A DNA stretch of 64,000 nucleotides, taken from positions 1 to 64,000 of IMG/VR virus record IMGVR_UViG_3300026382_000009; one strand, given 5' to 3'. Under the pieces are notes generated by a model that saw only the letters and a program-made list of their open reading frames with translations, made no database searches and was not told the origin of the DNA. Both the position numbers and the translations under genes were made by a program. This document shows, piece after piece, positions 1-64,000 of the stretch; the first letter of the stretch is position 1; each line of letters opens with the position of its first letter. This DNA comes from a virus.

Positions 1-16
1 ATTTTAACTCCTTTAA

Positions 17-126
17 ATTTACTTATCAGAACCTCTCTGGAGGTCCCTGGACAATTTTTATAATGTATAAATATTTTTTACAATCAACTTTTTAAACTTT
101 AACCAGAGAGGCTCCAATAAATAAAT
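17..126 (-). promoter_or_regulatory. Structured 5' leader A (24-bp inverted repeat)
   Basis: Positions 17-40 and 103-126 are complementary over 24 bases, counting three or four G-U pairs; the core CCTCTCTGG/CCAGAGAGG is perfect. On the minus strand the stem begins just after the expected start of the promoter at 141-169. It ends right before a ribosome binding site (AAAGGAG, 8-14) for a gene whose ATG must lie just left of the window. A smaller alternative hairpin at 31-44 (ACCTC/GAGGT) competes with the left arm. Leader C at 15.3 kb has the same outer sequence with compensating changes, which suggests a conserved RNA fold. Whether it regulates translation or protects the 5' end is inference. 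Confidence 0.65.
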
Positions 127-140
127 AATCTAACAATAAA

Positions 141-169
141 ATTATAACATGTTTTTCTCAAAATGTAAA
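141..169 (-). promoter_or_regulatory. Sigma70-type promoter, TTTACA-N17-TATAAT
   Basis: On the minus strand TTTACA (164-169) is separated by 17 bases from TATAAT (141-146). The same layout recurs at five other places in the left third of the window, each just upstream of a gene start or structured leader, so chance is unlikely despite the AT-rich background. It drives leader A and a gene beyond the left edge. Confidence 0.8.
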
Positions 170-176
170 TATTAAA

Positions 177-344
177 TTACAATAAACCTAATTTTCTGAA
201 ATGAATTTTTTTAAATTGTTTATTTACCTTTTTTCCTAAAAGTGCTTTAACAATCATTCTTTGTTTAAATTTTTCATTCTTAAATTTGCGAAAAATTTTA
301 ATTTCTTCTGTAGGTGTAACTTTTAAAAATTGAATAGTCCTCAT
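177..344 (-). CDS. Small basic protein, 55 aa, unknown
   Basis: An ATG at 344 is preceded by AAGGA that overlaps the end of uvsX, and the frame runs 55 codons to TAA at 177. The peptide starts MRTIQFLKVTPTEE and is rich in Lys, Arg and Phe. The spacing to uvsX (11 bases) and the position just before the promoter at 141-169 fit a genuine last gene of the uvsX transcript. No family was recognised; the basic charge would suit nucleic-acid binding, but that is a guess. Confidence 0.6.
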   Translation of the reverse strand: MRTIQFLKVTPTEEIKIFRKFKNEKFKQRMIVKALLGKKVNKQFKKIHFRKLGLL

Positions 345-355
345 TTTTCAATTCC

Positions 356-1420
356 TTATTCTTCTAATAAATCTATATTACTTTTTTCTTTATCTTTGTT
401 TATGAGACTATATTTCATTTTAATATAATCTTTAAAATCCGTATTTTTAAAAATCGGTAACCAAAATTCTTTAGAATTTTCCCAAATTTCTTTTTCTCTC
501 CATTTTTTATCATTTTCTACACATGGACGTGTATACCATCCATTTGAAACTTTTTCAACATATCCACCTTCTAAAGCATCTTCTAAAATACCATAATACG
601 GATGAATTCCACCATCAAATCTAATGAGATACTTAAGTTTTGTACCAGGTTTTACATACCTTCCCTTTTCTGCAATAGCTGTAACAACTTTACCAATTAC
701 ATTGTTTCCATCTTTATCTTTTGCTTGTGATGTAGTTTTTACAATAGCACTTGAAACATATTGTATTTTACTTCCTCCTGAAATTTCGCCACCTGGAGTA
801 GGTATAAATGAACCTATACTGCTATAAACATGTGCACTCACATAAATTGTCATAGGATGTAACGTTAAAAGTAAATTAGCCAATCCATTTTTAGCTCTTG
901 TAGTTTGTAAATCAGCAACATCTTTTCCTGTCATTGCATCATCAATTTGTTTAGCATTAACTAAACCACCCCAACTATCAATTATTAATAGAGTATTCTC
1001 TTTTTCATCAAAATCTAATTCTTCTTTAAGATTTGCCACAATTTGTTTTACTTGTGTTATATCATTTTCTGGAATAATTATTAATTTATGTTCTTCTATA
1101 TCTTTTTGTAAATCAAAATTTTCAATCATAATTTCATTTATAGCAAATTCTGTATCAATATAAATTACATTCATACCTTTTTTCAACGCTTGTTTTACAA
1201 GATATATTGATTGAAGTGATTTACCTGACTGAGTTTCACCAGCAATCATAGAAATTTTATGCTTAGGAATACCACCATCAATTCTACCAGAATAAAGAAT
1301 ATTCAAAGTTGCTATTCCCGTTGAAATAAAATCCTCTCTTAAAGACAATGATTTTTCTGAAATATCTGTAATATAATTTTTCAAATTTTTGTTTTTAGCT
1401 AATTTTTCATATATTGACAT
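356..1420 (-). CDS. uvsX: UvsX-like RecA recombinase
   Basis: This is a RecA-family strand-exchange ATPase for phage recombination and recombination-dependent replication in the cytoplasm. The 354 residues contain Walker A GETQSGKS at 61-68, a Walker B-type strand LLIIDSWGG near residue 145, and a Gly-rich segment (PTPGGEISGGSK) near 210, as in RecA/UvsX. T4 UvsX is 391 residues, so this copy is slightly short. The start at 1420 has AAAGGG upstream. It lies after the gp44-like clamp loader and two small genes, and gp46/gp47 are about 4 kb upstream, forming a recombination-replication block. A weak TATAAT at 1444-1449 upstream lacks a good -35. Confidence 0.88.
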   Translation of the reverse strand: MSIYEKLAKNKNLKNYITDISEKSLSLREDFISTGIATLNILYSGRIDGGIPKHKISMIAGETQSGKSLQSIYLVKQALKKGMNVIYIDTEFAINEIMIENFDLQKDIEEHKLIIIPENDITQVKQIVANLKEELDFDEKENTLLIIDSWGGLVNAKQIDDAMTGKDVADLQTTRAKNGLANLLLTLHPMTIYVSAHVYSSIGSFIPTPGGEISGGSKIQYVSSAIVKTTSQAKDKDGNNVIGKVVTAIAEKGRYVKPGTKLKYLIRFDGGIHPYYGILEDALEGGYVEKVSNGWYTRPCVENDKKWREKEIWENSKEFWLPIFKNTDFKDYIKMKYSLINKDKEKSNIDLLEE

Positions 1421-1464
1421 TTTAAACCCTTTATTTTGTTTTTATTATATTTTTCAATGTTTTA

Positions 1465-1803
1465 TTAATACATCCAAGCATTATAACCCACAACAGTATC
1501 TGTATCACATTTATTTTTATATTTCATGTACGCGTCATCGTATCCTTTACTATATCCTTCATCATACCCATCAGTGTATCCTTCATCATACCCATTATTA
1601 TAACCTTCATTATATCCATCATCATATCCACTATCATATATTTCTTTTTCTTTGTCTTCAAAAAACCTACCAAACAATTCATCTAAAATATCATAAAATT
1701 GTTCATAATTTTCATTCAGTTCTTCTATTATCAACTTTATTTCTTCAAGATTTAATTTCATACCATTTCTAAACTCATATGTTTCATTCCCTAAATAAAT
1801 CAT
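1465..1803 (-). CDS. Acidic protein with nine GY tetrapeptide repeats
   Basis: I place the start at the ATG at 1803 because GGAGG (1810-1814) lies directly upstream; a longer frame to 1839 has no better site and would overlap the previous gene more. The 112-residue product has a helical acidic N-terminal half and then nine tandem xxGY tetrapeptides (such as DDGY, NEGY, DEGY) followed by a short tail. No signal peptide or membrane segment is seen. The family is not recognised. Low-complexity Gly-Tyr-Asp repeats can be flexible, calcium-binding or self-associating, but none of these is shown here. Confidence 0.65.
   Translation of the reverse strand: MIYLGNETYEFRNGMKLNLEEIKLIIEELNENYEQFYDILDELFGRFFEDKEKEIYDSGYDDGYNEGYNNGYDEGYTDGYDEGYSKGYDDAYMKYKNKCDTDTVVGYNAWMY
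1528..1635 (-). repeat. Nine tandem 12-bp repeats encoding xxGY
   Basis: This 108-base stretch encodes nine consecutive tetrapeptides of the pattern x-x-G-Y (the last is DDAY). Codons differ between units, mainly in the first two positions, so the array is not a recent exact amplification. Confidence 0.85.
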
Positions 1804-2083
1804 CACTTTCCTCCAATAAATTATATTTTTCTTCTTCAATTAATTCTAATACTTCATCAAAAACATCTTCATTATAAATTTTTTTAAAAATTATTTTCAA
1901 ATCTTTTATAAATTCTTCAATTTCAATCAAAGAAAAAAATACACAAATATATTTATCATTAACAATTATAGTTTTCATATCTAAATCACAAGATATAAAC
2001 AAATCATCTAAATTAACAATACACGATTTTAATTGATTGTATCCTTCAAATACAATACAATATTTTGTCAAATCAATATACAT
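1784..2083 (-). CDS. Hypothetical protein, 99 aa
   Basis: The start at 2083 has AAAGGTG upstream. The acidic product begins MYIDLTKYC and ends in a Glu-rich helix; a hydrophobic strand pair near residues 38-52 suggests a small alpha/beta fold. It sits between the clamp-loader gene (1-base gap) and the GY-repeat gene (20-base overlap), so all are probably cotranscribed. In T4 the clamp-loader small subunit gp62 follows gp44, but I see no resemblance to gp62 and do not assign it. Confidence 0.55.
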   Translation of the reverse strand: MYIDLTKYCIVFEGYNQLKSCIVNLDDLFISCDLDMKTIIVNDKYICVFFSLIEIEEFIKDLKIIFKKIYNEDVFDEVLELIEEEKYNLLEESDDLFRE

Positions 2084-2084
2084 A

Positions 2085-3032
2085 TTACACCTTTAACGAC
2101 ACATTCTCTGACATAAGTCTAGTTAAAAAAGCCATTATAGGTATATGTTTGTTTTTGGCTTTTGTGTGCTGTTCATAGTAATCAGCTAATAGAATTATAG
2201 TTTTTGCTAAATCTTTTTCATCAATAATTTTTTCAAGGTTTTTCCACATAAAACTATAAAATCCTTCAGGATTTATAATATTATCAACTAATTCTTTTAC
2301 AGCATAAAAATCATGTTTTTTTACTTCTTTAAAAATTTTAATAAAATAATCATTTTCTATCATTTGTGCTTGTGACAATTTCAATTCACCATTAAAAACA
2401 TTTTTTTGGACAAAAATTATCATTTCTCTTATTGATGGAAAAAATGTTTTAACTATTTCTGCTACATCTTTTTTATCAAATTTTATTGATTCATTTTCCA
2501 AAATAAATACAAGTCTTTCATAAATTTGTTTTGCTAATTCTTTTTTGTGATTTTGATATATTTCATCAAAATTATAAACTTCTAAACGTTGTAAAAGTGG
2601 TGGTATAATTTTTTCTGGATAATTTTCTGTAAAAATAAATCTAGAAGTTTCATAGAATGCTTCTATATCTCCCCTTAAAAGTGCTTGAGCATTCTGTGTA
2701 ATATATCCACATTCATCAATTACAATAAGTCTAAATTTACTATGTGATGAAATTTTACTTGCAAAATTAGATACTTTAAATCTAAATGTATCTACATTAT
2801 TTTCTTTTGAACCATTTAACCAAAGTGTTTCAGTATCTAAATCATTTTTTATAGCTGTTACAAGAGACGTTTTTCCAATACCTGGACCTCCAAATAGCCC
2901 AATATTTGGTAATGTTTCTTTTTCTACATATTCTTTAAATTTATTTTTTATTTTTTCAGGTAAAATAACATCATCGATTGTTTGAGGTCTATATTTTTCA
3001 ACCCAAATACTTGAATTACCTATCTTTTTCAT
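2085..3032 (-). CDS. 44: Sliding-clamp loader ATPase (gp44-like)
   Basis: This is an AAA+ clamp-loader large subunit, which would open and load the polymerase sliding clamp during phage DNA replication. The start is set at 3032, where GGGAGAG precedes ATG; an upstream in-frame ATG adds six residues without a ribosome site. In the 315-residue product the N-terminal WVEKYRP motif is at 10-16, Walker A GGPGIGKTS at 48-56, Walker B LIVIDE near 102-107, and the SRF sensor/arginine-finger motif at 130-132. T4 gp44 is 319 residues. The Walker B acidic pair is followed by Cys-Gly rather than the usual residues. No gp62 or clamp gene is seen next to it. Confidence 0.88.
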   Translation of the reverse strand: MKKIGNSSIWVEKYRPQTIDDVILPEKIKNKFKEYVEKETLPNIGLFGGPGIGKTSLVTAIKNDLDTETLWLNGSKENNVDTFRFKVSNFASKISSHSKFRLIVIDECGYITQNAQALLRGDIEAFYETSRFIFTENYPEKIIPPLLQRLEVYNFDEIYQNHKKELAKQIYERLVFILENESIKFDKKDVAEIVKTFFPSIREMIIFVQKNVFNGELKLSQAQMIENDYFIKIFKEVKKHDFYAVKELVDNIINPEGFYSFMWKNLEKIIDEKDLAKTIILLADYYEQHTKAKNKHIPIMAFLTRLMSENVSLKV

Positions 3033-3076
3033 TAAACTCTCCCACTTCAATATTTTATATATTTATTTGAATTATA

Positions 3077-3448
3077 TTATTTGAATACTTTTCTTTTTTG
3101 TTCTTCTGTTAATTTACTTAAAATTTCTTTGTCTTCATATATAATTGTATCAAAAAATGCAAAGTCAATTAAATCTTTTGATGAATTTTGAATACTTAAA
3201 ATTATATTTGCAGCTTCAGAAATTTTTTCGGGTTTATCTTTTATATCATAAAAATTTATCAAAATTCCTAAATACTTTTCAAATAATTTTAAAGACTCAT
3301 CCTCATAAAAAATAATAAAAAATATTCTTGCCAATTTCTCTTTTTCCGTAAGTTCTCTAAAAGATTTTTTAGTTATTTCTTTGAGAATGTCAATAACAGT
3401 TTTTCCTGTATCTATATCAATGATTTTGTTATCTTGATATACAAACAT
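3077..3448 (-). CDS. Hypothetical protein, paralogue of the upstream gene
   Basis: The 123-residue product begins MFVYQDNKIIDIDTGK. It matches the gene immediately upstream along its length (shared blocks FVYQD, KIID, DTGK, IFYEDESL, IKDKPEKI, IQNSS, DLIDF). The start at 3448 is preceded by the same leader sequence (GGAGTTAAA) as its twin, so a longer upstream frame is rejected. No known fold was recognised; it looks like a mostly helical cytoplasmic protein. The pair is a tandem duplication in the early region. Confidence 0.65.
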   Translation of the reverse strand: MFVYQDNKIIDIDTGKTVIDILKEITKKSFRELTEKEKLARIFFIIFYEDESLKLFEKYLGILINFYDIKDKPEKISEAANIILSIQNSSKDLIDFAFFDTIIYEDKEILSKLTEEQKRKVFK

Positions 3449-3458
3449 TTTAACTCCT

Positions 3459-3851
3459 TTATTCTTGATTTTCTTTGAATTCTTCAAATACACTTTTAAT
3501 CACATTTTTAAACATATTTCTAAAAATTACTTCATCTTCATATGTAATTATATCAAAAAATATAAAATCAATTAAATCTTCTGATGAATTTTGTATATTC
3601 AAAATAATATTCACACAGTCATCTATTTTTTCTGGTTTATCTTTTATACCAAAAAAATTTATCAAAACTTCTAAATATTTTCCAAACAACTCTAACGACT
3701 CATCTTCATAAAAAATAACAACAAATATTTTAGCCAATTTTTCGCTTTTTGTAAAATTTGAATATTTTTTACCACGTGTTTCTTCAACAATTTCTTCAAT
3801 AGCTTTTCCAGTATCTAAATCAATAATTTTATCATCTTGATATACAAACAT
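3459..3851 (-). CDS. Hypothetical protein, first of a tandem pair
   Basis: The 130-residue product starts MFVYQDDKIIDLDTGK and is clearly paralogous to the downstream gene ending at 3077. The start at 3851 follows GGAGTTAAA and the structured leader B. Being first after promoter 4026-4054 it is probably strongly expressed early. The sequence at the left edge of the window (1-16) has the same GGAGTTAAA leader, so a further related gene may lie just outside. Function unknown. Confidence 0.65.
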   Translation of the reverse strand: MFVYQDDKIIDLDTGKAIEEIVEETRGKKYSNFTKSEKLAKIFVVIFYEDESLELFGKYLEVLINFFGIKDKPEKIDDCVNIILNIQNSSEDLIDFIFFDIITYEDEVIFRNMFKNVIKSVFEEFKENQE

Positions 3852-3871
3852 TTTAACTCCTTGTAATATTT

Positions 3872-4009
3872 GGTGTGTTCTGAGGTGTTTTATATGACAA
3901 TAAATATATTTTTATATAAAATTGTAGAAAACATCTCAGAACACACCAGAGATGTAAATAGAGGTAAAATTAAATTCTCTTTACTAAAATGAATAAATTT
4001 TTACCTCTA
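3872..4009 (-). promoter_or_regulatory. Structured 5' leader B (two long stems)
   Basis: Two inverted repeats occupy the leader of the gene starting at 3851. The promoter-proximal stem pairs 3999-4009 with 3959-3969 (11 perfect bases). The second pairs 3928-3947 with 3872-3891 (20 bases with one mismatch; core GGTGTGTTCTGAG). The first stem begins about 10 bases after the expected transcription start from 4026-4054. The sequences differ from leaders A and C, but position and size are alike. Confidence 0.7.
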
Positions 4010-4025
4010 TAAAATTAACAATAAA

Positions 4026-4054
4026 ATTATAACACAATTTCATAAAAAAGTAAA
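4026..4054 (-). promoter_or_regulatory. Sigma70-type promoter, TTTACT-N17-TATAAT
   Basis: The minus strand has TTTACT at 4049-4054 and TATAAT at 4026-4031 with a 17-base spacer. The downstream bases TTTATTGTTA are identical to those after the promoter at 141-169. The -35 lies within the last codons of the small gene at 4040-4195. Confidence 0.8.
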
Positions 4055-4195
4055 ATTATTTGTTATTATTTCTTCTTTTATTTTTTCTATTTCTTTTGTT
4101 ATATCTTTGCTTTCATATAAATCTCTAGAAAATCTTCTTGCTTCTTTTAATTCTTCAAGTCTTTTTATTTTTCTTTTTATTTCCCAATTATTCAT
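4040..4195 (-). CDS. Small charged protein, 51 aa, unknown
   Basis: A frame from ATG at 4195 to TGA at 4040 encodes a Lys/Glu-rich, probably fully helical peptide starting MNNWEIKRKIKRLEEL. It begins 10 bases after the upstream gene ends and fills what would otherwise be a gap, but the ribosome site (AAAAGA) is weak. Its 3' end carries the -35 element of the next promoter. Function unknown. Confidence 0.45.
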   Translation of the reverse strand: MNNWEIKRKIKRLEELKEARRFSRDLYESKDITKEIEKIKEEIITNNFTFL

Positions 4196-4205
4196 TTTTA
4201 ATCTT

Positions 4206-4757
4206 TTACAAAATTTCACTGATTAATTTTTTTATCTTTTCAACAGATTCTTTTTTAAATGTTATAAAAAGCATTATAAATTTCAATTTTTTGTAGATAA
4301 CTTTATAAACTCTTGAATTCTTCAAACTTTCAAATTGATTTGTAAATTTCAAATAAAAATACAATGTATAAAACATTATTTCTTTCTTAATATACATATT
4401 TATAATATCTTCTTTTGTTACATATCCCTTTTCTTTTATTAATTTTACATCTCTTTTAATGTAATGTTCATAATTCATTATTTTTCGTTTGAAATCTATT
4501 ACTTCATCAAAATCTAAATTTCTTAATTCATCTACCATTTTATGGAATGATGATGGTGATTTTTCAAATAATACATACAAACAACATACAACAAAAGTTT
4601 CTTTAGTTTTTCTTTTATATTTTTCTACAGGAAAAAACTTTTCAAACTTTTCTATAGTTGTTTTTTTATGATTTGTATGTAAAAGTCTTTTATCCAAAGA
4701 ATTTTGATAAGTTAAAAACATTCCATGAGAAATTTGATACATGTCATAATATTTCAT
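4206..4757 (-). CDS. Hypothetical protein, 183 aa
   Basis: The start at 4757 has AGAAGGA upstream and lies about 24 bases below the expected start site of promoter 4788-4816. The product is basic and rich in Lys, Phe and Tyr, with predicted helices and a hydrophobic patch near residues 155-170 that is too weak to call a membrane helix. No family was recognised. It is the first gene of a short early unit that also contains the 51-residue gene. Confidence 0.6.
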   Translation of the reverse strand: MKYYDMYQISHGMFLTYQNSLDKRLLHTNHKKTTIEKFEKFFPVEKYKRKTKETFVVCCLYVLFEKSPSSFHKMVDELRNLDFDEVIDFKRKIMNYEHYIKRDVKLIKEKGYVTKEDIINMYIKKEIMFYTLYFYLKFTNQFESLKNSRVYKVIYKKLKFIMLFITFKKESVEKIKKLISEIL

Positions 4758-4787
4758 TTTTCCTTCTTTATAATTTATTTTTATAAA

Positions 4788-4816
4788 ATTATATCAAAAA
4801 TTTTGTGAAAAATAAA
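4788..4816 (-). promoter_or_regulatory. Sigma70-type promoter, TTTATT-N17-TATAAT
   Basis: TATAAT (4788-4793) and TTTATT (4811-4816) on the minus strand have a 17-base spacer. The -35 differs from the other copies at one base (TTTATT against TTTACT). The gene at 4757 starts about 24 bases after the expected start site. Confidence 0.65.
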
Positions 4817-4820
4817 ACTT

Positions 4821-5060
4821 TTACCAAATTTCAGTTTCTTTTTTAGGTCTATGCATTCGTCCATTTTCAAGAAAATAAATTTCTCCATTTTTTACGAGAT
4901 CATTATAAAATATTTCTTTAAACGTTTTATCGTTTTTTATTTCTTCTGCTATTTCTAAAATATCTAAATTATGTTTATCAGCATATTCCGTGATGACATC
5001 AAGCATTGAATGATCATACAAATTATTTTTTTCTATAAAATTTAAAATTTCTTGTATCAT
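4821..5060 (-). CDS. Possible late-transcription coactivator (gp33-like)
   Basis: The 79-residue product begins IQEILNFIEKNN after its Met and has the block MLDVITEYADKHNLD followed by IAEEIKND. This resembles the helical pattern of the phage late-transcription coactivator family (gp33 and relatives), which bridges host RNA polymerase and the sliding clamp. The start at 5060 has AAAGGAG upstream, and the gene ends the gp47-gp46 unit. A gp55-like sigma factor is encoded at 14804-15256, so a gp33 partner is expected somewhere. The call rests on pattern memory in a short protein, so it is tentative. Confidence 0.4.
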   Translation of the reverse strand: MIQEILNFIEKNNLYDHSMLDVITEYADKHNLDILEIAEEIKNDKTFKEIFYNDLVKNGEIYFLENGRMHRPKKETEIW

Positions 5061-5061
5061 T

Positions 5062-6765
5062 TTACTCCTTTATTAATTTACTAAATCCAAATTCTTGTTC
5101 TATTTTAAAAACTCTATTAGGATTTATTTTATTTATAATATTTGGATTATGAGTTATAATTATTATATCTTTTTTATTTGCAAATTCAGTTGATAAAATG
5201 TCAATAATTATTTCAATACCATCTTCATCGATAGAACTATCTAAAAATTCATCAAGGACAAGAATATTTATTTTATATCCATTATATTCCATAATTTTGA
5301 GAAATGCGAATAACAAGCTCAAAACGATTCTTTGTTTTTGTCCATTACTCAAAGCATTAAATTCTTGTTCTTCATTTCTTTTTATAATTTTTTCTTTGAG
5401 ATTACTTTCAATTATAAAATTGTATTCAACATTAAACTTTTCTAAATATTCATTTATATACTTATTCAAAATAGGTAATTGTTGAGAAAGAATTTGTTCT
5501 TTCAATTTTCCATCAACAATTAAAGAAATAATTTTCTCATAATTTTCTTTTTCTTTTTCTTTATTTTTTAATTCTTCTTTTAATCTTTCAAGTTCTTTTT
5601 CTTTTTCTTTCAAATAATTATAATCAATTTCAGTTAATTGTGTTTCTTCATAAATTTTCTTTTTGTGTTCTAATTGATTAATAGTTATTTCAATATTAGA
5701 CAGTGTATTCATTAATTTATTTATTTTTTCTTGTTTTTCTAAAATTACCTTTTCTTCTTCTAAAATTTCTTCATATTTTTTAAAATATTCTTGATATTTT
5801 TTATCCAACAAAGAAAGTTTACTGTTTATATCTTCTAAATCTATAAACTCACTTTTAAATTTATAATTACACTTAGGACATGTAATTTCTTCAGATTTTT
5901 CATATAAATCAATTTTTGTTTGTAATATCGCTTTAGCATTCATAATTTTATTGAGTTTTTCTTGCAAATTGTTTTTCTTGATTAAAATTTCATTCATTTT
6001 ATCTTTTAATTCAATTATTAAATCTTTTTTACTTTCTATTTTGTTTTTCTTTTCTAATAATGTTTTTATTTCTTCATTTATTTCTTTTAACTTTTGATTT
6101 TTATTTTTAACAATTTCTTCATTTTGTCTTTCAATTTTTTCATATTCTTTTTTTAAATTTTCTATACTTTCATTTAAAGAATTTATTTTATAAGTCAAAT
6201 TTGTTATTTCTGTTTGAAGTAAATTACGTTTTTCTTTAGCTAGCTGAATAATTATATTGAAAATATATGTGTTTGTTAAATTTTGAAATACTTCTTCTTT
6301 TTCTTTAGGACTTAAATCCATAAAATTTTTTACATTAGAAATGTTTGCACCTAATACTACAATTTGCTTAAAAAGAATTTCATTAAAACCCAAAATTTCT
6401 TCAAGTTTTTCTTGATAATTTTTTGAATGACCATCTTGTGGAATTAATTTCCATTCATCTTTTTCTTTGTAATAAATTTCAAAAATAGAAGGTTTTAAAC
6501 CTCTTCGTATTTTATATAGTTTATCGATTTTAAATTCTACTTCTACAAGAAGCTCTTTTTTATTTTTATCATTAACAAGAGAACCTAATTTTACTTTTCT
6601 AAAAGGTTTACCAAAAAAGGCAAACATTAATGTATCAAGAAATGCTGAAGATTTTCCTCTTCCATTTTTAGCTACTACAATATCAAGTCCATTTTCAAAT
6701 GTGATTTCTGTAAAATTATTTCCATACGATAAAAAATTTTTAAATCTAATTTTTTTAACTATCAT
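5062..6765 (-). CDS. 46: Recombination nuclease subunit gp46 (SbcC/Rad50-like)
   Basis: This is an SMC-like ATPase that partners the gp47 nuclease to process double-strand ends for recombination and host-DNA degradation. The 567 residues show Walker A NGRGKSS (about 34-40), two long coiled-coil arms, a zinc-hook CPKC at 296-299 between them, the ABC signature LSNGQKQR late in the protein, Walker B INILVLDE and an ITHN switch histidine motif. T4 gp46 is 560 residues. Its start is one base from the end of the gp47 gene, implying translational coupling. Confidence 0.92.
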   Translation of the reverse strand: MIVKKIRFKNFLSYGNNFTEITFENGLDIVVAKNGRGKSSAFLDTLMFAFFGKPFRKVKLGSLVNDKNKKELLVEVEFKIDKLYKIRRGLKPSIFEIYYKEKDEWKLIPQDGHSKNYQEKLEEILGFNEILFKQIVVLGANISNVKNFMDLSPKEKEEVFQNLTNTYIFNIIIQLAKEKRNLLQTEITNLTYKINSLNESIENLKKEYEKIERQNEEIVKNKNQKLKEINEEIKTLLEKKNKIESKKDLIIELKDKMNEILIKKNNLQEKLNKIMNAKAILQTKIDLYEKSEEITCPKCNYKFKSEFIDLEDINSKLSLLDKKYQEYFKKYEEILEEEKVILEKQEKINKLMNTLSNIEITINQLEHKKKIYEETQLTEIDYNYLKEKEKELERLKEELKNKEKEKENYEKIISLIVDGKLKEQILSQQLPILNKYINEYLEKFNVEYNFIIESNLKEKIIKRNEEQEFNALSNGQKQRIVLSLLFAFLKIMEYNGYKINILVLDEFLDSSIDEDGIEIIIDILSTEFANKKDIIIITHNPNIINKINPNRVFKIEQEFGFSKLIKE

Positions 6766-6766
6766 T

Positions 6767-7780
6767 TTATGCCTTCATATGATGTTGTGCTTCATCTATT
6801 AATTCCTTTAAAATTTTTTGAAGTTCTTTATCTTTTACACTATCTAAAAGCATTTTTTTAGGTGATTTAACATTTTCTTCTGAAATTTCTGTTTGTATTT
6901 TAAATGTTTTATCTATAAATGTAAAATTAATATTATTCTCTTTTAAAATACTGATATATTCCCAATTTTCTTGTTTATCTTCTAATAAATAAACTTTTAT
7001 TTCATTTCCTTTTAAATTTTCAATAGAAATATCTTTTTCTGATCCAAAAATTGTATTTCCTAAATAAATCTTTATAAATCTTTTTGAATATTTATTTTTT
7101 ATAAATTCTAATTTACTGTTTGACAAATCTAATATATAAAATCCTTTTTCATCACCTGCATCATTCCAATCAAGTTGATATGGTGTTCCTATATAATGAA
7201 CTATATCTTTTTCTTGTTTTATATGAAAATGTCCAGAAAAAATTTTTTTTCCTTTAAAGGGAATTTTTTTATAATCAAAACCGTATTGACTTTTTACACC
7301 TTTTATTATTTCAAAATTAGAAAACTCAAAATGACCAAACAAATAATCACAATTTAGTAATTCTTCTTTTATTTCTTCTTTTCCAATAAGCCAAGGTATT
7401 ATACCTATTTTTTTATTTTCAAGTTCTAATACTGTTTGTTCTTCTATATATTGAAAATTTAATATTTGTTTCAAAATTTTAAGAGAAGAATATTCTCTTG
7501 TATTCTTATAATAAATATCATGATTACCTGTTAAAACAATAAAATTTCCATTCCAATCATTCAAAAGTTCTCCAAAATCTTGTATAAAATCTTGAAAAAA
7601 TTTTATATCAATTATTTTTCTGTTGTCAAAAAGATCACCTAATTGAATAACAGTTTTTATATTATGTTCTTTTAAATAAGGAAAAAATTGTTTTTTAAAA
7701 AAAATCATTTGATTTTCATAAAATTTTTCAGAAAATCCTTTTTTACCAAAATGTGTATCACCAAGTAAAGCTATTTTCAT
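6767..7780 (-). CDS. 47: Recombination nuclease subunit gp47 (SbcD/Mre11-like)
   Basis: This is a metallophosphoesterase exonuclease/endonuclease subunit. Metal-ligand motifs are in the usual order: GDTHFG at 7-12, GDLFDNR near 48-54, GNHD at 85-88, then two GH motifs (GHFEF and SGHFH). Its length (337 residues) is close to T4 gp47 (339). It is the first large gene of the gp47-gp46 operon, behind one small gene that follows promoter 8047-8075. Confidence 0.92.
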   Translation of the reverse strand: MKIALLGDTHFGKKGFSEKFYENQMIFFKKQFFPYLKEHNIKTVIQLGDLFDNRKIIDIKFFQDFIQDFGELLNDWNGNFIVLTGNHDIYYKNTREYSSLKILKQILNFQYIEEQTVLELENKKIGIIPWLIGKEEIKEELLNCDYLFGHFEFSNFEIIKGVKSQYGFDYKKIPFKGKKIFSGHFHIKQEKDIVHYIGTPYQLDWNDAGDEKGFYILDLSNSKLEFIKNKYSKRFIKIYLGNTIFGSEKDISIENLKGNEIKVYLLEDKQENWEYISILKENNINFTFIDKTFKIQTEISEENVKSPKKMLLDSVKDKELQKILKELIDEAQHHMKA

Positions 7781-7788
7781 TTTTATCC

Positions 7789-8025
7789 CTAAAAATGAAT
7801 TTTATAATCAGTAATATGTTTTATTAAATTTCTTATAGCACTATCTGAAAATTCACCAACATTTCTTATAAATTCATATCCCTTTCTTTTATGTCTTTTT
7901 TTAAGATAGTATTTTCCATTTTCATACGAACAAATATATTTTTCTGTTTTATTGATTTTTTCTATAATTTCTTGTGGAGTCAAATTTTCTATTTCTTTCA
8001 AAACATGAACATACACTTTATTCAC
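7789..8025 (-). CDS. Hypothetical small basic protein, 78 aa
   Basis: I choose a GTG start at 8025 (protein begins with NKVYVHVLKEI after the initiator) because AAGGA precedes it at the right spacing and the promoter at 8047-8075 would start RNA near 8040. An upstream ATG at 8055 would lie inside the promoter. The product has a basic central stretch (KKRHKRKGYEF). It is the first gene of the gp47-gp46 unit. Function unknown. Confidence 0.6.
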   Translation of the reverse strand: MNKVYVHVLKEIENLTPQEIIEKINKTEKYICSYENGKYYLKKRHKRKGYEFIRNVGEFSDSAIRNLIKHITDYKIHF

Positions 8026-8046
8026 AGCAATTCCTTTTTTTATATA

Positions 8047-8075
8047 ATTATACAAAAAAATTGCATAAAAGTAAA
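8047..8075 (-). promoter_or_regulatory. Sigma70-type promoter, TTTACT-N17-TATAAT
   Basis: TATAAT (8047-8052) and TTTACT (8070-8075) on the minus strand are separated by 17 bases. It serves the small gene at 8025 and the gp47-gp46 genes, with a leader of only about 15 bases and no inverted repeat. The stretch 8076-8214 upstream holds no gene that I can see. Confidence 0.78.
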
Positions 8076-8214
8076 ATATCTTGAAAAATTTTCACAGTAT
8101 AGTTTTCAAAAACAACTAACAATTTAAAGAAAATGTTTTTAAGAATGAATAATGAAATCAAAATGAAGTTAAATATTGAAGATACATAGAAGATTTTTTG
8201 AAGATTTTTGAAGA

Positions 8215-8247
8215 ATTAAAAAAGGGAAAAATTATTAAATTCCCTTT
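8215..8247 (-). terminator. Intrinsic terminator
   Basis: Minus-strand AAAGGGAA (8240-8247) pairs with TTCCCTTT (8221-8228) and is followed by further T residues (TTTTTTAATT). It overlaps the stop of the gene ending at 8246 and separates the small-protein unit from the gp47-gp46 unit. Confidence 0.75.
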
Positions 8248-8761
8248 AAACTTTTCTAACAGACTCTTGCCCATTTCTTAAAACAATATTAAACGTCAAT
8301 GTATCTTCCAAATCCTTTGAATCAACATTTACAGTAACTTGTAATGCAATATCATCTTTTCCACCAATAGTTGTTACAGATGTAACATCAATATCATATT
8401 TTTCCAACGTTTTAATTTTATTTTTAATTTCAGAGTCAATATTAGTAATAAAAATTGGATATTTTGTATAATATCCAAATAATTGTTTAACAACTATTGC
8501 TTCTTTACTAGGAATTATTGCTATTTGGAATTGTTCAGAATAATCTGATTGAACATCTTTTGCTTCTGAAAATTTATTTTTAATTTTAGCATTTTTCAAA
8601 TCTGATATTGATTTTTTAATTTCTTTCTTTGTTTGTTCATCATATAAAAATACATAATCATTAAAAATTGATGTAACTAGATATTCTTTCCCATTTAATT
8701 CTACTACATCACCCACATCTAATTCTTTACCTTTTATTTTTTCAATAAGTTTTTTTAACAT
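8246..8761 (-). CDS. Hypothetical protein with an SH3-like N-terminal module
   Basis: The 171-residue product opens with a short helix (MLKKLIEKIKGKEL) and then a compact beta module (VGDVVELNGKEYLVTSI) very like that of the gene at 9118-9564. The C-terminal half is an unrelated alpha/beta region. The start has AAAGGGG upstream, and the intrinsic terminator overlaps its stop. The leader helix resembles those of three neighbours and may be a targeting peptide (see findings). No named family; not enzymatic as far as can be seen. Confidence 0.6.
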   Translation of the reverse strand: MLKKLIEKIKGKELDVGDVVELNGKEYLVTSIFNDYVFLYDEQTKKEIKKSISDLKNAKIKNKFSEAKDVQSDYSEQFQIAIIPSKEAIVVKQLFGYYTKYPIFITNIDSEIKNKIKTLEKYDIDVTSVTTIGGKDDIALQVTVNVDSKDLEDTLTFNIVLRNGQESVRKV

Positions 8762-8784
8762 TTTTCCCCTTTATTTAGTTTAAG

Positions 8785-8826
8785 TATTAATTTTAAAATA
8801 TTAATTCAAAAATATTAATTACAAAA
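8785..8826. repeat. Three tandem 14-bp AT-rich repeats
   Basis: The unit TATTAATT followed by six A/T/C bases occurs three times with an exact 14-base period (8785, 8799, 8813). It fills the gap between two small genes. Function unknown. Confidence 0.75.
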
Positions 8827-8827
8827 A

Positions 8828-9094
8828 TTATTTACAAATTTTTTGCAAAGCATTGATAATTTCTTTTCGTTTTTTCTCACCCCAATCTTTACATTTTTCA
8901 CCACACCTATTAAAGAAAAAATTCACTGATGCAACAGCGCTTTTATAATCCCCTTTATGTCCTTGACAAATTATTTTAGCACTTTTAGCAGGATCTGCAT
9001 CTTTTGAAAACGTTCCTTCAGGTGGATGCCATTTAGGTTTAACTTTATTTAACCATTGTTCTTCATGTAATTTTTGTAATATTTCTCTAATCAT
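8828..9094 (-). CDS. Small conserved phage protein, DUF3175-like
   Basis: After a helical leader (MIREILQKLHEEQ) the 88-residue product has GTFSKDAD, a run of alanines, then KSAVASVNFFFNRCG and a basic helix. This order resembles a small domain seen in many phages with a G-x-F start and an LNFYINRAGK-type core; here the core reads VNFFFNRCGEK. Its biochemical role is unknown. The start at 9094 has AAAGGA upstream. Confidence 0.5.
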   Translation of the reverse strand: MIREILQKLHEEQWLNKVKPKWHPPEGTFSKDADPAKSAKIICQGHKGDYKSAVASVNFFFNRCGEKCKDWGEKKRKEIINALQKICK

Positions 9095-9117
9095 ATTAAT
9101 CCTTTAATTTATCTAAA

Positions 9118-9564
9118 CTAAAAAAAAGCATGAACAAACACAGGCTTTTTCCCTAATCCAGTTTTTTCATCAAGTTGAAATCCAATAATAGTCCCAGTTT
9201 TTCTATCAAGTAACACAAAAAATTCTTTTCCATTCTTTTTCATTGTTGACCAAAGGGGATTTTTATCTTTTATATCTTTTATATTTTTAATTAACTCTTC
9301 AACTTCGCTTCTTGATACCAAATCAAAAACATTTAATCCTTCATTTTTATTTTCTTTAATTTGATTTAAAAATTCTTTAACCATTTTTTCTTCTACAGCT
9401 TCTATATCTTTTATACTGAATTCATATTCTTCACCATCTTCATCTGATGCCCATATAACATCACCATCAATTCTTTCAACATGATACCATCTACCATTCA
9501 CTAAAATCATAACACCTACTTTTACATCTTTCTTTTTAATTGCTTCAATAATTTCTTTAATCAT
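9118..9564 (-). CDS. Hypothetical protein sharing its N-terminal module with the 8246 gene
   Basis: The 148-residue product begins MIKEIIEAIKKKDVKVG, followed by a beta module (ILVNGRWYHVERIDGDVI) alignable to the N-terminus of the gene at 8246-8761. The C-terminal part contains a long acidic helix and a strand-rich tail (FFVLLDRKTGTIIGF). The start overlaps the stop of the transglycosylase gene by four bases. Two genes with a common N-terminal half and different C-terminal halves suggest domain shuffling. Function unknown. Confidence 0.6.
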   Translation of the reverse strand: MIKEIIEAIKKKDVKVGVMILVNGRWYHVERIDGDVIWASDEDGEEYEFSIKDIEAVEEKMVKEFLNQIKENKNEGLNVFDLVSRSEVEELIKNIKDIKDKNPLWSTMKKNGKEFFVLLDRKTGTIIGFQLDEKTGLGKKPVFVHAFF

Positions 9565-10325
9565 ATTTTTCCTTTCTTTTTAATTTTTCTAATAATCTTC
9601 ATGTTATTCAATACACGTTTATAATATTTAATATTATTATATCCTCCATTATATTTACTTATAGTTATAAACCATGGATTTTTAAATCTCTTTTTTAATG
9701 CATGTTCATAATTATAAATAAGATAAAATGTAGAAACTTTGATGTTGAATTTCACATCACTTAAAAGTAATTGTGCCAACCGTAAATCTTTATAATAATA
9801 CTTTTTAAATGGTTTGAATTTTAATTTATTATATTTTAATTCTCTTTTTATCCATTTTAAAACTTTTTTATTTCTTTTTTGATTGCCTATATGTAATCTT
9901 ATTCTTTTCTTATATTTATTTTTAAGATAAGAAAAATATCTAATATTTTGTAAATAATTACTATATTCTTTAAACGCATATTTATTTTCGTGAATAAAAT
10001 GTAAATATTTTTTAAATTCTTTTGGATATTTAGAAATTATAAAAATTGCTGTTTCTAATTTAATTTGTCCAACACCTAATGATTTTAATATAAATGGTTT
10101 TTCTTTTCCATTCAAATAATTATCACCAACTAAATATTTACCAGCAGAACTTTCTGTCAAAATAATAGCACAAACTGTATCATTAAAAACATGTCCATTT
10201 TTAGCTTTATACTTAGATGCTTCTTTATATGCAATTTTCAATATATTTAACTGATTTTTATCTAATGCATTTAAAATGTTGAAAGAATTAAAAATTATCA
10301 TCATTATGATAATTAAATTTTTCAT
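9561..10325 (-). CDS. Secreted lytic-transglycosylase-like protein
   Basis: A hydrophobic signal peptide spans about residues 1-20 (ends NALD). It is followed by an SLT/lysozyme-like fold: catalytic Glu candidate E58 in IILTES, the GVGQI motif typical of Slt enzymes, and a late YNGG motif. The expected reaction is cleavage of murein glycan strands in the periplasm. A large Lys/Tyr-rich insertion (about residues 110-190) is unusual for the family. The gene lies outside the lysis cassette, among small genes under an early-type promoter, so roles in cell-wall passage or entry are as likely as lysis. Confidence 0.65.
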   Translation of the reverse strand: MKNLIIIMMIIFNSFNILNALDKNQLNILKIAYKEASKYKAKNGHVFNDTVCAIILTESSAGKYLVGDNYLNGKEKPFILKSLGVGQIKLETAIFIISKYPKEFKKYLHFIHENKYAFKEYSNYLQNIRYFSYLKNKYKKRIRLHIGNQKRNKKVLKWIKRELKYNKLKFKPFKKYYYKDLRLAQLLLSDVKFNIKVSTFYLIYNYEHALKKRFKNPWFITISKYNGGYNNIKYYKRVLNNMKIIRKIKKKGKI

Positions 10326-10369
10326 TATACCACCTTAACATATATCAACTTTACAAAGCTAATTCTATT

Positions 10370-10555
10370 TTAAATTAATTTTGTAAAATTATTATTTTTA
10401 TATTTTACTTTACGTGTATATTTTTTCTTACTTTTAATTTTTCTAGTAGAGAGACTAATCTCTCTACGAATGTGTCTTTGTATATTTTTATCTCTTCTTT
10501 TGTATTTTAATTCTTTAAGTTCTTTTTTAATTTGATTAAGAGTCTTCTTTTTCAT
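10370..10555 (-). CDS. Very basic small protein, 61 aa
   Basis: About 40% of residues are Lys or Arg (begins MKKKTLNQIKKELKELK), with almost no acidic residues in the second half. The start at 10555 has AAAAGGA upstream. Such composition suits nucleic-acid binding, possibly packaged or early DNA-binding, but no family was recognised. Confidence 0.55.
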   Translation of the reverse strand: MKKKTLNQIKKELKELKYKRRDKNIQRHIRREISLSTRKIKSKKKYTRKVKYKNNNFTKLI

Positions 10556-10565
10556 TTATTTCCTT

Positions 10566-10805
10566 TTAATCTAAAGACCACCCATTCCTCATAACAACAC
10601 AATCACCAACTTTGATATTTTCATAACCAGCTTTTTCCAAAGCTTTTAAAAGCTCTTCATCTACTTTTGCTTTCACTTCACCACCAAAAGGATAATTTCC
10701 ACCTATACGTCTTTTTTTGTCTAGCATCATATCAAAAATTTCTTCATTATAACTTAATGAATAAACTTTTTTACATTTGACTGATTCTATTACTTCTTTT
10801 ATCAT
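10566..10805 (-). CDS. Hypothetical protein, 79 aa
   Basis: The product begins MIKEVIESVKCKK, similar to the leader helices of the genes starting at 9564, 9094 and 8761, and continues with a Gly-rich loop and a C-terminal strand pair (VGDCVVMRNGWSLD). The start at 10805 lies about 24 bases below the expected start site of promoter 10836-10864, so it heads the small-protein unit. Function unknown. Confidence 0.6.
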   Translation of the reverse strand: MIKEVIESVKCKKVYSLSYNEEIFDMMLDKKRRIGGNYPFGGEVKAKVDEELLKALEKAGYENIKVGDCVVMRNGWSLD

Positions 10806-10835
10806 ACCAAATCCTTTCTATTTTTTATTTTTATA

Positions 10836-10864
10836 ATTATAACAAATTTCTTTCAAAAAGTAAA
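10836..10864 (-). promoter_or_regulatory. Sigma70-type promoter, TTTACT-N17-TATAAT
   Basis: TATAAT (10836-10841) and TTTACT (10859-10864) on the minus strand have a 17-base spacer. The -35 overlaps the last codons of the membrane-protein gene at 10853. It drives the unit of small genes down to the terminator at 8215-8247. Confidence 0.8.
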
Positions 10865-11092
10865 ATATTCTTTTATTATTATCAATGTTTTTCTTGAAAT
10901 TTCTTTAAAATCAGAAAATATTCTTTCAAATTCTTTAACAACCAAAATATAAAATGGTAATTGAATAATAAAACCAATAACATACAAAACAAAAAATATG
11001 ATTTCTAAAATTCCTCTTAAAAATCTTTTTCCAATTTTAAAAGTTTTAAAACTAACTTCTCTAATACTGCCAGGTTCTTTTTCAAATTTCAT
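10853..11092 (-). CDS. Small membrane protein, 79 aa
   Basis: A basic N-terminal segment is followed by one long or two tightly packed hydrophobic helices at about residues 28-52 (GILEIIFFVLYVIGFIIQL), then an amphipathic C-terminus. The start at 11092 has GGAGG upstream and overlaps the end of the fusion-enzyme gene by four bases. The location should be the inner membrane. It is not near the lysis genes, so a holin role is not assumed. Confidence 0.6.
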   Translation of the reverse strand: MKFEKEPGSIREVSFKTFKIGKRFLRGILEIIFFVLYVIGFIIQLPFYILVVKEFERIFSDFKEISRKTLIIIKEYFTF

Positions 11093-12630
11093 TCATTTCC
11101 TCCATATACTTTCAAATATTCATCATAAAATTTCCAAACACATTTTGGTGTATTTTTCTTAAAATATTTTTCATCATAAATATTTTCTATTATTTTTGTT
11201 GCAGAAATAGAATTATCATCTCTTGGAATTTCAATAATATGTATATCACTTCCTATTTTTTCAATTTGTTCTTGATATGCAACAACTCTATCAGATCCTG
11301 TAACTATCCCACCAATAATTATTGGAAGAGCTTTATCAATAATTGTCACAATATTTGCACTTCTAGTTTCAACTATTTTTATAATACCATTTTCAATTTC
11401 TTTTTTATAACATTCTTCAATTACTTTTCTTCTTAGTTGAAGAGTTTTTAATGTATCTTTATTAGAAGTTATTGCTATAACAACACCATTATATTTTTGA
11501 AGAGCTTTATCAATTATTTTTTTATGAGCATTTGTAAAAATTCTAAATTTACCTATTACTAATGCATATTTATCTGCAAACATTTTTATAAGTTCTAATT
11601 TTAATGTCAAAAAAATATCATCTTTTATCATTTCCCATGATTTTTTTGAATGTTTAATATAATCTTTAGGAATTTTCTTTATTAAATTTGATGCCTTTAA
11701 TAAAACTCTTCTAAAGTCAACTGCATCTTTGTTTGATACGTTTAATTCTTTAATAAGTTCTTTTACTAATTTTTTTATTTCAGCCCAATAAAGTGATTCT
11801 AAAAATGGATCTGCTCTGTATTTTTGTTTGATTTTTTCTCTTTCTTCTTTTGATAATTGATATTCTTGTTGAATTTTTAAAGGAGGAAATTGACTGTTCC
11901 AAAATATAAAACCTTCAGGTTTTCCACCAAATACTGATTCTACAGAAAGAAATGTATTATTTAAAACCTTCCAATAAAGTTCTATGTCATTTTCAGAGTT
12001 TTTCAATTTTTCTAAATTATTTTCAACAACCTTAAAAAGTTCCTCGTATTTTATACCTTTCAATAATTCTTTTGTTGGATAAAGAATACCTTTAAAAACA
12101 ATAGGTGGAACTTGAATTCCCATTTTCTTTGCTAATTCAGCACGTTCATCAAAATCAAAATTAAATTCTATATTAGAAGTTATTAACATTCCATTTTTTA
12201 TTTTATAAGAAGTTTTTCCATAAGAAAGTAAAATAAGATTATAAAGATTACTGTATTGACTCATTAATGTTGGTTTTTTAATAAGATATTCGCAAAAAAA
12301 TTGATAGCCTTTAGGAAGAATATCTACATTGATATTTTTCAAAATATCAAATATAAATTTAAACTGAGAACTTCCTATAGATTTCTTAATTTCTTCATCT
12401 GAATTATAACCAAATTCTTCAGGATAAATAATATTTCCTTTATATGCAACTATCCAATTTTCAGTAAATGATTTATCAGAACTAGCATCTTCTTTTAATA
12501 TCAAAGTAACTTTTACTCCATCAAGCTTTTCTTCAACAATTTGATATGTTTCAAGAAAAGTTAAAAGTTTTCTTTTATCTTTTAAAACATTTTTCGCTGA
12601 TTTTACAGACACATCGATATAATTTTTCAT
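11089..12630 (-). CDS. Fusion: ligase-type nucleotidyltransferase plus cytidylyltransferase-like domain
   Basis: The N-terminal half looks like a covalent nucleotidyltransferase of the RNA/DNA ligase superfamily: motif I KLDG at 35-38 (Lys35 would take the AMP), motif IV-like EGFIFW at 239-244 and a lysine soon after (PLKI, 250-253). The C-terminal domain is of the HxGH nucleotidylyltransferase type (NMNAT/cytidylyltransferase): GKFRIFTNAH at 360-369, with Thr-x-x-His in place of His-x-Gly-His, and ISATKI at 475-480. Joined domains suggest an enzyme linking AMP or CMP transfer to RNA or cofactor repair, but the substrate is not known. The start has TAAGGA upstream; 513 residues. Confidence 0.65.
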   Translation of the reverse strand: MKNYIDVSVKSAKNVLKDKRKLLTFLETYQIVEEKLDGVKVTLILKEDASSDKSFTENWIVAYKGNIIYPEEFGYNSDEEIKKSIGSSQFKFIFDILKNINVDILPKGYQFFCEYLIKKPTLMSQYSNLYNLILLSYGKTSYKIKNGMLITSNIEFNFDFDERAELAKKMGIQVPPIVFKGILYPTKELLKGIKYEELFKVVENNLEKLKNSENDIELYWKVLNNTFLSVESVFGGKPEGFIFWNSQFPPLKIQQEYQLSKEEREKIKQKYRADPFLESLYWAEIKKLVKELIKELNVSNKDAVDFRRVLLKASNLIKKIPKDYIKHSKKSWEMIKDDIFLTLKLELIKMFADKYALVIGKFRIFTNAHKKIIDKALQKYNGVVIAITSNKDTLKTLQLRRKVIEECYKKEIENGIIKIVETRSANIVTIIDKALPIIIGGIVTGSDRVVAYQEQIEKIGSDIHIIEIPRDDNSISATKIIENIYDEKYFKKNTPKCVWKFYDEYLKVYGGNE

Positions 12631-12638
12631 AATTTTCC

Positions 12639-13577
12639 TTACTTATCGATAATTTTACAAATCTTAATTTTTCCTTGAGTAATAGCATCTATTTCTACTG
12701 GTGCTAAATTTTCAAAATAATACAATTTACCAATTTCACTTTTTGGTGATCTTTGTCCAACAATCATTATGTATGGCATCTTTTCTTTTCTAACAATATC
12801 ATTTATTTTTTTAAGTATTTTTGAATATGTTAAAACATCCATTTTTTCAAAATATCTCTTTAGGTTATTAATTGTTGAAATATCTTGTAAATTACCCAAT
12901 TTTTCACTATCATAATATATATTTAAAAAGTTATCTATTTCTACATTTAAAAATTTTTTATCTATTGCAATTCTTTTTTCATTACTCTTTGCTAATGTAA
13001 GCCACTTTGTCAACTCACCTTTATTTATTGCCTTTTTTATTTGATCAGGTGGAAATGTTTTTGGATCTAATAAACTCATTGTTTTTATATATTTTACAAT
13101 ATCTTCATAAGCACTATTAAGAGCTTCTTTCATAAATGTTCCAAACCTAAAATTTTTTAATTTATTTCCACTTTTAAATACTTCTTTTAGTTCTGCATAT
13201 TCATCACCAAATATTATATCAAATGGATTATTATTACGAGAAATAGTTATTTTTTGATGAAGAATGGCTAATAAAATTTCTCCATGTCCTATTTCTTTTC
13301 CAATTACATTCATTAACTTGATAATAACATCTTCATATTTAGGATAAATGTTTTTGTTATAATAATTTACAAATTGTTTTAAATTTTGTTTTTTCTCTGT
13401 AAGCATTGGAGGGAGATCATTGACAGAAATTTTTAATTTTTTAGCTACTATTTTTCTTAATTTCTGTTTATCTTCCAACAAATCAGACTCTGCTAATTTT
13501 ACTTGATCTGGAGATAAAAAAATCTCATCAACATTTGATTCTTCTATCTTTTTAAGTGCTTCTCTTATATAGCTCAT
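12639..13577 (-). CDS. Hypothetical protein, 312 aa
   Basis: A soluble, mostly helical protein beginning MSYIREALKKIEESNVDE. A central region (VIGKEIGHGEILLAILH) and a C-terminal strand-rich part (MPYIMIVGQRSP) are the most distinctive stretches. The N-terminal helix resembles leaders in small proteins nearby. It lies between two nucleotidyltransferase-like genes, so a shared pathway is possible but unproved. No family recognised. Confidence 0.6.
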   Translation of the reverse strand: MSYIREALKKIEESNVDEIFLSPDQVKLAESDLLEDKQKLRKIVAKKLKISVNDLPPMLTEKKQNLKQFVNYYNKNIYPKYEDVIIKLMNVIGKEIGHGEILLAILHQKITISRNNNPFDIIFGDEYAELKEVFKSGNKLKNFRFGTFMKEALNSAYEDIVKYIKTMSLLDPKTFPPDQIKKAINKGELTKWLTLAKSNEKRIAIDKKFLNVEIDNFLNIYYDSEKLGNLQDISTINNLKRYFEKMDVLTYSKILKKINDIVRKEKMPYIMIVGQRSPKSEIGKLYYFENLAPVEIDAITQGKIKICKIIDK

Positions 13578-13608
13578 TAAAAATCCTTATTTTTATTTAT
13601 TTATTAAA

Positions 13609-14802
13609 TTATTTAAACATTTTATTTGTTTTTCTTAAACCGTATTTTTTATAATAAGAATCTATCTTAGATAACCATTTTTCATATTCATTTTTCAAAA
13701 AAGAAAATTCTTTTAATAAATAATTTACTGAATTAATTTTTATTTGATAATCAAGTTCAGGATTATCTCTTTCTAATTCTTGTGCAATATTTTTTTCATC
13801 ATTATCCCAAAGAAGCTCTAAAAATCTGTAAAATGCTAACTTATTTTTTTCTTCATCAAAATATTTTTTCATTAATTTTATAAGTCCCATAAATGACCAA
13901 AAATTATTTATATCTTCATCATTTGGTTTAATTCCAAAAATCATTTCAAATATTTTATCTATATCAGTGTAATATATGCTTTCATCTGTTTTTAATTTTC
14001 TATAAACAAATTTACCATCTTTTTGAACATGTTTTCCATCGCAAATTAAAGGCTCATAAGCAATTCTAATACCTCTTGAAACACTAAATTTTAATAAATG
14101 ATTATCGCGTTTTTTAGATTTTGAAATTTTCTTTTCCCAATTTTCACAATTTGCTGAAGGTGTTACAAAAATAGCATTATCTGTGTATGATGATGCATAC
14201 GCTAAACTTCTTAATAAAATTTTATGAAATACAGCTTTTACACCTATTTTTAAATCTTCAATAGACGCACAATGACTAAATTTACTCCACATTGTTGGAA
14301 TATATTCTTTTTTATTTATTATGTTTTTTTCTTCAAACTCAACAAATCTGAAATCAACTTGAACATAAATACATTTGTCTTTTTTGTAATAATATTCAAA
14401 TAAAGCATTTATTTGTTCACCGATACTAGAAATACTAGGTTTATTATTTCCTATGTATGTAAAATTTTCTATCTGTTTATTTTCAATATTTTCAAGAAAT
14501 TCCCAAAGTTTTTCTTTTAAATTTTTAGGAACCATAATATCTATATCACCAATAAAAGGTTTCAATTCTAAAATATTCGAAGAAACATCATTTTTCATTA
14601 AAAGACTTGCTGATCCGTCAAAAACATATCCATCATCTATTATTCTTTTAGTTTTCCAAATATATTCTCCATTTTGTTTAAAAAATAATTCATCTAATTT
14701 ATAAAATAATTTTTTGAAATCCCTTTGAAATTTTTTAAGACCTAATTCTTTTACAGGTATTTTTTGCGCCTTAAATCCTTTAACTCCTAAATTTCCACCC
14801 AT
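13609..14802 (-). CDS. Polymerase-beta-type nucleotidyltransferase-like protein
   Basis: The region around residues 55-95 contains FDGSAS followed by GDIDIMVP. This matches the glycine-serine and Asp-x-Asp metal-binding pattern of the polymerase-beta nucleotidyltransferase superfamily (tRNA nucleotidyltransferases, MNT toxins, poly(A) polymerases). The rest of the 397 residues is unassigned, with Lys/Glu-rich helices at the end. The start at 14802 has AAGGGG upstream, and the gene directly follows the late sigma factor gene (1-base gap). Adjacency to the ligase/cytidylyltransferase fusion hints at RNA end metabolism, which is inference. Confidence 0.55.
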   Translation of the reverse strand: MGGNLGVKGFKAQKIPVKELGLKKFQRDFKKLFYKLDELFFKQNGEYIWKTKRIIDDGYVFDGSASLLMKNDVSSNILELKPFIGDIDIMVPKNLKEKLWEFLENIENKQIENFTYIGNNKPSISSIGEQINALFEYYYKKDKCIYVQVDFRFVEFEEKNIINKKEYIPTMWSKFSHCASIEDLKIGVKAVFHKILLRSLAYASSYTDNAIFVTPSANCENWEKKISKSKKRDNHLLKFSVSRGIRIAYEPLICDGKHVQKDGKFVYRKLKTDESIYYTDIDKIFEMIFGIKPNDEDINNFWSFMGLIKLMKKYFDEEKNKLAFYRFLELLWDNDEKNIAQELERDNPELDYQIKINSVNYLLKEFSFLKNEYEKWLSKIDSYYKKYGLRKTNKMFK

Positions 14803-14803
14803 T

Positions 14804-15256
14804 TTAACCCCTTTTAAGATTTTTAAACCATTCCTGTTCCCATAATTGATTATATGAAACAGCCATTTCTTCTCTGCTTTGTCTTTCTTTTTTAAATTTT
14901 CTTATTATATCATGTATAGATGAAACTACTATTGTTGTAAAAAATCCATGTGCTCCAACCCATTCTTTTTCATCTTTTAAAATTTTTTTACCATTTTTTT
15001 GATAATAATTTTTTTGAGTCATTTTTGGATTAAACTTATACCAATGCTTTACAAATTTCTCATAAGCTAAACCTCGAAATTCATCTTTCCATTCAGGTGA
15101 ATAACCTGAATATTTTCTTGATGTTAATGTATGTTCTAATACATCTAAAAAAGCTTTCACTACTTCGTCAGATGGATTTTTTCGTTTTCCTTCAAGCCTT
15201 TCTTTACTTTCTTTAATAAGTAATTTTGTTATTTCTTTATCATTAAAATATTCCAT
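14804..15256 (-). CDS. 55: Late sigma factor (gp55-like)
   Basis: This is a T4-type late sigma factor, which directs host RNA polymerase to late promoters with clamp and gp33 coactivation. The 150-residue product contains a sigma region 2-like core: YSPEWKDEFRGLAYEKF, then FNPK, GFFTTIVVSSIHDIIRKFKKER. This corresponds to the block in gp55 that runs from WKDEM through Lys-rich NKIKKEK. T4 gp55 is 185 residues. The gene is led by promoter 15447-15475 and structured leader C, with a roughly 185-base untranslated leader, so its synthesis is probably regulated after transcription starts. Confidence 0.8.
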   Translation of the reverse strand: MEYFNDKEITKLLIKESKERLEGKRKNPSDEVVKAFLDVLEHTLTSRKYSGYSPEWKDEFRGLAYEKFVKHWYKFNPKMTQKNYYQKNGKKILKDEKEWVGAHGFFTTIVVSSIHDIIRKFKKERQSREEMAVSYNQLWEQEWFKNLKRG

Positions 15257-15330
15257 TTTAATTTCCTTTTCATTGTGATTACAAATTGTTTATTATAAAA
15301 TTATTAATTATAAAATTTGTAAATACATCA

Positions 15331-15432
15331 ATTTACTTATTCGGGCCTCTCTGGTGAAAAAATTATAATTTGAAATAAAAATATATTTCAAATTTGTAAA
15401 AGCCTCTCAGAGAGGCCCTGATAAATAAATTA
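15331..15432 (-). promoter_or_regulatory. Structured 5' leader C of the late sigma gene
   Basis: Outer arms 15331-15353 and 15410-15432 pair over 21 bases: 10 of GGGCCTCTCT/AGAGAGGCCC plus 11 AT-rich, with a 2x2 internal loop and one G-U. An inner perfect 11-base stem pairs 15368-15378 with 15385-15395. The fold starts about 8 bases after the expected transcription start. The outer stem is homologous to leader A with compensating changes. The remaining leader, 15257-15330, is AT-rich and shows nothing else. Confidence 0.7.
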
Positions 15433-15446
15433 TCAAAACCAATATA

Positions 15447-15475
15447 ATTATAACATGTTTTTGCTAAAAAGTAAA
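15447..15475 (-). promoter_or_regulatory. Sigma70-type promoter, TTTACT-N17-TATAAT
   Basis: TATAAT (15447-15452) and TTTACT (15470-15475) on the minus strand, with a 17-base spacer. The sequence ACATGTTATAAT is shared with the promoter at 141-169. It drives the late sigma gene through leader C. Confidence 0.8.
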
Positions 15476-15540
15476 ATTATAATCAATAATTTTTTTCCTT
15501 TAATAAAAATTATCATTTAATTTAATTCACTCATCTGACT

Positions 15541-15560
15541 AAAATACATTGTTGTATTTT
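15541..15560 (-). terminator. AT-rich hairpin after the endonuclease VII gene
   Basis: AAAATACA (15541-15548) and TGTATTTT (15553-15560) form a perfect 8-base stem with a 4-base loop, eight bases beyond the stop of the endonuclease gene. The stem is all A-T but for one pair and the T-run is part of it, so it is a weak terminator candidate. Confidence 0.4.
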
Positions 15561-15567
15561 TTTAATA

Positions 15568-16077
15568 TTAATAATATTCAAATTCAAAATTTATTTTTTT
15601 AGCTAATTTTTCTAATTGCTTAGTCAATTTGCCACTTTTTGGATATTCTACATTTTTGTTAAATTTTTCTTTTATTATTTTTTTAAATTTATTAAAACTT
15701 GATTTTTTTATTTTTTTAGGTTTCCATTCAGACGGATGCACAACTTGATCTTTAAAATTGTTTTTGTTTTTATATTTTTTTATATATATAGAAATTTTTT
15801 TTAAAACATTTTCTAATTCAATTTCTTCTTTGTATTTTTTAGATGAACGTAAAAATTGATTTTCTATTTTTCCTAATAAAATGTTACAATCAGAGCATAT
15901 CACTCCTCTTATTAACTTGTATGTTTCAGGATAAAGAGATTTGTGAGAACTATGAATATGATCTACAACAGCTTCTGAAAAATCAATTGTTCTCCCACAA
16001 ATCTCACATTTAAAATTGTTTTCTTTTAATTTTTTTTCTCTAAACGATTTTAATTCAGACTTTTTTAAAAATTTCAT
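15568..16077 (-). CDS. 49: Recombination endonuclease VII (gp49-like)
   Basis: This is a Holliday-junction resolvase that trims branched DNA before packaging. The 169 residues carry the zinc site C24-x-x-C27 and C61-x-x-C64 with the His-Me active site VVDHIH at 37-42, then NILLGKIEN, matching T4 gp49 (157 residues). The C-terminal part is Lys-rich and less conserved. It follows the prohead protease gene and precedes the late sigma unit. The ribosome site (AAAG) is poor, so the exact start is less sure. Confidence 0.88.
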   Translation of the reverse strand: MKFLKKSELKSFREKKLKENNFKCEICGRTIDFSEAVVDHIHSSHKSLYPETYKLIRGVICSDCNILLGKIENQFLRSSKKYKEEIELENVLKKISIYIKKYKNKNNFKDQVVHPSEWKPKKIKKSSFNKFKKIIKEKFNKNVEYPKSGKLTKQLEKLAKKINFEFEYY

Positions 16078-16102
16078 TTTTTGACTTTATTTGTATATTT
16101 TT

Positions 16103-18070
16103 TTATTTTATTAATCTCAATATTCTTTCTTCAATTTCATTTGTTTTTTCTTCTTCTTTTATTTCAAAAGAAATTTTTTCTTTTTTCATTTCTTTAATTC
16201 TTTTTTCTATTACATCTAAATTCAATTTTTTTAATTCTTGCGCTTGACTTTCAGAAATTTTGTATTTTTGAATTAAAAATTTGACTTTGAAAGTTTCTGC
16301 TTCATTTTTTAATTTTTCTTTTTCTTTTTCAAGTTCTTTACATTTTTTTTCTAATTCTAAATTTTTTTCTATTTTTTCTTTTAATTTTTCATTTTCTTGT
16401 AAAATTTCTTCAAAAGCTAAAAATTTTTCAAAAAAATTTGGATTTTTCAAAAGTTTTTCAAGTTTCTCAAAGAATTTAGGATTTTTTGATAATTCCACAA
16501 GTTCTTCAAAAAATTCAGTATTTTCCATGAATTTATCATATTTTTCAAAGAATTCAGGGTTTTTTAGTAATTTTTCAAGTTTCTCAAGGAGTGTAGGATT
16601 TTTTGATAATTCCATGAGTTCTTCAAAAAATTCAGTGTTTTCCAAGAGTTTTTCAAAATTTTCAAGTTTTCCAAGCTTTTCATTAATTTTTTTATTTTCT
16701 TCTAGTTTTTCATGTAATTTTTTAATTTTCTTGATAAGATGTGTATTTTTTTCTTTTTCATGAAGAACTTTTTCACTCAAATTAATTCCGAGTGTTTTTA
16801 ACATTTTTTTCAAATTATCTATGTAAATCTTGTAAAAATCTGAATTTTTTTCTAAATCTTGAACTTTTTTATTCAAATCATTATTGTTTGCGATTAAATC
16901 ATAAAAGAATAAAATACTTGATTCAATCACTTTTTTAAGAGATTCTTTTTTAGAATTTTCATCATCATTTATAGTATCTAAAAAATTACGAATTTTATTC
17001 GCTAAAGTTTTTAAAGACTCACTTGAAAATTCATATGATTCTATTTTATCTAAAACTTTTTTCACAACATCAATATCATGTTTTTCAAATTTGTTATCTT
17101 TATCTAATATTTCAATCAATTCTTCATATTCTTTTTCAAAATATTTGTTGTATCTCAACAATTTAGTTAAAAGTTCAACAAAAGACAAAAATGTTTTTAC
17201 AAATACCTCATCAAACTCTTTTTCTTTGTTATTTATTTGCTCTAACAATTTTTTATTTTCTTCTGATAAAACTTTGATAGCTTCCTTAAATTTTGTTTTT
17301 AAATCATCATTATTTTTTTCTTCATTTATTTCTAAATTTTTATTTGTGTTTGAATTTGAATTTTCAATCAACAATTCACACAATCCAAAATCACATTTGT
17401 ATTCTTTACTTTTTTCTTCAAGATATTTTAAATCTTCTTTTAATTGTTCTGTTAATTTTATTTCACTAAATCTTGCATTTTTTATTCCAGGAGTAGCAAC
17501 AACATCTAATGTTACTAATTTAAAATCTTTTTCATCAATAACAAAAAGTTTTTTGCCTTTATATTCAAAAAATTCATCTTCTTTAAAAGATCCATATGCT
17601 CTTGTAGAAACAGCAGGTTTTGCTCCTGCTGAAAGAATTGCTTTTAAAGTTCTTCCAGCTTTTGTATCTAAAATATAAAATGTTGCTTCATAAATTCCTG
17701 AATTTTTTGTTATCTCTTTATATTTTATTTCTTTTAATAAATGCGATGCTAATTCTTCTCTTAACATATCATCATAACTTAAATCTTCTTCAGGATGAGA
17801 AAGCATTCCTACAACCATTTTGTTTTCATAAGCTTCTTTGAATTGAGGATCTTTTTTTAAAGCATTATCCCATGCTTCTTTTGTATACAATCTTCCATTT
17901 CTTGAAATACCGAAAGGAACACCGGCGCCAAATGCATGTTTAACTTTAAAAATACCTAAAACACCTTTTGGTATTTCACCTAAATCACTCAAATCACCTG
18001 ATTCTTTTATATCATTTAAATCAAAAAATTCTACATCATAACTTTCAAATGTATCGAAAAGTCTTTGCAT
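16103..18070 (-). CDS. 21: Prohead protease fused to a long coiled-coil scaffold-like region
   Basis: Residues 1 to about 220 match gp21-type prohead serine proteases: NGRLYTKEAW at 58-67, catalytic His candidate H92 in MLSHPEED, catalytic Ser candidate S155 in AVSTRAYGS, and LDVVATPG later. The enzyme would cleave the scaffold and capsid N-termini inside the prohead. Residues from about 220 to 655 are Lys/Glu-rich coiled coil with six 13-residue repeats. T4 gp21 is only 212 residues, so the added 430 residues look like a built-in core/scaffold domain. The start at 18070 overlaps the preceding stop by one base. Confidence 0.8.
   Translation of the reverse strand: MQRLFDTFESYDVEFFDLNDIKESGDLSDLGEIPKGVLGIFKVKHAFGAGVPFGISRNGRLYTKEAWDNALKKDPQFKEAYENKMVVGMLSHPEEDLSYDDMLREELASHLLKEIKYKEITKNSGIYEATFYILDTKAGRTLKAILSAGAKPAVSTRAYGSFKEDEFFEYKGKKLFVIDEKDFKLVTLDVVATPGIKNARFSEIKLTEQLKEDLKYLEEKSKEYKCDFGLCELLIENSNSNTNKNLEINEEKNNDDLKTKFKEAIKVLSEENKKLLEQINNKEKEFDEVFVKTFLSFVELLTKLLRYNKYFEKEYEELIEILDKDNKFEKHDIDVVKKVLDKIESYEFSSESLKTLANKIRNFLDTINDDENSKKESLKKVIESSILFFYDLIANNNDLNKKVQDLEKNSDFYKIYIDNLKKMLKTLGINLSEKVLHEKEKNTHLIKKIKKLHEKLEENKKINEKLGKLENFEKLLENTEFFEELMELSKNPTLLEKLEKLLKNPEFFEKYDKFMENTEFFEELVELSKNPKFFEKLEKLLKNPNFFEKFLAFEEILQENEKLKEKIEKNLELEKKCKELEKEKEKLKNEAETFKVKFLIQKYKISESQAQELKKLNLDVIEKRIKEMKKEKISFEIKEEEKTNEIEERILRLIK
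16406..16639 (-). repeat. Six tandem 39-bp repeats (13 aa each) in the protease-scaffold gene
   Basis: Six exact-length 13-residue units follow the pattern N-x-x-F-F-E-x-L-x-x-L-x-K (for example NTEFFEELMELSK and NPKFFEKLEKLLK). Units 1-3 and 4-6 also form a larger 117-base duplication. The units begin at 16639 and end at 16406. Confidence 0.85.
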
Positions 18071-18789
18071 TATTGTCCTTTGTTTTTATTTATATTTTTA
18101 TTATATTTATTAATAATAAAAAATATTTTGTCTTGTTTTGTGTTTATGTTTTTTAATTCATTTAATTCTTCTACAACTGTTTTGTCAACATTTTTATCAT
18201 TAGATAAACCATTTATTTGTCTAACTTCATAAAGAAATTGATTTTCATCTATAAAATAAATAAAAATATCAATTATTCTAAATAATATTTCTTCATTTAT
18301 TGTTCCATTAATATATGCTTTTAATAATTCAATTTCTATTTCATATGAATCTTCAAGGAACTTAAAGAAAATCTCTAAAAATTCTTCAAGAGCTTCACTA
18401 TCTTTTTCAAAATATTGCATTTCTATAATTAAATGAGTTTTAATATTATTTAGTCCTAAAAGAATTGAAGCTATATCATCTAACGAAATTTCTATTTCTT
18501 TATTTGGATATTCTTCTTTTTTTAATAATCCTAAATCACTTTTTGTTAGATGTGTTGCCAAAAAATTCCCAAGGTTTCTGTGAAACCTTTTTCCTTGTGT
18601 TGATTGATGCCACTTTTGAATGGCTTTTTTCATTTTATATGCATTTCTTCTCCAAAAATTTTTTGCTGCAAGAGATTTTTTTCTATCTTTTATATTTTTT
18701 GCAATTAACTGTAATTTATTTCTTATAATTGAATCATTTAATTCAAGAGCTTCATAATATAATCTATCAATTTCTTCTTTAAACTTCAT
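18070..18789 (-). CDS. Hypothetical head-region protein between portal and protease
   Basis: I place the start at 18789, where AAGGA lies five bases upstream; a longer frame begins at 18813. The 239-residue product has a basic first third (KNFWRRNAYKMKKAIQKW) and an acidic, helical remainder. It overlaps the portal gene by 11 bases and the protease start by one. In T4 small prohead-core proteins gp67 and gp68 lie between portal and protease, so a core role is a reasonable inference from position only. Confidence 0.6.
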   Translation of the reverse strand: MKFKEEIDRLYYEALELNDSIIRNKLQLIAKNIKDRKKSLAAKNFWRRNAYKMKKAIQKWHQSTQGKRFHRNLGNFLATHLTKSDLGLLKKEEYPNKEIEISLDDIASILLGLNNIKTHLIIEMQYFEKDSEALEEFLEIFFKFLEDSYEIEIELLKAYINGTINEEILFRIIDIFIYFIDENQFLYEVRQINGLSNDKNVDKTVVEELNELKNINTKQDKIFFIINKYNKNINKNKGQ

Positions 18790-20242
18790 CTTCTTCCTTT
18801 TCATCAAATTCAAATAAATTGAATCCCATTATATTCTTAAATTGAGTATTCATATATTTAGTAAATTCTTTTTCATTAACTTTGATATTTTCTTTATCAT
18901 GTAAATCGTTAATAAAATTATTAATATTTTCAAAACTTGCAACTAAAATATCTACTAATTCAATTTTTTGAAGAGCTTCATAATCTAATGTATTATTCCA
19001 AACAATTTCAATATTTTCTAAATAAATATCAGTAAATCCAAGATTTTGAAGATGAATTGTATATATTTGCTTCAATCCAAAAGAAATAGCATCCTGTATC
19101 ATTTTTAATTTTTTGTTATACATGTTATACGATTTTATAATATCTGATTTCAATAAATCAGATTCTTGAGTAACAAGACTAGTTGGCATGCCTAATGTTT
19201 TTAATGCTAATATTCTTAAATCTTCAATTTTTTGCTGTAAATTTTCAAAATCATTTTCATTATTAATATCTTGTGATTCCAATGAACCTTTATCATTCCA
19301 TACAGGAATAACTTTGACAGAACCTAATTTTGATTGAATATGACGTAATAATTCTTCAGGACTAGAATAATTTTCATCATTTATCATTGTTTTATCTATC
19401 ATTTTTTGATAAACTCTCGCTATTTCAAGTGCTTCAGCGGGTTTTGTTCCTGCTGGAATAGATACACCAACAATTTTAGTTTTTTGAAGTTGTTTGATTA
19501 ATGCAATAGGATAAAGTTCTTCTAAAAATTTTAATTCTTTGAGTAATCCAAAAATAGGATACAAAATTGATTGACCCATTCTTACATATAAAATTTTGTC
19601 ATCTAAACCATTTATTTTAACTTTAATTCTGTTAGATGGTAAATGAAAATAAGCATAATTTGAATTTTGAACACTTTTTAATTTCTTCTCTTTTTTGTCG
19701 TATTTTAAAAAATAAGAAATATTACTATCTCTGAAAACTGGAATTATTTTTGTTATATCAACATCATCATGAATATTTATAATACCTTCGCCACTTTTTA
19801 CATCTAGTCTCAAAAATGTTTCACCATAATTTAATATATCAGCTGAAATATCTAAAACAATCTTTTTAAGATTGAATTCATGAGTAAATTCTTCTAATAA
19901 TTCAGTTAAAGTATTATCTTGTTGAGAATTTATAATGACTGTTGGCCTAAAAAAATCATTATCAATAGTAGGTGTAAATGCATCCTCAATAATTCTGTTA
20001 ACAATTAATTGCGATAAATAAAAATCTTTTATTTCATCAATTTCTTTTACTAATTCTTCTTTATTTCTTGTTATGTTAAAAAAATTAGCAATTAAAAATT
20101 TATTTACAGTGGTATCACCTTTATAAATATCTATTTGCTGAAGTGGATTAATTTGTGGTAATTCATGATTAAAACTCGTATTTTGTAATGATTTTTCTAT
20201 ATTTTTTCTAAACAATTTTGAAAAAAATCCATCAAAAAACAT
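18779..20242 (-). CDS. 20: Portal protein (gp20-like)
   Basis: This is the dodecameric portal vertex through which DNA is packaged and the tail attaches. The 487-residue product has NRIIEDAFTP early, TFLRLDVKSGEG, a central IPAGTKPAEAL stretch and the long helical LRILALKTLGMPTSL followed by ESDLLKSDI, typical of T4-type portals (gp20 is 524 residues). It lies directly after the large terminase and before the head protease. The start at 20242 has AAAGGA upstream. Confidence 0.85.
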   Translation of the reverse strand: MFFDGFFSKLFRKNIEKSLQNTSFNHELPQINPLQQIDIYKGDTTVNKFLIANFFNITRNKEELVKEIDEIKDFYLSQLIVNRIIEDAFTPTIDNDFFRPTVIINSQQDNTLTELLEEFTHEFNLKKIVLDISADILNYGETFLRLDVKSGEGIINIHDDVDITKIIPVFRDSNISYFLKYDKKEKKLKSVQNSNYAYFHLPSNRIKVKINGLDDKILYVRMGQSILYPIFGLLKELKFLEELYPIALIKQLQKTKIVGVSIPAGTKPAEALEIARVYQKMIDKTMINDENYSSPEELLRHIQSKLGSVKVIPVWNDKGSLESQDINNENDFENLQQKIEDLRILALKTLGMPTSLVTQESDLLKSDIIKSYNMYNKKLKMIQDAISFGLKQIYTIHLQNLGFTDIYLENIEIVWNNTLDYEALQKIELVDILVASFENINNFINDLHDKENIKVNEKEFTKYMNTQFKNIMGFNLFEFDEKEEDEV

Positions 20243-20253
20243 TTATATATCCT

Positions 20254-22122
20254 TTATATGTAATCATAAATATTTTCTATTTTTCCTTTTAATAGATTAT
20301 TATAAAAATCATTTTCTTCAACTTTCATTTCAGTTTTTACAATTTCTATATCTAATTGTTTTTCCAATTCTTTGAGATAATTTTTCTCATAAAATTCTTT
20401 GTATTCTAAATCAAGAATAGCTGAATAAACTTGACAAACAGCATCTGCTATATCTTTACTACCAGGAGTTCCATCAGGAAAAGTATCAGGGTGATCAATT
20501 TTTTTCTCATTTTCTTTTAAAAATATTAATTCTTTCTCTAACAAACTATTTTCAGGTAAATCAATTAAGTTTTCATAAAGAGCATTTTTTAAAGCATAAT
20601 ATGAATCTTTTTTTCTGTCGACAGAATGTTGTTTTGCATCAAACCCTAAATCTTGCATTATTGTAATAAAATCATAAGATTGAAACGTATCGGCATAAAT
20701 TTTTGCTATATGTATTCCAAATTTTTCTCTTAAATCTAATATGAATTTTCTAATTCTAGAAAATTTGATTTTTTGCCCTGAGGCAGGTGTTAATGCAGTA
20801 GCAAAAATTACATCAACATATTTTTGATTGTTTTCAATTTTTTTGATACATCCTAAAGCAATACCTAGTTTATCATTACTATATGCTAAGTCTAATCCCA
20901 GAACAAACTGTTTACCTTTATAATTATTTAATAATTCTTTTAAAATTTCAATATTGAAATAATTTATCAATGGAACATTGTTATCATATTCAATGATACT
21001 TGTCGTAGGATTTTTATGTTTAAATGCTTGTGTTATAACAGATTTATCACTTATAAAACTTGAAGAACTTATAACAGGAATACCTAAAATATCACCTATT
21101 GCTTGGCGCAAATTTTGTTTAAAACTTAGATAATAATCATAAGGAACTTTTTCTATTTTATCAGGATATTTATTTTTGTAATATTCTAATTCATCACCTT
21201 CCAAAATTTTAGGTTCTAAATTATAAGTTCCTGTAAATACGTAGAAATATTTGTCTGAAAAATTTATTTTTTCTTTTAGAACTTCAAATTGTTTTGCATT
21301 TATCAAAAGTAAAGGATTTTTTATTGTTGATTCATTTTCTTCACTAGTCAATGAGAATTTAATTTGTTCAATTAATGAAGTATCTGTATCAGCTGATGAA
21401 ATAATTAAAATATGTCCCGGAACATATTTTTTACCTTTGTTCTCAGAAAGAAACCTTGACGGAAGCCTATTAATTGCTTCTGTTACATATGCTAATGCTT
21501 GTTTTGGTTGAGGATGTCTATTCAATTCGTCCATTAAAATACTAAAAACTGCTCTACCAGTTAATTGACGTCTATATGGAGAAATTGGAAGAAGATCAAT
21601 ATTTTTCTCAAACATACTAGTTTTTGTTTTGTTATTTAATTTACTTAGAAAAAAAGGACTATTTCTTATCATTCCTAAAATAAGTGCAAAGTTTATTGTT
21701 TCTGAGTTTTCTTTTGTTGAATTTGAAACTATAAAATCTATTTTTGTATTATGAGATAATTTATAAAATGCTTGTGGATTTTCTAAACATAAAACATGAG
21801 CTAAATCATAAAGAAAAATAATGTTTGAAACAGTTGTTTTTCCTGTAGAAATTGCGGATGTATTTAAAATAATGTAATTATCTGTATATGCATTATTTCT
21901 GATTTTATTCAACTCTGGAAATGGCGTTGGAAACATTTTCACAAGAGTCTCTAACCAATACTTATAAATTGATTTACCGTTGTTAAATGTTTTTCCAAGA
22001 TAATAATCATCACAAATAAATTCAATAATTGTTGGAGGAGGTTCTGAATAACCGTGTTTTAATGCATAACTATTAAAAATTTTTTTTATTTCATCTTTGT
22101 TTATCATTTTATCCATTGACAT
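20254..22122 (-). CDS. 17: Terminase large subunit (gp17-like)
   Basis: This is the packaging motor ATPase and nuclease. In the 622 residues the ATPase part has a Walker A-like SAISTGKTT at 89-97, followed by the hydrophobic-acidic Walker B FSILMDE. The RNase H-like nuclease part has FVLGLDLAYS, IYADTFQSYDF and a late SKDIADAVCQ carrying the three conserved acidic residues. T4 gp17 is 610 residues. A twice-repeated AAAGGATTTTAAT lies before the start, so the ribosome site is duplicated. No small terminase subunit is recognised nearby. Confidence 0.85.
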   Translation of the reverse strand: MSMDKMINKDEIKKIFNSYALKHGYSEPPPTIIEFICDDYYLGKTFNNGKSIYKYWLETLVKMFPTPFPELNKIRNNAYTDNYIILNTSAISTGKTTVSNIIFLYDLAHVLCLENPQAFYKLSHNTKIDFIVSNSTKENSETINFALILGMIRNSPFFLSKLNNKTKTSMFEKNIDLLPISPYRRQLTGRAVFSILMDELNRHPQPKQALAYVTEAINRLPSRFLSENKGKKYVPGHILIISSADTDTSLIEQIKFSLTSEENESTIKNPLLLINAKQFEVLKEKINFSDKYFYVFTGTYNLEPKILEGDELEYYKNKYPDKIEKVPYDYYLSFKQNLRQAIGDILGIPVISSSSFISDKSVITQAFKHKNPTTSIIEYDNNVPLINYFNIEILKELLNNYKGKQFVLGLDLAYSNDKLGIALGCIKKIENNQKYVDVIFATALTPASGQKIKFSRIRKFILDLREKFGIHIAKIYADTFQSYDFITIMQDLGFDAKQHSVDRKKDSYYALKNALYENLIDLPENSLLEKELIFLKENEKKIDHPDTFPDGTPGSKDIADAVCQVYSAILDLEYKEFYEKNYLKELEKQLDIEIVKTEMKVEENDFYNNLLKGKIENIYDYI

Positions 22123-22179
22123 TAAAATCCTTTATTAAAATCCTTTGTCAAATTCTTAAAGCTTTTAATTTTGTTGGAT

Positions 22180-22305
22180 TTATTCAAAAATTCTTCTTTT
22201 TTTAATTTCTTTTTGAATTTCTTTTAATTCTTTTGTTTTTCCTGAATTTTTAAATTTTTGCTCTTTTTCAAAAAGTTCTTTTGTTGAAAGATTTTTAACA
22301 TTCAT
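22180..22305 (-). CDS. Small charged protein, 41 aa, upstream of terminase
   Basis: ATG at 22305 directly follows the stop of the upstream gene, with AAAGGA at good spacing, and the frame runs to TAA at 22180. The peptide (begins MNVKNLSTKELFEKEQ) is a Lys/Glu-rich helix. It fills the gap before terminase, but it is much smaller than known small terminases, so no function is assigned. Confidence 0.5.
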   Translation of the reverse strand: MNVKNLSTKELFEKEQKFKNSGKTKELKEIQKEIKKRRIFE

Positions 22306-22905
22306 CTATTTTCCTTTCCAATTTGGAATATTTATTCTTTTAACTTTAATACGTTTAGTTTTATGCAAATAATTTCTTGGCTTTTCTTTAGCTATATATC
22401 TTACTAATTTATACAAATGTTTTACTAATTGAGTTACTAGTTTAGGGTTTCTTATATGAGGATAATGAGTTATAGCGTATTGTATCCATGCTTTGAATTC
22501 TGGTCTATCATCTATAACAGCATCTTTTGTGTGTAATGCATAAGCAAAATAAAACATAAATGATGGATCAGAAGAAAATACTCTAACAGGTAAATTATAA
22601 AGTTTTTGAAATGTTTTGATATTTTTTCTATAAGGAAATTCAATTGCAACTATGTAAGTATTTCTTTTTATTCCTTTTTTAGTTTTATATTTAGCACCTT
22701 TTATAGAAAAATATAATTCTACCCAAACTTTTACTTTTTCATCAGCTGATTTATAAAATTTGTAGTCCCAACCTAAATATTTAGGTCTAGAAACACGTTT
22801 ATATCTTTCACTAATAGGAATTTTAAAAAAAGGCTCTTCTGTCATTTTTATTAATGTATATAAATCTAATTGAGGCTGTGGTTCTAATGGAAAATTTATT
22901 CTCAT
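22306..22905 (-). CDS. Hypothetical protein next to terminase, 199 aa
   Basis: A basic protein with aromatic-rich central segments (RVFSSDPSFMFYFAYAL) and a Lys/Arg-rich C-terminus. It begins MRINFPLEPQPQLDLY. No catalytic motif is evident. Its place upstream of the terminase suggests a late structural or packaging-related protein, but I do not recognise the family. Confidence 0.6.
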   Translation of the reverse strand: MRINFPLEPQPQLDLYTLIKMTEEPFFKIPISERYKRVSRPKYLGWDYKFYKSADEKVKVWVELYFSIKGAKYKTKKGIKRNTYIVAIEFPYRKNIKTFQKLYNLPVRVFSSDPSFMFYFAYALHTKDAVIDDRPEFKAWIQYAITHYPHIRNPKLVTQLVKHLYKLVRYIAKEKPRNYLHKTKRIKVKRINIPNWKGK

Positions 22906-22913
22906 TTTTTATC

Positions 22914-23117
22914 CTATTTTTTAATTAAATCTTCTAAGCATTTTTGATATTTTTTAATGTTGATATCATCAAGAAAAACTATACTGTTTTTTCCAAAAAA
23001 TCCAACAATATTATCTTCATCATCATAAAAAAATTCTTGAAATTTTTCTTTTAAACAATTGTTTATAAAATATATCAATAATTCTTCAGGTAATTCACTT
23101 AAATCAATTTTTCTCAT
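22914..23117 (-). CDS. Hypothetical small acidic protein, 67 aa
   Basis: The product begins MRKIDLSELPEELLIYF and has strand-rich middle residues (NIVGFFGKNSIVFL). It has good spacing to both neighbours. Not recognised. Confidence 0.5.
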   Translation of the reverse strand: MRKIDLSELPEELLIYFINNCLKEKFQEFFYDDEDNIVGFFGKNSIVFLDDINIKKYQKCLEDLIKK

Positions 23118-23126
23118 TTTAAACCC

Positions 23127-23702
23127 TTATTTTCTATTTTTAATTTCTACTCTTTTATCTATCCATCCTCTTATAAATTTTTTTGCCCATTTTGAACCAT
23201 GTGTTTCTTTGTGAGAAATAATATCATTTTTAAGAGTGTCATTATTTTCTGCTAAAGCAATGTAATACATTCCTTGAATTATATTTAAAATGTTGTAAAG
23301 AGATTTATAAAATTTATAATTATTTATAAAATTTATTGTTTTTGGACCTAATATACCATCCTCTTTTAAAAGTATATTTTCATTTAATACATTAAATGCT
23401 CTTTGTAAGTTTTTAACAGCTAATTTTGGATTACCTGTATTAACAGTAAACTCAAACAATTCATAAGAAATTAATTTATTTTTGATTTTGTCAAAATTGT
23501 ATTTTTTATAAAAATGATTATAATAAATATTTTTTACATCTTCAAATGTTAAATCTTCTACTTTTTTGTTAATTTTTAACATATCTAATGTATTTTGAGT
23601 AATACCATAATTTGTTTTTCCTCCTGGATCAAATTTATTGTCAGAAAATTTTCCTTCTATTCCTAATAACTTTTTAAGTATCCATTCAAACTTTTCATCC
23701 AT
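23127..23702 (-). CDS. Endolysin, GH108-type muramidase
   Basis: This is a murein-cleaving lysis enzyme of the GH108 family with a C-terminal peptidoglycan-binding-3-like part. The diagnostic EG at 16-17 followed by FDPGGKTNYGIT (24-35) gives the catalytic Glu and the conserved DPGG. The later GNPKLAVKNLQRA, EDGILGPKT and a terminal WAKKFIRGW helix match family members of about 180-190 residues. No signal peptide is seen, so release would depend on the holin. It is the last gene of the lysis cassette. Confidence 0.85.
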   Translation of the reverse strand: MDEKFEWILKKLLGIEGKFSDNKFDPGGKTNYGITQNTLDMLKINKKVEDLTFEDVKNIYYNHFYKKYNFDKIKNKLISYELFEFTVNTGNPKLAVKNLQRAFNVLNENILLKEDGILGPKTINFINNYKFYKSLYNILNIIQGMYYIALAENNDTLKNDIISHKETHGSKWAKKFIRGWIDKRVEIKNRK

Positions 23703-23722
23703 TATGTTCCTTTATTTCATTT

Positions 23723-24562
23723 TTATTTCATTTTTAATTCAATATTATTTTTCTGACAATATTCTTTTAATTCGTTAAGTAATGATTCATTTTTGTTATA
23801 ATATGTTATAAGGGTTAATTCTTTTATATTTTTATACTTTTTAAAAATTTTTAATTTTTCAATTAATAAATTAATTTTATTGTTGTATAATTCATCAACA
23901 ACTTTATCATAATTTAATATAAAATAGTTTTTATTAAAAGAATCAATTTCATATACTTCATACAATGTATGATGTAATAGTAATGTCAAAAAATATCCTA
24001 ATTCAATAAAATAATTTGTAGGACTATTAAATGTATAATTTGTATTAATTATTTTGTTTAAAAATTCTTCAAATAAATATTTATGCATTTCTTTCCAAAT
24101 TTCTATAAAAGTTTGATCAAAAATTTTTTCATTTTTAAAAATTGACATCATAATTCTATTTCTATAAAGTGCAAAAATTTTTATAATTTGTTTTACATCA
24201 GATTCATTCAATTTTTTTACTAATCTTTTCTCAAAAAATTCAATTTCATCGCTTCTTAAGTATTTTTTATTAATTTTATTAAGAATATAATTTATTATAT
24301 TTTTATTTTTATTAAAATTATCTTGTGAAACTAATGTCAATAAATGTTCAGTATCTATTAAAAATACAAACCACGCGTCGTATTTAGCCAAAATTATTTC
24401 TTTGGCAGTTTTACTGAATTCATGAATTGGATTTTGATAAATTTCTGAAAAAACAGTGCTTTGACTAATTTTAAAATGAGAAAGAACTTTAGAGCTCTCA
24501 GCTCTGAATTTTATATTATTTTCTATATGTATTTCAGGCATATAAATCAATTCATTAAGCAT
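23723..24562 (-). CDS. Hypothetical protein in the lysis region, 279 aa
   Basis: A helical protein rich in Phe, Tyr, Asn and Lys, beginning MLNELIYMPEIHIENN. A hydrophobic stretch (FIELGYFLTLLLHHTLYEVY) is probably buried rather than transmembrane. It lies between the endolysin and a membrane-anchored coiled-coil gene. No known family; a link to lysis rests on position alone. Confidence 0.55.
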   Translation of the reverse strand: MLNELIYMPEIHIENNIKFRAESSKVLSHFKISQSTVFSEIYQNPIHEFSKTAKEIILAKYDAWFVFLIDTEHLLTLVSQDNFNKNKNIINYILNKINKKYLRSDEIEFFEKRLVKKLNESDVKQIIKIFALYRNRIMMSIFKNEKIFDQTFIEIWKEMHKYLFEEFLNKIINTNYTFNSPTNYFIELGYFLTLLLHHTLYEVYEIDSFNKNYFILNYDKVVDELYNNKINLLIEKLKIFKKYKNIKELTLITYYNKNESLLNELKEYCQKNNIELKMK

Positions 24563-24563
24563 T

Positions 24564-25076
24564 TCACACCTTTAAACCATTTATTGTATAGAACATAGGT
24601 TCTATTTTATTTTTTAATTCTTGAATTTCATTTTTAATCGCAAATAATTCTTTATTTAAGTTGCTTTTTTCTAAATTAGACATATCACGATTTCTTTCAT
24701 ATTTTTCTATAAGATCTTCAATTTTTTTAGAAAGTTCTTCTATTTTTAATTTTATTTGATCTAAAACATTTTTGTTTTCTAATTTTGTTAAATTATTTTT
24801 ATTTTCTATTTCGTTAAAATAATGTTTTAAGTCTTCAATTATTTTGATAATTTTTTCAAAGTCATTTTTGCATTTATTTGTGCAAGAATGTTCTATATTT
24901 TCAATACTTTTTGAAATAAAATCAATTTTTTTAATTATATTTTTTATTTCATTTGACATTGGTAAAACATAAAATTTTGAAATTAAAAAAAGACTTCCTG
25001 CAATAATTATTATCATTATATCTGAAGGGATATTCTTATTTAAAAAGCTTAAAAAAGATAAAATAACACCATCCAT
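24564..25076 (-). CDS. Membrane-anchored coiled-coil protein
   Basis: The N-terminus has one transmembrane helix (about residues 19-38, MIIIIAGSLFLISKFYVLP) and the remaining 130 residues are heptad-like coiled coil with a CTNKC pair near residue 63. The topology would place the coiled coil on one side of the inner membrane. This resembles an i-spanin, but a better i-spanin/o-spanin pair lies at 26298-27010, so another role in lysis or in anchoring the neighbours is possible. The start at 25076 has AAGGA upstream. Confidence 0.55.
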   Translation of the reverse strand: MDGVILSFLSFLNKNIPSDIMIIIIAGSLFLISKFYVLPMSNEIKNIIKKIDFISKSIENIEHSCTNKCKNDFEKIIKIIEDLKHYFNEIENKNNLTKLENKNVLDQIKLKIEELSKKIEDLIEKYERNRDMSNLEKSNLNKELFAIKNEIQELKNKIEPMFYTINGLKV

Positions 25077-25107
25077 AACGTTTTTCCTTAACTTAAAAAT
25101 ATTTTAT

Positions 25108-25578
25108 TTATTTAACCCCCTTAAATACCGATTCATTTTTATTTAACAATTTATACAATCTATTAGGACTTGTTTTAGATGGTTCTATTGGAAATAACTT
25201 ATTTATTCCTACAATAATTAGTGCTTTTGTAACCCATTCAGAACAAAAATATTTATCTTCTCTGTCTGAAATAGGACTTATAAATCCAAAAATACCAAAC
25301 CAGTCGTATTTCAAACCTTGTGTTTGTTCAAAAAAATTTAAAAATTTTTTGTAATCTTTTTCTGTTATTTTTAATGTTAAATAATCCCATGTATTTTTGT
25401 CATAAATATGTTTTTTCTTTCTAACATGTCCATCTCTTGGAGATGTAGAATACATTTCATTTTCTACGATTAATTCTACATGAGAATATAAACCCTTTGT
25501 CCACCATGCTATTATTTTATCAATCCAATTGGCTTTTGGAGCAGTTTTTTTATAAAATGCAATTTTAATTGTTTTCAT
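25108..25578 (-). CDS. Permuted papain-like (YiiX/NlpC-type) cysteine peptidase or amidase
   Basis: The 156-residue product has a His in YSHVELIV near residue 33 and a Cys in YFCSEW near residue 112, the order expected for circularly permuted papain-fold enzymes of the YiiX/LRAT type. The segment GLKYDWFGIFGF between them is typical of phage members. The expected substrate is an amide or peptide bond, perhaps in cell-wall material or lipid-linked groups. It overlaps the holin gene by one base, placing it inside the lysis cassette. Confidence 0.65.
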   Translation of the reverse strand: MKTIKIAFYKKTAPKANWIDKIIAWWTKGLYSHVELIVENEMYSTSPRDGHVRKKKHIYDKNTWDYLTLKITEKDYKKFLNFFEQTQGLKYDWFGIFGFISPISDREDKYFCSEWVTKALIIVGINKLFPIEPSKTSPNRLYKLLNKNESVFKGVK

Positions 25579-25847
25579 TAAAAATCTCCATGATTATCAG
25601 TAATATTATTTTTCTTTTCTAAATAACGAATTCCTGCACTTCCTAAAAATATTGTTACTAAAGCCATCATATTAGTTGTCAAATAATCAGGAATACTTAT
25701 TTTAATATCCCAAATAGACAAAATAGAAAAAATAACAGGATATACAAGAACAACATACAATAAACCTAATGTGACTCCCCAAAATCCAACTGGTTTCCAC
25801 GTAGCATTTAATTTACTAAGAAATTTTTTAAAATTTTCTTGAGTCAT
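25578..25847 (-). CDS. Holin, multi-spanning
   Basis: The 89-residue product has two clear hydrophobic helices (about 22-45 and 57-75) separated by a short loop. The N-terminal WKPVGFWGVTLG pattern is common in 3TM-type phage holins, and the C-terminus is charged (YLEKKNN). The expected role is to form inner-membrane holes that release the endolysin. It overlaps the GGDEF gene by four bases and the peptidase gene by one, so the cassette is translationally coupled. Confidence 0.7.
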   Translation of the reverse strand: MTQENFKKFLSKLNATWKPVGFWGVTLGLLYVVLVYPVIFSILSIWDIKISIPDYLTTNMMALVTIFLGSAGIRYLEKKNNITDNHGDF

Positions 25848-26338
25848 TGTCTTTCCTTCTTTTTCTTTATTATTTCTTCATCAAGTTCATTCAATAAAAC
25901 ATTGAAAGGTTTATTTTTTGTTAATTCACCTTTTGCAAAAGTTATGTTATCTAATTTTTCTATTTTAGAAACTTTGTTGATATCATGTTTGTGTAAAATT
26001 AATACAAATTTATCTCCTCCTATTCTAAAAGGAAGAGCTGATGTATCTTTGATAATTTCAAAAATTTTATTTGTAATATTAGTTATAAAATTATCACCTT
26101 CTTTATAACCATAAGTTCTATTATATTCATGTAAACCATCTAAATCTATCAAATAAACATAATAAGATTTATTTGGATGAAAATCCCATTCAATATTTTG
26201 TATGTAATTTAAAGTATCTTCTAATTTATAACGATTTCCAAATCCTGTTAATCTGTCATGTTTTAATTTATAAATTTCTTTTTTGAGTTGATCTATTTCA
26301 TTTTGAAGCTGTTGAACTGTTCTTCGACAATCCATCAT
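25844..26338 (-). CDS. GGDEF-domain protein (diguanylate-cyclase-like, GGDKF variant)
   Basis: The 164 residues form a single GGDEF domain behind a short coiled-coil start. Motifs are in canonical order: DRLTGFGNR at 28-36, LIDLDGLHEYN at 63-73 with metal-ligand candidates D65 and D67, and RIGGDKF at 105-111. In active cyclases the last is usually GG(D/E)EF, so Lys replaces the fourth-position Glu here, and no RxxD inhibitory site is seen. It may make or bind a cyclic dinucleotide or act as a decoy. It is embedded between the o-spanin and holin genes. The ATG at 26338 follows AAGG and overlaps the o-spanin by 41 bases. Confidence 0.8.
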   Translation of the reverse strand: MMDCRRTVQQLQNEIDQLKKEIYKLKHDRLTGFGNRYKLEDTLNYIQNIEWDFHPNKSYYVYLIDLDGLHEYNRTYGYKEGDNFITNITNKIFEIIKDTSALPFRIGGDKFVLILHKHDINKVSKIEKLDNITFAKGELTKNKPFNVLLNELDEEIIKKKKERQ

Positions 26339-26684
26339 TCAAGAACCTTTTATTATAAAGATTAATTTCATCTTCATAATTTTTAATAACTAATTGTAAA
26401 CTTTTTATATAATGAACTAGTTTTAAAAAGCTATCTTTTTTTATACATCCATTCCATTCTTTAATACATACTTTATTATCTTTGTTATAAGCTGTTAAAA
26501 TTAATTTAGGTGGCTTTTCAAATGTTTTAAGTTTTGGACATTTCTTTTCAATGTATTTATATTTTGTGATGGCGATTGTCTTTTGAGAACAACCTACAAA
26601 AAAAGAAGAAAATGATATGAAAAACATTACAAGAAAGCATGTGTATAATATTCGAAATTTTTCTTGATTTCTTGGACCTTTCAT
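26298..26684 (-). CDS. Outer-membrane spanin lipoprotein (o-spanin candidate)
   Basis: A basic start, a hydrophobic segment and a lipobox-like FFVGC around residue 32 mark an exported lipoprotein. The mature part is about 97 residues with a charged helix near the end (IKNYEDEINLYNKRF). It overlaps the 3' end of the membrane/coiled-coil gene 26681-27010 by four bases, the usual arrangement of two-component spanins that disrupt the outer membrane. This implies a Gram-negative host. Two extra cysteine pairs (KKCPK, NKVCIKEWNGC) are a local oddity. Confidence 0.7.
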   Translation of the reverse strand: MKGPRNQEKFRILYTCFLVMFFISFSSFFVGCSQKTIAITKYKYIEKKCPKLKTFEKPPKLILTAYNKDNKVCIKEWNGCIKKDSFLKLVHYIKSLQLVIKNYEDEINLYNKRFLNDGLSKNSSTASK

Positions 26685-27010
26685 AATTCTACCTTGTATT
26701 CTACATTATCTGTTAAATTAATTACTTTATCAGCTATTTCTTTTTCAGATTTAGAAACTTTTTTAATATTTTCAAGTTCTTTTTCTTTGACATTTTCTTC
26801 AAATTCTTTTATATTTATTTCATTTTTATATTGTTTTTCTTTGACTTCAAGTTCAGAATCTTTTGCAGATAATTGTTCATCTTTAATATGAAGTTCATTT
26901 TGTTGTTTTTCTATTTTGTTTTCTTGTAATTTATTTTTTATAAAAAGTATCCCAGCAATTAATCCTAAAATCCCTGTTAAAAACTCCCAAATTTTACTAA
27001 ATATATTCAT
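26681..27010 (-). CDS. Inner-membrane spanin (i-spanin candidate)
   Basis: The 109-residue product has an N-terminal transmembrane helix (about residues 8-25, FLTGILGLIAGILFI) and then an almost continuous Lys/Glu coiled coil. This is the standard i-spanin layout with a periplasmic rod. It directly precedes and overlaps the lipoprotein gene, supporting the pair. It opens the lysis cassette after the adhesin genes. Confidence 0.7.
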   Translation of the reverse strand: MNIFSKIWEFLTGILGLIAGILFIKNKLQENKIEKQQNELHIKDEQLSAKDSELEVKEKQYKNEINIKEFEENVKEKELENIKKVSKSEKEIADKVINLTDNVEYKVEL

Positions 27011-27021
27011 TTTTTATTTCC

Positions 27022-27591
27022 TTATGAAGGAATTACTGAATCTACACATTCAATTGAATTACAATTTAAAATAGCATCTTTTACTTTACGAGCTTGATGA
27101 TATATTTTACCTACTTCATTACTTGCTTTCAAAGTTAAATCTTTAACATCTTCTGGTGTTAATGTAATTGTATTATTGTTTGCATCAATTATGAATAAAT
27201 TATCAACTTGTCCTATTAAAACTGAAATAGCCAATGCCATCATTGTTGATTTATAATCTTCTGTTAAAATAAAATGATATGTTTTATTTGTTGAAGGCTG
27301 AACCCAATCAAATCCTTGTGCTATTAAATCATTACGTCTTTTATTGATTATATCTATTAAAACTTCTTTATATCTTTGTAAAGTTCTTTCATCATCTATA
27401 ATTATATTTCCATTTTCATCTAACTTATAAAAATAATCTATATCTTGTTTGTTAGGATATTTAGGAAGAGTATCTTCATCAACATAAATATATTTTATTT
27501 TATCAGTTGAATTTTCTTTTACAAATTTTTCTTCATCGTGCACTTCTATTTCAACTTTATATAATAAATTATCTTTTATTCTGAAAATCAT
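27022..27591 (-). CDS. DUF4376-like putative tail-fibre chaperone
   Basis: The 189-residue product has an acidic N-terminal part and a C-terminal region with KRRNDLIAQGFDW, a short beta stretch and ITLTPEDVKDLTLKA, which fits the DUF4376-like pattern seen after phage fibre genes. It follows the LamG-type fibre gene at 27601. Comparable genes at 37194 and 38182 also each follow a fibre. A role in folding or attaching the fibre is inferred from position. Confidence 0.55.
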   Translation of the reverse strand: MIFRIKDNLLYKVEIEVHDEEKFVKENSTDKIKYIYVDEDTLPKYPNKQDIDYFYKLDENGNIIIDDERTLQRYKEVLIDIINKRRNDLIAQGFDWVQPSTNKTYHFILTEDYKSTMMALAISVLIGQVDNLFIIDANNNTITLTPEDVKDLTLKASNEVGKIYHQARKVKDAILNCNSIECVDSVIPS

Positions 27592-27600
27592 TGTTTATCC

Positions 27601-28584
27601 TTACAAATATTTTAACATTTCATTGTATAATAATTTTATTTCATTTTCAGTGCATTCTTTTTCAAAAAATCTTAATTCTTCTATGTTTCCTTTATACCAA
27701 TCATTTATTGATGTTTTACTATCTCTATCTGCTGCAACTAACATTGGTAATTTAACTTTAGTTAAATCTGTTTTCAATTTAGTAGAGACAACAAGTTTAC
27801 CATTTACATAAAATCTTCCATCAGTTGTAAATGCTAAATGTGTCCATTTACCCCATTCAACAGGAACACCATAAAAATCTTTATTATTTTGTATTACATA
27901 CCATTTTTTTGAATTATTATGAACCCAAATTGAAAAATAATTATCTCCATTTTGAGATAAATGAAATAAACATCCATAAGAGCCATATGGTTGTTCAGGT
28001 TTTGCCCACAAAGATACAGTTCCTTGTGGTTTATCAAATTTTATATCTGTATAACAGTAATTTTTGTTAACAAATGAGGCACATTTTCCAACAATTCCTG
28101 GCTCATATTTCATGTCTTGAACAGATTTAAGATTATAAAGTCCTCCACTATCAGCTATACTTCCATTGAATTCATAAAGAAATTTAGCAGTTCCATCTCT
28201 AAAGAAATCAACTATTCTTGTTGTATCTGCACAAATTATTGTATCTTTGTTGGAAATCCAAACATATTTATTTTCTATTAATTTATTTTGTAATGTAAAT
28301 ATTTCATTTGTTTTATAGTTATACCAAGTAACTCCAGGAACTTCATATCCATTTTCAGGAGATGGATTTTTATCAGATACTATATCATATAATAAAGGTT
28401 TAATATTTTGAAGAAAAGTTAAATATCCTTTTTTAATTGCTGTTGCTGCTGCCCAGTTTGATGGAATATTTTTTTCTACTCTGTAAATTTCCCAATTATC
28501 TTGTGACTGGATTGCTATTTTATCTCCCACAGAAAACTTATCTAATCCGGTCACAAATCTATTATCTAAAATCTTTTTAACCAT
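27601..28584 (-). CDS. Tail fibre/adhesin with a LamG-like domain
   Basis: Residues from about 165 to 325 form a concanavalin/LamG-like beta sandwich: GTVSLWAKPEQ, KWTHLAFTTDGRFYVNGK and GNIEELRFFEKE are hallmark strands. Such domains bind sugars or surface proteins, so this is a receptor-binding candidate. The N-terminal 100 residues (KFSVGDKIAI) resemble the start of the gene at 30241 and probably form the attachment module. The start has TAAGGA upstream. Confidence 0.7.
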   Translation of the reverse strand: MVKKILDNRFVTGLDKFSVGDKIAIQSQDNWEIYRVEKNIPSNWAAATAIKKGYLTFLQNIKPLLYDIVSDKNPSPENGYEVPGVTWYNYKTNEIFTLQNKLIENKYVWISNKDTIICADTTRIVDFFRDGTAKFLYEFNGSIADSGGLYNLKSVQDMKYEPGIVGKCASFVNKNYCYTDIKFDKPQGTVSLWAKPEQPYGSYGCLFHLSQNGDNYFSIWVHNNSKKWYVIQNNKDFYGVPVEWGKWTHLAFTTDGRFYVNGKLVVSTKLKTDLTKVKLPMLVAADRDSKTSINDWYKGNIEELRFFEKECTENEIKLLYNEMLKYL

Positions 28585-28593
28585 TTATTATCC

Positions 28594-30231
28594 TTAATCA
28601 ATGTAATTGATTTTATATGTTCCAGAATTATTAAATTTAATACTTAAATTATTTTCTGTGAATCTTATATCATGAGTTTCAGTATCATCTTTGTAATAAT
28701 TTTTTGTATTAACTATAGCACCTATATAATTTAATCTTTTATCTTGATCTATCTCATGATAATCAAAAGTAATTGCAAAAAATAAATAATCAGGAGATTT
28801 TTCTTCAAAGAAATTATTCCATTCAGTTTCACCTAAATTCAAATATTCTTTTAAATCAATACCATTATTTTTTACCCAATCAATATCATTTTTTTCATAA
28901 ATATTTAAAATTTTTGTTCCAACTAATTGCCATTTATTATATGTTGTATCCCATTTATACCAATTTTTATTATCACGAGAAATTAATGTATAAAATGCTG
29001 GTTCAGAAATTGTCCAATTAACATTAATTTCATCAGCTATTAATTTTTTTATTTTTGTAAAATCTTTTAAATTGAATGGCGTCCTTTGAATTATTAATCT
29101 TGGATAAGGTAAAAATTTTATATTCATATCTAATTCAGAAATAGATGATTCACAATAAAATAATATATTAGGGTTATTTGTAAGTTTTTCAATATTAGTT
29201 TTTGATATCAACAAAGGTGCTTTTATTCCAAAGTTTATAAAATCATTAGACGTTAAATCATTTTTTGTTTTGTTTAAATTTTTCCAAAGATTTCCATCCC
29301 ATGTATAAACATTATTGTCTTCTGGATTTTCTACCAAAATATATACAGTGCTGTTGATGATATTTAAACCTTGATCAACACTTGTTATCCATCCATCTGG
29401 TAATTTTATAGTAACAATAAAATCAACAAAATTTTCAATGTTACCTGTTTTTGAATCATCAACTTGAATTAACAATGATTTATCATTTTGAGAAATTATT
29501 TTAATTTCTGGCATTTTTTCATGTGATTTTGTAATTGCAATAAATCCTATATGATCGACAATACCAGTTGAATCTGTATCACCTCCAAAACCTACCCATT
29601 GATTAGTAGTTTGTGAAGGTGAACCAGAAATTTTGACTTTTTCATCAGTCCACCAACAATGTTCTACAGAAAAACCATTTGCATTAAGATTTAGATCATA
29701 CATAAAATATTCAGGAAATAAATCGGGCATTTTTGTTGAACCAGGGATGGTTCCTGATGTGTTTCCAATTCTATAAGCACATGCATCACTGTTGTTATCA
29801 GTTGAAGGAATAAATTCTATAGAATTTCCATAAAGAATATATGGTCCTGTTTTTCCACAATTTGTAGCTTCAGTATATGGTTCTTGATTTCCAGCTAAAA
29901 GAACTCTTATAGGTAAATTAAATGTTGTTTTAGATCTAATTGCTGAATAATAGCAAGAACCATTACAACACGATCCAGAGTCACCCCAAGTATTAAAATT
30001 ACTATCACTAATACTGTATGATGCTTTGTATTTACTTGGATCCCATTTAGTTGTATCTAAAGATTCACCATTAAAATCATCAAAAAAATCCCAAAAAGTA
30101 TCTGGATTTTCTGGAATTTGACTATCATCTTTATTAACTGTCCAAATAACTTTACTTCCTGCTGGTTGTGTAATTTTAAAATGTAAATAAAAATTATTAT
30201 TAGCTTTATTTATCCAATACGGTCTTCCCAT
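28594..30231 (-). CDS. Tail fibre-like protein with a DUF2341-type N-terminal part
   Basis: The 545-residue product starts MGRPYWINKANNNFYLHFKI and soon has WDFFDDFNGESLDTTKW, a pattern found at the front of carbohydrate-binding DUF2341-type modules. A Cys cluster (SCCNGSCY near residue 87) is unusual for an intracellularly folded fibre. The rest is beta-rich and Asn/Thr-rich. It lies between two fibre-like genes and is probably part of the adhesin set. Confidence 0.6.
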   Translation of the reverse strand: MGRPYWINKANNNFYLHFKITQPAGSKVIWTVNKDDSQIPENPDTFWDFFDDFNGESLDTTKWDPSKYKASYSISDSNFNTWGDSGSCCNGSCYYSAIRSKTTFNLPIRVLLAGNQEPYTEATNCGKTGPYILYGNSIEFIPSTDNNSDACAYRIGNTSGTIPGSTKMPDLFPEYFMYDLNLNANGFSVEHCWWTDEKVKISGSPSQTTNQWVGFGGDTDSTGIVDHIGFIAITKSHEKMPEIKIISQNDKSLLIQVDDSKTGNIENFVDFIVTIKLPDGWITSVDQGLNIINSTVYILVENPEDNNVYTWDGNLWKNLNKTKNDLTSNDFINFGIKAPLLISKTNIEKLTNNPNILFYCESSISELDMNIKFLPYPRLIIQRTPFNLKDFTKIKKLIADEINVNWTISEPAFYTLISRDNKNWYKWDTTYNKWQLVGTKILNIYEKNDIDWVKNNGIDLKEYLNLGETEWNNFFEEKSPDYLFFAITFDYHEIDQDKRLNYIGAIVNTKNYYKDDTETHDIRFTENNLSIKFNNSGTYKINYID

Positions 30232-30240
30232 TTATTCCCC

Positions 30241-30948
30241 TTAATATACAATAGCACCAATATTTTTAATATCTTGAAAATCGTTAGTATTGAAAGATTT
30301 TTCAAAAAATACTGTTCCATTAGAAGTGGTATTTTGTGTAGTTTTATAAAATTTATTTAACTTTAAATGCATCTGGCCATCTTGTAATACCCATTCGTCA
30401 TCATAAATCCAAATTGTTTCTGTTTTATTAAAATCTGTAAAAATAACATTTACATTATATTCCGCATCTTGTTTTTTCAAAATAAAAACATGTCTATCAA
30501 ATAATGTATTTTTATTTTGAAAAGGAATAATTAAAATATCACCTGAATTTACTGTAGTTTCTATTTGCTTATAAACAACATTACCAATATCTTTTATTAA
30601 TCCATTTTCTTTATCTTGTTGTAAATTACCTGTCGCTGAAAAATTATTTAGAGCAACATAAAATTTTGTTTTAGTTTCATCAGTAATTAATTCATTTTGT
30701 TTAAAAGATACACCTGCTGAATATGTTTTTAAAATTGGTTCAACATCACCAGCTCTAACTTCAACAGCCCATCCATTATCAATAGCTGTTTGAATAGTTG
30801 TATTATGATCTATATTTTTTAGATTTTTTATTTTGTAAAAATTAATTTTTCCATCAATTATAACAGCAAAATGTTCTCCATCCATTAATTTATCTATTCC
30901 AGTGTTTGATAGAGATTCAAATAATAAAGTGCTTGTTATTTTCTTCAT
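30241..30948 (-). CDS. Tail fibre-associated protein, 235 aa
   Basis: A beta-rich protein whose first 80 residues (GIDKLMDGEHFAVII) align loosely with the N-terminus of the LamG fibre at 27601, suggesting a shared attachment module. The C-terminal part is strand-rich (FDRHVFILKKQD). It is the first gene after the five-hairpin stretch, and the ribosome site (AAAGGA) sits just past the last hairpin. Exact role unknown. Confidence 0.55.
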   Translation of the reverse strand: MKKITSTLLFESLSNTGIDKLMDGEHFAVIIDGKINFYKIKNLKNIDHNTTIQTAIDNGWAVEVRAGDVEPILKTYSAGVSFKQNELITDETKTKFYVALNNFSATGNLQQDKENGLIKDIGNVVYKQIETTVNSGDILIIPFQNKNTLFDRHVFILKKQDAEYNVNVIFTDFNKTETIWIYDDEWVLQDGQMHLKLNKFYKTTQNTTSNGTVFFEKSFNTNDFQDIKNIGAIVY

Positions 30949-30967
30949 TTTATTCCTTTTGCAGTCA

Positions 30968-31100
30968 CTCGTTTAAATTTACCTTAGTAAACTTAAACGA
31001 GCAACTGCATCAAGTTGCCCTAACCTGACAACTGTTTTAAGTTGTCTTAAACGGTCAACTGCTATAAGTTGACCTATCGAGGTCACTTTGTTGTGACCTC
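30968..31100 (-). repeat. Array of five consecutive hairpins
   Basis: Five perfect or near-perfect inverted repeats stand in a row between two genes: 30968-31001 (15-base stem, one mismatch, 4-base loop), 31001-31018 (6), 31027-31046 (7), 31053-31074 (8) and 31079-31100 (8). The last four all have 6-base loops. The middle three share the inner stem AACT/AGTT but differ in the outer pairs, with changes compensated on the other arm. The spacers are 6-8 bases or less. There is no U-run after any stem, so it is not a simple terminator. Both strands could fold. Confidence 0.85.
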
Positions 31101-31112
31101 TGTAGATCAACT

Positions 31113-33686
31113 TTAATAAATAATTTTTAATGTTTCATAAACACCAACGTAATTTTCAGTTGTTCCCCATCCTGTGCTAATAGTAAAAATATTAAAATAA
31201 CGTTTTCGTATTTTATAAGGCATAAATGGTGAATAATATGTATTTCCTGCTTCATCTAGAAATCTAAATCTCACAAAATAATTTGTTCTCCATTTTAATG
31301 ATCCAGAATTATTTCCAAAGAAAACTCTATTTTTGTTAGTTCTATATGCTGGAACTAAATGTCCAGATAGTTGTTTAGGTGGTCTGTTATATATAGATGT
31401 TTTATTGTTAACAGATTGAGCTGGATTTTCTCTCCAAATTTCTATGTCAAAATCTAAAGATGTATTGTATTCAAAAGCTGGTAAATAAAATGTATTAAAA
31501 AATCTTTTTCTTATAATATGTTTTTTACTAAAATTATTTACATTAGTATACTCACATTCATATGTTACTAAATCCACCTGTTTTACATCAGATAAATAGT
31601 ATTTTTGTCCATCAACATCAATGTATTTTGTTATCATTTTAGGTCTTACATTATCTAAAACTGTTCCATCATATTTAGTAGCTAATAATCTTCCATCAAA
31701 GAAAACTTCTGGTAAATAATATTCATCATATTCTAATGCAAAAATATCATTATTATTTTTAGTATAACCTATAAGTTTAACTTTTGTTGTATAATTTAAA
31801 GGTAATTGAGACGATGGCATATCTGGAAATGAAGTCCATTCCCAATCAGTTCCATAAGTTAAAAGAACACCATTTTTATACAATCTAACTTTACTTTCAT
31901 CTTTCAAAAAGTAAAATCCAAAATCAAGAGTTTGTGATACTTCTACGTATTTGCTACCTTTTCTATAACCTTTTTTAACTTCTTTTCTTGGAATTTGTTT
32001 ATCATAAGCAAATGCCACACCATCATTATTCGTGGCATTAATAGACATTATTTGTGTTATATCATCAAAAATTGAAACATCTTTAAAATAATCTGCTTTT
32101 AATCTAGTATTATCATGAATGTGTAAAAATTTTTTATTCAAAGAAACTTTTATGTTTGGTTTATCAAATTTTTCCCCAATAACAAAATTTAATGAATTTT
32201 CAGTAGAATAAGGGTTTCCTATCCAAAGAGTTTTATCAGAATAAACTAATCCACAATTTTGATATTCAGATACATAAAAATTTTGACCTAAATGACTTAT
32301 GTATGTATTATCTGTATATGGTGTATTTGATGTTGTTGCTACTATTCTGCTACCAGCATAATTATCAGTAGAATTTGTGTTTTCTAAATTAATTTGTGTA
32401 ATACCATAATCGTCATTTTTAATTTTTATAATTTGAGCATTTGATTGAATTTCTTTGTCTTTAGTAATTTTCCAATAATATTTTGTAGATGTATTGTCTC
32501 CATTATCATGATTAGCATATAAATATGATTCATTGTTAGTAATTTTTAAACCTGTTCCTTCAAATAAATTATTTCCTTGGACATAAGCATTTATAAATTT
32601 ATTACCAAAATCAATTGTAAAATCATTTGAATCAGTTCCATTGTTTACAAATGATAATTTATAATTAGTTGTTAAATTAATAGTTGTATTTTCAGATAAT
32701 GTTCCACCTAATTTTACTGTTCCTGAATTCTCTGTTAAACCATTAGTAAAATTATAATTTTTTGATTTTCCAGTAACATTATCAAATAAAATATCGTCTG
32801 TTCCAATTTTAGCCGGTTTTCTAATTTGCCAAATAGTATTTTTGTTGTTGTTACCTTCACCAACAGCTACAAGATAATATGAAATGTCTATTCCATTAGG
32901 AAAATCTGGATGTCTTTCTAATGCTTTATCTTTGTATAAATATATTCCATTCTCTTTTGGATTTGTTTGACCTGCTAAAAAGATAACATCGCCTTCTTGT
33001 GTTTCAATACCATCTATAATATAAGGACCATTTTGAATACCAATATCATAATTTGTATCAGCTTTTAATCTTACTCTAATTGTTCCAGCTCTAGTATTCA
33101 CGAAACTGTAAGGAACAATTTCACCCCTTTTAGATAATCTGTTTTCAGAATAAAAATCATCAGGATTTTGTAAATAAAAATTTGTAGCACTTCCAACATA
33201 CAAAGCAAAATAATCTTTTGTCAAATAACCAGTTAATTGTTTATTTTTATTATTTGGATCTACGTATTGAAAACCTGATATGCCATTCCCAAAAGACCAA
33301 TCAGCGTTTGGTTGAGTAGAACTTGGATGATGAATTATTAATTGTTTATCTTGTGTATTAATAATAGTATCTTTAGTTAAATTTCCACCTAATTGAATAG
33401 TATCATCATTAATTTCAATACCATTATTAGCTGATAAATTTGATTCAAATTTTGCTTCTTGCCAATTAGTATTGTCTGATAAATCTCCATTACCTGAATC
33501 TATCAATTGATAGAATTTACCATCTTCTTTTAAATAAACTAACATACCCCATTTTCTTTTTAATTGAGGTATGTTATCTCTTTCAATAGAATTTTCTACA
33601 GTAACATATCCACCTATTAAATTCTTATCTTCAAGTAATCCAAAATTTCCTCCAGGTTCAAAAGTTCCTGTAATTTTTATTCCCAT
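31113..33686 (-). CDS. Large tail fibre protein, 857 aa
   Basis: The N-terminus (MGIKITGTFEPGGNF, then KWGMLVYLKEDGKFYQL) resembles the attachment domain of phage fibre proteins. It is followed by a long Asn/Thr-rich repetitive shaft and a C-terminal beta domain with TNYFVRFRFLDEAGN. The likely role is host recognition as a trimeric fibre. It is the largest adhesin gene here, preceded by a 195-base non-coding leader and followed by the five-hairpin array, so its mRNA is bounded by structure at the 3' side. Confidence 0.7.
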   Translation of the reverse strand: MGIKITGTFEPGGNFGLLEDKNLIGGYVTVENSIERDNIPQLKRKWGMLVYLKEDGKFYQLIDSGNGDLSDNTNWQEAKFESNLSANNGIEINDDTIQLGGNLTKDTIINTQDKQLIIHHPSSTQPNADWSFGNGISGFQYVDPNNKNKQLTGYLTKDYFALYVGSATNFYLQNPDDFYSENRLSKRGEIVPYSFVNTRAGTIRVRLKADTNYDIGIQNGPYIIDGIETQEGDVIFLAGQTNPKENGIYLYKDKALERHPDFPNGIDISYYLVAVGEGNNNKNTIWQIRKPAKIGTDDILFDNVTGKSKNYNFTNGLTENSGTVKLGGTLSENTTINLTTNYKLSFVNNGTDSNDFTIDFGNKFINAYVQGNNLFEGTGLKITNNESYLYANHDNGDNTSTKYYWKITKDKEIQSNAQIIKIKNDDYGITQINLENTNSTDNYAGSRIVATTSNTPYTDNTYISHLGQNFYVSEYQNCGLVYSDKTLWIGNPYSTENSLNFVIGEKFDKPNIKVSLNKKFLHIHDNTRLKADYFKDVSIFDDITQIMSINATNNDGVAFAYDKQIPRKEVKKGYRKGSKYVEVSQTLDFGFYFLKDESKVRLYKNGVLLTYGTDWEWTSFPDMPSSQLPLNYTTKVKLIGYTKNNNDIFALEYDEYYLPEVFFDGRLLATKYDGTVLDNVRPKMITKYIDVDGQKYYLSDVKQVDLVTYECEYTNVNNFSKKHIIRKRFFNTFYLPAFEYNTSLDFDIEIWRENPAQSVNNKTSIYNRPPKQLSGHLVPAYRTNKNRVFFGNNSGSLKWRTNYFVRFRFLDEAGNTYYSPFMPYKIRKRYFNIFTISTGWGTTENYVGVYETLKIIY

Positions 33687-33750
33687 TATTCCCTCGCTTA
33701 TGTAATTTATAGAATATTTTAAATCATATAAATATTTAACAAATAAATAC

Positions 33751-33860
33751 GTTATCAGAACTTATTAGAGCTTATCAGATGTGCTCTATTCATCGAATTT
33801 TATTTTAAAATATAAATTATAATCAAATAATTAAACATTCACCAGAGTCCTCCAGAGAGG
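33751..33860 (-). promoter_or_regulatory. Leader region D with short repeats
   Basis: The 195-base gap between 33687 and 33881 has no gene. It holds three 10-base tandem repeats (33751-33780; GTTATCAGAA, CTTATTAGAG, CTTATCAGAT), a motif also found once in leader A. It also has CCTCTCTGGAGG on the minus strand (33849-33860), identical to a 12-base segment of leader A on the plus strand (32-43). A TATAAT at 33816-33821 lacks a -35. The region looks regulatory, but no promoter class can be assigned. Confidence 0.4.
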
Positions 33861-33881
33861 AAAATAAATTGTATATCATAC

Positions 33882-34703
33882 TTATGATATTTTTGAATGT
33901 AAATCAGATGTTTGTTTGTATGTTGTTCTGTATACTTTATAAGAAAGAGTTACACCAAAACTATTTGTAATATTTATATTATCTAATTGTGTATAATCAA
34001 CTCCAAATCCTGTATCTTTATCTTTCCATTCAGAAATACTTCCAAAACTATCTGGAAATAAAATATAATAATATTCTTCTTTACCACTATTTATATAATT
34101 GTAATCACCTGAAAAATCAGATTTTAGTTGAGATGAAAAATTGTTTTTAACTTCATTTTCATTAACTACAGAATTTACAGAATTACCCCAATAAACTCTT
34201 GCTCTCCAATAAACAGTGAAATTTCTACTAAATGTTTGATTTTTTGTATTTTTTGCTTCAATTTTCCAAGTATAAGAACTATTAGGTGTTGTTTTAACTT
34301 TGTCCAAACCTATATCTAAATCTTCAGTTCCATCATTTGCTAAGTTTTCGCCTAAAACAGTTGATGCATTTACATCAGTTATTTTTATTGTATTATCAAT
34401 TATATTTTCTTGATGACTAGTTGTCCATTTGAAAGTTCTGATGCCACCAGTAATTTTATCACCAACTTCTAAAATTGTTGGTTGTAAATCTATATAAAAT
34501 GAATTAAATTTTGGATATTCATAAGGATATAATATCATATTTAGAACTTCACAAGGCGTTAAACCACTAATAACTGTTCCAGATTCAAGTCCACCATGAT
34601 TTGTTGGAACAGGATCACTTTTATCCATTACACAACTTCCTGTTCCTCCACCAGATGTATTTGAACCCTTAAATTTGAAAAAATAATAAGGATTTGTTAT
34701 CAT
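33882..34703 (-). CDS. Virion structural protein, fibre-type
   Basis: The 273-residue product has a Gly/Ser-rich start (SNTSGGGTGSC) and then HGGLESGTVISGLTPCEVLN with MILYPYEYP, a block I associate with a conserved domain in phage fibre or baseplate-appendage proteins. The remainder is Thr/Asn-rich beta structure with Ig-like character (TFSRNFTVYWRARVYWG). Its location in the adhesin block supports a surface-exposed role. Confidence 0.55.
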   Translation of the reverse strand: MITNPYYFFKFKGSNTSGGGTGSCVMDKSDPVPTNHGGLESGTVISGLTPCEVLNMILYPYEYPKFNSFYIDLQPTILEVGDKITGGIRTFKWTTSHQENIIDNTIKITDVNASTVLGENLANDGTEDLDIGLDKVKTTPNSSYTWKIEAKNTKNQTFSRNFTVYWRARVYWGNSVNSVVNENEVKNNFSSQLKSDFSGDYNYINSGKEEYYYILFPDSFGSISEWKDKDTGFGVDYTQLDNINITNSFGVTLSYKVYRTTYKQTSDLHSKIS

Positions 34704-34712
34704 AAAATCTCC

Positions 34713-35084
34713 TTAATAACCTACAGCCATAGGTATTAATGTAATTTTAGCATCTCCTGGAGAATTTATTGTTCCACCACTAAATTTGCAATTTACTCTT
34801 AGTAATTCTTCATTTTCAGCAATTGGAATCATAATTCTATATTTACCAGATTTTGAAAAAACTTTTTTATAATTTTTAACTGTTTCAGGTGTATCTTCAT
34901 ATTGCATTGGATACCAATCATCTAATCTTTTTTCATAAACATCAAATGTTAATATTAAATTAATCTCATCACCTTTTATATAATTTACATAAATAACAAT
35001 TGTTGATTTTGATGGAACAGAACCTTTTGCTGAAGTATCTCCTTCATCAAGTAAATTATTTTTAAAATCATATATTCTTATCAT
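34713..35084 (-). CDS. Beta-rich structural protein, paralogue of the 36086 gene
   Basis: The 123-residue product (begins MIRIYDFKNNLLDEGD) aligns with the gene at 36086-36469 over its length: shared IYVNY, FDVYEKRLDDWYPMQY, GKYRIMIP and a strand-rich end. The two flank a long coiled-coil gene. The start overlaps that gene by four bases. A small decoration or fibre-tip protein is plausible but unproved. Confidence 0.6.
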   Translation of the reverse strand: MIRIYDFKNNLLDEGDTSAKGSVPSKSTIVIYVNYIKGDEINLILTFDVYEKRLDDWYPMQYEDTPETVKNYKKVFSKSGKYRIMIPIAENEELLRVNCKFSGGTINSPGDAKITLIPMAVGY

Positions 35085-36076
35085 TTTCTTTTTCCTTTGA
35101 AAAAATTGAAAAAGTTAAAATTTTTAAGTTTATTAAATTTGTTATTATAAATATAATTTTTTATTTCTATTGTTTTAACATCAATTTTGTTTTTTATCAA
35201 ATTTAGTTCGTTTAAAAAAATAGTTTTTAATTCATTTATTCTAATAAATGTTTGATTAGAAAAAAAATCAATTTTATATAATAAAGAATTTATTTTTTCA
35301 TCTTGTTTTTCAAAATGTTGTTTTAAGTTTTTATTTTCATCAAATATTTTTTTCAAAAAATTATATTGATAATCTAGTTTGGAAAAAATTTCATTTTTAA
35401 AATCAAGTAATTTTTTAATTAAATTATTTTGTTCAATGTTTATTGAAATTATTTTCAAAAAATTAATTTCTATTCGTGAAAATAATTTTTTTATTTCTTC
35501 AAAATGATTTTTGGAATTTTCTATTAACATATTTACTAACACATTATTTTTATTTATTTTTTCAATGATTTCATTATCTTTTTTGAATAATATGTTAATT
35601 GTTTCATTTTTTGAATTTTCTATTGATTTCTCAATTTTTTCTACATTTTCTTCTAGTTTTTTAATTTTTTCAATTTTTCTAAATAGAACTTTAAAATTTG
35701 TGTTTATACTCTCATTTAATGATAAAAATTGTTCTTTAAGTTGAGAAACATCATTTTTTATTAATTCATGAGATTTTTCAATAAAAGCTAACTTTTCTTT
35801 GAGAATTTGTTGATTTTTTTCAAGTTCTTTGAATTTGTCTAATTTTTCTATTTTTCTAAGAATTTCTGTATTTTTTAATTCATTTGCAAGATTTTTTTCA
35901 ATTTTGTTTAAATTATCATCAATTTTATTAATTTCTATTTTTAATTCATTTATTTTTGATAAAAATAAGTTTTCGGAGAGATTTTTGTAATTTTTATTAT
36001 TTTCATCGTTTTTTATAAATTTTTCATCATTTTTTTCATTTGATGGATTTTTATCAATTTTCATTGTTTTAATCAT
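35081..36076 (-). CDS. Long coiled-coil protein, 331 aa
   Basis: Nearly the entire protein is Lys/Glu/Asn-rich heptad coiled coil (for example NELKIEINKIDDNLNKIEKN), with a short basic Phe/Lys tail (FNFFNFFKGKRK). No membrane segment is present. In the adhesin block such a rod could be a fibre shaft or connector; alternatively it may be a lumenal or cytoplasmic assembly factor. It is translationally coupled to the gene at 34713. Confidence 0.6.
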   Translation of the reverse strand: MIKTMKIDKNPSNEKNDEKFIKNDENNKNYKNLSENLFLSKINELKIEINKIDDNLNKIEKNLANELKNTEILRKIEKLDKFKELEKNQQILKEKLAFIEKSHELIKNDVSQLKEQFLSLNESINTNFKVLFRKIEKIKKLEENVEKIEKSIENSKNETINILFKKDNEIIEKINKNNVLVNMLIENSKNHFEEIKKLFSRIEINFLKIISINIEQNNLIKKLLDFKNEIFSKLDYQYNFLKKIFDENKNLKQHFEKQDEKINSLLYKIDFFSNQTFIRINELKTIFLNELNLIKNKIDVKTIEIKNYIYNNKFNKLKNFNFFNFFKGKRK

Positions 36077-36085
36077 TTATTTCCT

Positions 36086-36469
36086 TTAAGACAAAATCTG
36101 TGGTTTTTTATAATAAATTACTGCAACTCTGATATCTATATCTCCAATGTTTGTTGAATCACCATTAGGAACAATATTTATTCTTACTTTCTTTTCATTT
36201 TCTTTAACTTCTAAAGGTATTCTATATTTTCCAACTAAAAGGTCTCTATTATACGTAATAATTTGAGAACCATCATCATATTGAATTGGATAAAAGTCAT
36301 CAAGTTTTTCATCAAATACGTCAAAAGATATATTAAAACTGTTTTCTGTTCCTTTGTTTTTATAATTTATGTAAATAATTAATTCTCTATGATGAGATTC
36401 AAACTCTTGTGATGCCCTTGAAGAATATTCACCAACTAATTCACCAACATTATTATAAAACTTTATCAT
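36086..36469 (-). CDS. Beta-rich structural protein, paralogue of the 34713 gene
   Basis: The 127-residue product (begins MIKFYNNVGELVGEY) shares IYINY, FDVFDEKLDDFYPIQY and GKYRIPLEV with the gene at 34713-35084. It is probably a duplicated small virion protein. The start at 36469 has AAAGGA upstream. Confidence 0.6.
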   Translation of the reverse strand: MIKFYNNVGELVGEYSSRASQEFESHHRELIIYINYKNKGTENSFNISFDVFDEKLDDFYPIQYDDGSQIITYNRDLLVGKYRIPLEVKENEKKVRINIVPNGDSTNIGDIDIRVAVIYYKKPQILS

Positions 36470-36527
36470 TTTAATCCTTTATAAATCCTTTTATTTATTT
36501 AATTTTTAAAAGAATTTATAAAGAACA

Positions 36528-36547
36528 AAGTCTCTTGAAAGAGACTT
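36528..36547 (-). terminator. Hairpin at the end of the 36546 gene
   Basis: AAGTCTCT (36528-36535) pairs with AGAGACTT (36540-36547) around a 4-base loop and is followed on the minus strand by TGTTCTTT, a weak U-rich tract. It overlaps the stop codon of the gene ending at 36546. Confidence 0.55.
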
Positions 36548-37190
36548 ATTGTCCAAATTTTTTAAATGGATTTATTAAAAATGTAAATGTATAACTGATA
36601 TGCTTTCCTATTACATCTGGTCCAACGTTCCAATTTTTCCAACCAATATTACATTTTAAACCATAATTTGTAAATGGATACTTCCATCTAAGTCTATACA
36701 TAGGATACATTTTATTATTTTCATCATAAACTTCTGTATATTCAAATCCTGTTTTATCAATTTTACTGTCTAAACAATTTTCATAATCATTATTGAATTT
36801 TTTTGTAGAACATTTTGAGTTTTTAAAAGCTTTTCTAAATCCTATATGTTTAATTACTATTCCATCAAAACCAAGTTTTAATCCAAGATTATGAACAGGA
36901 TTTCTTAGAACAGTCCATCTAAATCTTGTCCAAAAATTTCTTTCTCCATTAACATGTGAACGTAAGTAATAAATATCTCCATCTATTCCATCATCTTTAT
37001 TACCATAAATAGCATCTATCCATTTATCTTTAAATTTGTGATTAGGACGAGATGTTTCATTTCTTGGATTGTAATTTTCAATTCTGTTTAATAATAATGT
37101 TATTCCAACAATAAATGGAGAAAAAATAATAGCTATTAATTGAATAGAAAAAGTTAATAATATTCTAATGATATTTTTTATATGTTTCAT
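36546..37190 (-). CDS. Membrane-anchored phage protein, 214 aa
   Basis: A long hydrophobic N-terminal region (about residues 8-35) is followed by a soluble domain with FWTRFRWTVLRNPVHNLG. The RNPxHN block is shared by a family of phage proteins of unknown function that also have an N-terminal membrane anchor. The C-terminal WKYPFTNYGLKCN is aromatic-rich. It sits oddly in the middle of the fibre genes, and its role is unknown. Confidence 0.6.
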   Translation of the reverse strand: MKHIKNIIRILLTFSIQLIAIIFSPFIVGITLLLNRIENYNPRNETSRPNHKFKDKWIDAIYGNKDDGIDGDIYYLRSHVNGERNFWTRFRWTVLRNPVHNLGLKLGFDGIVIKHIGFRKAFKNSKCSTKKFNNDYENCLDSKIDKTGFEYTEVYDENNKMYPMYRLRWKYPFTNYGLKCNIGWKNWNVGPDVIGKHISYTFTFLINPFKKFGQ

Positions 37191-37193
37191 TTA

Positions 37194-37676
37194 TTACTCC
37201 CATGTAATAGATTCAATTTCTTCAATAGTTTTTGCATTATCAAGTTGTTTTCTAAGTTCATTGTATTTGATAAATATTTCAGTTTGTGCTTGTCCAGCTC
37301 TTTGTAAAGCTTCTTTGAGTTCTGGTTTTGTTAATTCAATGATCTCATTATTATAATCAATCCAGCTAATAATTGTTGTATCATCTGGTAACCCATTAAT
37401 AGCTCTGTTCATCCTATCTTGTGATTTTTCATCGCCATTAAGTTCTTTTCTGTTATTTAATGTAATTTTTATAGCTGCTGTTAATTTTTTTCTAGTTGAT
37501 TTGAGAAAAGCTAGTTTACTAGTTTTGGCTTGTTTGAATAACTCTTGTTTTTGTAATTCACTAAATTCTTGCGGTGGATTGTTTTTATCATATTCTATAA
37601 AACCTTCAGGAACACTATACCCTGTCCCTTTAATTAATCTATTGTTTTCTATTTTATAAAAATATTTTAGTTTCAT
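37194..37676 (-). CDS. DUF4376-like putative fibre chaperone
   Basis: The 160-residue product is helical and charged, with SKLAFLKSTRKKLTAAIKI and a C-terminal helical pair (LQRAGQAQTEIF). This organisation is like the small genes after other fibres in this window. It overlaps the fibre gene 37676-38179 by one base, implying coupled synthesis. Confidence 0.55.
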   Translation of the reverse strand: MKLKYFYKIENNRLIKGTGYSVPEGFIEYDKNNPPQEFSELQKQELFKQAKTSKLAFLKSTRKKLTAAIKITLNNRKELNGDEKSQDRMNRAINGLPDDTTIISWIDYNNEIIELTKPELKEALQRAGQAQTEIFIKYNELRKQLDNAKTIEEIESITWE

Positions 37677-38179
37677 TATTTTCCTCCTATAACTATAACA
37701 GAAAATTTTTCGTCAAAATAGCTACTATCGCTATGTATATACACAGAAAAACTATCTATTTGATTAAATTGCCAACCAGTGTTAATTTCCCAGTGAGAAC
37801 CCGGGGCAAACACAGTAACAGCAACAGCATAGTTATTATTGTTTAAACTATTTTTAAAATGAATATCATACTGCCCAACGTCAAGTTTAACTACACTATT
37901 TATATTATAACTTTCTAAAATTGTTCCATCCTTGTCAATAACAGCCCAAGCAGTAACTTGATTCTTAATCCAACTATCATCTTTCTTAATAATTTCTGTT
38001 CCAGTTGTTTTAACTAATTCACCTACTATATTCTCTACTTTGTCTGCAACTGTTTGATCTAATACATTTGTTAAATCTTTCTCAGCTTTCCTATTCTCTA
38101 AATCTAGTGTTGACGGTTGATATGGACCACCAACACCAACTTTTTTGATAGTGTTACCTTCTTTGATTAATCCAGGCAT
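37676..38179 (-). CDS. Short tail fibre or fibre-tip protein, 167 aa
   Basis: The N-terminal part (IKKVGVGGPYQPSTLDLE) resembles attachment ends of small fibres. The C-terminal two thirds is beta-rich with NQVTAWAVIDKDGTILESYNI, as in phage fibre tips. It lies in a fibre-chaperone pair with 37194-37676 and is separated by two bases from the previous chaperone-like gene. Confidence 0.6.
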   Translation of the reverse strand: MPGLIKEGNTIKKVGVGGPYQPSTLDLENRKAEKDLTNVLDQTVADKVENIVGELVKTTGTEIIKKDDSWIKNQVTAWAVIDKDGTILESYNINSVVKLDVGQYDIHFKNSLNNNNYAVAVTVFAPGSHWEINTGWQFNQIDSFSVYIHSDSSYFDEKFSVIVIGGK

Positions 38180-38181
38180 TG

Positions 38182-38736
38182 TTATTCTCCTTTATCTTCT
38201 TTATAAATTAATTGACCATTATCTAAATCTATAACAGAATTTTTAAGTTTTTCAATATCAGTCTCGTTATTTATCTGAGTTTCAATAGACCATTTATTTT
38301 TGTATAATTGTTGTCCAGCTTGAATTATTTCTTTTTTCATTTCTACAAGTTGTGTTTTAGTAACTGTTGTAAAACTATTATCAGCTAATCTAAATTCTAC
38401 AGTATCTGTATCATTTTCTAAAATATCTAGTAAACCATTTATGTTAGTTAAAGCAACAATTCCAGCATCTATATCTTTATCAATTGTTTTACTATGTATT
38501 ACTGATTTTGTTTTTCTTTTTTCAAATTCTGTTTTTAAAATTTTTAAAAGTTTATTTTTAAAATATTCTAATCTTTCTTTTTCTGTAAAGGCTGGTTCAG
38601 GAGTATTACCTTCTTCTAGCCATTTTTTGATTTCTTGATAATGTCTGTTACCTGTTTCTAATGGAACAAAAATTCCATCAAGATAATAACCTTTAAGTTC
38701 ATTTGTTTCAATGTCTCTTATTTCTTTTACTTTCAT
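38182..38736 (-). CDS. DUF4376-like putative fibre chaperone
   Basis: The N-terminus (NELKGYYLDGIFVPLE) is followed by a charged helical middle, then KDIDAGIVALTNINGLLDIL, a short beta segment and KTQLVEMKKEIIQAGQQLY. This matches the arrangement in other DUF4376-like proteins. It follows the fibre gene 38752-39777. Confidence 0.6.
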   Translation of the reverse strand: MKVKEIRDIETNELKGYYLDGIFVPLETGNRHYQEIKKWLEEGNTPEPAFTEKERLEYFKNKLLKILKTEFEKRKTKSVIHSKTIDKDIDAGIVALTNINGLLDILENDTDTVEFRLADNSFTTVTKTQLVEMKKEIIQAGQQLYKNKWSIETQINNETDIEKLKNSVIDLDNGQLIYKEDKGE

Positions 38737-38751
38737 GTTTTCCCCTTTTTT

Positions 38752-39777
38752 TTATAATTCAGCATCTAATTCTACAGTCACTGTTCCCATTGCGTCATTT
38801 GTAGATTTAGGAAAAAAGTTGCTATTACCAATAAGTGTATGTGTTTTGTTGGGTAAATAAAATTTAGTAAAACTTGTTATTATTTCAATTGGAATATCTT
38901 TTTTATCTTCATTGTCATAAGAGTAATAACTCATTCTTCCTATTGCACCAGTTTCTGGAGAAATTAATTTTATTGATGGTGTAATTCTTTTTTCTTTATA
39001 TGAAATTACGCCAAATGTATCATCTGGTCCTACAGATTTCAAAATAGTTGTTGTAAATTTTTCATAATATCTTTTACATCTTTCTAATTGAACATCGTAT
39101 GGGACATATTCAAAACCAGTAGCTACAGATCCTTCTTCTAATTGAATATCTTTCAAATAAATTGTTGGTGTTGAAGTATCAGGAACTATATGTCTAATAA
39201 CTATCTCTAACCAAGAATTTTCTGGCTCATAAGTTGGATTACCATCTTCTTCAAATGTTGGCACTTTAAAACTTATTTCATAACGGTTAAACTCAGTATT
39301 TGTAAAAAAATTATTCAAATATATTATTTTGGACGCAGTTTTTAATTCACTGTCTGAACTATTATATTTTCTTGTTATCCAAATTTCTAAATCTTTACCA
39401 TTTCCATCAGATTTATAGTCAAAAGACAGTGTTAATTCTTTACCAGAATATAAATGTAAAAATTCCAATCTCTGTCTATAATCAACATATGCATGAACAC
39501 TCTCACTACCATCATTATAATTGTTAGTCATTTTTATTTTTAAACTAGCACTGTAATTATTTTCCACATGTTTACTGTATGTAGCGGCACAACCAAAAAT
39601 TTGTGCAATAGCCCTATCTGCTGTATATTCTTTTTCTAATGGAACATCTTTAGATTTGGTATCAAAAGAAAAGCTTTCTCCTCTCTGCCAAATACTAAAA
39701 TCACCATTAATAATTTTATTTTTAAAATTACATTGTGTATCAGGGTAATTTGATATTACCGTAATTTTATCAGACAT
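38752..39777 (-). CDS. Tail fibre/adhesin with a carbohydrate-binding-like domain
   Basis: The product has NKIINGDFSIWQRG and a YTADRAIAQ motif at the front, then a beta sandwich and IQLEEGSVATGFEYVPYDVQLERC. This combination is common in phage tail fibres and tail knobs that bind surface glycans. The C-terminus is a beta-rich tip. It is paired with the chaperone-like gene at 38182. Confidence 0.75.
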   Translation of the reverse strand: MSDKITVISNYPDTQCNFKNKIINGDFSIWQRGESFSFDTKSKDVPLEKEYTADRAIAQIFGCAATYSKHVENNYSASLKIKMTNNYNDGSESVHAYVDYRQRLEFLHLYSGKELTLSFDYKSDGNGKDLEIWITRKYNSSDSELKTASKIIYLNNFFTNTEFNRYEISFKVPTFEEDGNPTYEPENSWLEIVIRHIVPDTSTPTIYLKDIQLEEGSVATGFEYVPYDVQLERCKRYYEKFTTTILKSVGPDDTFGVISYKEKRITPSIKLISPETGAIGRMSYYSYDNEDKKDIPIEIITSFTKFYLPNKTHTLIGNSNFFPKSTNDAMGTVTVELDAEL

Positions 39778-39797
39778 TAAACATCCTTTTTGTCAAA

Positions 39798-40157
39798 TTA
39801 TATTCTCAAATCTTCTATAACTTTCAAAAGTTCATCAAATGTTTTACACATATTAATTTTTTCTTCAATTTCATTACTTTTCTCTCTTATAACTTTTCTT
39901 TGTGATAAAATATCTGCATATTTTTCTTTTGTTGATGTAACATCACCTCCCTCAATTTGAATTTCAGATATTTTTGAAATAACCCAATCTGTTTTTTTAA
40001 GCTGTCTTTCTGCATCCCATTTAACCGTATCTATGGCTACTTTTCTTAATTCTTCTAAATCTGTAGGAATATTCCAAATTTTATTTCCTTTTTCATTTAT
40101 AAAAAAAGGATCTATATTTGAATAAACTAAATCACCAATTTTTATTTGTTTAATCAT
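39798..40157 (-). CDS. Small fibre-associated protein, 119 aa
   Basis: The product has a beta-turn start (IGDLVYSNIDPFFINEKG) and a conserved-looking helical part, RKVAIDTVKWDAERQLKKT, then SKISEI and YADILSQRKVI. The helical block is seen in small proteins encoded next to phage fibres. It follows the spike-like gene at 40168 and may assist its assembly. Confidence 0.5.
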   Translation of the reverse strand: MIKQIKIGDLVYSNIDPFFINEKGNKIWNIPTDLEELRKVAIDTVKWDAERQLKKTDWVISKISEIQIEGGDVTSTKEKYADILSQRKVIREKSNEIEEKINMCKTFDELLKVIEDLRI

Positions 40158-40167
40158 TTATTTATCC

Positions 40168-41019
40168 TTATGAACTAAAATTTATATTTGAAAGTAAATT
40201 AATAGGATTTCCACTTCCTGAATCTCTAACAATACCATAAAGTAAATCTGAATAAGATAATGATGATCCATCTCGTTTAGTTCCTAGAAAATAATGTGTG
40301 AGTGAAACTCTAAAAGTTCCTGCATCTAATCCAATTAAAAAGCTATCTCTGTTTTTTCCATTGAATAAAACACTATATTCTTCGTTATAATGATCATTTT
40401 TATAATAATGAATTAAATCATATATTTGTCTATCTGAAGCTTTTACAAATGGTGTATCTCCAATTTTTACTGTGCATTCTTCCAAAGTTATTTGTCCACC
40501 TGTTGTTCCTCCCCATCTTAAAAAAAATCCAACTCTATGCGAAATAGGTAATGAATTATCAACAAAATCACCTGTTTGAAATGTTACATACCATGCATAA
40601 AATGCTGCATTTTGTAAAATTATTCCATTTGTAGCATTATAGTCTTTACCATGATAATTGTATACATAACATCTATTTCTAATTACTGGCTTAGCTGTTG
40701 TATCAGTTTCATTACCAAATATTCTAATAAGTTTATTTTTCACATAAATATCATTATCAATTACAAAATCTTCACTACCTCTTAAAATAATTTTACCATA
40801 TCCACCAACAGGGATACTATTAATAGCTTTTTCAATAGTTTTAAATGGTTTATCTTTACTACCATCATTGGTATCATCACCATTCCCAGCGTCTACATAA
40901 AATATTTTTTCTAAATTTTCAGCGAAAGGTAATCCTCTAATTAAATCTGCATCTATTCCACTTCCAGCTCCATCTATTTCTTTTACTTGATTTCTGAAGA
41001 AATCACTAAATTTTGCCAT
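40168..41019 (-). CDS. Tail spike/fibre with a beta-helix start
   Basis: The N-terminus has GAGSGIDADLIRGLP, a sequence frequent at phage fibre joints, followed by FYVDAGNGDDTNDGSKDKPF and KTIEKAIN, the classic opening of a right-handed beta-helix (pectate-lyase-like/DUF1565). No catalytic residues are identifiable. It overlaps the upstream gene by one base. Confidence 0.65.
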   Translation of the reverse strand: MAKFSDFFRNQVKEIDGAGSGIDADLIRGLPFAENLEKIFYVDAGNGDDTNDGSKDKPFKTIEKAINSIPVGGYGKIILRGSEDFVIDNDIYVKNKLIRIFGNETDTTAKPVIRNRCYVYNYHGKDYNATNGIILQNAAFYAWYVTFQTGDFVDNSLPISHRVGFFLRWGGTTGGQITLEECTVKIGDTPFVKASDRQIYDLIHYYKNDHYNEEYSVLFNGKNRDSFLIGLDAGTFRVSLTHYFLGTKRDGSSLSYSDLLYGIVRDSGSGNPINLLSNINFSS

Positions 41020-42179
41020 TATACAACCCTCCAGTCATTATGCAATGCATTGTAAATAAATTTATATTCTTTATTTTCTAAATCTAAAACAATATTTGTA
41101 TCACCCATAATTGTTTCACTTCCACCAGGTTTCACTGTTAAATTATTTGTATTAAAAGTTCCTTTTACATCATTAATATAAATAGTATCACCATTCTTTG
41201 GACTTGCAGGTAAAGTAACAGTAAATGAACCACCACTCGTATCAGCAAATATATAATCACCGTTAACAGCATTATAATCAGAATTTTTATCTCTATAATT
41301 AAACTGTAATACTAAAGCATTTGCTATATGATTTTGATCAATAAATACATATCCATAATATTGTTTAAATTCTATAATATCATTTTTATTTAAGTCAATT
41401 AACCATTTAATATGTGTATTATCTTCTTCTGAAAAATGTTCACCATTGATTAACTTTACTCCATTCCTATAAACTTCAAGTGATTTTCCATCAGGATTGT
41501 AAACTCTGTCATGTGGTAATTCATAAACAGTTCCAGCAGGTATATCAGAAGTCAAAGTTACAAATTCATCAAATGCTACAACATTTGTCCCTTGAAATCC
41601 CTGCAAGTCAAAAAGAACACCATAACCATAAACAATTGTTTCATCAGATAATGAAGTAAATTTAATTCTGAAATCTGATGTTTTAGAATCCAAATAAATT
41701 CTATACGGTTCATCTACTTTTATCCATGTTGTTCCACCATCTACACTATATTCTATTTTATATTTAGAAGTATCTTGAGGCGTATTTACAAATATTTCGA
41801 ATGCTGAATAACTTCCACCATCAAGTATAATATTACCTGTTTCAAAATACTGATCAGTATTATAAACAAATCTTTTATTAACAGAATCATAAGTTCCATT
41901 GTTAAAAACTAATGATGGTTCAGGATTAATAGAATTAAATACAGAATAAGTTTCTTGAGCAAAATCACTTGATGCTAAAAGAATTTCATAAATAGATGCA
42001 TCATCACCACCTAAGCCACCTATAGGAACAACTTCTTCAGAACCATTGACAGGATTTAATCTTTTTGTGTAAATAGTTTGATCAGCTAAATTTACAGCTA
42101 ACTCTCCAACTTCAAGTTCATTTTTGTCAGGTATTAATCCTGGTGTATTACTTCTTTTTATCAAAAATTTTATAGCCAT
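41019..42179 (-). CDS. Tail fibre/appendage protein, 386 aa
   Basis: The N-terminal segment IKRSNTPGLIPDKNELEVGE followed by LAVNLADQTIYTKR is the common phage attachment motif for fibres and short tail appendages. The middle is a beta sandwich, and the C-terminus reads AVNGDYIFADTSGGSFTVTL, as in many phage fibre shafts. It is likely an adhesin or its connector near the baseplate. Confidence 0.7.
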   Translation of the reverse strand: MAIKFLIKRSNTPGLIPDKNELEVGELAVNLADQTIYTKRLNPVNGSEEVVPIGGLGGDDASIYEILLASSDFAQETYSVFNSINPEPSLVFNNGTYDSVNKRFVYNTDQYFETGNIILDGGSYSAFEIFVNTPQDTSKYKIEYSVDGGTTWIKVDEPYRIYLDSKTSDFRIKFTSLSDETIVYGYGVLFDLQGFQGTNVVAFDEFVTLTSDIPAGTVYELPHDRVYNPDGKSLEVYRNGVKLINGEHFSEEDNTHIKWLIDLNKNDIIEFKQYYGYVFIDQNHIANALVLQFNYRDKNSDYNAVNGDYIFADTSGGSFTVTLPASPKNGDTIYINDVKGTFNTNNLTVKPGGSETIMGDTNIVLDLENKEYKFIYNALHNDWRVV

Positions 42180-42189
42180 TCAAGTCTCC

Positions 42190-42789
42190 TTATTTACCTG
42201 TAAAAGTGCCAGCATCTAATGTGTCTATAAAAATTAAACCATCTTCTGTGTCATTTACTATTACAAGTTTTCCCGCATGACCAGAATAACTTGAAGGTGT
42301 ATCCTCAATTTCAATAAATTTTTCTATATTAACTTTAAACCATAAAGGATTTTCAGGATCATTACTTCTTTGTACGTATAATCTTAATTCTTTTGTATTT
42401 AACCAATGTGTTCCCGGATTATAACCTGTATCACTAGAAGTAGGATCAGTTTCAGATAATTTTAAAGAACCACCTACACCATTCCAAACTTTCCACCAGT
42501 TTGTATCTGATAATTCATGACCTTTGTTATTATCTTTTAAAGATTTGTATAAAGTATCAGAATTAGGATCTTTTACTATATCACCTTTAGAATAAACTTT
42601 GTTTTTATCATATATTTCAGGATTTCCTAAAAGAGCATTTATATTTCCCCAATTTAATTCAACTCTATCTCTTAATTTTAAAACATTTTCTTGTATTTGT
42701 ATTAAAGGTCTATTAGTGACTGGAGCATTTATTTTTTCACCATCTATAATATATTGAGGAACAACGTATGGTAAATTTATTTGTGGCAT
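42190..42789 (-). CDS. Fibre/baseplate protein with a CBM5/12-like segment
   Basis: The 199-residue product contains NKVYSKGDIVKDPNSDTLYK and GHELSDTNWWKVW, a pattern matching small chitin-binding-type (CBM5/12-like) modules common in phage fibres. A second beta segment follows. It lies between the wedge genes and the fibres and could be the first fibre-linking protein. Confidence 0.6.
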   Translation of the reverse strand: MPQINLPYVVPQYIIDGEKINAPVTNRPLIQIQENVLKLRDRVELNWGNINALLGNPEIYDKNKVYSKGDIVKDPNSDTLYKSLKDNNKGHELSDTNWWKVWNGVGGSLKLSETDPTSSDTGYNPGTHWLNTKELRLYVQRSNDPENPLWFKVNIEKFIEIEDTPSSYSGHAGKLVIVNDTEDGLIFIDTLDAGTFTGK

Positions 42790-42798
42790 TATTTCTCC

Positions 42799-43311
42799 TT
42801 AAAAACTTAATATGTAGTCTATTTCAATTCGTGTTTCATTGTCTTTGATAATTGGTTTAACTTTTCGTGTCCAAATATTATCATTTTTATCAGCTAATCC
42901 AAATTCACACCAAAGTTTCCTGTTAAAATCGGGATTAGTGTTATCATTAGCTTCATTTTCTGTTATTACAAAAGAAAATTTAATTGCCGGATAACCATTT
43001 TCATCTGTTATTTTAATTTTTGATTTGTATTCTTTACTGAAAAATGTATTGATTAAATCAGTATCTGAAGCTTTAGGTTGTTCTAAATTTGAACAATCAC
43101 TTGATAAAGTTTTATTCATATCACCAATTTTTAATTTGGTGATTAAATTATCTGTGTCACCAAATGCAAGATTTCTTACAAATTCTCTTGATTGAATAAC
43201 AACTATATTTTCATCAGAAAATTGATCTACTAATTTTCCTTTTTTATAAATACGAAAAATTAATGTTCCTTTCATATCAATAGAAAAATTTTTTTCGTCT
43301 TTTATTTGCAT
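42799..43311 (-). CDS. Baseplate-region protein, 170 aa
   Basis: A beta-rich protein (begins MQIKDEKNFSIDMKG) with IVVIQSREFVRNLAFGD in the middle, typical of small proteins between baseplate wedge genes and fibres. No catalytic motif. The start is one base from the tail protein I-like gene, so it is part of the same unit. Confidence 0.5.
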   Translation of the reverse strand: MQIKDEKNFSIDMKGTLIFRIYKKGKLVDQFSDENIVVIQSREFVRNLAFGDTDNLITKLKIGDMNKTLSSDCSNLEQPKASDTDLINTFFSKEYKSKIKITDENGYPAIKFSFVITENEANDNTNPDFNRKLWCEFGLADKNDNIWTRKVKPIIKDNETRIEIDYILSF

Positions 43312-44208
43312 TTATACCTCCAATGTTTCTGTATAAGTGAATGTTTCATCACCATAATGAATATCTAAATCAATATTGTAAAAAGTATTTTTAACTGGAT
43401 CACCATAAACTAAATCATTACGTCCATAAACTAAATTGAAAGTTCTTGTTATGCTTATAGTAGCTTTGTCATTCATTTCTAAAGGACCATATCCATATGT
43501 TAATCCACTTCCATATGTTAAATCGCTACCATAAGCTAATAAAGAATAATCTTTAACATTTTGTGTTAATAAAGCTTTAAAAGTAGTATATAAAGTATAA
43601 TTATATCTGTCAATAAATAGAAGTCTTATTTTCATATATTGTAGAGCTGTGCAAAAATATAATCTGTTTTCCAAGATTTTCTTTAGAACTTCTTTAGTTT
43701 TGGTCAAATCTACAATACCTTCTAATTTATCTACATTAATATTAGCTTCTGCTCCTATGTTACAATCTTTTAATCCTCCAATATTTTCACCGTAATGATA
43801 ATCATTTCCATAAAATAAATTTTCTTGTCCATAAAAAATTGTTGTTCCATCTGATTCTATTATAGATAAATCTATTCCAGCGATCTTAGTTAGATATAAC
43901 AAATCTGTTAAAGTTCCTTTAAATGTAAATAACGATTTTAAAAATTCTATTGATATTTTTTCTGTTTTTATACCAGGTAATGTATTTATAATTTGTTCTA
44001 AATCTAATTGTTTTAATGTTTCATCTAAATCTTCGCCTATAATAGAAGGTTTTTTATACAAAAATTTAGATAATAATGCTGCAGTTGTATTTGTTAAATT
44101 AGGATTTATATTTTCTAGTAACTCTTTTTCTGCATCTGTATCTTTTAAAATATCTTTAAATTGTTCAGGAACCAATTTAAAAATGTCATCATTCTGTGGC
44201 AAAGGCAT
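43312..44208 (-). CDS. Baseplate wedge protein, tail protein I-like
   Basis: The 298-residue product begins MPLPQNDDIFKLVPEQFKD. It has a helical N-terminal half (LKSLFTFKGTLTDLLYLTK) as in P2 gpI/T4 wedge-type proteins, placed directly after the gp6/J gene as in those phages. The C-terminal half has Tyr-Gly runs (YGSDLTYGSGLTYGYG and others) that look like small turns or repeats. It likely links the wedge to tail fibres. Confidence 0.6.
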   Translation of the reverse strand: MPLPQNDDIFKLVPEQFKDILKDTDAEKELLENINPNLTNTTAALLSKFLYKKPSIIGEDLDETLKQLDLEQIINTLPGIKTEKISIEFLKSLFTFKGTLTDLLYLTKIAGIDLSIIESDGTTIFYGQENLFYGNDYHYGENIGGLKDCNIGAEANINVDKLEGIVDLTKTKEVLKKILENRLYFCTALQYMKIRLLFIDRYNYTLYTTFKALLTQNVKDYSLLAYGSDLTYGSGLTYGYGPLEMNDKATISITRTFNLVYGRNDLVYGDPVKNTFYNIDLDIHYGDETFTYTETLEV

Positions 44209-44209
44209 T

Positions 44210-45862
44210 TTAATCTCCTGGTTCTAAATACTCAATTTCCAAATTAAATTTATAATATGTATCCGGTTTAGCTTTTAAATTAAATGTGTCTTGATTAGGC
44301 AATACATAATCAATAGGCTGAATAATGTTATTATTTTCATCTAAAATTGTTATTTGTGCAATTTTTGATAACATTTCACCATAATAAAAAGGTTTATTTA
44401 AAACAAGTTCATATTCATTAATAATTTTCCTTATTTTATCTGTTACAACAGATTGATAATTAGGATTAACTAAGCTAATTTTTAATTTTATTGTATAATC
44501 TTCTTTTTTAGCTGGTTGTAAAATAATTTGTGTTCCAACAAGTTTATATTGTTTTATATATTTTGATAATTCTAATTGTTCGCTTCCTGAAAGCATTATA
44601 GGCTCATCAATTACATTATATTTAATATAATAACAATTCAAAGAACAACATGGAGCTTTAACAAATGGTTGTATCACAGAATTAACTAAATTATCTGAAA
44701 CTTCAATTTTAAATTCACAAACATCAGTGTTATTTTGTTTAATTTCTATAAATTCTGGTTTTAATTCTATCATTATGTTAGAATCATTTTTTAAAGTTTC
44801 ATATAATTTATTTAAAACACTTTCATAAGTGTCACTTTCATCACTTTTGACAGTATAAGTATTATTTTGAATAGTAATAGTATATGTTTGATTAGTTATT
44901 TTATCATCTTGTGGATATAAATTTGAAATATATGGCTTAGATTTTATTTTTTCTACCGCACAATCTTTGATTAATTCATGTGCCTTTATAATATATTCAT
45001 GATCTTCTTTTGTTACCATTCTTCTCAAAGAGCTAAAATATAATGGAGCTAAAAATCTAACTTTTTCAATATTATCTCCATTAGTTCCAAATGTAGATAT
45101 TTCTATTGGTATAACTCTTTCATCTAATTGTAAATCTTGTAATTTTACATCTAATTTTCCATCTGTTTCTACCCAAGTATATTTTAATGTATCATTTTCT
45201 AATAAATCCAATCCATAATAATTTTGTTTATCCATAACAAAAAGATTTAAAGATGTAAAATCAATTGATAAATCAACTGGTTTTCTAAAAATAACATAAT
45301 CTTCTATATTATGGCTTATGTCTTTTTGAATATTATTAACATACAAATGAACAGCATTGTTGTCTATTGATTTTAAAAAGAAAGGTTTTAATTCTTTGAC
45401 AATATATTCTGATGTTACTTTTTCTTCAAAAGAATTAAATTTACCTATATATAAATCAAATTCATCACCTGCTTCGTATTTTTTTGTTGGACCAAAATAG
45501 AAAATATCATAATCTCCGTATGAACCAAATTTTTCACCATCACCAAGTAATAATGTTTTTTCTGTTTGAAGTTTAACTTTAACACGTGGAGCTGTAAATC
45601 TGTTTAATCTATAACCTAATAAACGTGCTAATCTAATAATAGAACTATCTAATTGAGCTTCTTGAATATAATTTTCATTTCTCCAAGCTCTATATTTGTA
45701 TGTTTCATATGTTCCAAAAGAAGCTATTAGATTTAGTAATAAATCTAATGTAGATGCATCTATATTATCTTGTATTATATCCCAATTGGATAATGATTTT
45801 AGATAATTGTATAAATCTTCTTTTATTTTTTGTTGAGATATACTTTGTAAATTTACAGCCAT
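44210..45862 (-). CDS. 6: Baseplate wedge protein gp6/J-like
   Basis: The 550-residue product has the N-terminal KEDLYNYLKSLSNWDIIQDN and ASTLDLLLNLIASFGTYETYK, with YIQEAQLDSSIIRLARLLGY after it. This is the conserved start of baseplate J/gp6 proteins, which build the inner ring of the baseplate wedge. T4 gp6 is 660 residues. It is one base from the gp25 gene, the same order as in other contractile tails. Confidence 0.75.
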   Translation of the reverse strand: MAVNLQSISQQKIKEDLYNYLKSLSNWDIIQDNIDASTLDLLLNLIASFGTYETYKYRAWRNENYIQEAQLDSSIIRLARLLGYRLNRFTAPRVKVKLQTEKTLLLGDGEKFGSYGDYDIFYFGPTKKYEAGDEFDLYIGKFNSFEEKVTSEYIVKELKPFFLKSIDNNAVHLYVNNIQKDISHNIEDYVIFRKPVDLSIDFTSLNLFVMDKQNYYGLDLLENDTLKYTWVETDGKLDVKLQDLQLDERVIPIEISTFGTNGDNIEKVRFLAPLYFSSLRRMVTKEDHEYIIKAHELIKDCAVEKIKSKPYISNLYPQDDKITNQTYTITIQNNTYTVKSDESDTYESVLNKLYETLKNDSNIMIELKPEFIEIKQNNTDVCEFKIEVSDNLVNSVIQPFVKAPCCSLNCYYIKYNVIDEPIMLSGSEQLELSKYIKQYKLVGTQIILQPAKKEDYTIKLKISLVNPNYQSVVTDKIRKIINEYELVLNKPFYYGEMLSKIAQITILDENNNIIQPIDYVLPNQDTFNLKAKPDTYYKFNLEIEYLEPGD

Positions 45863-45863
45863 T

Positions 45864-46223
45864 TTATTTTGCCTTCATTTTTAATGTTTTGTTATAATCT
45901 ATAATTTCTTGAATTTTATCTATTTTTATGGATAAATTTATATCATATTCTTGACTATCAGGATTAAAATCTACTGATATATTTTCTACAGTAACCATCG
46001 GTAACCATCTTGCTATAGCTCTTTCAATTTCTAATTCTATTTTTTTAGCAACTAAAAAAGAATATGGTTCAAACAAGTAATTTTCTAAATAAGTTCCAAA
46101 AGCTCTATTAAAAGGAACTTCACCAACTCTTATAGATAAAAGATTATCTAAATAATTTAATACAGCATTTTTATTATATAAATCTTTTCCATTTAAACTT
46201 ATATCTTGATATACAATCTTCAT
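45864..46223 (-). CDS. 25: Baseplate wedge protein gp25-like (GPW/gp25)
   Basis: The 119-residue product begins MKIVYQDISLNGKDLY and has LLSIRVGEVPFNRAFGTYL, then IERAIARWLPMVTV. This is the gp25/GpW-type core that joins sheath, hub and wedge. T4 gp25 is 132 residues. It lies next to PAAR and gp6 genes. Confidence 0.85.
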   Translation of the reverse strand: MKIVYQDISLNGKDLYNKNAVLNYLDNLLSIRVGEVPFNRAFGTYLENYLFEPYSFLVAKKIELEIERAIARWLPMVTVENISVDFNPDSQEYDINLSIKIDKIQEIIDYNKTLKMKAK

Positions 46224-46224
46224 T

Positions 46225-46515
46225 TTACGCCTTTACATTTGATGAACATCCTAATGCACTTCCACCACAACTTATTGGATCACCTATACGAGATATAGGG
46301 ATACCATTAGCTTTTACAGTCGGATTACCAACTGCTTGAACAGCCCCATGTGATTCTGGAATAGGACAACAACAATGTGGTGGATAAACATCTCCAATTC
46401 TAGCAACGGGAATATTATTAGCAAATACATTAGGACTTCCTGTAACAACAGGCCTTGGAGGCCAACAACCATGTCCTGTTCCTATATCACCTAATCTATG
46501 AACAAATGCTCCCAT
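46225..46515 (-). CDS. PAAR-domain spike tip protein (gp5.4-like)
   Basis: The 96-residue product has two PAAR-like halves (VFANNIPVARIGD and VKANGIPISRIGD) with metal-binding His and Cys (HGCWPP, HCCCPIPESH). It sharpens the tip of the central spike that pierces the outer membrane. It follows the spike gene by seven bases. Confidence 0.9.
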   Translation of the reverse strand: MGAFVHRLGDIGTGHGCWPPRPVVTGSPNVFANNIPVARIGDVYPPHCCCPIPESHGAVQAVGNPTVKANGIPISRIGDPISCGGSALGCSSNVKA

Positions 46516-46522
46516 TTTAACC

Positions 46523-47287
46523 TCAGTTATGATCTATACTTGGCGCAATTGTTTTATGTAAAACAGCACTTGTTGAAATATCAGGTCCTCCTATATTTGA
46601 TGTTCTAAATCCACCAACAATATTGGCCATATTTCCAGAGACTAGAATATCTAAGTTACCTTTTACTTTCAACGTATAATCTTTTTCTATAACTTGTTTT
46701 AAACTTCCAACACAATGAAAAGTCATATTTCCATCTTTATCAATTTTTATTCTAGTTCCTGAAGAATGTGTTAAATCAATAGAATTTTTTAATAAATTTA
46801 CTTTATAATAATTACCATTAATATCTCTAAATCCATAAGAATATGGATAATCTTCTTTTAAAGAATAATGACTATCTTCTAAATTTTCTGGATTTGTTAC
46901 TACACCTGTAACAATTGGCTCTTTATAAAATATATTTTCACTCCCAGAAACACCTCCGGTAGGCTCTAAGACCTCATTATCAATTTGATATTTAGATATA
47001 TATGCATCTTTTATTTTTTCCTCTGCGATGCTCTCTTGAATTTCTGATGAATTTTTTAATTGTGTCATAGATTCAGAACTTATTTTAGAAACTAAATCAG
47101 TTGTTTTAGATAAACTGTCAGAACTTTGTATAACTGTATCAGATACTTGATTTATTTCATCAGAAATTGTTTCAATATCTTCGTCTGTCCAACCATAATC
47201 ATTTTTTAATGTATTTATTATTTCTTGTTTATAATTATCTAATTCAAAAATACTTCTAACTTCACTGTTAATCCATTCAATATTCAT
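46523..47287 (-). CDS. Baseplate central spike, beta-helical part
   Basis: The N-terminal 110 residues are helical and Ser-rich. The C-terminal part has YSYGFRDINGNYYKVNL and then DLTHSSGTRIKIDKDGNMTF, followed by short repeating strands (VKGNLDILVSGN), typical of the gp5 C-terminal beta-helix/VgrG needle. There is no lysozyme domain. The OB-fold part is in a separate gene at 49295, so the gp5-type spike is split into two proteins. Confidence 0.7.
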   Translation of the reverse strand: MNIEWINSEVRSIFELDNYKQEIINTLKNDYGWTDEDIETISDEINQVSDTVIQSSDSLSKTTDLVSKISSESMTQLKNSSEIQESIAEEKIKDAYISKYQIDNEVLEPTGGVSGSENIFYKEPIVTGVVTNPENLEDSHYSLKEDYPYSYGFRDINGNYYKVNLLKNSIDLTHSSGTRIKIDKDGNMTFHCVGSLKQVIEKDYTLKVKGNLDILVSGNMANIVGGFRTSNIGGPDISTSAVLHKTIAPSIDHN

Positions 47288-47323
47288 TTATAAACCTTAA
47301 TTTATTCATTAATGATTTAACAA

Positions 47324-47351
47324 TAATCTAATAATATTAATCTAATAACAT
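47324..47351. repeat. Two tandem 14-bp AT-rich repeats
   Basis: TAATCTAATAATAT and TAATCTAATAACAT are adjacent with a 14-base period, ending in the last codons of the gene at 47342. The period equals that of the repeats at 8785-8826. Confidence 0.55.
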
Positions 47352-49291
47352 TTAATATTTTTAGAACTGAAATAAGGAATATTTAAACTTATATCTGTTA
47401 TTTCAAAATTAAATGTTGGAGTAGATAATCCTATATCAAATGGTTTACAATTAGATGTATCTAACATGTTTATAATATTATTTACTGTATTTTCTGCACT
47501 TTCTTTTAAATTTTCAATAACTCTATCAACTTCTTGATGTATTATATCAGATATTTCTTGTTTTTTATTTTCAAAATATTCTTGAAATTTTTTAGATGCT
47601 GTTTCAGCAAATTGTTTAGCTTTATCTTTGTCTAATTTTTGAAAAACAGAACCATATAATGAATTAACCAAATAAGATTGATAACCTTTTATATTGTTTT
47701 CATATGTATTTTCAAATTTTTCTTTCAATTCTTCCTTTATATGTTTTATTTTTTCATTTAAATCATTTAATGAATTACGTTTTCTTTTTAATTTGTCTAT
47801 AAATGTTGTAACAGCGTTTATAGCTTTTTCGACTGTTTTAACAATTGATGCTATAAAACATAAAACAGATTTAATAGAACATATAATAGTATTTATAACT
47901 GCTAAAATAGCTTCAAATGGTGTCACTAATAAATTTAAAAGACTTCCAATAGTTTTTCTTGGATTATTTATAAAAGAAATAACACCTACTATTGTTCCTA
48001 ATCCTATAAGTAAATTTTGTATTTTTTCTTTACTTCCAAATAATAAATTATTTATATTATTTAATTTATTTTTAGCACTTTCAATAAATTTTTTTAAATC
48101 ATTTTTGAAAGCTAAAATAATAGATGAAGTAATAGCACCAAACATAAGGATTTGTTTTTCTTTATTTTGTAGTGCTATTAATTTTGATTGAATTTCATTT
48201 GCATTATTTTTTAATTCATCTGCAATATTTTTCATTTTTCCATACGAACTTGATAAAGTTTTATAACTGTTATTTAATTTACTGTATTGTTCTTGTGTTA
48301 TATCTTTGTTTTTTTCTATTTCTGATTTAATTGAATTAAGTGTGTTAGTTTCTATTTCTAACAATGAATTGAAGTCATCTAATTCTTTAGTTAATTCTTC
48401 AGATTTCAATGTTTTAATATAAATAATAATTCTGTTTGTTTCTTGTTCGTCTAAATATAATAAACTTGATGATAATTCTGTTATATTGTTTACAGATTCT
48501 TGAAAAGAAGTATAATATTTATCTCTATCATATAATGTTGATGAGTATTTTCCAAATTTAGAAAATGTGTTTATAAATAAATTTGAATAAAAATTTATTT
48601 TTTTATCCAATTTTGATAAATCTAATTGACTTTGTAATTTAAGAATTTCTTTTGTATATTCTTTTAATTCATTCGCTAAATTAAGTTTTGTATTTAAAAA
48701 ATTGTAAAAAGTAGTTTTACTGTTAAAATAATTTTGGAGTAAATCTCTGTATTTTTCACTTTCTTTTGTTAGATAATAAAAATTTATTTCTATATTTTTA
48801 TTTTTTAAAAATTCCTCATATAATGTTTTTTCATCACTATCTGGTAAGTTTTTAACATATTCTTTAATCTCTTTTTTGTTTATGTTACATTTGTTATACA
48901 AATCAAAAGGATAATACAAATTTATTTTATCACATTTAAAATTTATTTCAGAATTAATATCTGTAAGTTTATAAAGATTTTCTATTGTATTGTATTTTTG
49001 TAATGCAAGATAATCTGTATAATAATCATAAAAATATTTTAATGATTTTAATGTAAATATAAGTTCTTCATTTGTTGCTTTAGAGATAGCTTGATTTAAT
49101 AATGTATTCAAAAGCTCTTTATCTATCGAATAAGAATTAAAAAAATCATTTATTTCAGGTGTTAAATTATTGATAAGATAATCATTTTCATCTATTATAG
49201 ATGTATTTATAAAATAATCTAATGATTTCAATAATCCAGATAAACTTGTTCCTGTATGATATATATTATTTCCTAAATTATTCAAAATCAT
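47342..49291 (-). CDS. Large helical protein with hydrophobic helices in the baseplate hub region
   Basis: The start is set at ATG 49291, with AAAAGGA upstream. The 649-residue product is mostly Lys/Glu coiled coil, with a hydrophobic central block of at least three candidate membrane helices (AITSSIILAF, LLIGLGTIVGVISFI, AILAVINTIICSI with LCFIASIV) around residues 385-490. It lies between the hub OB-fold gene and the spike gene, where T4 has no such gene. It could be a hub- or tape-associated protein that enters the host membrane at injection, which is inference. No enzyme motif. Confidence 0.55.
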   Translation of the reverse strand: MILNNLGNNIYHTGTSLSGLLKSLDYFINTSIIDENDYLINNLTPEINDFFNSYSIDKELLNTLLNQAISKATNEELIFTLKSLKYFYDYYTDYLALQKYNTIENLYKLTDINSEINFKCDKINLYYPFDLYNKCNINKKEIKEYVKNLPDSDEKTLYEEFLKNKNIEINFYYLTKESEKYRDLLQNYFNSKTTFYNFLNTKLNLANELKEYTKEILKLQSQLDLSKLDKKINFYSNLFINTFSKFGKYSSTLYDRDKYYTSFQESVNNITELSSSLLYLDEQETNRIIIYIKTLKSEELTKELDDFNSLLEIETNTLNSIKSEIEKNKDITQEQYSKLNNSYKTLSSSYGKMKNIADELKNNANEIQSKLIALQNKEKQILMFGAITSSIILAFKNDLKKFIESAKNKLNNINNLLFGSKEKIQNLLIGLGTIVGVISFINNPRKTIGSLLNLLVTPFEAILAVINTIICSIKSVLCFIASIVKTVEKAINAVTTFIDKLKRKRNSLNDLNEKIKHIKEELKEKFENTYENNIKGYQSYLVNSLYGSVFQKLDKDKAKQFAETASKKFQEYFENKKQEISDIIHQEVDRVIENLKESAENTVNNIINMLDTSNCKPFDIGLSTPTFNFEITDISLNIPYFSSKNIKCY

Positions 49292-49294
49292 CAA

Positions 49295-49627
49295 TTATCC
49301 TTTTAATTCTGGAGGAGTGTTAGGTAATTGAAACGAAACAATTCCATTATAAATATCTCTGTAAGGAAATTCTACAAAAACTTTTGTTCCAATTCTTGGT
49401 ATTCGTCCTTGTTGATTATATGTGTCTGATGGTATTTGCTTAACAACATACCAAGGTAATAACTCTTTAGAAATTTTGTCTGTTAATCCTGGTATTGAAA
49501 CTTTAACTCTGAATAAAGGATAACCTGTGTTTTTGTAACCTTTATCAGTAACATCAACAACTGTTCCAACATAATAATTGTCAAGTATATGTTCATTAAA
49601 AAGTTTTTCTTTTAATTTTACATTCAT
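49295..49627 (-). CDS. Baseplate hub OB-fold protein (gp5 N-terminal domain-like)
   Basis: The 110-residue product shows YYVGTVVDVTDKG, YPLFRVKVSIPGLTDKI and LPWYVV, then RIPRIGTKVFVEF and NGIV, the strand order of the gp5/VgrG OB-fold. It should join the hub to the spike. The lysozyme and beta-helix of T4 gp5 are not attached. The start overlaps the gp27-like gene by four bases. Confidence 0.7.
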   Translation of the reverse strand: MNVKLKEKLFNEHILDNYYVGTVVDVTDKGYKNTGYPLFRVKVSIPGLTDKISKELLPWYVVKQIPSDTYNQQGRIPRIGTKVFVEFPYRDIYNGIVSFQLPNTPPELKG

Positions 49628-50661
49628 AATAAATAATCCCTTGCTAATCTCAATGTAGTTTGAACATTTTTATTGGTTATATTCAAATCTTTCTGTAAAA
49701 TTATATAATTACCATTCAATGATAAATTATCATTATTTTCATTTTTTATAAAAACACCGTCACAAATATTACATATTTCATCTGATATATAATAATTATG
49801 TTTAGTAATGATATTTAACCTTTGTATATCAATCCATGTAGAAATATTTTTAGAAAATGTTGCATAATAATCTTCATAACAATTTCCACAGTTTATAATA
49901 GGAGAAAAATTTTTATTATCTGTGTCTACTACTAAAGAACTTTTTCCTTTTGTGTTATAAAAAACATATCCTTGATGTAAAATGTCTATTACAGGTAGTT
50001 GTTTTCCATCAGAAAAGAAAAAAGCATTAGCATTATCACTTTCTATTTGATATTGATCTATTTTTAAACTTTTTTCATCAGCTAATGAAAAAATAGCTCT
50101 TGTTTGTTTTAATGCATTTTTCACATCATCTACAACTAAAGAATTTGATAATGTAAATCCATAAATAGGACTTGATAATGTTTTCATATATGGTATACTT
50201 TCATCAATAAATTGTTTTTCTGTGCAATACTGTATCCAAACTTGATAATCTTGACTTTCTGTTCTTATGTCAGGTCTGGCAAATTTTATTTGTTTAAGAA
50301 ATTCTGATAATGTTGTTTTTTCAGCCCTTTGATAAGTTTTATGCATTAAATCCCATAAATCTGTTAATCCAGAAATTCTTATAGTAAATTCTTGATTTCC
50401 AATTGCTTGAATAGTATAATTTACAAGAATTAATTGATGTTTTGACAAATTATCAGGACTATATCCTAAAAACAATTTAATTTTATCATAAGCTTTTAAT
50501 TTATGAATAAAATCTATATTTGTAGTTTTTATTGATAATTCAAAATATGGTATTGTTCCAAAAGCTTTTTGAGTGACAACAAAAAAATTAAACATTGAAA
50601 TGTTATTTATTTTAATTCCATTTATTTCAAAATAAAAATAAAGATTTTGAATTTGAATCAC
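49624..50661 (-). CDS. 27: Baseplate hub protein gp27/gpD-like
   Basis: The 345-residue product begins MIQIQNLYFYFEINGIK, with IPYFELSIKTTN, IKLFLGYSPDN and TIRISGLTDLWDL. These match the gp27/gpD-type hub that forms a symmetry-adapting ring around the spike. T4 gp27 is 391 residues. Its position just before the OB-fold gene agrees with hub order. Start overlap with the neighbouring gene is four bases. Confidence 0.7.
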   Translation of the reverse strand: MIQIQNLYFYFEINGIKINNISMFNFFVVTQKAFGTIPYFELSIKTTNIDFIHKLKAYDKIKLFLGYSPDNLSKHQLILVNYTIQAIGNQEFTIRISGLTDLWDLMHKTYQRAEKTTLSEFLKQIKFARPDIRTESQDYQVWIQYCTEKQFIDESIPYMKTLSSPIYGFTLSNSLVVDDVKNALKQTRAIFSLADEKSLKIDQYQIESDNANAFFFSDGKQLPVIDILHQGYVFYNTKGKSSLVVDTDNKNFSPIINCGNCYEDYYATFSKNISTWIDIQRLNIITKHNYYISDEICNICDGVFIKNENNDNLSLNGNYIILQKDLNITNKNVQTTLRLARDYLL

Positions 50662-50945
50662 TGTTTATACTCCGTAATTAAAGTTATCAATTCCATTTTG
50701 TCTGGTATCTCTATAATATCTTTTTGTATATTAAAAGGATTAAGAATCTTGTTGTAAATAGCTATAACCCACCATAATGACTCATCACCATATTCATTAA
50801 ACGCTATCTCATCTAAATGTTCTCCTGCATAAGGAATAGATTTTTGTATATTTAATTCTCTTAATTGTTTTACAAATGGACTATCTAATTCATCATAAAT
50901 TTTAGCTGCATTATTGTATTTTAAATAATCTTCCATTAAAACCAT
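50658..50945 (-). CDS. LysM-like baseplate protein (gp53-type candidate)
   Basis: The 95-residue product contains AGEHLDEIAFNEYGDESLWW, then AIYNKILNPFNI and IEIPDKMEL. This is a LysM-like pattern seen in small baseplate proteins such as gp53 and in P2-type gpX. Its role would be in hub or wedge assembly. It is linked by overlap with the hub gene. Confidence 0.65.
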   Translation of the reverse strand: MVLMEDYLKYNNAAKIYDELDSPFVKQLRELNIQKSIPYAGEHLDEIAFNEYGDESLWWVIAIYNKILNPFNIQKDIIEIPDKMELITLITEYKQ

Positions 50946-50946
50946 T

Positions 50947-51654
50947 TTATACCTTTATCATTTTTGCAACATCATCAGCTGTTAATACTCTATAAGATTC
51001 AAATGAACATGTCCATTTTATATAAAGCGGTTTTCCTTCCATATCTATAATAGTACTTATTTCAGGTGTAGAACTTGTAAGATATAATCCACATGTTTTA
51101 AACCAATCACCTATAGTAACACAAATTAAACTTTTATCAAAAATTCTAAAGTTAGGTGTTTTAGATAATGGATTTATCAGTTCTTTTGCAATAGAAGGAT
51201 CATACAAATGAGAAAACATTAAATTACCATTTGTTCTTATATCAGGTTGTGTTAATAAGGCAATTTGTCTCAAAATTTCAGTTACTTTTTTCGGATTGCC
51301 AAATTTACCTATATAAATATTCATAGATAAAGAAAAACTCAATCTATTTGAACTTTCATAAGTATTTATAGTTGAGTTAATTGAGTGGAATTGATCAACA
51401 ATTCCACTACTTATGTTTCCAAACATTTTTGTGAGTCCTGCTTTAAAAACTCCTTTTATACCACCTTCAAGTCCTTGTGTCGCTAAACTTGAAGAATAAT
51501 TTGCTCCCATAGGTAAAGAGATACTTTCTGCGTCAATTACTCCTGCTAATCTAACTTTCGCATGTTCACACGTGACAGTAATTATATAATCTTTAATTTC
51601 TTCTTCATTTAATAAATTTGTATAACTTTGTGTTAATGATTGTGACATTGTCAT
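50947..51654 (-). CDS. Baseplate/tube-junction protein candidate, 235 aa
   Basis: A beta-rich protein with ISLPMGANYSSSLA, a Gly-rich segment and a C-terminal TIIDMEGKPLYIKWTCSF. Located between the tape measure and the LysM-like gene, it occupies the place where T4-like phages encode gp48/gp54 tube-cap proteins. The assignment is positional; sequence identity is not claimed. Confidence 0.5.
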   Translation of the reverse strand: MTMSQSLTQSYTNLLNEEEIKDYIITVTCEHAKVRLAGVIDAESISLPMGANYSSSLATQGLEGGIKGVFKAGLTKMFGNISSGIVDQFHSINSTINTYESSNRLSFSLSMNIYIGKFGNPKKVTEILRQIALLTQPDIRTNGNLMFSHLYDPSIAKELINPLSKTPNFRIFDKSLICVTIGDWFKTCGLYLTSSTPEISTIIDMEGKPLYIKWTCSFESYRVLTADDVAKMIKV

Positions 51655-51656
51655 TT

Positions 51657-54359
51657 TTAATTCCTATTTGCTAAAAATTCATTTGATTTATCTACAAATC
51701 TAACAGGTTCTGAGTTTTGATTGTAATAATTTTGAACAACGATTGATTGTTGAGATTGAGTATTTTTTTCATTACTTGTATTTTTATTTGTATCAATATT
51801 TACACTAAATGTTGCTTTTGATTGATTAGATTGTTTTTTAGCTAAATAAGTTTTAACAGTTTTAGCATCTAAATTTGATGCGGCAATTAAATTAGGTAAA
51901 TCTCTTATACCTTGATTATAATAATTATCTAATATAACTTGTGCTTTTGAGTCAATACTTGTTTGACTATTAGATTGTTTTTTAAGTTTTTCTTTATATA
52001 ATTCTTGTAATTTTTCTAATGTATCTTTATCCCAATCATTAAAATCTATAAGTTGTTTAATTTGTTTTGGAGATAATTGATCAATTTTTTTCCAATCTAC
52101 AATTTCAGAATCACCAAAAACATTATGAACTAATACACTTTCATCTTCAAGTTTTTGAATTAATTTATATTTATCGTCTCCAAACAAATATTGAAATGAT
52201 TTTGTTGTATTAGCAATAGGACTTAAATTAGCCATTTGTTTTATTGCTAATTTATAAACATCTTTTACAGATTTTGGTTTTTTCTTTTTATTCCATTTTT
52301 CTAATTTTTTGTCTTCTACAATTAAATTATTTACTTTGTTATTATTTTCTTTAAATGCTTGTTTTTCTAACAAATTTTTGGATTTATCATCTAAAATACT
52401 AATTATTAATTTAAAATCTTGTTCAGAAATTGAATCTGATTGACTCAATAACAATTTAATACCTTCTTTGGTTAAATACAATTTTCCATTTTTTATTTCG
52501 CCTTCACCTCTATGTAAAATATTTGCTATTATATATCTAGTATCTTCTGAAACTTTAGCAAATGTTTTTATTAAATTTTCATCTTCTTTTGACCAATCAT
52601 CAAAATGTATTAACGTCTTAAATTGACTATCTTTTAACATAAGAAGTCTAGACCAGTCTTTAATTTCAGTATCACCAATATAATGATGTTCAAGAACTCC
52701 TTGTTCTTCTAATGCGTCAATAAGTTCTCTATCTTTTCCGTATTTCCATTTATAAACACCATAACCAATAGCACCTACTGCGCCAATAGCCAAAATTCCC
52801 CATCCAACTGGATTTGTAAGCAAAAAACTACCGGCAGATGATAAAACAGTTCCAGTTGCTGATAAAGCTCCAGTTGTGGCACTTGCTATTGATGGCATCA
52901 AAGCACCTGCACCTCTTGCAAGTAATCCAGTTCCACCTCTCATCATACCCATTAATGGTCTAGAAACAATATTTAAAAGTTTAGAAAAAAATCCTTTTCC
53001 ACCTTTTAAAAGAATTCCACCTAATTTATCAATTTTAAGTTTTTTAATTATTTTTTCTATAATTTTTTCAGCTAATGTTCCTTCACCAAATACAGAATCT
53101 AATAATTTAGAAGTAACGTTAAAAGAAGCTTCTTCTATTGAGCTTGCTTCTGTTACACTTTTTAAAATGCTTGGATTATCTTTTACTTGTAAAGCATTAG
53201 TTAATTCTGCTATTTGTTTAGTGCTATCTTCTAATAATTCAAAACGTCTTTCTTCTAATATTTTTTGTTTGTTTGTTAATTTACCATTTTCTATTAATTC
53301 TTCTGTTTTAATAAGTTGTTCTTTTAATAATACTTCGATTTCTGGATTTTTTGTTAACAAACTAATTTTTTTATAAAATGTTTCTTTATCAATAGATTTA
53401 TTTTCATATTGATTTAATAATTGTTGTATATATTCTATTTCAGTTTTTGATAATTCATGATCTTTATTCAAAGTTTCTGTAATAGTATCAAATAATAATG
53501 TTTGTTTCTCAAATTTTTTGTTGATTTCTTGATCTAAATTTCTAATTTCTTCTTGTATTTTTTTATTATTTTTAAATTCTTCATATATTTTTCCTAAATA
53601 ATCTTCTATTGTCAAAGTTCCATCTAAAAGTTGTTTATATTCTTTTGTATTTTCTAATTTGTTTTCACGAGTAAAATTTTCTATTAATTCTAATATTCTA
53701 TCGTATTGTCTAGATAACACAGAATTTTCAAGTTGTTTATCTAATAGTGTTGTTATTTTATCATTATCTTCTATTTCAAATATATTTTCACCTTTTTCAG
53801 TTTTAGCTGATTCTAGGATTTTTTTGAGTTGTTTTATTTCTGAAATAATTTCTGGTGTTAAAACTCCTTGTTCTTTGAAATCAGAAATAATTTGTTTGAG
53901 TTTTGTATTGTATTTTTCTTTTTCAAACAAAGATATTTTAGTCGTGCTATCAATACTATTTTTCAAAGATGATAATACTTTTACAATAGCTTTTGTATCT
54001 TCTTTATAAGTGTTTAATAAAGGTTTGAGAATTTCAAAGTCTTTAACATTTGAAATATTTTTAACTATGTTATTAAAAAGTTTTTTGTAATCAGAAGGTA
54101 AATATTTTTCTTCTTTTATTTGTTTAGAAATTTCTTTTAATTCTTTTTGAACAGTTTCTATTTTTAGTATTTCTTTTTCTATGTTTTTAGAACTTATTTT
54201 TCCTTCTTTATAAAGAGCTTCTATAGCATTTTTATCATTTTGTATTTTTAACAAATAATTTTTAAATTGATTGATATTAGAAAAAGAATCATTTTTGACT
54301 ATACTCAGTAAATCTTCTACTTTTAAAGGTGTTTTTTCTAGAAATTCTATTGTATTCAC
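51657..54359 (-). CDS. Tail tape measure protein
   Basis: At 900 residues this is the longest protein in the tail block. It has long coiled coils, then a hydrophobic Gly/Ala-rich membrane-active stretch (about 450-540, with GGKGFFSKLL, LLTNPVGWGILAIGAVGAI) and two similar repeats near the C-terminus (LEEQGVLEHHYIGDTEIKDW and LEDESVLVHNVFGDSEIVDW). The start is GTG at 54359 with AAGG seven bases upstream. It directly follows the chaperone genes, as in other tailed phages. T4 gp29 is 590 residues, so the tail may be long. Confidence 0.75.
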   Translation of the reverse strand: MNTIEFLEKTPLKVEDLLSIVKNDSFSNINQFKNYLLKIQNDKNAIEALYKEGKISSKNIEKEILKIETVQKELKEISKQIKEEKYLPSDYKKLFNNIVKNISNVKDFEILKPLLNTYKEDTKAIVKVLSSLKNSIDSTTKISLFEKEKYNTKLKQIISDFKEQGVLTPEIISEIKQLKKILESAKTEKGENIFEIEDNDKITTLLDKQLENSVLSRQYDRILELIENFTRENKLENTKEYKQLLDGTLTIEDYLGKIYEEFKNNKKIQEEIRNLDQEINKKFEKQTLLFDTITETLNKDHELSKTEIEYIQQLLNQYENKSIDKETFYKKISLLTKNPEIEVLLKEQLIKTEELIENGKLTNKQKILEERRFELLEDSTKQIAELTNALQVKDNPSILKSVTEASSIEEASFNVTSKLLDSVFGEGTLAEKIIEKIIKKLKIDKLGGILLKGGKGFFSKLLNIVSRPLMGMMRGGTGLLARGAGALMPSIASATTGALSATGTVLSSAGSFLLTNPVGWGILAIGAVGAIGYGVYKWKYGKDRELIDALEEQGVLEHHYIGDTEIKDWSRLLMLKDSQFKTLIHFDDWSKEDENLIKTFAKVSEDTRYIIANILHRGEGEIKNGKLYLTKEGIKLLLSQSDSISEQDFKLIISILDDKSKNLLEKQAFKENNNKVNNLIVEDKKLEKWNKKKKPKSVKDVYKLAIKQMANLSPIANTTKSFQYLFGDDKYKLIQKLEDESVLVHNVFGDSEIVDWKKIDQLSPKQIKQLIDFNDWDKDTLEKLQELYKEKLKKQSNSQTSIDSKAQVILDNYYNQGIRDLPNLIAASNLDAKTVKTYLAKKQSNQSKATFSVNIDTNKNTSNEKNTQSQQSIVVQNYYNQNSEPVRFVDKSNEFLANRN

Positions 54360-54490
54360 GAATTAACCTTTTTAAGATGTAACTTTAATAAATCATAAAA
54401 CTCTTTGTATTGTAAATTTTTATCTGGATAACAATGAAATTCTTTTAACCACATATATTTCATTTCTAAAAATTCTTTATAAACAAATTT
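54356..54490 (-). CDS. +1 frameshift extension of the gp26-like tail chaperone
   Basis: In the +1 frame relative to the gp26-like gene, 44 codons are open from AAA (54488-54490) to TGA at 54356, which overlaps the tape-measure GTG. The gp26-like gene ends TAT CCC TAA, so a +1 slip on the proline codon CCC to CCT would skip one base and continue into this frame. The peptide (includes FVYKEFLEMKYMWLKEFH) looks like the small gp51-type partner. Read alone, the only ATG (54463) has a poor ribosome site. CCC is a rare codon in so AT-rich a genome. Confidence 0.6.
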   Translation of the reverse strand, partial: KFVYKEFLEMKYMWLKEFHCYPDKNLQYKEFYDLLKLHLKKVNS

Positions 54491-55394
54491 AGGGATAAAC
54501 CTTAATATCCAATAAACCTACATAAACTTTATTTTGATGACTACATTTTGGACAAATTTTAATAATAGGCTTATTATCTATTACAAGTTTTTCTTCCCAT
54601 TCTACTAGTTTTTTGGAAAGACTTAATGGTGAATATAAAACAAAATTCATTTTTTCTTCTAAAGATTTATCCAAATTTTTAATTAATGCTGATAAATACA
54701 AAGCTCTTATTTGAGGATCTGATAAATTTTTTGATTCTTTAAATTTTTCAATTTCTATAATATCTTTTACTGTTAAAGGTCCTAGTTTTAATTTTTGTCC
54801 TTTAAATTCTATTTCTTCAAAATCTTTAACAATTGGTTCAGTAAATTCAAAATCAAATAAAGTTATAGGTGATTGTATTTTTGTTCCGCATTTAACATAT
54901 GGTTCTTCATTTTTATATTGTTTTTCAAGTTCAGCTATTTCTTCTGCTAATTTATCTAACTCTTCTTTATTTTTTATATCTTTTAATTGTTTTTTCTTTT
55001 CTTCAATTTTAAATAAAATTTCTTCTCTTTTTATATTAGGAACAATATTTTGACATTCAATATTAGTATATCCACCTGCAAAATCATTTATTGTTAAAGT
55101 TGATGAAAACATACATAAAGTTAAAAAATCTATTATTTCTAAATCTTCTATACTTCCATTTTCTATCAATATAACATCTTTGTAAATTCTAACCAATTCT
55201 TCTAAATTTTTATCTATATCTTTTGTTTCATCAATGTATTTAGATAGTGCTTCTGATTCTAATAAATTAAGTCCTCTAACATAAACTTCTTTAAATGGAT
55301 AAAATCTAAAATAAGTTGGTAGTTCAGTAATTTTTGTATATTCCAAAGGAATTCCATTTATTTCTTTTGTAATAGTTTGTAATTCTTTTTTCAT
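54489..55394 (-). CDS. Tail assembly chaperone/baseplate hub gp26-like
   Basis: The 301-residue product (ATG at 55394, AAAAGGA upstream; a TTG three bases earlier is less likely) has FRFYPFKEVYVRG in the N-terminal part, FAGGY, and ends with CPKCSHQNKV, a zinc knuckle-like tail as in T4_baseplate/gp26 family proteins. In other tailed phages a chaperone gene stands just before the tape measure and is extended by frameshifting. The last codons TAT CCC TAA support a +1 version here. It would chaperone the tape measure during tail assembly. Confidence 0.65.
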   Translation of the reverse strand: MKKELQTITKEINGIPLEYTKITELPTYFRFYPFKEVYVRGLNLLESEALSKYIDETKDIDKNLEELVRIYKDVILIENGSIEDLEIIDFLTLCMFSSTLTINDFAGGYTNIECQNIVPNIKREEILFKIEEKKKQLKDIKNKEELDKLAEEIAELEKQYKNEEPYVKCGTKIQSPITLFDFEFTEPIVKDFEEIEFKGQKLKLGPLTVKDIIEIEKFKESKNLSDPQIRALYLSALIKNLDKSLEEKMNFVLYSPLSLSKKLVEWEEKLVIDNKPIIKICPKCSHQNKVYVGLLDIKVYP

Positions 55395-55420
55395 CAATTT
55401 TCCTTTTTATTTGTTTACAT

Positions 55421-55933
55421 TTATTCTTTTTCTGAATAGCCTAAAACTACAAAATCAATAGGCAAATTATTTAAGCTTGCAGAACTATCACCTCTTTTAG
55501 TTATATTTGAATTTGGCAATATTGTTACATAAATTGTTTTGAAATGTTCACCAAATTTATCAAAATGTTCTATTACTAAATCAAATCCATATTCATTTAA
55601 TTTATTTAAAGGTATAACTCTTTTATTTTTAAAAATTTTTTGCATATATTCTTTAAAAAAATTTAAAAATTCTTCCTGGTGTGTTTCATAAACAGTTAAT
55701 GATAATTTATTTGGCTTTATAAAACTGTAAGGTATTTGTAAGTCTGAGAGAGGTAAACCTAAATTAACTGTAGTAGTTTTAATTTCATAATCAAAACTAT
55801 AATCTTGTATAGGAGCATAATCACCTAATAAATTTAACTTGTTAGCACCATTTTTAGTTCCAAAATACATTACCCACTGACTTGTATGACCTGGTTCAAA
55901 TGTTGATTTTTTGCGTAAATCTAAATATTTCAA
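55421..55933 (-). CDS. Tube-like protein, 170 aa
   Basis: The 170-residue product shares tube-fold features with the real tube protein upstream: a strand-rich start, DYEIKTTTVNLGLPLSDLQI, then NKLSLTVYETHQ and a C-terminal FVVLGYS. Position between tube and chaperone genes fits the gp54/gp19-like tube-related proteins. The start codon is TTG (55931-55933) with a strong GGAG site upstream. It is probably a structural homologue of the tube. Confidence 0.55.
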   Translation of the reverse strand: MKYLDLRKKSTFEPGHTSQWVMYFGTKNGANKLNLLGDYAPIQDYSFDYEIKTTTVNLGLPLSDLQIPYSFIKPNKLSLTVYETHQEEFLNFFKEYMQKIFKNKRVIPLNKLNEYGFDLVIEHFDKFGEHFKTIYVTILPNSNITKRGDSSASLNNLPIDFVVLGYSEKE

Positions 55934-55974
55934 TTTCTTCTCCTGTTAAATTATTTCTTTACAATAATCTAACG

Positions 55975-56001
55975 GGAGAAGAAAAACTAAAGTTCTTCTC
56001 C
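55975..56001 (-). terminator. Hairpin at the end of the tube gene
   Basis: On the minus strand GGAGAAGAA (55993-56001) pairs with TTCTTCTCC (55975-55983) around a 9-base loop containing the tube stop codon. There is no long U-tract, so it may slow or protect RNA rather than fully terminate. Confidence 0.55.
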
Positions 56002-56532
56002 TCCTTTTTTCTTCCATGTAAAATTGTCATAACTTAATGTAATTGTTGGTTGAAGAGCAGCACTATCTTGTCCTAAAGAACCGCCAGCACCAATTTGTCC
56101 TGGTAATACACCATACAATGTATATGTTCTTGTTACTTCATTATTAGCATCTAATAAATCCATTTCTACTTTTATTTTACATTTTTCAGTGCCTACTGAA
56201 TTACCTTCTAAAGCACTGAAATATTTTGATTTCCAATAATAAAGTGCTTCTTGATCTTTTGCATCTGCTCCACCAACAATTGTTAATGTAATTTCACCAT
56301 TTCTATTTTCTTTACCAACATAATTTATTGTTTGACCCTGTAATTGAACTTGAATATGTTCAGTGCTTCCTTGAGGTAAATCTAATGACTGACATCTGAT
56401 TTCTACATCTTCATCAAATTTTGCTTTGATATCAGGATCAGTATTTGTATCTTCTAAAAATCTAACAACCCATCTAAAGGTTGTTTGGACTTCTGATAAA
56501 GCTCCTCTAACTTTCTTATAATCGAACTTCAT
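55987..56532 (-). CDS. 19: Tail tube protein (gp19-like)
   Basis: The 181-residue product (begins MKFDYKKVRGALSEVQ) has FRWVVRFLED, IRCQSLDLPQGS, INYVGKENRNGEITLTIVGG and TYTLYGVLPGQIG, the order of T4 gp19 (163 residues). It forms the inner tail tube. A hairpin overlaps its stop. It follows the sheath gene with a 37-base gap, as in T4. Confidence 0.8.
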   Translation of the reverse strand: MKFDYKKVRGALSEVQTTFRWVVRFLEDTNTDPDIKAKFDEDVEIRCQSLDLPQGSTEHIQVQLQGQTINYVGKENRNGEITLTIVGGADAKDQEALYYWKSKYFSALEGNSVGTEKCKIKVEMDLLDANNEVTRTYTLYGVLPGQIGAGGSLGQDSAALQPTITLSYDNFTWKKKGGEEL

Positions 56533-56556
56533 TTTTATCCTTTATAGTTTTTTATA

Positions 56557-56570
56557 ATCCCAAAAGGGAT
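56557..56570 (-). terminator. Hairpin at the end of the sheath gene
   Basis: On the minus strand ATCCC (56566-56570) and GGGAT (56557-56561) flank TTTT and are followed by TATAAAAAAC. The stem overlaps the sheath stop at its outer base. The short GC-rich hairpin is like those after the tube and capsid genes. Confidence 0.5.
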
Positions 56571-59143
56571 CAAAGAGCTACCTGTATTTTTGCACCACTG
56601 TTAAATATAGCAAGTGTTACAGGAATTTCTTTAATACTTCTCGTAGGTTTAATTCCAACAAATACAGGCATTCTATTGTTATCAATATCTTCATCAGTAA
56701 TTACTGAACTTACTGCTACTTGATAATCATACAAGCCATTTTTAGTTTTAATATCTTCAAGGAAATTTGTAATAGCATTTTCAACTTCTTTCCAAGTTCT
56801 TTCTACGTTTAATTCAAATTCTTTGTATTCAAGCATATTTTTAAGTCCATATTTGATAACAATTAGTAACATTGCAACACTTCTATCATTTAATGGACTT
56901 GGTTTACTATAAAGTGTTCTGTTACCCCAAATTGCAAATCCAGAACCTTTAACATATTTAAGAGGATTAATTTTATTATCACATAAGAAATCTCTATCAC
57001 CTTCATTCGGTTTAATTTTAGAATCTATTACAACAATTTTTCCTCTTAACCATCCAGCGGCAGGATACCACATATAGTAATTTCTGTATGTATAAGATTG
57101 ACTTGCTGCTGCAAATGCATCTGGACCAACCCAAACATATTTTTGGTTATATCTATCAAATATTTTTACCCAACCTGCGAAATAGCTTGCTCTATCAGTA
57201 TCAAGATTTAATCTAGCAACATCATTTACTAATGCATTTTTCCAATCAGCTGCATCTTCAGCATTTGGATCACTTGAGATATATACATGTGTCAAATCTG
57301 TGCTTTGTGCTAATTTTACACATTCTTGAACATAAGGTGTATCATAATAACCACCTGTCATTAAAAGTGTTACTGGTGTTTCACTGTAATTCCATAATTT
57401 ATAAAGGGCATTGATCATATCACCTGTTGTGATTGCACTTCCTTGAGAACCACCTTGAAGTAAATTAACACCAGCATCTAGTAATTTTCCAGCTAATCCT
57501 CCAATATAGATTATTTTATTCAAAGGATAATTGTAAAATACTTTATCCAATTCAGTTATAGGATAATATTGTTTTCCTTTGTAAATTCCTTTTGATAAAT
57601 CATTGTATGTTTCATCAAATTTTAATACTTCAGTATTTTGAACATTACCATTTAGATCTGTATATGTTTTATCAATTTCTTCTTCTTCCAGAGGTCTATC
57701 AATAATAATGTAATTTTCAGAAGAATTAATTGATTGAACTTTGTATTCTTTTGAAATAACATCAGATCCATCAAGATTTACATCATATTTGAATTTAATT
57801 CTATCTCCCATTGATAATGAAGATACATCACTTAGGTAAACTTGCGTATGTCCTTTTAAAATATTTTCGTTTAAAGTTATTCCTGTTTCTCTAAATATTT
57901 CTTCTGGTAATCTTTGCCAATAACTATGATCAGTATACAAAGGTTTGTCTTTTACATTTTTATTATCTAGAACATTAATATATTTAGATTTTCCATTAAT
58001 GACATCTTCTAAATACAATTGATTACCAAATCCATCAATAAAGTCAGTTTTTGTTACTTCCCAAGTTTCTACTAATACTCCATCATAATAAACAAGTATT
58101 TTAAATGCTTCTTCATAATTTGTTGAAGGTGCAATTCCAATTGATACTTTATTAAATTCTACTGATGGATCTTTTCCATATACTAAAAAGCTATCTCTTT
58201 CTTCATATTCAAAATGTTCAACTTTATATAATTTAGTATCAGACGCATCAATTGTTAATTCATTATCTAAATGAATGAATTTTTGCACATAATCATAATT
58301 TTCTTTACTTTTGAATGTTGTATTAGTTCCATCAATTTGAACTGGATCACCTGATTCCATATAATCTGCATTGTATACAAGAATTTCTTTACTTGATTCA
58401 GCATCAACAGCAACTATTACAGGTTTAGTATAACTTGTGTAATTTCCATCATTATCTTTGTCTTGTAAAATTTCAGTTCCAGCTTTTACTGTAACAGGAT
58501 CTTCTAAAGTTATTTTATTCAATAAAGTATGTCTTACTTCTAAATCAACAACTTTCGCTATTTGTTTTGATTCACCATAATCAGTTTCATCATTTAGTGT
58601 ATCAAGTTTTCCATCTTCATCAGATGTAACATAATCACCTTCTTGCAAATTTCCAAATGAACTTACTTCAATATCTTTTACAGTTTGTCCTTGATATGCA
58701 GAAATATCTATACCAGTATCTACATATTGTCTATTTCCTATATAAGTTGGAAAAATAAAACTATCAACATCTTTTTGTGTTAAACCATCTTTCAATGGTT
58801 GAACAATTCTCATTTCATCTGTAAATGTTGCTAATGGATCATTTGGAACTTTTGCTACTTTACTTCTAACTAATGCAGCTGAATATTTTACATCATCATG
58901 TGCAGCTCTAACAACCCATAATTTATTTGATTCTTGCAAATAAGTTATAGCACTATAAAATTCAGGATATCTTGTATCAGGTTCACCAAAAACCTCAATA
59001 AGCTCATTTTCACTTGTAACCAAATAAGGTTTATTCACAGGTCCTTTTTTGCTTCTAATTACTATTCCACCATAAATTCCTGGTACTGATGGAACAATAG
59101 TGCTTCTATCTTGTTGTTTTATAATTACTTTTGCGCTTCCCAT
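56570..59143 (-). CDS. 18: Tail sheath protein (gp18-like)
   Basis: The 857-residue product begins MGSAKVIIKQQDRSTIVPS and has IYGGIVIRSKKGPVNKPYLV then ELIEVFGEPDTRYPEFYSAI, typical of T4 gp18 N-termini. The C-terminal core reads IVVIDSKIKPNEGD, GFAIWGNRTLY and ELNVERTWKEVENAITNFL, with VFVGIKPTRSIKEIPVT. It forms the contractile outer tail. T4 gp18 is 659 residues, so a large insertion (roughly 120-480) is present. Confidence 0.9.
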   Translation of the reverse strand: MGSAKVIIKQQDRSTIVPSVPGIYGGIVIRSKKGPVNKPYLVTSENELIEVFGEPDTRYPEFYSAITYLQESNKLWVVRAAHDDVKYSAALVRSKVAKVPNDPLATFTDEMRIVQPLKDGLTQKDVDSFIFPTYIGNRQYVDTGIDISAYQGQTVKDIEVSSFGNLQEGDYVTSDEDGKLDTLNDETDYGESKQIAKVVDLEVRHTLLNKITLEDPVTVKAGTEILQDKDNDGNYTSYTKPVIVAVDAESSKEILVYNADYMESGDPVQIDGTNTTFKSKENYDYVQKFIHLDNELTIDASDTKLYKVEHFEYEERDSFLVYGKDPSVEFNKVSIGIAPSTNYEEAFKILVYYDGVLVETWEVTKTDFIDGFGNQLYLEDVINGKSKYINVLDNKNVKDKPLYTDHSYWQRLPEEIFRETGITLNENILKGHTQVYLSDVSSLSMGDRIKFKYDVNLDGSDVISKEYKVQSINSSENYIIIDRPLEEEEIDKTYTDLNGNVQNTEVLKFDETYNDLSKGIYKGKQYYPITELDKVFYNYPLNKIIYIGGLAGKLLDAGVNLLQGGSQGSAITTGDMINALYKLWNYSETPVTLLMTGGYYDTPYVQECVKLAQSTDLTHVYISSDPNAEDAADWKNALVNDVARLNLDTDRASYFAGWVKIFDRYNQKYVWVGPDAFAAASQSYTYRNYYMWYPAAGWLRGKIVVIDSKIKPNEGDRDFLCDNKINPLKYVKGSGFAIWGNRTLYSKPSPLNDRSVAMLLIVIKYGLKNMLEYKEFELNVERTWKEVENAITNFLEDIKTKNGLYDYQVAVSSVITDEDIDNNRMPVFVGIKPTRSIKEIPVTLAIFNSGAKIQVAL

Positions 59144-59152
59144 AAGTGTCCT

Positions 59153-59338
59153 TTATATTTTTCTTATAATAAGTTTATCTTTGAATTTTTTTACATTTTT
59201 TATAAAAACTTTTTCATTATCGAATTCTAAAATTAATTTTTCTTTTGGAGCAATAGGAACTATATCTTCAGGCAGTCCTACACCTCCAGTGTCAATAAAT
59301 TGTTGAAATTCAGTTTTATTAATTACTGCTACTTTCAT
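59153..59338 (-). CDS. Small protein upstream of sheath, 61 aa
   Basis: A small beta/alpha protein beginning MKVAVINKTEFQQF, with Gly-rich turn GGVGLPEDIVPIAPK and a Lys-rich tail. It sits between the neck candidates and the sheath gene with a ribosome site. Not recognised. Confidence 0.5.
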   Translation of the reverse strand: MKVAVINKTEFQQFIDTGGVGLPEDIVPIAPKEKLILEFDNEKVFIKNVKKFKDKLIIRKI

Positions 59339-59340
59339 TT

Positions 59341-60069
59341 TTATCCTTTAAATTCTAATTTATAATCTATTTCTTTTAATGTTGGATATGTGTTTTCAAA
59401 ATTATTTAATATTGGTCCTGTTAATTCACATGAAAAAGACAATTGTTGTAAATTACCATATTTTTCAAAATCTATATGACCAACTTCAGAAATTTCTTCA
59501 AAATTTACTTGATATTCTAATTCAATAGGTTTTTCATTAATTAAAACAACAATTGTAAAAGTTCTTGGTCTCAAAAATTCTTTACAATACAAAAATTGTA
59601 AATCATTTATTATTTTAGAACTACTTGAAATAATTTGAAATTCATATTCTATTGTTCCCAATATTAAATCACGAACAATATAATTATCTGGATCGGTATT
59701 TATTTCTTCTCGTATATATTTTACAAATTCTAAAACATTTTCATCTTCGATTTTTATTTTTTGAAAATCACTCATATCAGATGTAAATACAGCTTCAAAC
59801 GATATATTGTTTAATCTGTCATCAGTTTTTTTAAGAGGACTGTATCTATATAAGAGTAAATTATAACTTTCTTTTTGTAGTTTTTCTAAATCTTCATCAG
59901 TTAATCCAGGTAATGATAAATCTTTATACATATATCTATAGTTAAGACTACTAATATATTGTTTAATTATTCCTATTTCTGAATTGTATTGTGCTTGAAT
60001 ATTTATACCATATTTTTCAAATGTTTTTACGATAAATTCAGCCATTTTGTTATGGACTATTTCTAACAT
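59341..60069 (-). CDS. Neck or tail-terminator candidate, 242 aa
   Basis: The 242-residue product (MLEIVHNKMAEFIVKTF) has a helical N-terminal half and a strand-rich C-terminal half (RTFTIVVLINEKPIELEYQV, LSFSCELTGPIL). Its position between connector and sheath genes matches the neck/tail-terminator genes (gp13-gp15) of T4-type phages. The call is positional. Confidence 0.45.
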   Translation of the reverse strand: MLEIVHNKMAEFIVKTFEKYGINIQAQYNSEIGIIKQYISSLNYRYMYKDLSLPGLTDEDLEKLQKESYNLLLYRYSPLKKTDDRLNNISFEAVFTSDMSDFQKIKIEDENVLEFVKYIREEINTDPDNYIVRDLILGTIEYEFQIISSSSKIINDLQFLYCKEFLRPRTFTIVVLINEKPIELEYQVNFEEISEVGHIDFEKYGNLQQLSFSCELTGPILNNFENTYPTLKEIDYKLEFKG

Positions 60070-60078
60070 TTTTAAATC

Positions 60079-60648
60079 CTATAATACCTTAATAGGTTTA
60101 TAATTATTATGATTAGGTGTTTCTTCTTCTTTAGTATCTTTAACAATAGAATATTCTTCTTCAAAATTCAAAGAAGAAAATTCTTCACTATCAAATTCTG
60201 ATTTTTTTTCTTCTATTAATTCAAAATCTGTTTCTTTAGTTGTTATAACAGGAACTAAAATATATTTTCTAAAAACTATTGATTCATCATCTTTATATTC
60301 TACTTCATCATTTATTCTGAATTTTAAAACACCTGTTGGAGGGTTAACTACAATCAAAGAATATTTAGGAAATCTTTTAGTATTAGGAAGATAAAGAACA
60401 GGTTCATCCTGAGTTAAATTATCAAAAATACCTGGAAGAGTTGTTTCACCTAAAGAATAAAAAGAAGGGATAAGTAATTTTCCAGAAAAATCTGGAGTGT
60501 CCGAATATTCTATATTATCATCATAAAAGCCATGATGAAGACTTTTATCATTTTTTGGAAAATAAACATCAGCAAATACTCCATATAAGTTTGTTAAAAC
60601 TTTTATGGAAATATTTGCGCCAATTTTTATACCTTTTAATAACTTCAT
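60079..60648 (-). CDS. Neck/head completion candidate, 189 aa
   Basis: A beta-rich protein with VFADVYFPKNDKSLHHGFYD, an internal PDFSGKLLIPSFYSLGE and a very acidic C-terminal tail (about residues 142-180). It lies between connector and tail genes, so a neck or head-completion role is inferred. Not recognised by family. Confidence 0.45.
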   Translation of the reverse strand: MKLLKGIKIGANISIKVLTNLYGVFADVYFPKNDKSLHHGFYDDNIEYSDTPDFSGKLLIPSFYSLGETTLPGIFDNLTQDEPVLYLPNTKRFPKYSLIVVNPPTGVLKFRINDEVEYKDDESIVFRKYILVPVITTKETDFELIEEKKSEFDSEEFSSLNFEEEYSIVKDTKEEETPNHNNYKPIKVL

Positions 60649-60651
60649 TTT

Positions 60652-60837
60652 TTACTCTTTAAAAGGATATTTTCTTCCAGTTAATTTTTCAAAAATTTCT
60701 TTTTCATCTTCAATAAAAAAACTACCAATAACTTGATTATTATTTACATTTAAAAATTCAATAAATTTTTCACCATTTCTTTCTTTTATTACCGCTTTTA
60801 ATGGTTTTGTCAAAAATCTAAATAAAACTTTATTCAT
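60652..60837 (-). CDS. Small protein, 61 aa
   Basis: A basic-then-acidic small protein (begins MNKVLFRFLTKPLKAVI). It fits tightly between its neighbours, with AGGA some 10 bases upstream. Unknown. Confidence 0.45.
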   Translation of the reverse strand: MNKVLFRFLTKPLKAVIKERNGEKFIEFLNVNNNQVIGSFFIEDEKEIFEKLTGRKYPFKE

Positions 60838-60843
60838 TTTTTT

Positions 60844-61434
60844 TTATCCTATTGCTAAATACCAATTACTATCTGTTTCAGACAATTTTTCAATAGCATT
60901 TTCAACAAGTTCTTTTCCTTGTTCATACAGTTCAGAACCATCATTTTCAAATGGAAGTTCTGTTAAATTAAATCCTTTAAATGGTTCAACTGCTGCTTGT
61001 AAATATAAACCAAGACAAATATCAATAAATTCTTTGTCTTGATTGGGATTAATATCTTTTAATATATTAGCTGCTAAAACTTCTATGTAAAAATGTCCAG
61101 AAACCTGTGACATTAATTTTTTAGTTTGTCTATCAAAAGACCAATGAAATGTCACAGGTTTATCATTGAGATAAGGAGGTGTAATAAATATATTTTTCAC
61201 ATTAAAAACATCTCGTTCATTTCCATCTTCATCTATTATTTTTGAAAAATCACTAATTCCAGATGGAATGTATTGTTTTACAATTAAGTCTTTATTTCTG
61301 TATTGATTGTAAATTGACAATGCTCTATTTGCTATAACTTCAATAACATCATCATTGATTTCTAAATTTTCTTCACCTATATAATACAGATTTGATAAAA
61401 TAAGTAATTGGTGTTTTAATTCTTGAATTGTCAT
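60844..61434 (-). CDS. Head-tail connector/adaptor candidate, 196 aa
   Basis: A helical protein with the ANRALSIYNQYRNKDLIVK pattern common in phage head-tail adaptor proteins (helix followed by a beta turn), and LGLYLQAAVEPFKGFN in the C-terminal half. It follows the scaffold-like gene and precedes the neck candidates. Assigned by position and pattern only. Confidence 0.5.
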   Translation of the reverse strand: MTIQELKHQLLILSNLYYIGEENLEINDDVIEVIANRALSIYNQYRNKDLIVKQYIPSGISDFSKIIDEDGNERDVFNVKNIFITPPYLNDKPVTFHWSFDRQTKKLMSQVSGHFYIEVLAANILKDINPNQDKEFIDICLGLYLQAAVEPFKGFNLTELPFENDGSELYEQGKELVENAIEKLSETDSNWYLAIG

Positions 61435-61461
61435 ATTAAATTCTTTGATTTATATTTTAAT

Positions 61462-62085
61462 TTACGATAATATTCTTTCTACAAGTGTTTTAGGATCTGA
61501 AGGATTTACTGTTTCTTCAACTCTTGTTAAGTCTTCTAAAATTCTTTCAAAAAGATCTTTAGATTCTTTTAATTTTTTTTCTTCTTTTTCATCGCCTTTT
61601 TCATCGCCTTTTTCATCATCTTTTTTATCATCTTCACCATCTTCTTCGTCATCTTCTACTTCTTCATCATCTTCAGATTTATCTTCTTTCTTTTCTTCTT
61701 TTTTTCCTTTATCTTCTTTATCACCTTCTTTTTCTTTGCTTTCTTCACCATCTTTATCATCTTTATCTTTTTTATCTTTTTCACTTTCTTTATCTTCTTT
61801 ATCATCTTTTTCATCGGCTTCTTTGAGAGCTTCTTCAACTTTTTCTGCAATAATTTTTTCTAATTCTTCATCAACAGCATTAAGCATTTCTTCATCTAAG
61901 ACAATATAACCTTTTTCTTCAAGTTTTTCTTTTAATACAGCAATATCAACATATTTATCAAAATTTTCCATAAGTTCATGTTCTAGTTTGTTAAGTTCTT
62001 CTTCAGAAAGAACAACATAACCTTTTTCTTCAAGTTTTTCTTTGTATTCTTTAATTTTAATATTTTCTCTTAAATCTCTTATCAT
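61462..62085 (-). CDS. Acidic prohead scaffold/core candidate, 207 aa
   Basis: The protein starts MIRDLRENIKIKEYKEKLEE, with two copies of a 19-residue motif (YKEKLEEKGYVVLSEEELN and LKEKLEEKGYIVLDEEMLN). A long Asp/Glu/Lys low-complexity stretch follows (about 95-165), then a helical C-terminus (ESKDLFERILEDLTRVEE). Such acidic helical proteins near the capsid gene are typical prohead core proteins (gp22/gp67-like). The start at 62085 has AAAGGGG upstream. Confidence 0.5.
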   Translation of the reverse strand: MIRDLRENIKIKEYKEKLEEKGYVVLSEEELNKLEHELMENFDKYVDIAVLKEKLEEKGYIVLDEEMLNAVDEELEKIIAEKVEEALKEADEKDDKEDKESEKDKKDKDDKDGEESKEKEGDKEDKGKKEEKKEDKSEDDEEVEDDEEDGEDDKKDDEKGDEKGDEKEEKKLKESKDLFERILEDLTRVEETVNPSDPKTLVERILS

Positions 62086-62097
62086 ATTTTCCCCTTT

Positions 62098-62739
62098 TTA
62101 TTTTATTATTATTTTGTCATCTTTTAAAATTATTTCTAGATGTGGATATTTTTTATCAACTTGTGCAGCAATATCTGCCAATGTATCACTATCTACACCA
62201 GAAACTTCGATTCTATCATTATATATATCAACCAAAACTTTTTTGAATCCTAATGCATCAATAAATTTTGCTATTTCAATTGGGTTAAAATTAGTAGATT
62301 TTTCTTTAATTTTTTCAGATTTTTGTTCTTTTAAATCTTTATTACCTGCTACTTTTTCATTTAATTCTTTTTCTCTTACTAAAACAAGTTGTTCATCAAA
62401 AGAATAATTATAATCTTTAAGTTTTTCTTCAATTTCTTTTAATTTTTCTTTATCACCATCAATAATAAAAGCTGTTTCTTTGATTTCTAATTTTATATCA
62501 AATAAATTTTCATCCAAAAGTTCAATTAAACGTTCTAAAGTAATATTTAATTTATTTGATTTTTTAATTTCTAAAATATTTGATGATTTTATAACATACT
62601 CATTAGATGGTTCTAATGAAGCTAAAATTAAAGCTAATTGAGGTGCTGTAATATTTTTTGTTTCAACTAAAATAGAATTAGCAGTAACAGTAATAGAATC
62701 ATCATTTTCGTATAATTTAATCACATCAATAATTTCCAT
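62098..62739 (-). CDS. Hypothetical head-region protein, 213 aa
   Basis: An acidic protein (MEIIDVIKLYENDDS) with alternating strands and helices; a Lys/Glu-rich linker (about 135-150) separates two halves. The C-terminal half has FKKVLVDIYNDRIEV and KYPHLEIILKDDKIIIK. It lies between the capsid and scaffold-like genes. Not recognised. Confidence 0.5.
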   Translation of the reverse strand: MEIIDVIKLYENDDSITVTANSILVETKNITAPQLALILASLEPSNEYVIKSSNILEIKKSNKLNITLERLIELLDENLFDIKLEIKETAFIIDGDKEKLKEIEEKLKDYNYSFDEQLVLVREKELNEKVAGNKDLKEQKSEKIKEKSTNFNPIEIAKFIDALGFKKVLVDIYNDRIEVSGVDSDTLADIAAQVDKKYPHLEIILKDDKIIIK

Positions 62740-62740
62740 G

Positions 62741-63073
62741 TTATTCCTTTATTTTTTTTGCTTTTCTTTTTGTTCTAGTTTTAGTTTCATTATTATTTAA
62801 TACTTTTTTCTTGTTAGCTTTTTCACTTGTATTTTCTTTTTTGTTTTCTTTTTTTACATCTTCTTCCATATCCATATTTTCTTCTGTTTCTATTTTAACA
62901 GGTTTTTCTTTTTTATATATAGGTTCAATTATAATAAATTCTTTAAAATTGTTTACAATGACTGAATTTCCATATATTTTTTTCTCAGATTTTGGTTCTA
63001 AAAAAACTTTTTCATTATTAATAATAACTTCAACTTTATATTTTGATGTATTTTTTATTTTATAACCTATCAT
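62741..63073 (-). CDS. Hypothetical protein with a Lys/Glu tail, 110 aa
   Basis: I set the start at ATG 63073, where AAGGA precedes it; an in-frame ATG at 63109 adds 12 residues without a site. The first half is a beta module (IGYKIKNTSKYKVEVII) and the second half is a Lys/Glu low-complexity tail. A head-decoration role is possible by position only. Confidence 0.5.
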   Translation of the reverse strand: MIGYKIKNTSKYKVEVIINNEKVFLEPKSEKKIYGNSVIVNNFKEFIIIEPIYKKEKPVKIETEENMDMEEDVKKENKKENTSEKANKKKVLNNNETKTRTKRKAKKIKE

Positions 63074-63104
63074 ATAAATCCTTTTTTGTTTGATTTTTGA
63101 CATC

Positions 63105-63189
63105 TTCAAAGATTTATATATATCATATTTTAATATATGAGTTTAATATATAAATTTGATATGTAATTTTTAATATATAAATCTTTGAA
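63105..63189. repeat. 17-bp inverted repeat enclosing 14-bp AT-rich repeats
   Basis: TTCAAAGATTTATATAT (63105-63121) is perfectly complementary to 63173-63189. Between them, four related units of about 14 bases (63128, 63142, 63156 and 63170) share the core TTAATATAT. The element lies between the capsid gene's terminator-like hairpin and the next gene. Confidence 0.7.
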
Positions 63190-63191
63190 AA

Positions 63192-63208
63192 TGTCCCAAA
63201 AAGGGACA
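63192..63208 (-). terminator. Hairpin after the major capsid gene
   Basis: TGTCCC (63192-63197) and GGGACA (63203-63208) form a 6-base GC-containing stem with a 5-base loop, six bases beyond the capsid stop. On the minus strand it is followed by TTTTC. It may partially terminate transcription or protect the capsid mRNA's 3' end. Confidence 0.6.
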
Positions 63209-63213
63209 AAAGA

Positions 63214-64000
63214 TTAAAGGTTTTTAAGAACGATTTTTGTCATCATTCCAGGAATTACAGCTTTTACACCACTTACAGTTGCAATTCCTTTTTGAGATCT
63301 TAAAGGATTCAAGTTTACAGAACCTGCAAGATCAGTTAATGTAATAGGCATATAATCAGCTTTTACAAGTCCAGCTTCAAAAATTCCACTACCTTTTGTG
63401 ATATATACAATTTCATTTGCTGGAACAACAGTAGATCTAATAACAACTTGTCCATTTAATGTTCCAACAACCATTGTTCCAACACCATTAAATCCTGTTC
63501 CAACACTTTGGAAACCTGGTAATCCCATAATATATGCTGTCGCAGCAGTTCCTGCAACAAGAACACCTTTATCTGTCAATCTTCCAGCATTGTTAAGAAC
63601 ATTTGCTTGAGCTTGTGGAATAACACTTGTCATAAATGCAAGTTTATGTTCAATTTGTGATACACCACTTGGAGGTGTAACATCCCAATCAACAACACCT
63701 TGAGCATTGTTATATGCTTCTTTTACAAGAGCTGCACTTAAAAGTGCTACAAGTTCAGTTGTTAAATCTTTAGCAAGCATTTCTTCTGCATTCAATCCAA
63801 ATCTTTTTTGGATTGCATATTGTTTTAACAAGCTTAATTCTGTTCTAAGTGCAAATACTTTTGTTGTAATAGTTGTTGATTTATATTCTGTAAGAATAGT
63901 TGGAATTTCATCATTTTTATTGCTATCAAATGCAGTTTCATATTCTATAATGATTTTTTCACCATTTCCTGGTGCTGTTTCAAAATGAACAGTAACTGCA
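63214..64000 (-). CDS. 23: Major capsid protein (gp23-like), partial
   Basis: The frame is open from the right edge to the TAA at 63214, so only the C-terminal 261 residues are present; an internal TTG is not the start. Matching T4 gp23-like features are TKVFALRTELSLLKQYAIQK and GLNAEEMLAKDLTTELVALL, corresponding to gp23's Leu-rich amphipathic helix and AEAEL region. GKLTFMTSVIP-like and GTAATAYIMGLPGFQSV blocks follow. It would form the hexameric capsid lattice. It is followed by a GC hairpin, which suits an abundant message. Confidence 0.8.
   Translation of the reverse strand, partial: AVTVHFETAPGNGEKIIIEYETAFDSNKNDEIPTILTEYKSTTITTKVFALRTELSLLKQYAIQKRFGLNAEEMLAKDLTTELVALLSAALVKEAYNNAQGVVDWDVTPPSGVSQIEHKLAFMTSVIPQAQANVLNNAGRLTDKGVLVAGTAATAYIMGLPGFQSVGTGFNGVGTMVVGTLNGQVVIRSTVVPANEIVYITKGSGIFEAGLVKADYMPITLTDLAGSVNLNPLRSQKGIATVSGVKAVIPGMMTKIVLKNL

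Follow-up and report, generated by a model that had tools for sequence, protein, structure and literature searches.

The intercistronic RNase III hairpins of phage T7 mostly have folding energies of -18 to -25 kcal/mol in 50-70 nt; for the comparison made here we used the positions that we take to be those of sites R0.5, R1.1, R1.3, R4.7 and R18.5. Hairpins of a second described kind are formed by the enterobacterial REP elements, which are extragenic, palindromic, 14-40 nt long and present in multiple highly similar genome copies, and whose hairpins in the mRNA are barriers to ribonucleolytic degradation (PMC12306157).

The locus analyzed here belongs to an uncultured bacterial virus and was studied in a window of 64,000 nucleotides (positions 1 to 64,000 of IMG/VR record IMGVR_UViG_3300026382_000009). 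The whole record comprises 109,194 bases and, given its 126-bp direct terminal repeat, 109,068 bp are probably the complete map of the virus. The genome is AT-rich (23% G+C), practically all of its long genes are carried by the minus strand, its tail genes are like those of phages with contractile tails (families of sheath and of baseplate wedge proteins were recognized) and it encodes a RecA-like protein related to UvsX. Because all the genes neighbouring the locus are on the minus strand, the relevant mRNA is the reverse complement of the shown strand, and the structures are described in mRNA sense as hairpins HP1, HP2 and HP3 and as dyads A to E.

As in T7, hairpins of ~50-60 nt lie between phage cistrons, and HP1 has the same layout of lower stem, internal loop and upper stem with similar or greater stability, whereas the T7 hairpins are single and here there is an array of three, HP3 is without an internal loop and the sequences are dissimilar. 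In form, HP1 and HP3 correspond to the T7 type, as intercistronic hairpins of ~50-60 nt with about two helical turns of stem, HP2 is weaker, and cutting at any of them is a prediction. The element resembles the enterobacterial REP/BIME sequences in that palindromes cluster in transcribed extragenic regions close to a stop codon; the single dyads, of 20-22 nt, are extragenic palindromes of REP length and the 50-nt HP3 is longer. REP elements, however, are dispersed, while here the motif is confined to the gap, the copies are only partly alike and there is no REP transposase, no Y1/REP transposase having been found in the genome. We rejected membership of the REP family, as CAACT-N6-AGTTG occurs only three times in the genome, always in the gap, and no copy with ≤5 mismatches was found elsewhere. 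The element is best filed among the stable intercistronic hairpins, a known kind.

Organization of the element

The array occupies the gap between two genes of the tail operon that the earlier note had both described as tail-fibre genes. The upstream 857-aa gene is indeed fibre-like, with weak matches to fibre/decoration families (PHROG 2647, 11518 and others) over residues ~206-359, but the downstream 235-aa gene matched no family, fibre families included. Genes in the tail operon are mostly separated by ~9 nt; only the 857-aa gene is both preceded and followed by a long gap, of 195 nt and 164 nt, respectively, the latter filled by the array. Because of these gaps and of a degenerate leader copy upstream, the fibre gene gives the impression of being controlled separately within the operon, though its base composition is the same as that of its neighbours.

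The leader copy belongs to a palindromic element of ~115 bp (GGAGCCTCTCTGGT...ACCAGRGACCTCCAGAGAGGYTCTGATAAGTAAATTT) with some six copies in the genome, most of them immediately ahead of a start codon: on the minus strand near 111, 105530, 89907 and 68821, on the plus strand at 15346 and, in degenerate form, at 33860 (minus strand). A TATAAT-like box is often present upstream and AAAGGAGTTAAAATG directly downstream, and the copies form a putative family, either of structured 5′ leaders or of binding sites.

In the gap after the fibre gene we found the five inverted repeats previously noticed there, four of them with 6-nt loops and dyads B, C and D with a common inner CAACT/AGTTG; the dyad centres lie at 31089.5, 31063.5, 31036.5, 31009.5 and 30984.5, with spacings of 26, 27, 27 and 25. 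The loops show no conservation apart from a U...C closing in three. The computed extent of the structured element (Table 1) replaces the 30968-31100 originally proposed: its first paired base, in HP1, is the last base of the TAA stop codon of the fibre gene, and the last pairing, in HP3, stops four bases short of AGGA, the Shine-Dalgarno sequence of the 235-aa gene, with 11 nt from HP3 to the AUG.

The minimum-energy fold of the mRNA strand consists of three larger hairpins with -76.1 kcal/mol, and the five-hairpin register, with -54.4 kcal/mol, is ~22 kcal/mol worse. The 5′ arm of dyad B doubles as the closure of the 11-bp lower stem beneath A in HP1, its 3′ arm can join the 5′ arm of D in a stem that encloses C (HP2), and the 3′ arm of D sits within the 23-pair stem of HP3, so that D and HP3 (extended E) exclude each other. 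Given the shared arms and the energy difference, the five-hairpin row is one of two alternative registers, and the less stable one. The description as five consecutive hairpins thus holds for the dyads but not for the predicted mRNA, which prefers three larger hairpins and in which the fourth and the fifth are mutually exclusive. When folds of the growing transcript were computed, D formed first and was then displaced by HP3.

Table 1. Features of the intercistronic element and of its neighbourhood (window coordinates)
Feature	Position	Strand	Remarks
857-aa fibre/decoration-like gene	31113..33686	-	ORF; stop codon TAA 31113-31115; upstream of element
Gap upstream of fibre gene, 195 nt	33687..33881	-	holds degenerate copy of genome-repeated palindromic leader
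Whole structured intercistronic element	30960..31113	-	z -11.9; genome's most stable 100-nt window
HP1: 11-bp lower stem, 2x2 internal loop, 8-bp upper stem (dyad A), AACAAA loop	31066..31113	-	predicted fold -28.4 kcal/mol, 48 nt
Dyad A: GAGGUCAC-AACAAA-GUGACCUC	31079..31100	-	
Dyad B: GGUCAACU-UAUAGC-AGUUGACC	31053..31074	-	
HP2: imperfect lower stem around dyad C	31008..31062	-	predicted fold -15.2 kcal/mol; weaker, ~50 nt
Dyad C: GACAACU-UAAAAC-AGUUGUC (22-nt register)	31026..31047	-	
Dyad D: GGGCAACU-UGAUGC-AGUUGCUC	30999..31020	-	exclusive with HP3 (3′ arm in common)
HP3 = extended dyad E: 23 consecutive pairs including three G-U, UAAG loop	30960..31009	-	predicted fold -30.7 kcal/mol, 50 nt
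AAAGGAAUAAAAUG: Shine-Dalgarno-like stretch and start codon of 235-aa gene	30946..30959	-	sequence, ORF start
235-aa gene	30241..30948	-	ORF, start 30948; downstream of element

Fold statistics and selection on structure

The minus-strand fold of the array has -77.8 kcal/mol, corresponding to z scores of -11.9 to -12.4, and none of 200 shuffles was as stable; on the plus strand z was -9.96. The most stable 100-nt folding window of the 109-kb genome, on either strand, falls in the array (-43.2 vs. a mean of -9.9, sd 4.5, i.e., ~7 sd from the mean), whereas in T7 and in parts of IME392 and Colly_1 the most extreme windows depart from the respective means by only 3.7-4.5 sd. The array also holds three of the 15 perfect stems of the genome with at least 7 pairs and at least 3 G-C pairs; when perfect stems of at least 6 pairs are counted it holds four, a number that 3000 dinucleotide shuffles of its sequence did not once produce. 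The dyads are genuine, far beyond chance, and unusual for this genome.

The difference in total energy between the strands, 10.4 kcal/mol, was matched by 60 of 546 genome windows, so the assignment to a strand rests mainly on gene direction and on the G-U pattern. Five stem positions, of which HP1 and D have one each and HP3 has three, depart from Watson-Crick pairing, and every one of them is G-U in the mRNA but would be an A-C mismatch on the other strand; in the predicted folds, this pattern favours the gene-sense RNA as the molecule under selection.

The earlier note had based its argument for selection on compensating changes of the outer pairs. Among B, C and D, one of the eight pair columns is changed on both sides (U-A/A-U/G-C), a second has G-U in place of G-C and a third does not pair in C; 87 of 500 shuffles reach the same covariation score. 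Covariation as proof of structure was rejected, the copies, three and paralogous, being too few, and conservation of structure is therefore backed by the fold statistics instead. Selection on structure, not on sequence, is well supported by predicted fold energy, stem number and G-U pattern, even if the covariation argument itself is weak.

Families excluded and search for relatives

No Rfam family matched above the gathering cut-off in the window. Several known kinds of element were considered and rejected: a hairpin or cruciform of a DGR beside a variable fibre gene, with no RVT_1 (reverse transcriptase) match in the genome; an invertase site, with no serine recombinase in the genome; and a CRISPR array, in that the 27-nt-spaced copies are 68-81% alike over 31 nt and spacer and repeat are indistinguishable. 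An intrinsic terminator, taken as a G+C-rich stem with a direct U-tract, was found after none of HP1 to HP3, and a weak GUUUAAGUUU follows D only. The array is thus not a row of ordinary terminators, as had been stated, and the accompanying claim that there is no U-run was nearly right, but overlooked this run after the fourth stem, which a loose terminator scan listed.

An open frame of 35-50 codons crosses the array (window 30970-31109, minus strand) and contains the 9-residue repeat GQLIAVDRL/RQLKTVVRL/GQLDAVARL, as expected, because a 27-nt repeat must give one. We discarded a coding origin of the array, for which there was neither a convincing start site nor a match with tblastn (phages) or Pfam.

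No relative of the gap was found in viral_contigs with TerL, 235-aa, fibre, sheath (single and aligned) and baseplate queries, in genome_contigs through the sheath alignment, or among phages and plasmids by blastn of the array. Sheath relatives at 64% and ~36-41% covered the sheath region only. Searches of viral_contigs and genome_contigs with repeated-dyad DNA patterns likewise returned no relative of the gap, the eight viral matches including coding coincidences and unrelated arrays. CAACT/AGTTG hairpins were seen in viral contigs L009 (16-435), L012 (~2758-2814) and L013 (~2622-2672; e.g., GGCTCACAACT...AGTTGTGAGCC); these arrays resemble the gap in their repeated dyads with varied outer pairs but differ from it in G+C, spacing, flanks and copy number, with no sign of common descent, and are perhaps convergent.

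A near-identical phage is present in metagenome 3300026484 (L002 and L019), with 99.99-100% identity over the compared stretches. Its contigs end at window 27280 and 43081, flanking the tail-fibre module, and these breaks may reflect strain variation in the fibres. Two putative inteins were also noticed. In L004 (6334-8438, minus strand) a helicase gene is broken at its Walker A motif, one ORF ending with SATGCLDKNEKIRVIIED and the next opening with an intein-like sequence and resuming at VQNNIVHHNSGKS, which looks like a split or broken intein; in L003 (6796-9534, minus strand) a ribonucleotide reductase large-subunit gene appears to contain an in-frame intein, the insert starting with CQSKENEIITKDGIKS and ending with VLSNGCISHN.

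A candidate boundary for mRNA decay or processing

Our preferred reading, held tentatively and with somewhat less than an even chance of being right, is that the element is an intercistronic decay or processing boundary which would make the fibre cistron independent of the 235-aa cistron and of those after it. Once transcribed with the fibre gene, the gap would fold into two very stable end hairpins of ~50 nt and a weaker middle one, so that few unpaired bases would separate the 857-aa stop codon from the site where ribosomes bind for the 235-aa gene. The hairpins would stop 3′ exonucleases and/or be cut by the double-strand RNase of the host (RNase III), and the fibre and downstream mRNAs would then be distinct RNAs that differ in level and are protected at 3′ and 5′ ends of their own. 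We infer transcription across the gap, cutting by RNase III and an effect on mRNA life or stoichiometry. HP1 and HP3 (48 and 50 nt; -28 and -31 kcal/mol) have the size of T7 intercistronic hairpins, but HP3, a long uninterrupted stem, has no internal loop, which counts against an RNase III site; no phage-encoded RNase III was recognizable in the genome. Among the functions put forward earlier, mRNA stabilization and effects on ribosomes fit pairing that runs from the stop codon to just before the Shine-Dalgarno sequence, while a protein platform and a sponge RNA have no specific support: the loops are unconserved, save for the U...C closing in three, and the genome has no second copy of the motif. 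The sponge RNA was rejected, nothing specific having been found beyond the structure.

The placement of the hairpins, HP1 starting within the stop codon, at its last base, and HP3 ending 11 nt before the AUG, would also suit a translational brake or insulator, in which HP1 stalls terminating ribosomes and HP3 prevents re-initiation, so that each cistron is translated on its own or less fibre is made; REP hairpins of E. coli lying <16 nt from the stop codon do stall ribosomes and lower expression (PMC12306157). One hairpin would be enough for this, however, and three are left unexplained. We regard such a role as rather unlikely, although it is one of the two main rivals, and it may act jointly with a decay or processing boundary.

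There is a similarly low chance for the other main rival, that the element works as DNA, either as regular dyads bound by a protein or as a palindromic scar of recombination or insertion marking the border of an exchanged fibre cassette. The near-regular spacing of 26, 27, 27 and 25 bp, the G+C of the array (38% in a 23% genome), the long gaps flanking the fibre gene and the assembly breaks of the near-identical phage around the fibre module are all consistent with it. On the other hand, the fibre gene does not differ from its neighbours in composition, the dyad mismatches are G-U on the mRNA strand only, the genome is without reverse transcriptase, Y1/REP transposase and serine recombinase, and the dyads have no second copy in it.

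That the CAACU/AGUUG arms make a two-state RNA, whose five- and three-hairpin registers are chosen by a phage or host protein or RNA, seems improbable. The use of B and D arms in HP1, HP2 and HP3 and the formation of D before HP3 in the growing transcript would permit it, but switching would be one-way, the three-hairpin state being ~22 kcal/mol more stable, a duplicated dyad cross-pairs automatically, and the loops are unconserved. Lower still we place an undescribed phage RNA device in which the tandem-duplicated dyad, with its two exclusive folds, would respond to a factor of the phage or the host by making fibre synthesis independent of the rest of the tail operon. Equally doubtful is that the fibre transcript ends here, at a transcription terminator or an attenuator, with later genes served by other promoters: dyad D followed by GUUUAAGUUU was listed in the terminator scan and attenuation by stable REP hairpins has been reported (PMC12306157), but HP1, HP2 and HP3 have no proper U-tract, the 235-aa gene begins 11 nt past HP3 with no room for a promoter between, and the more stable HP3 uses up the arm of D.

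Phages have to produce fibres and other tail parts at fixed ratios from long late operons. In the one locus of one uncultured phage considered here, the compact hairpin array, which fits exactly between a stop codon and the next ribosome-binding site, is a candidate for post-transcriptional control of fibre dose.
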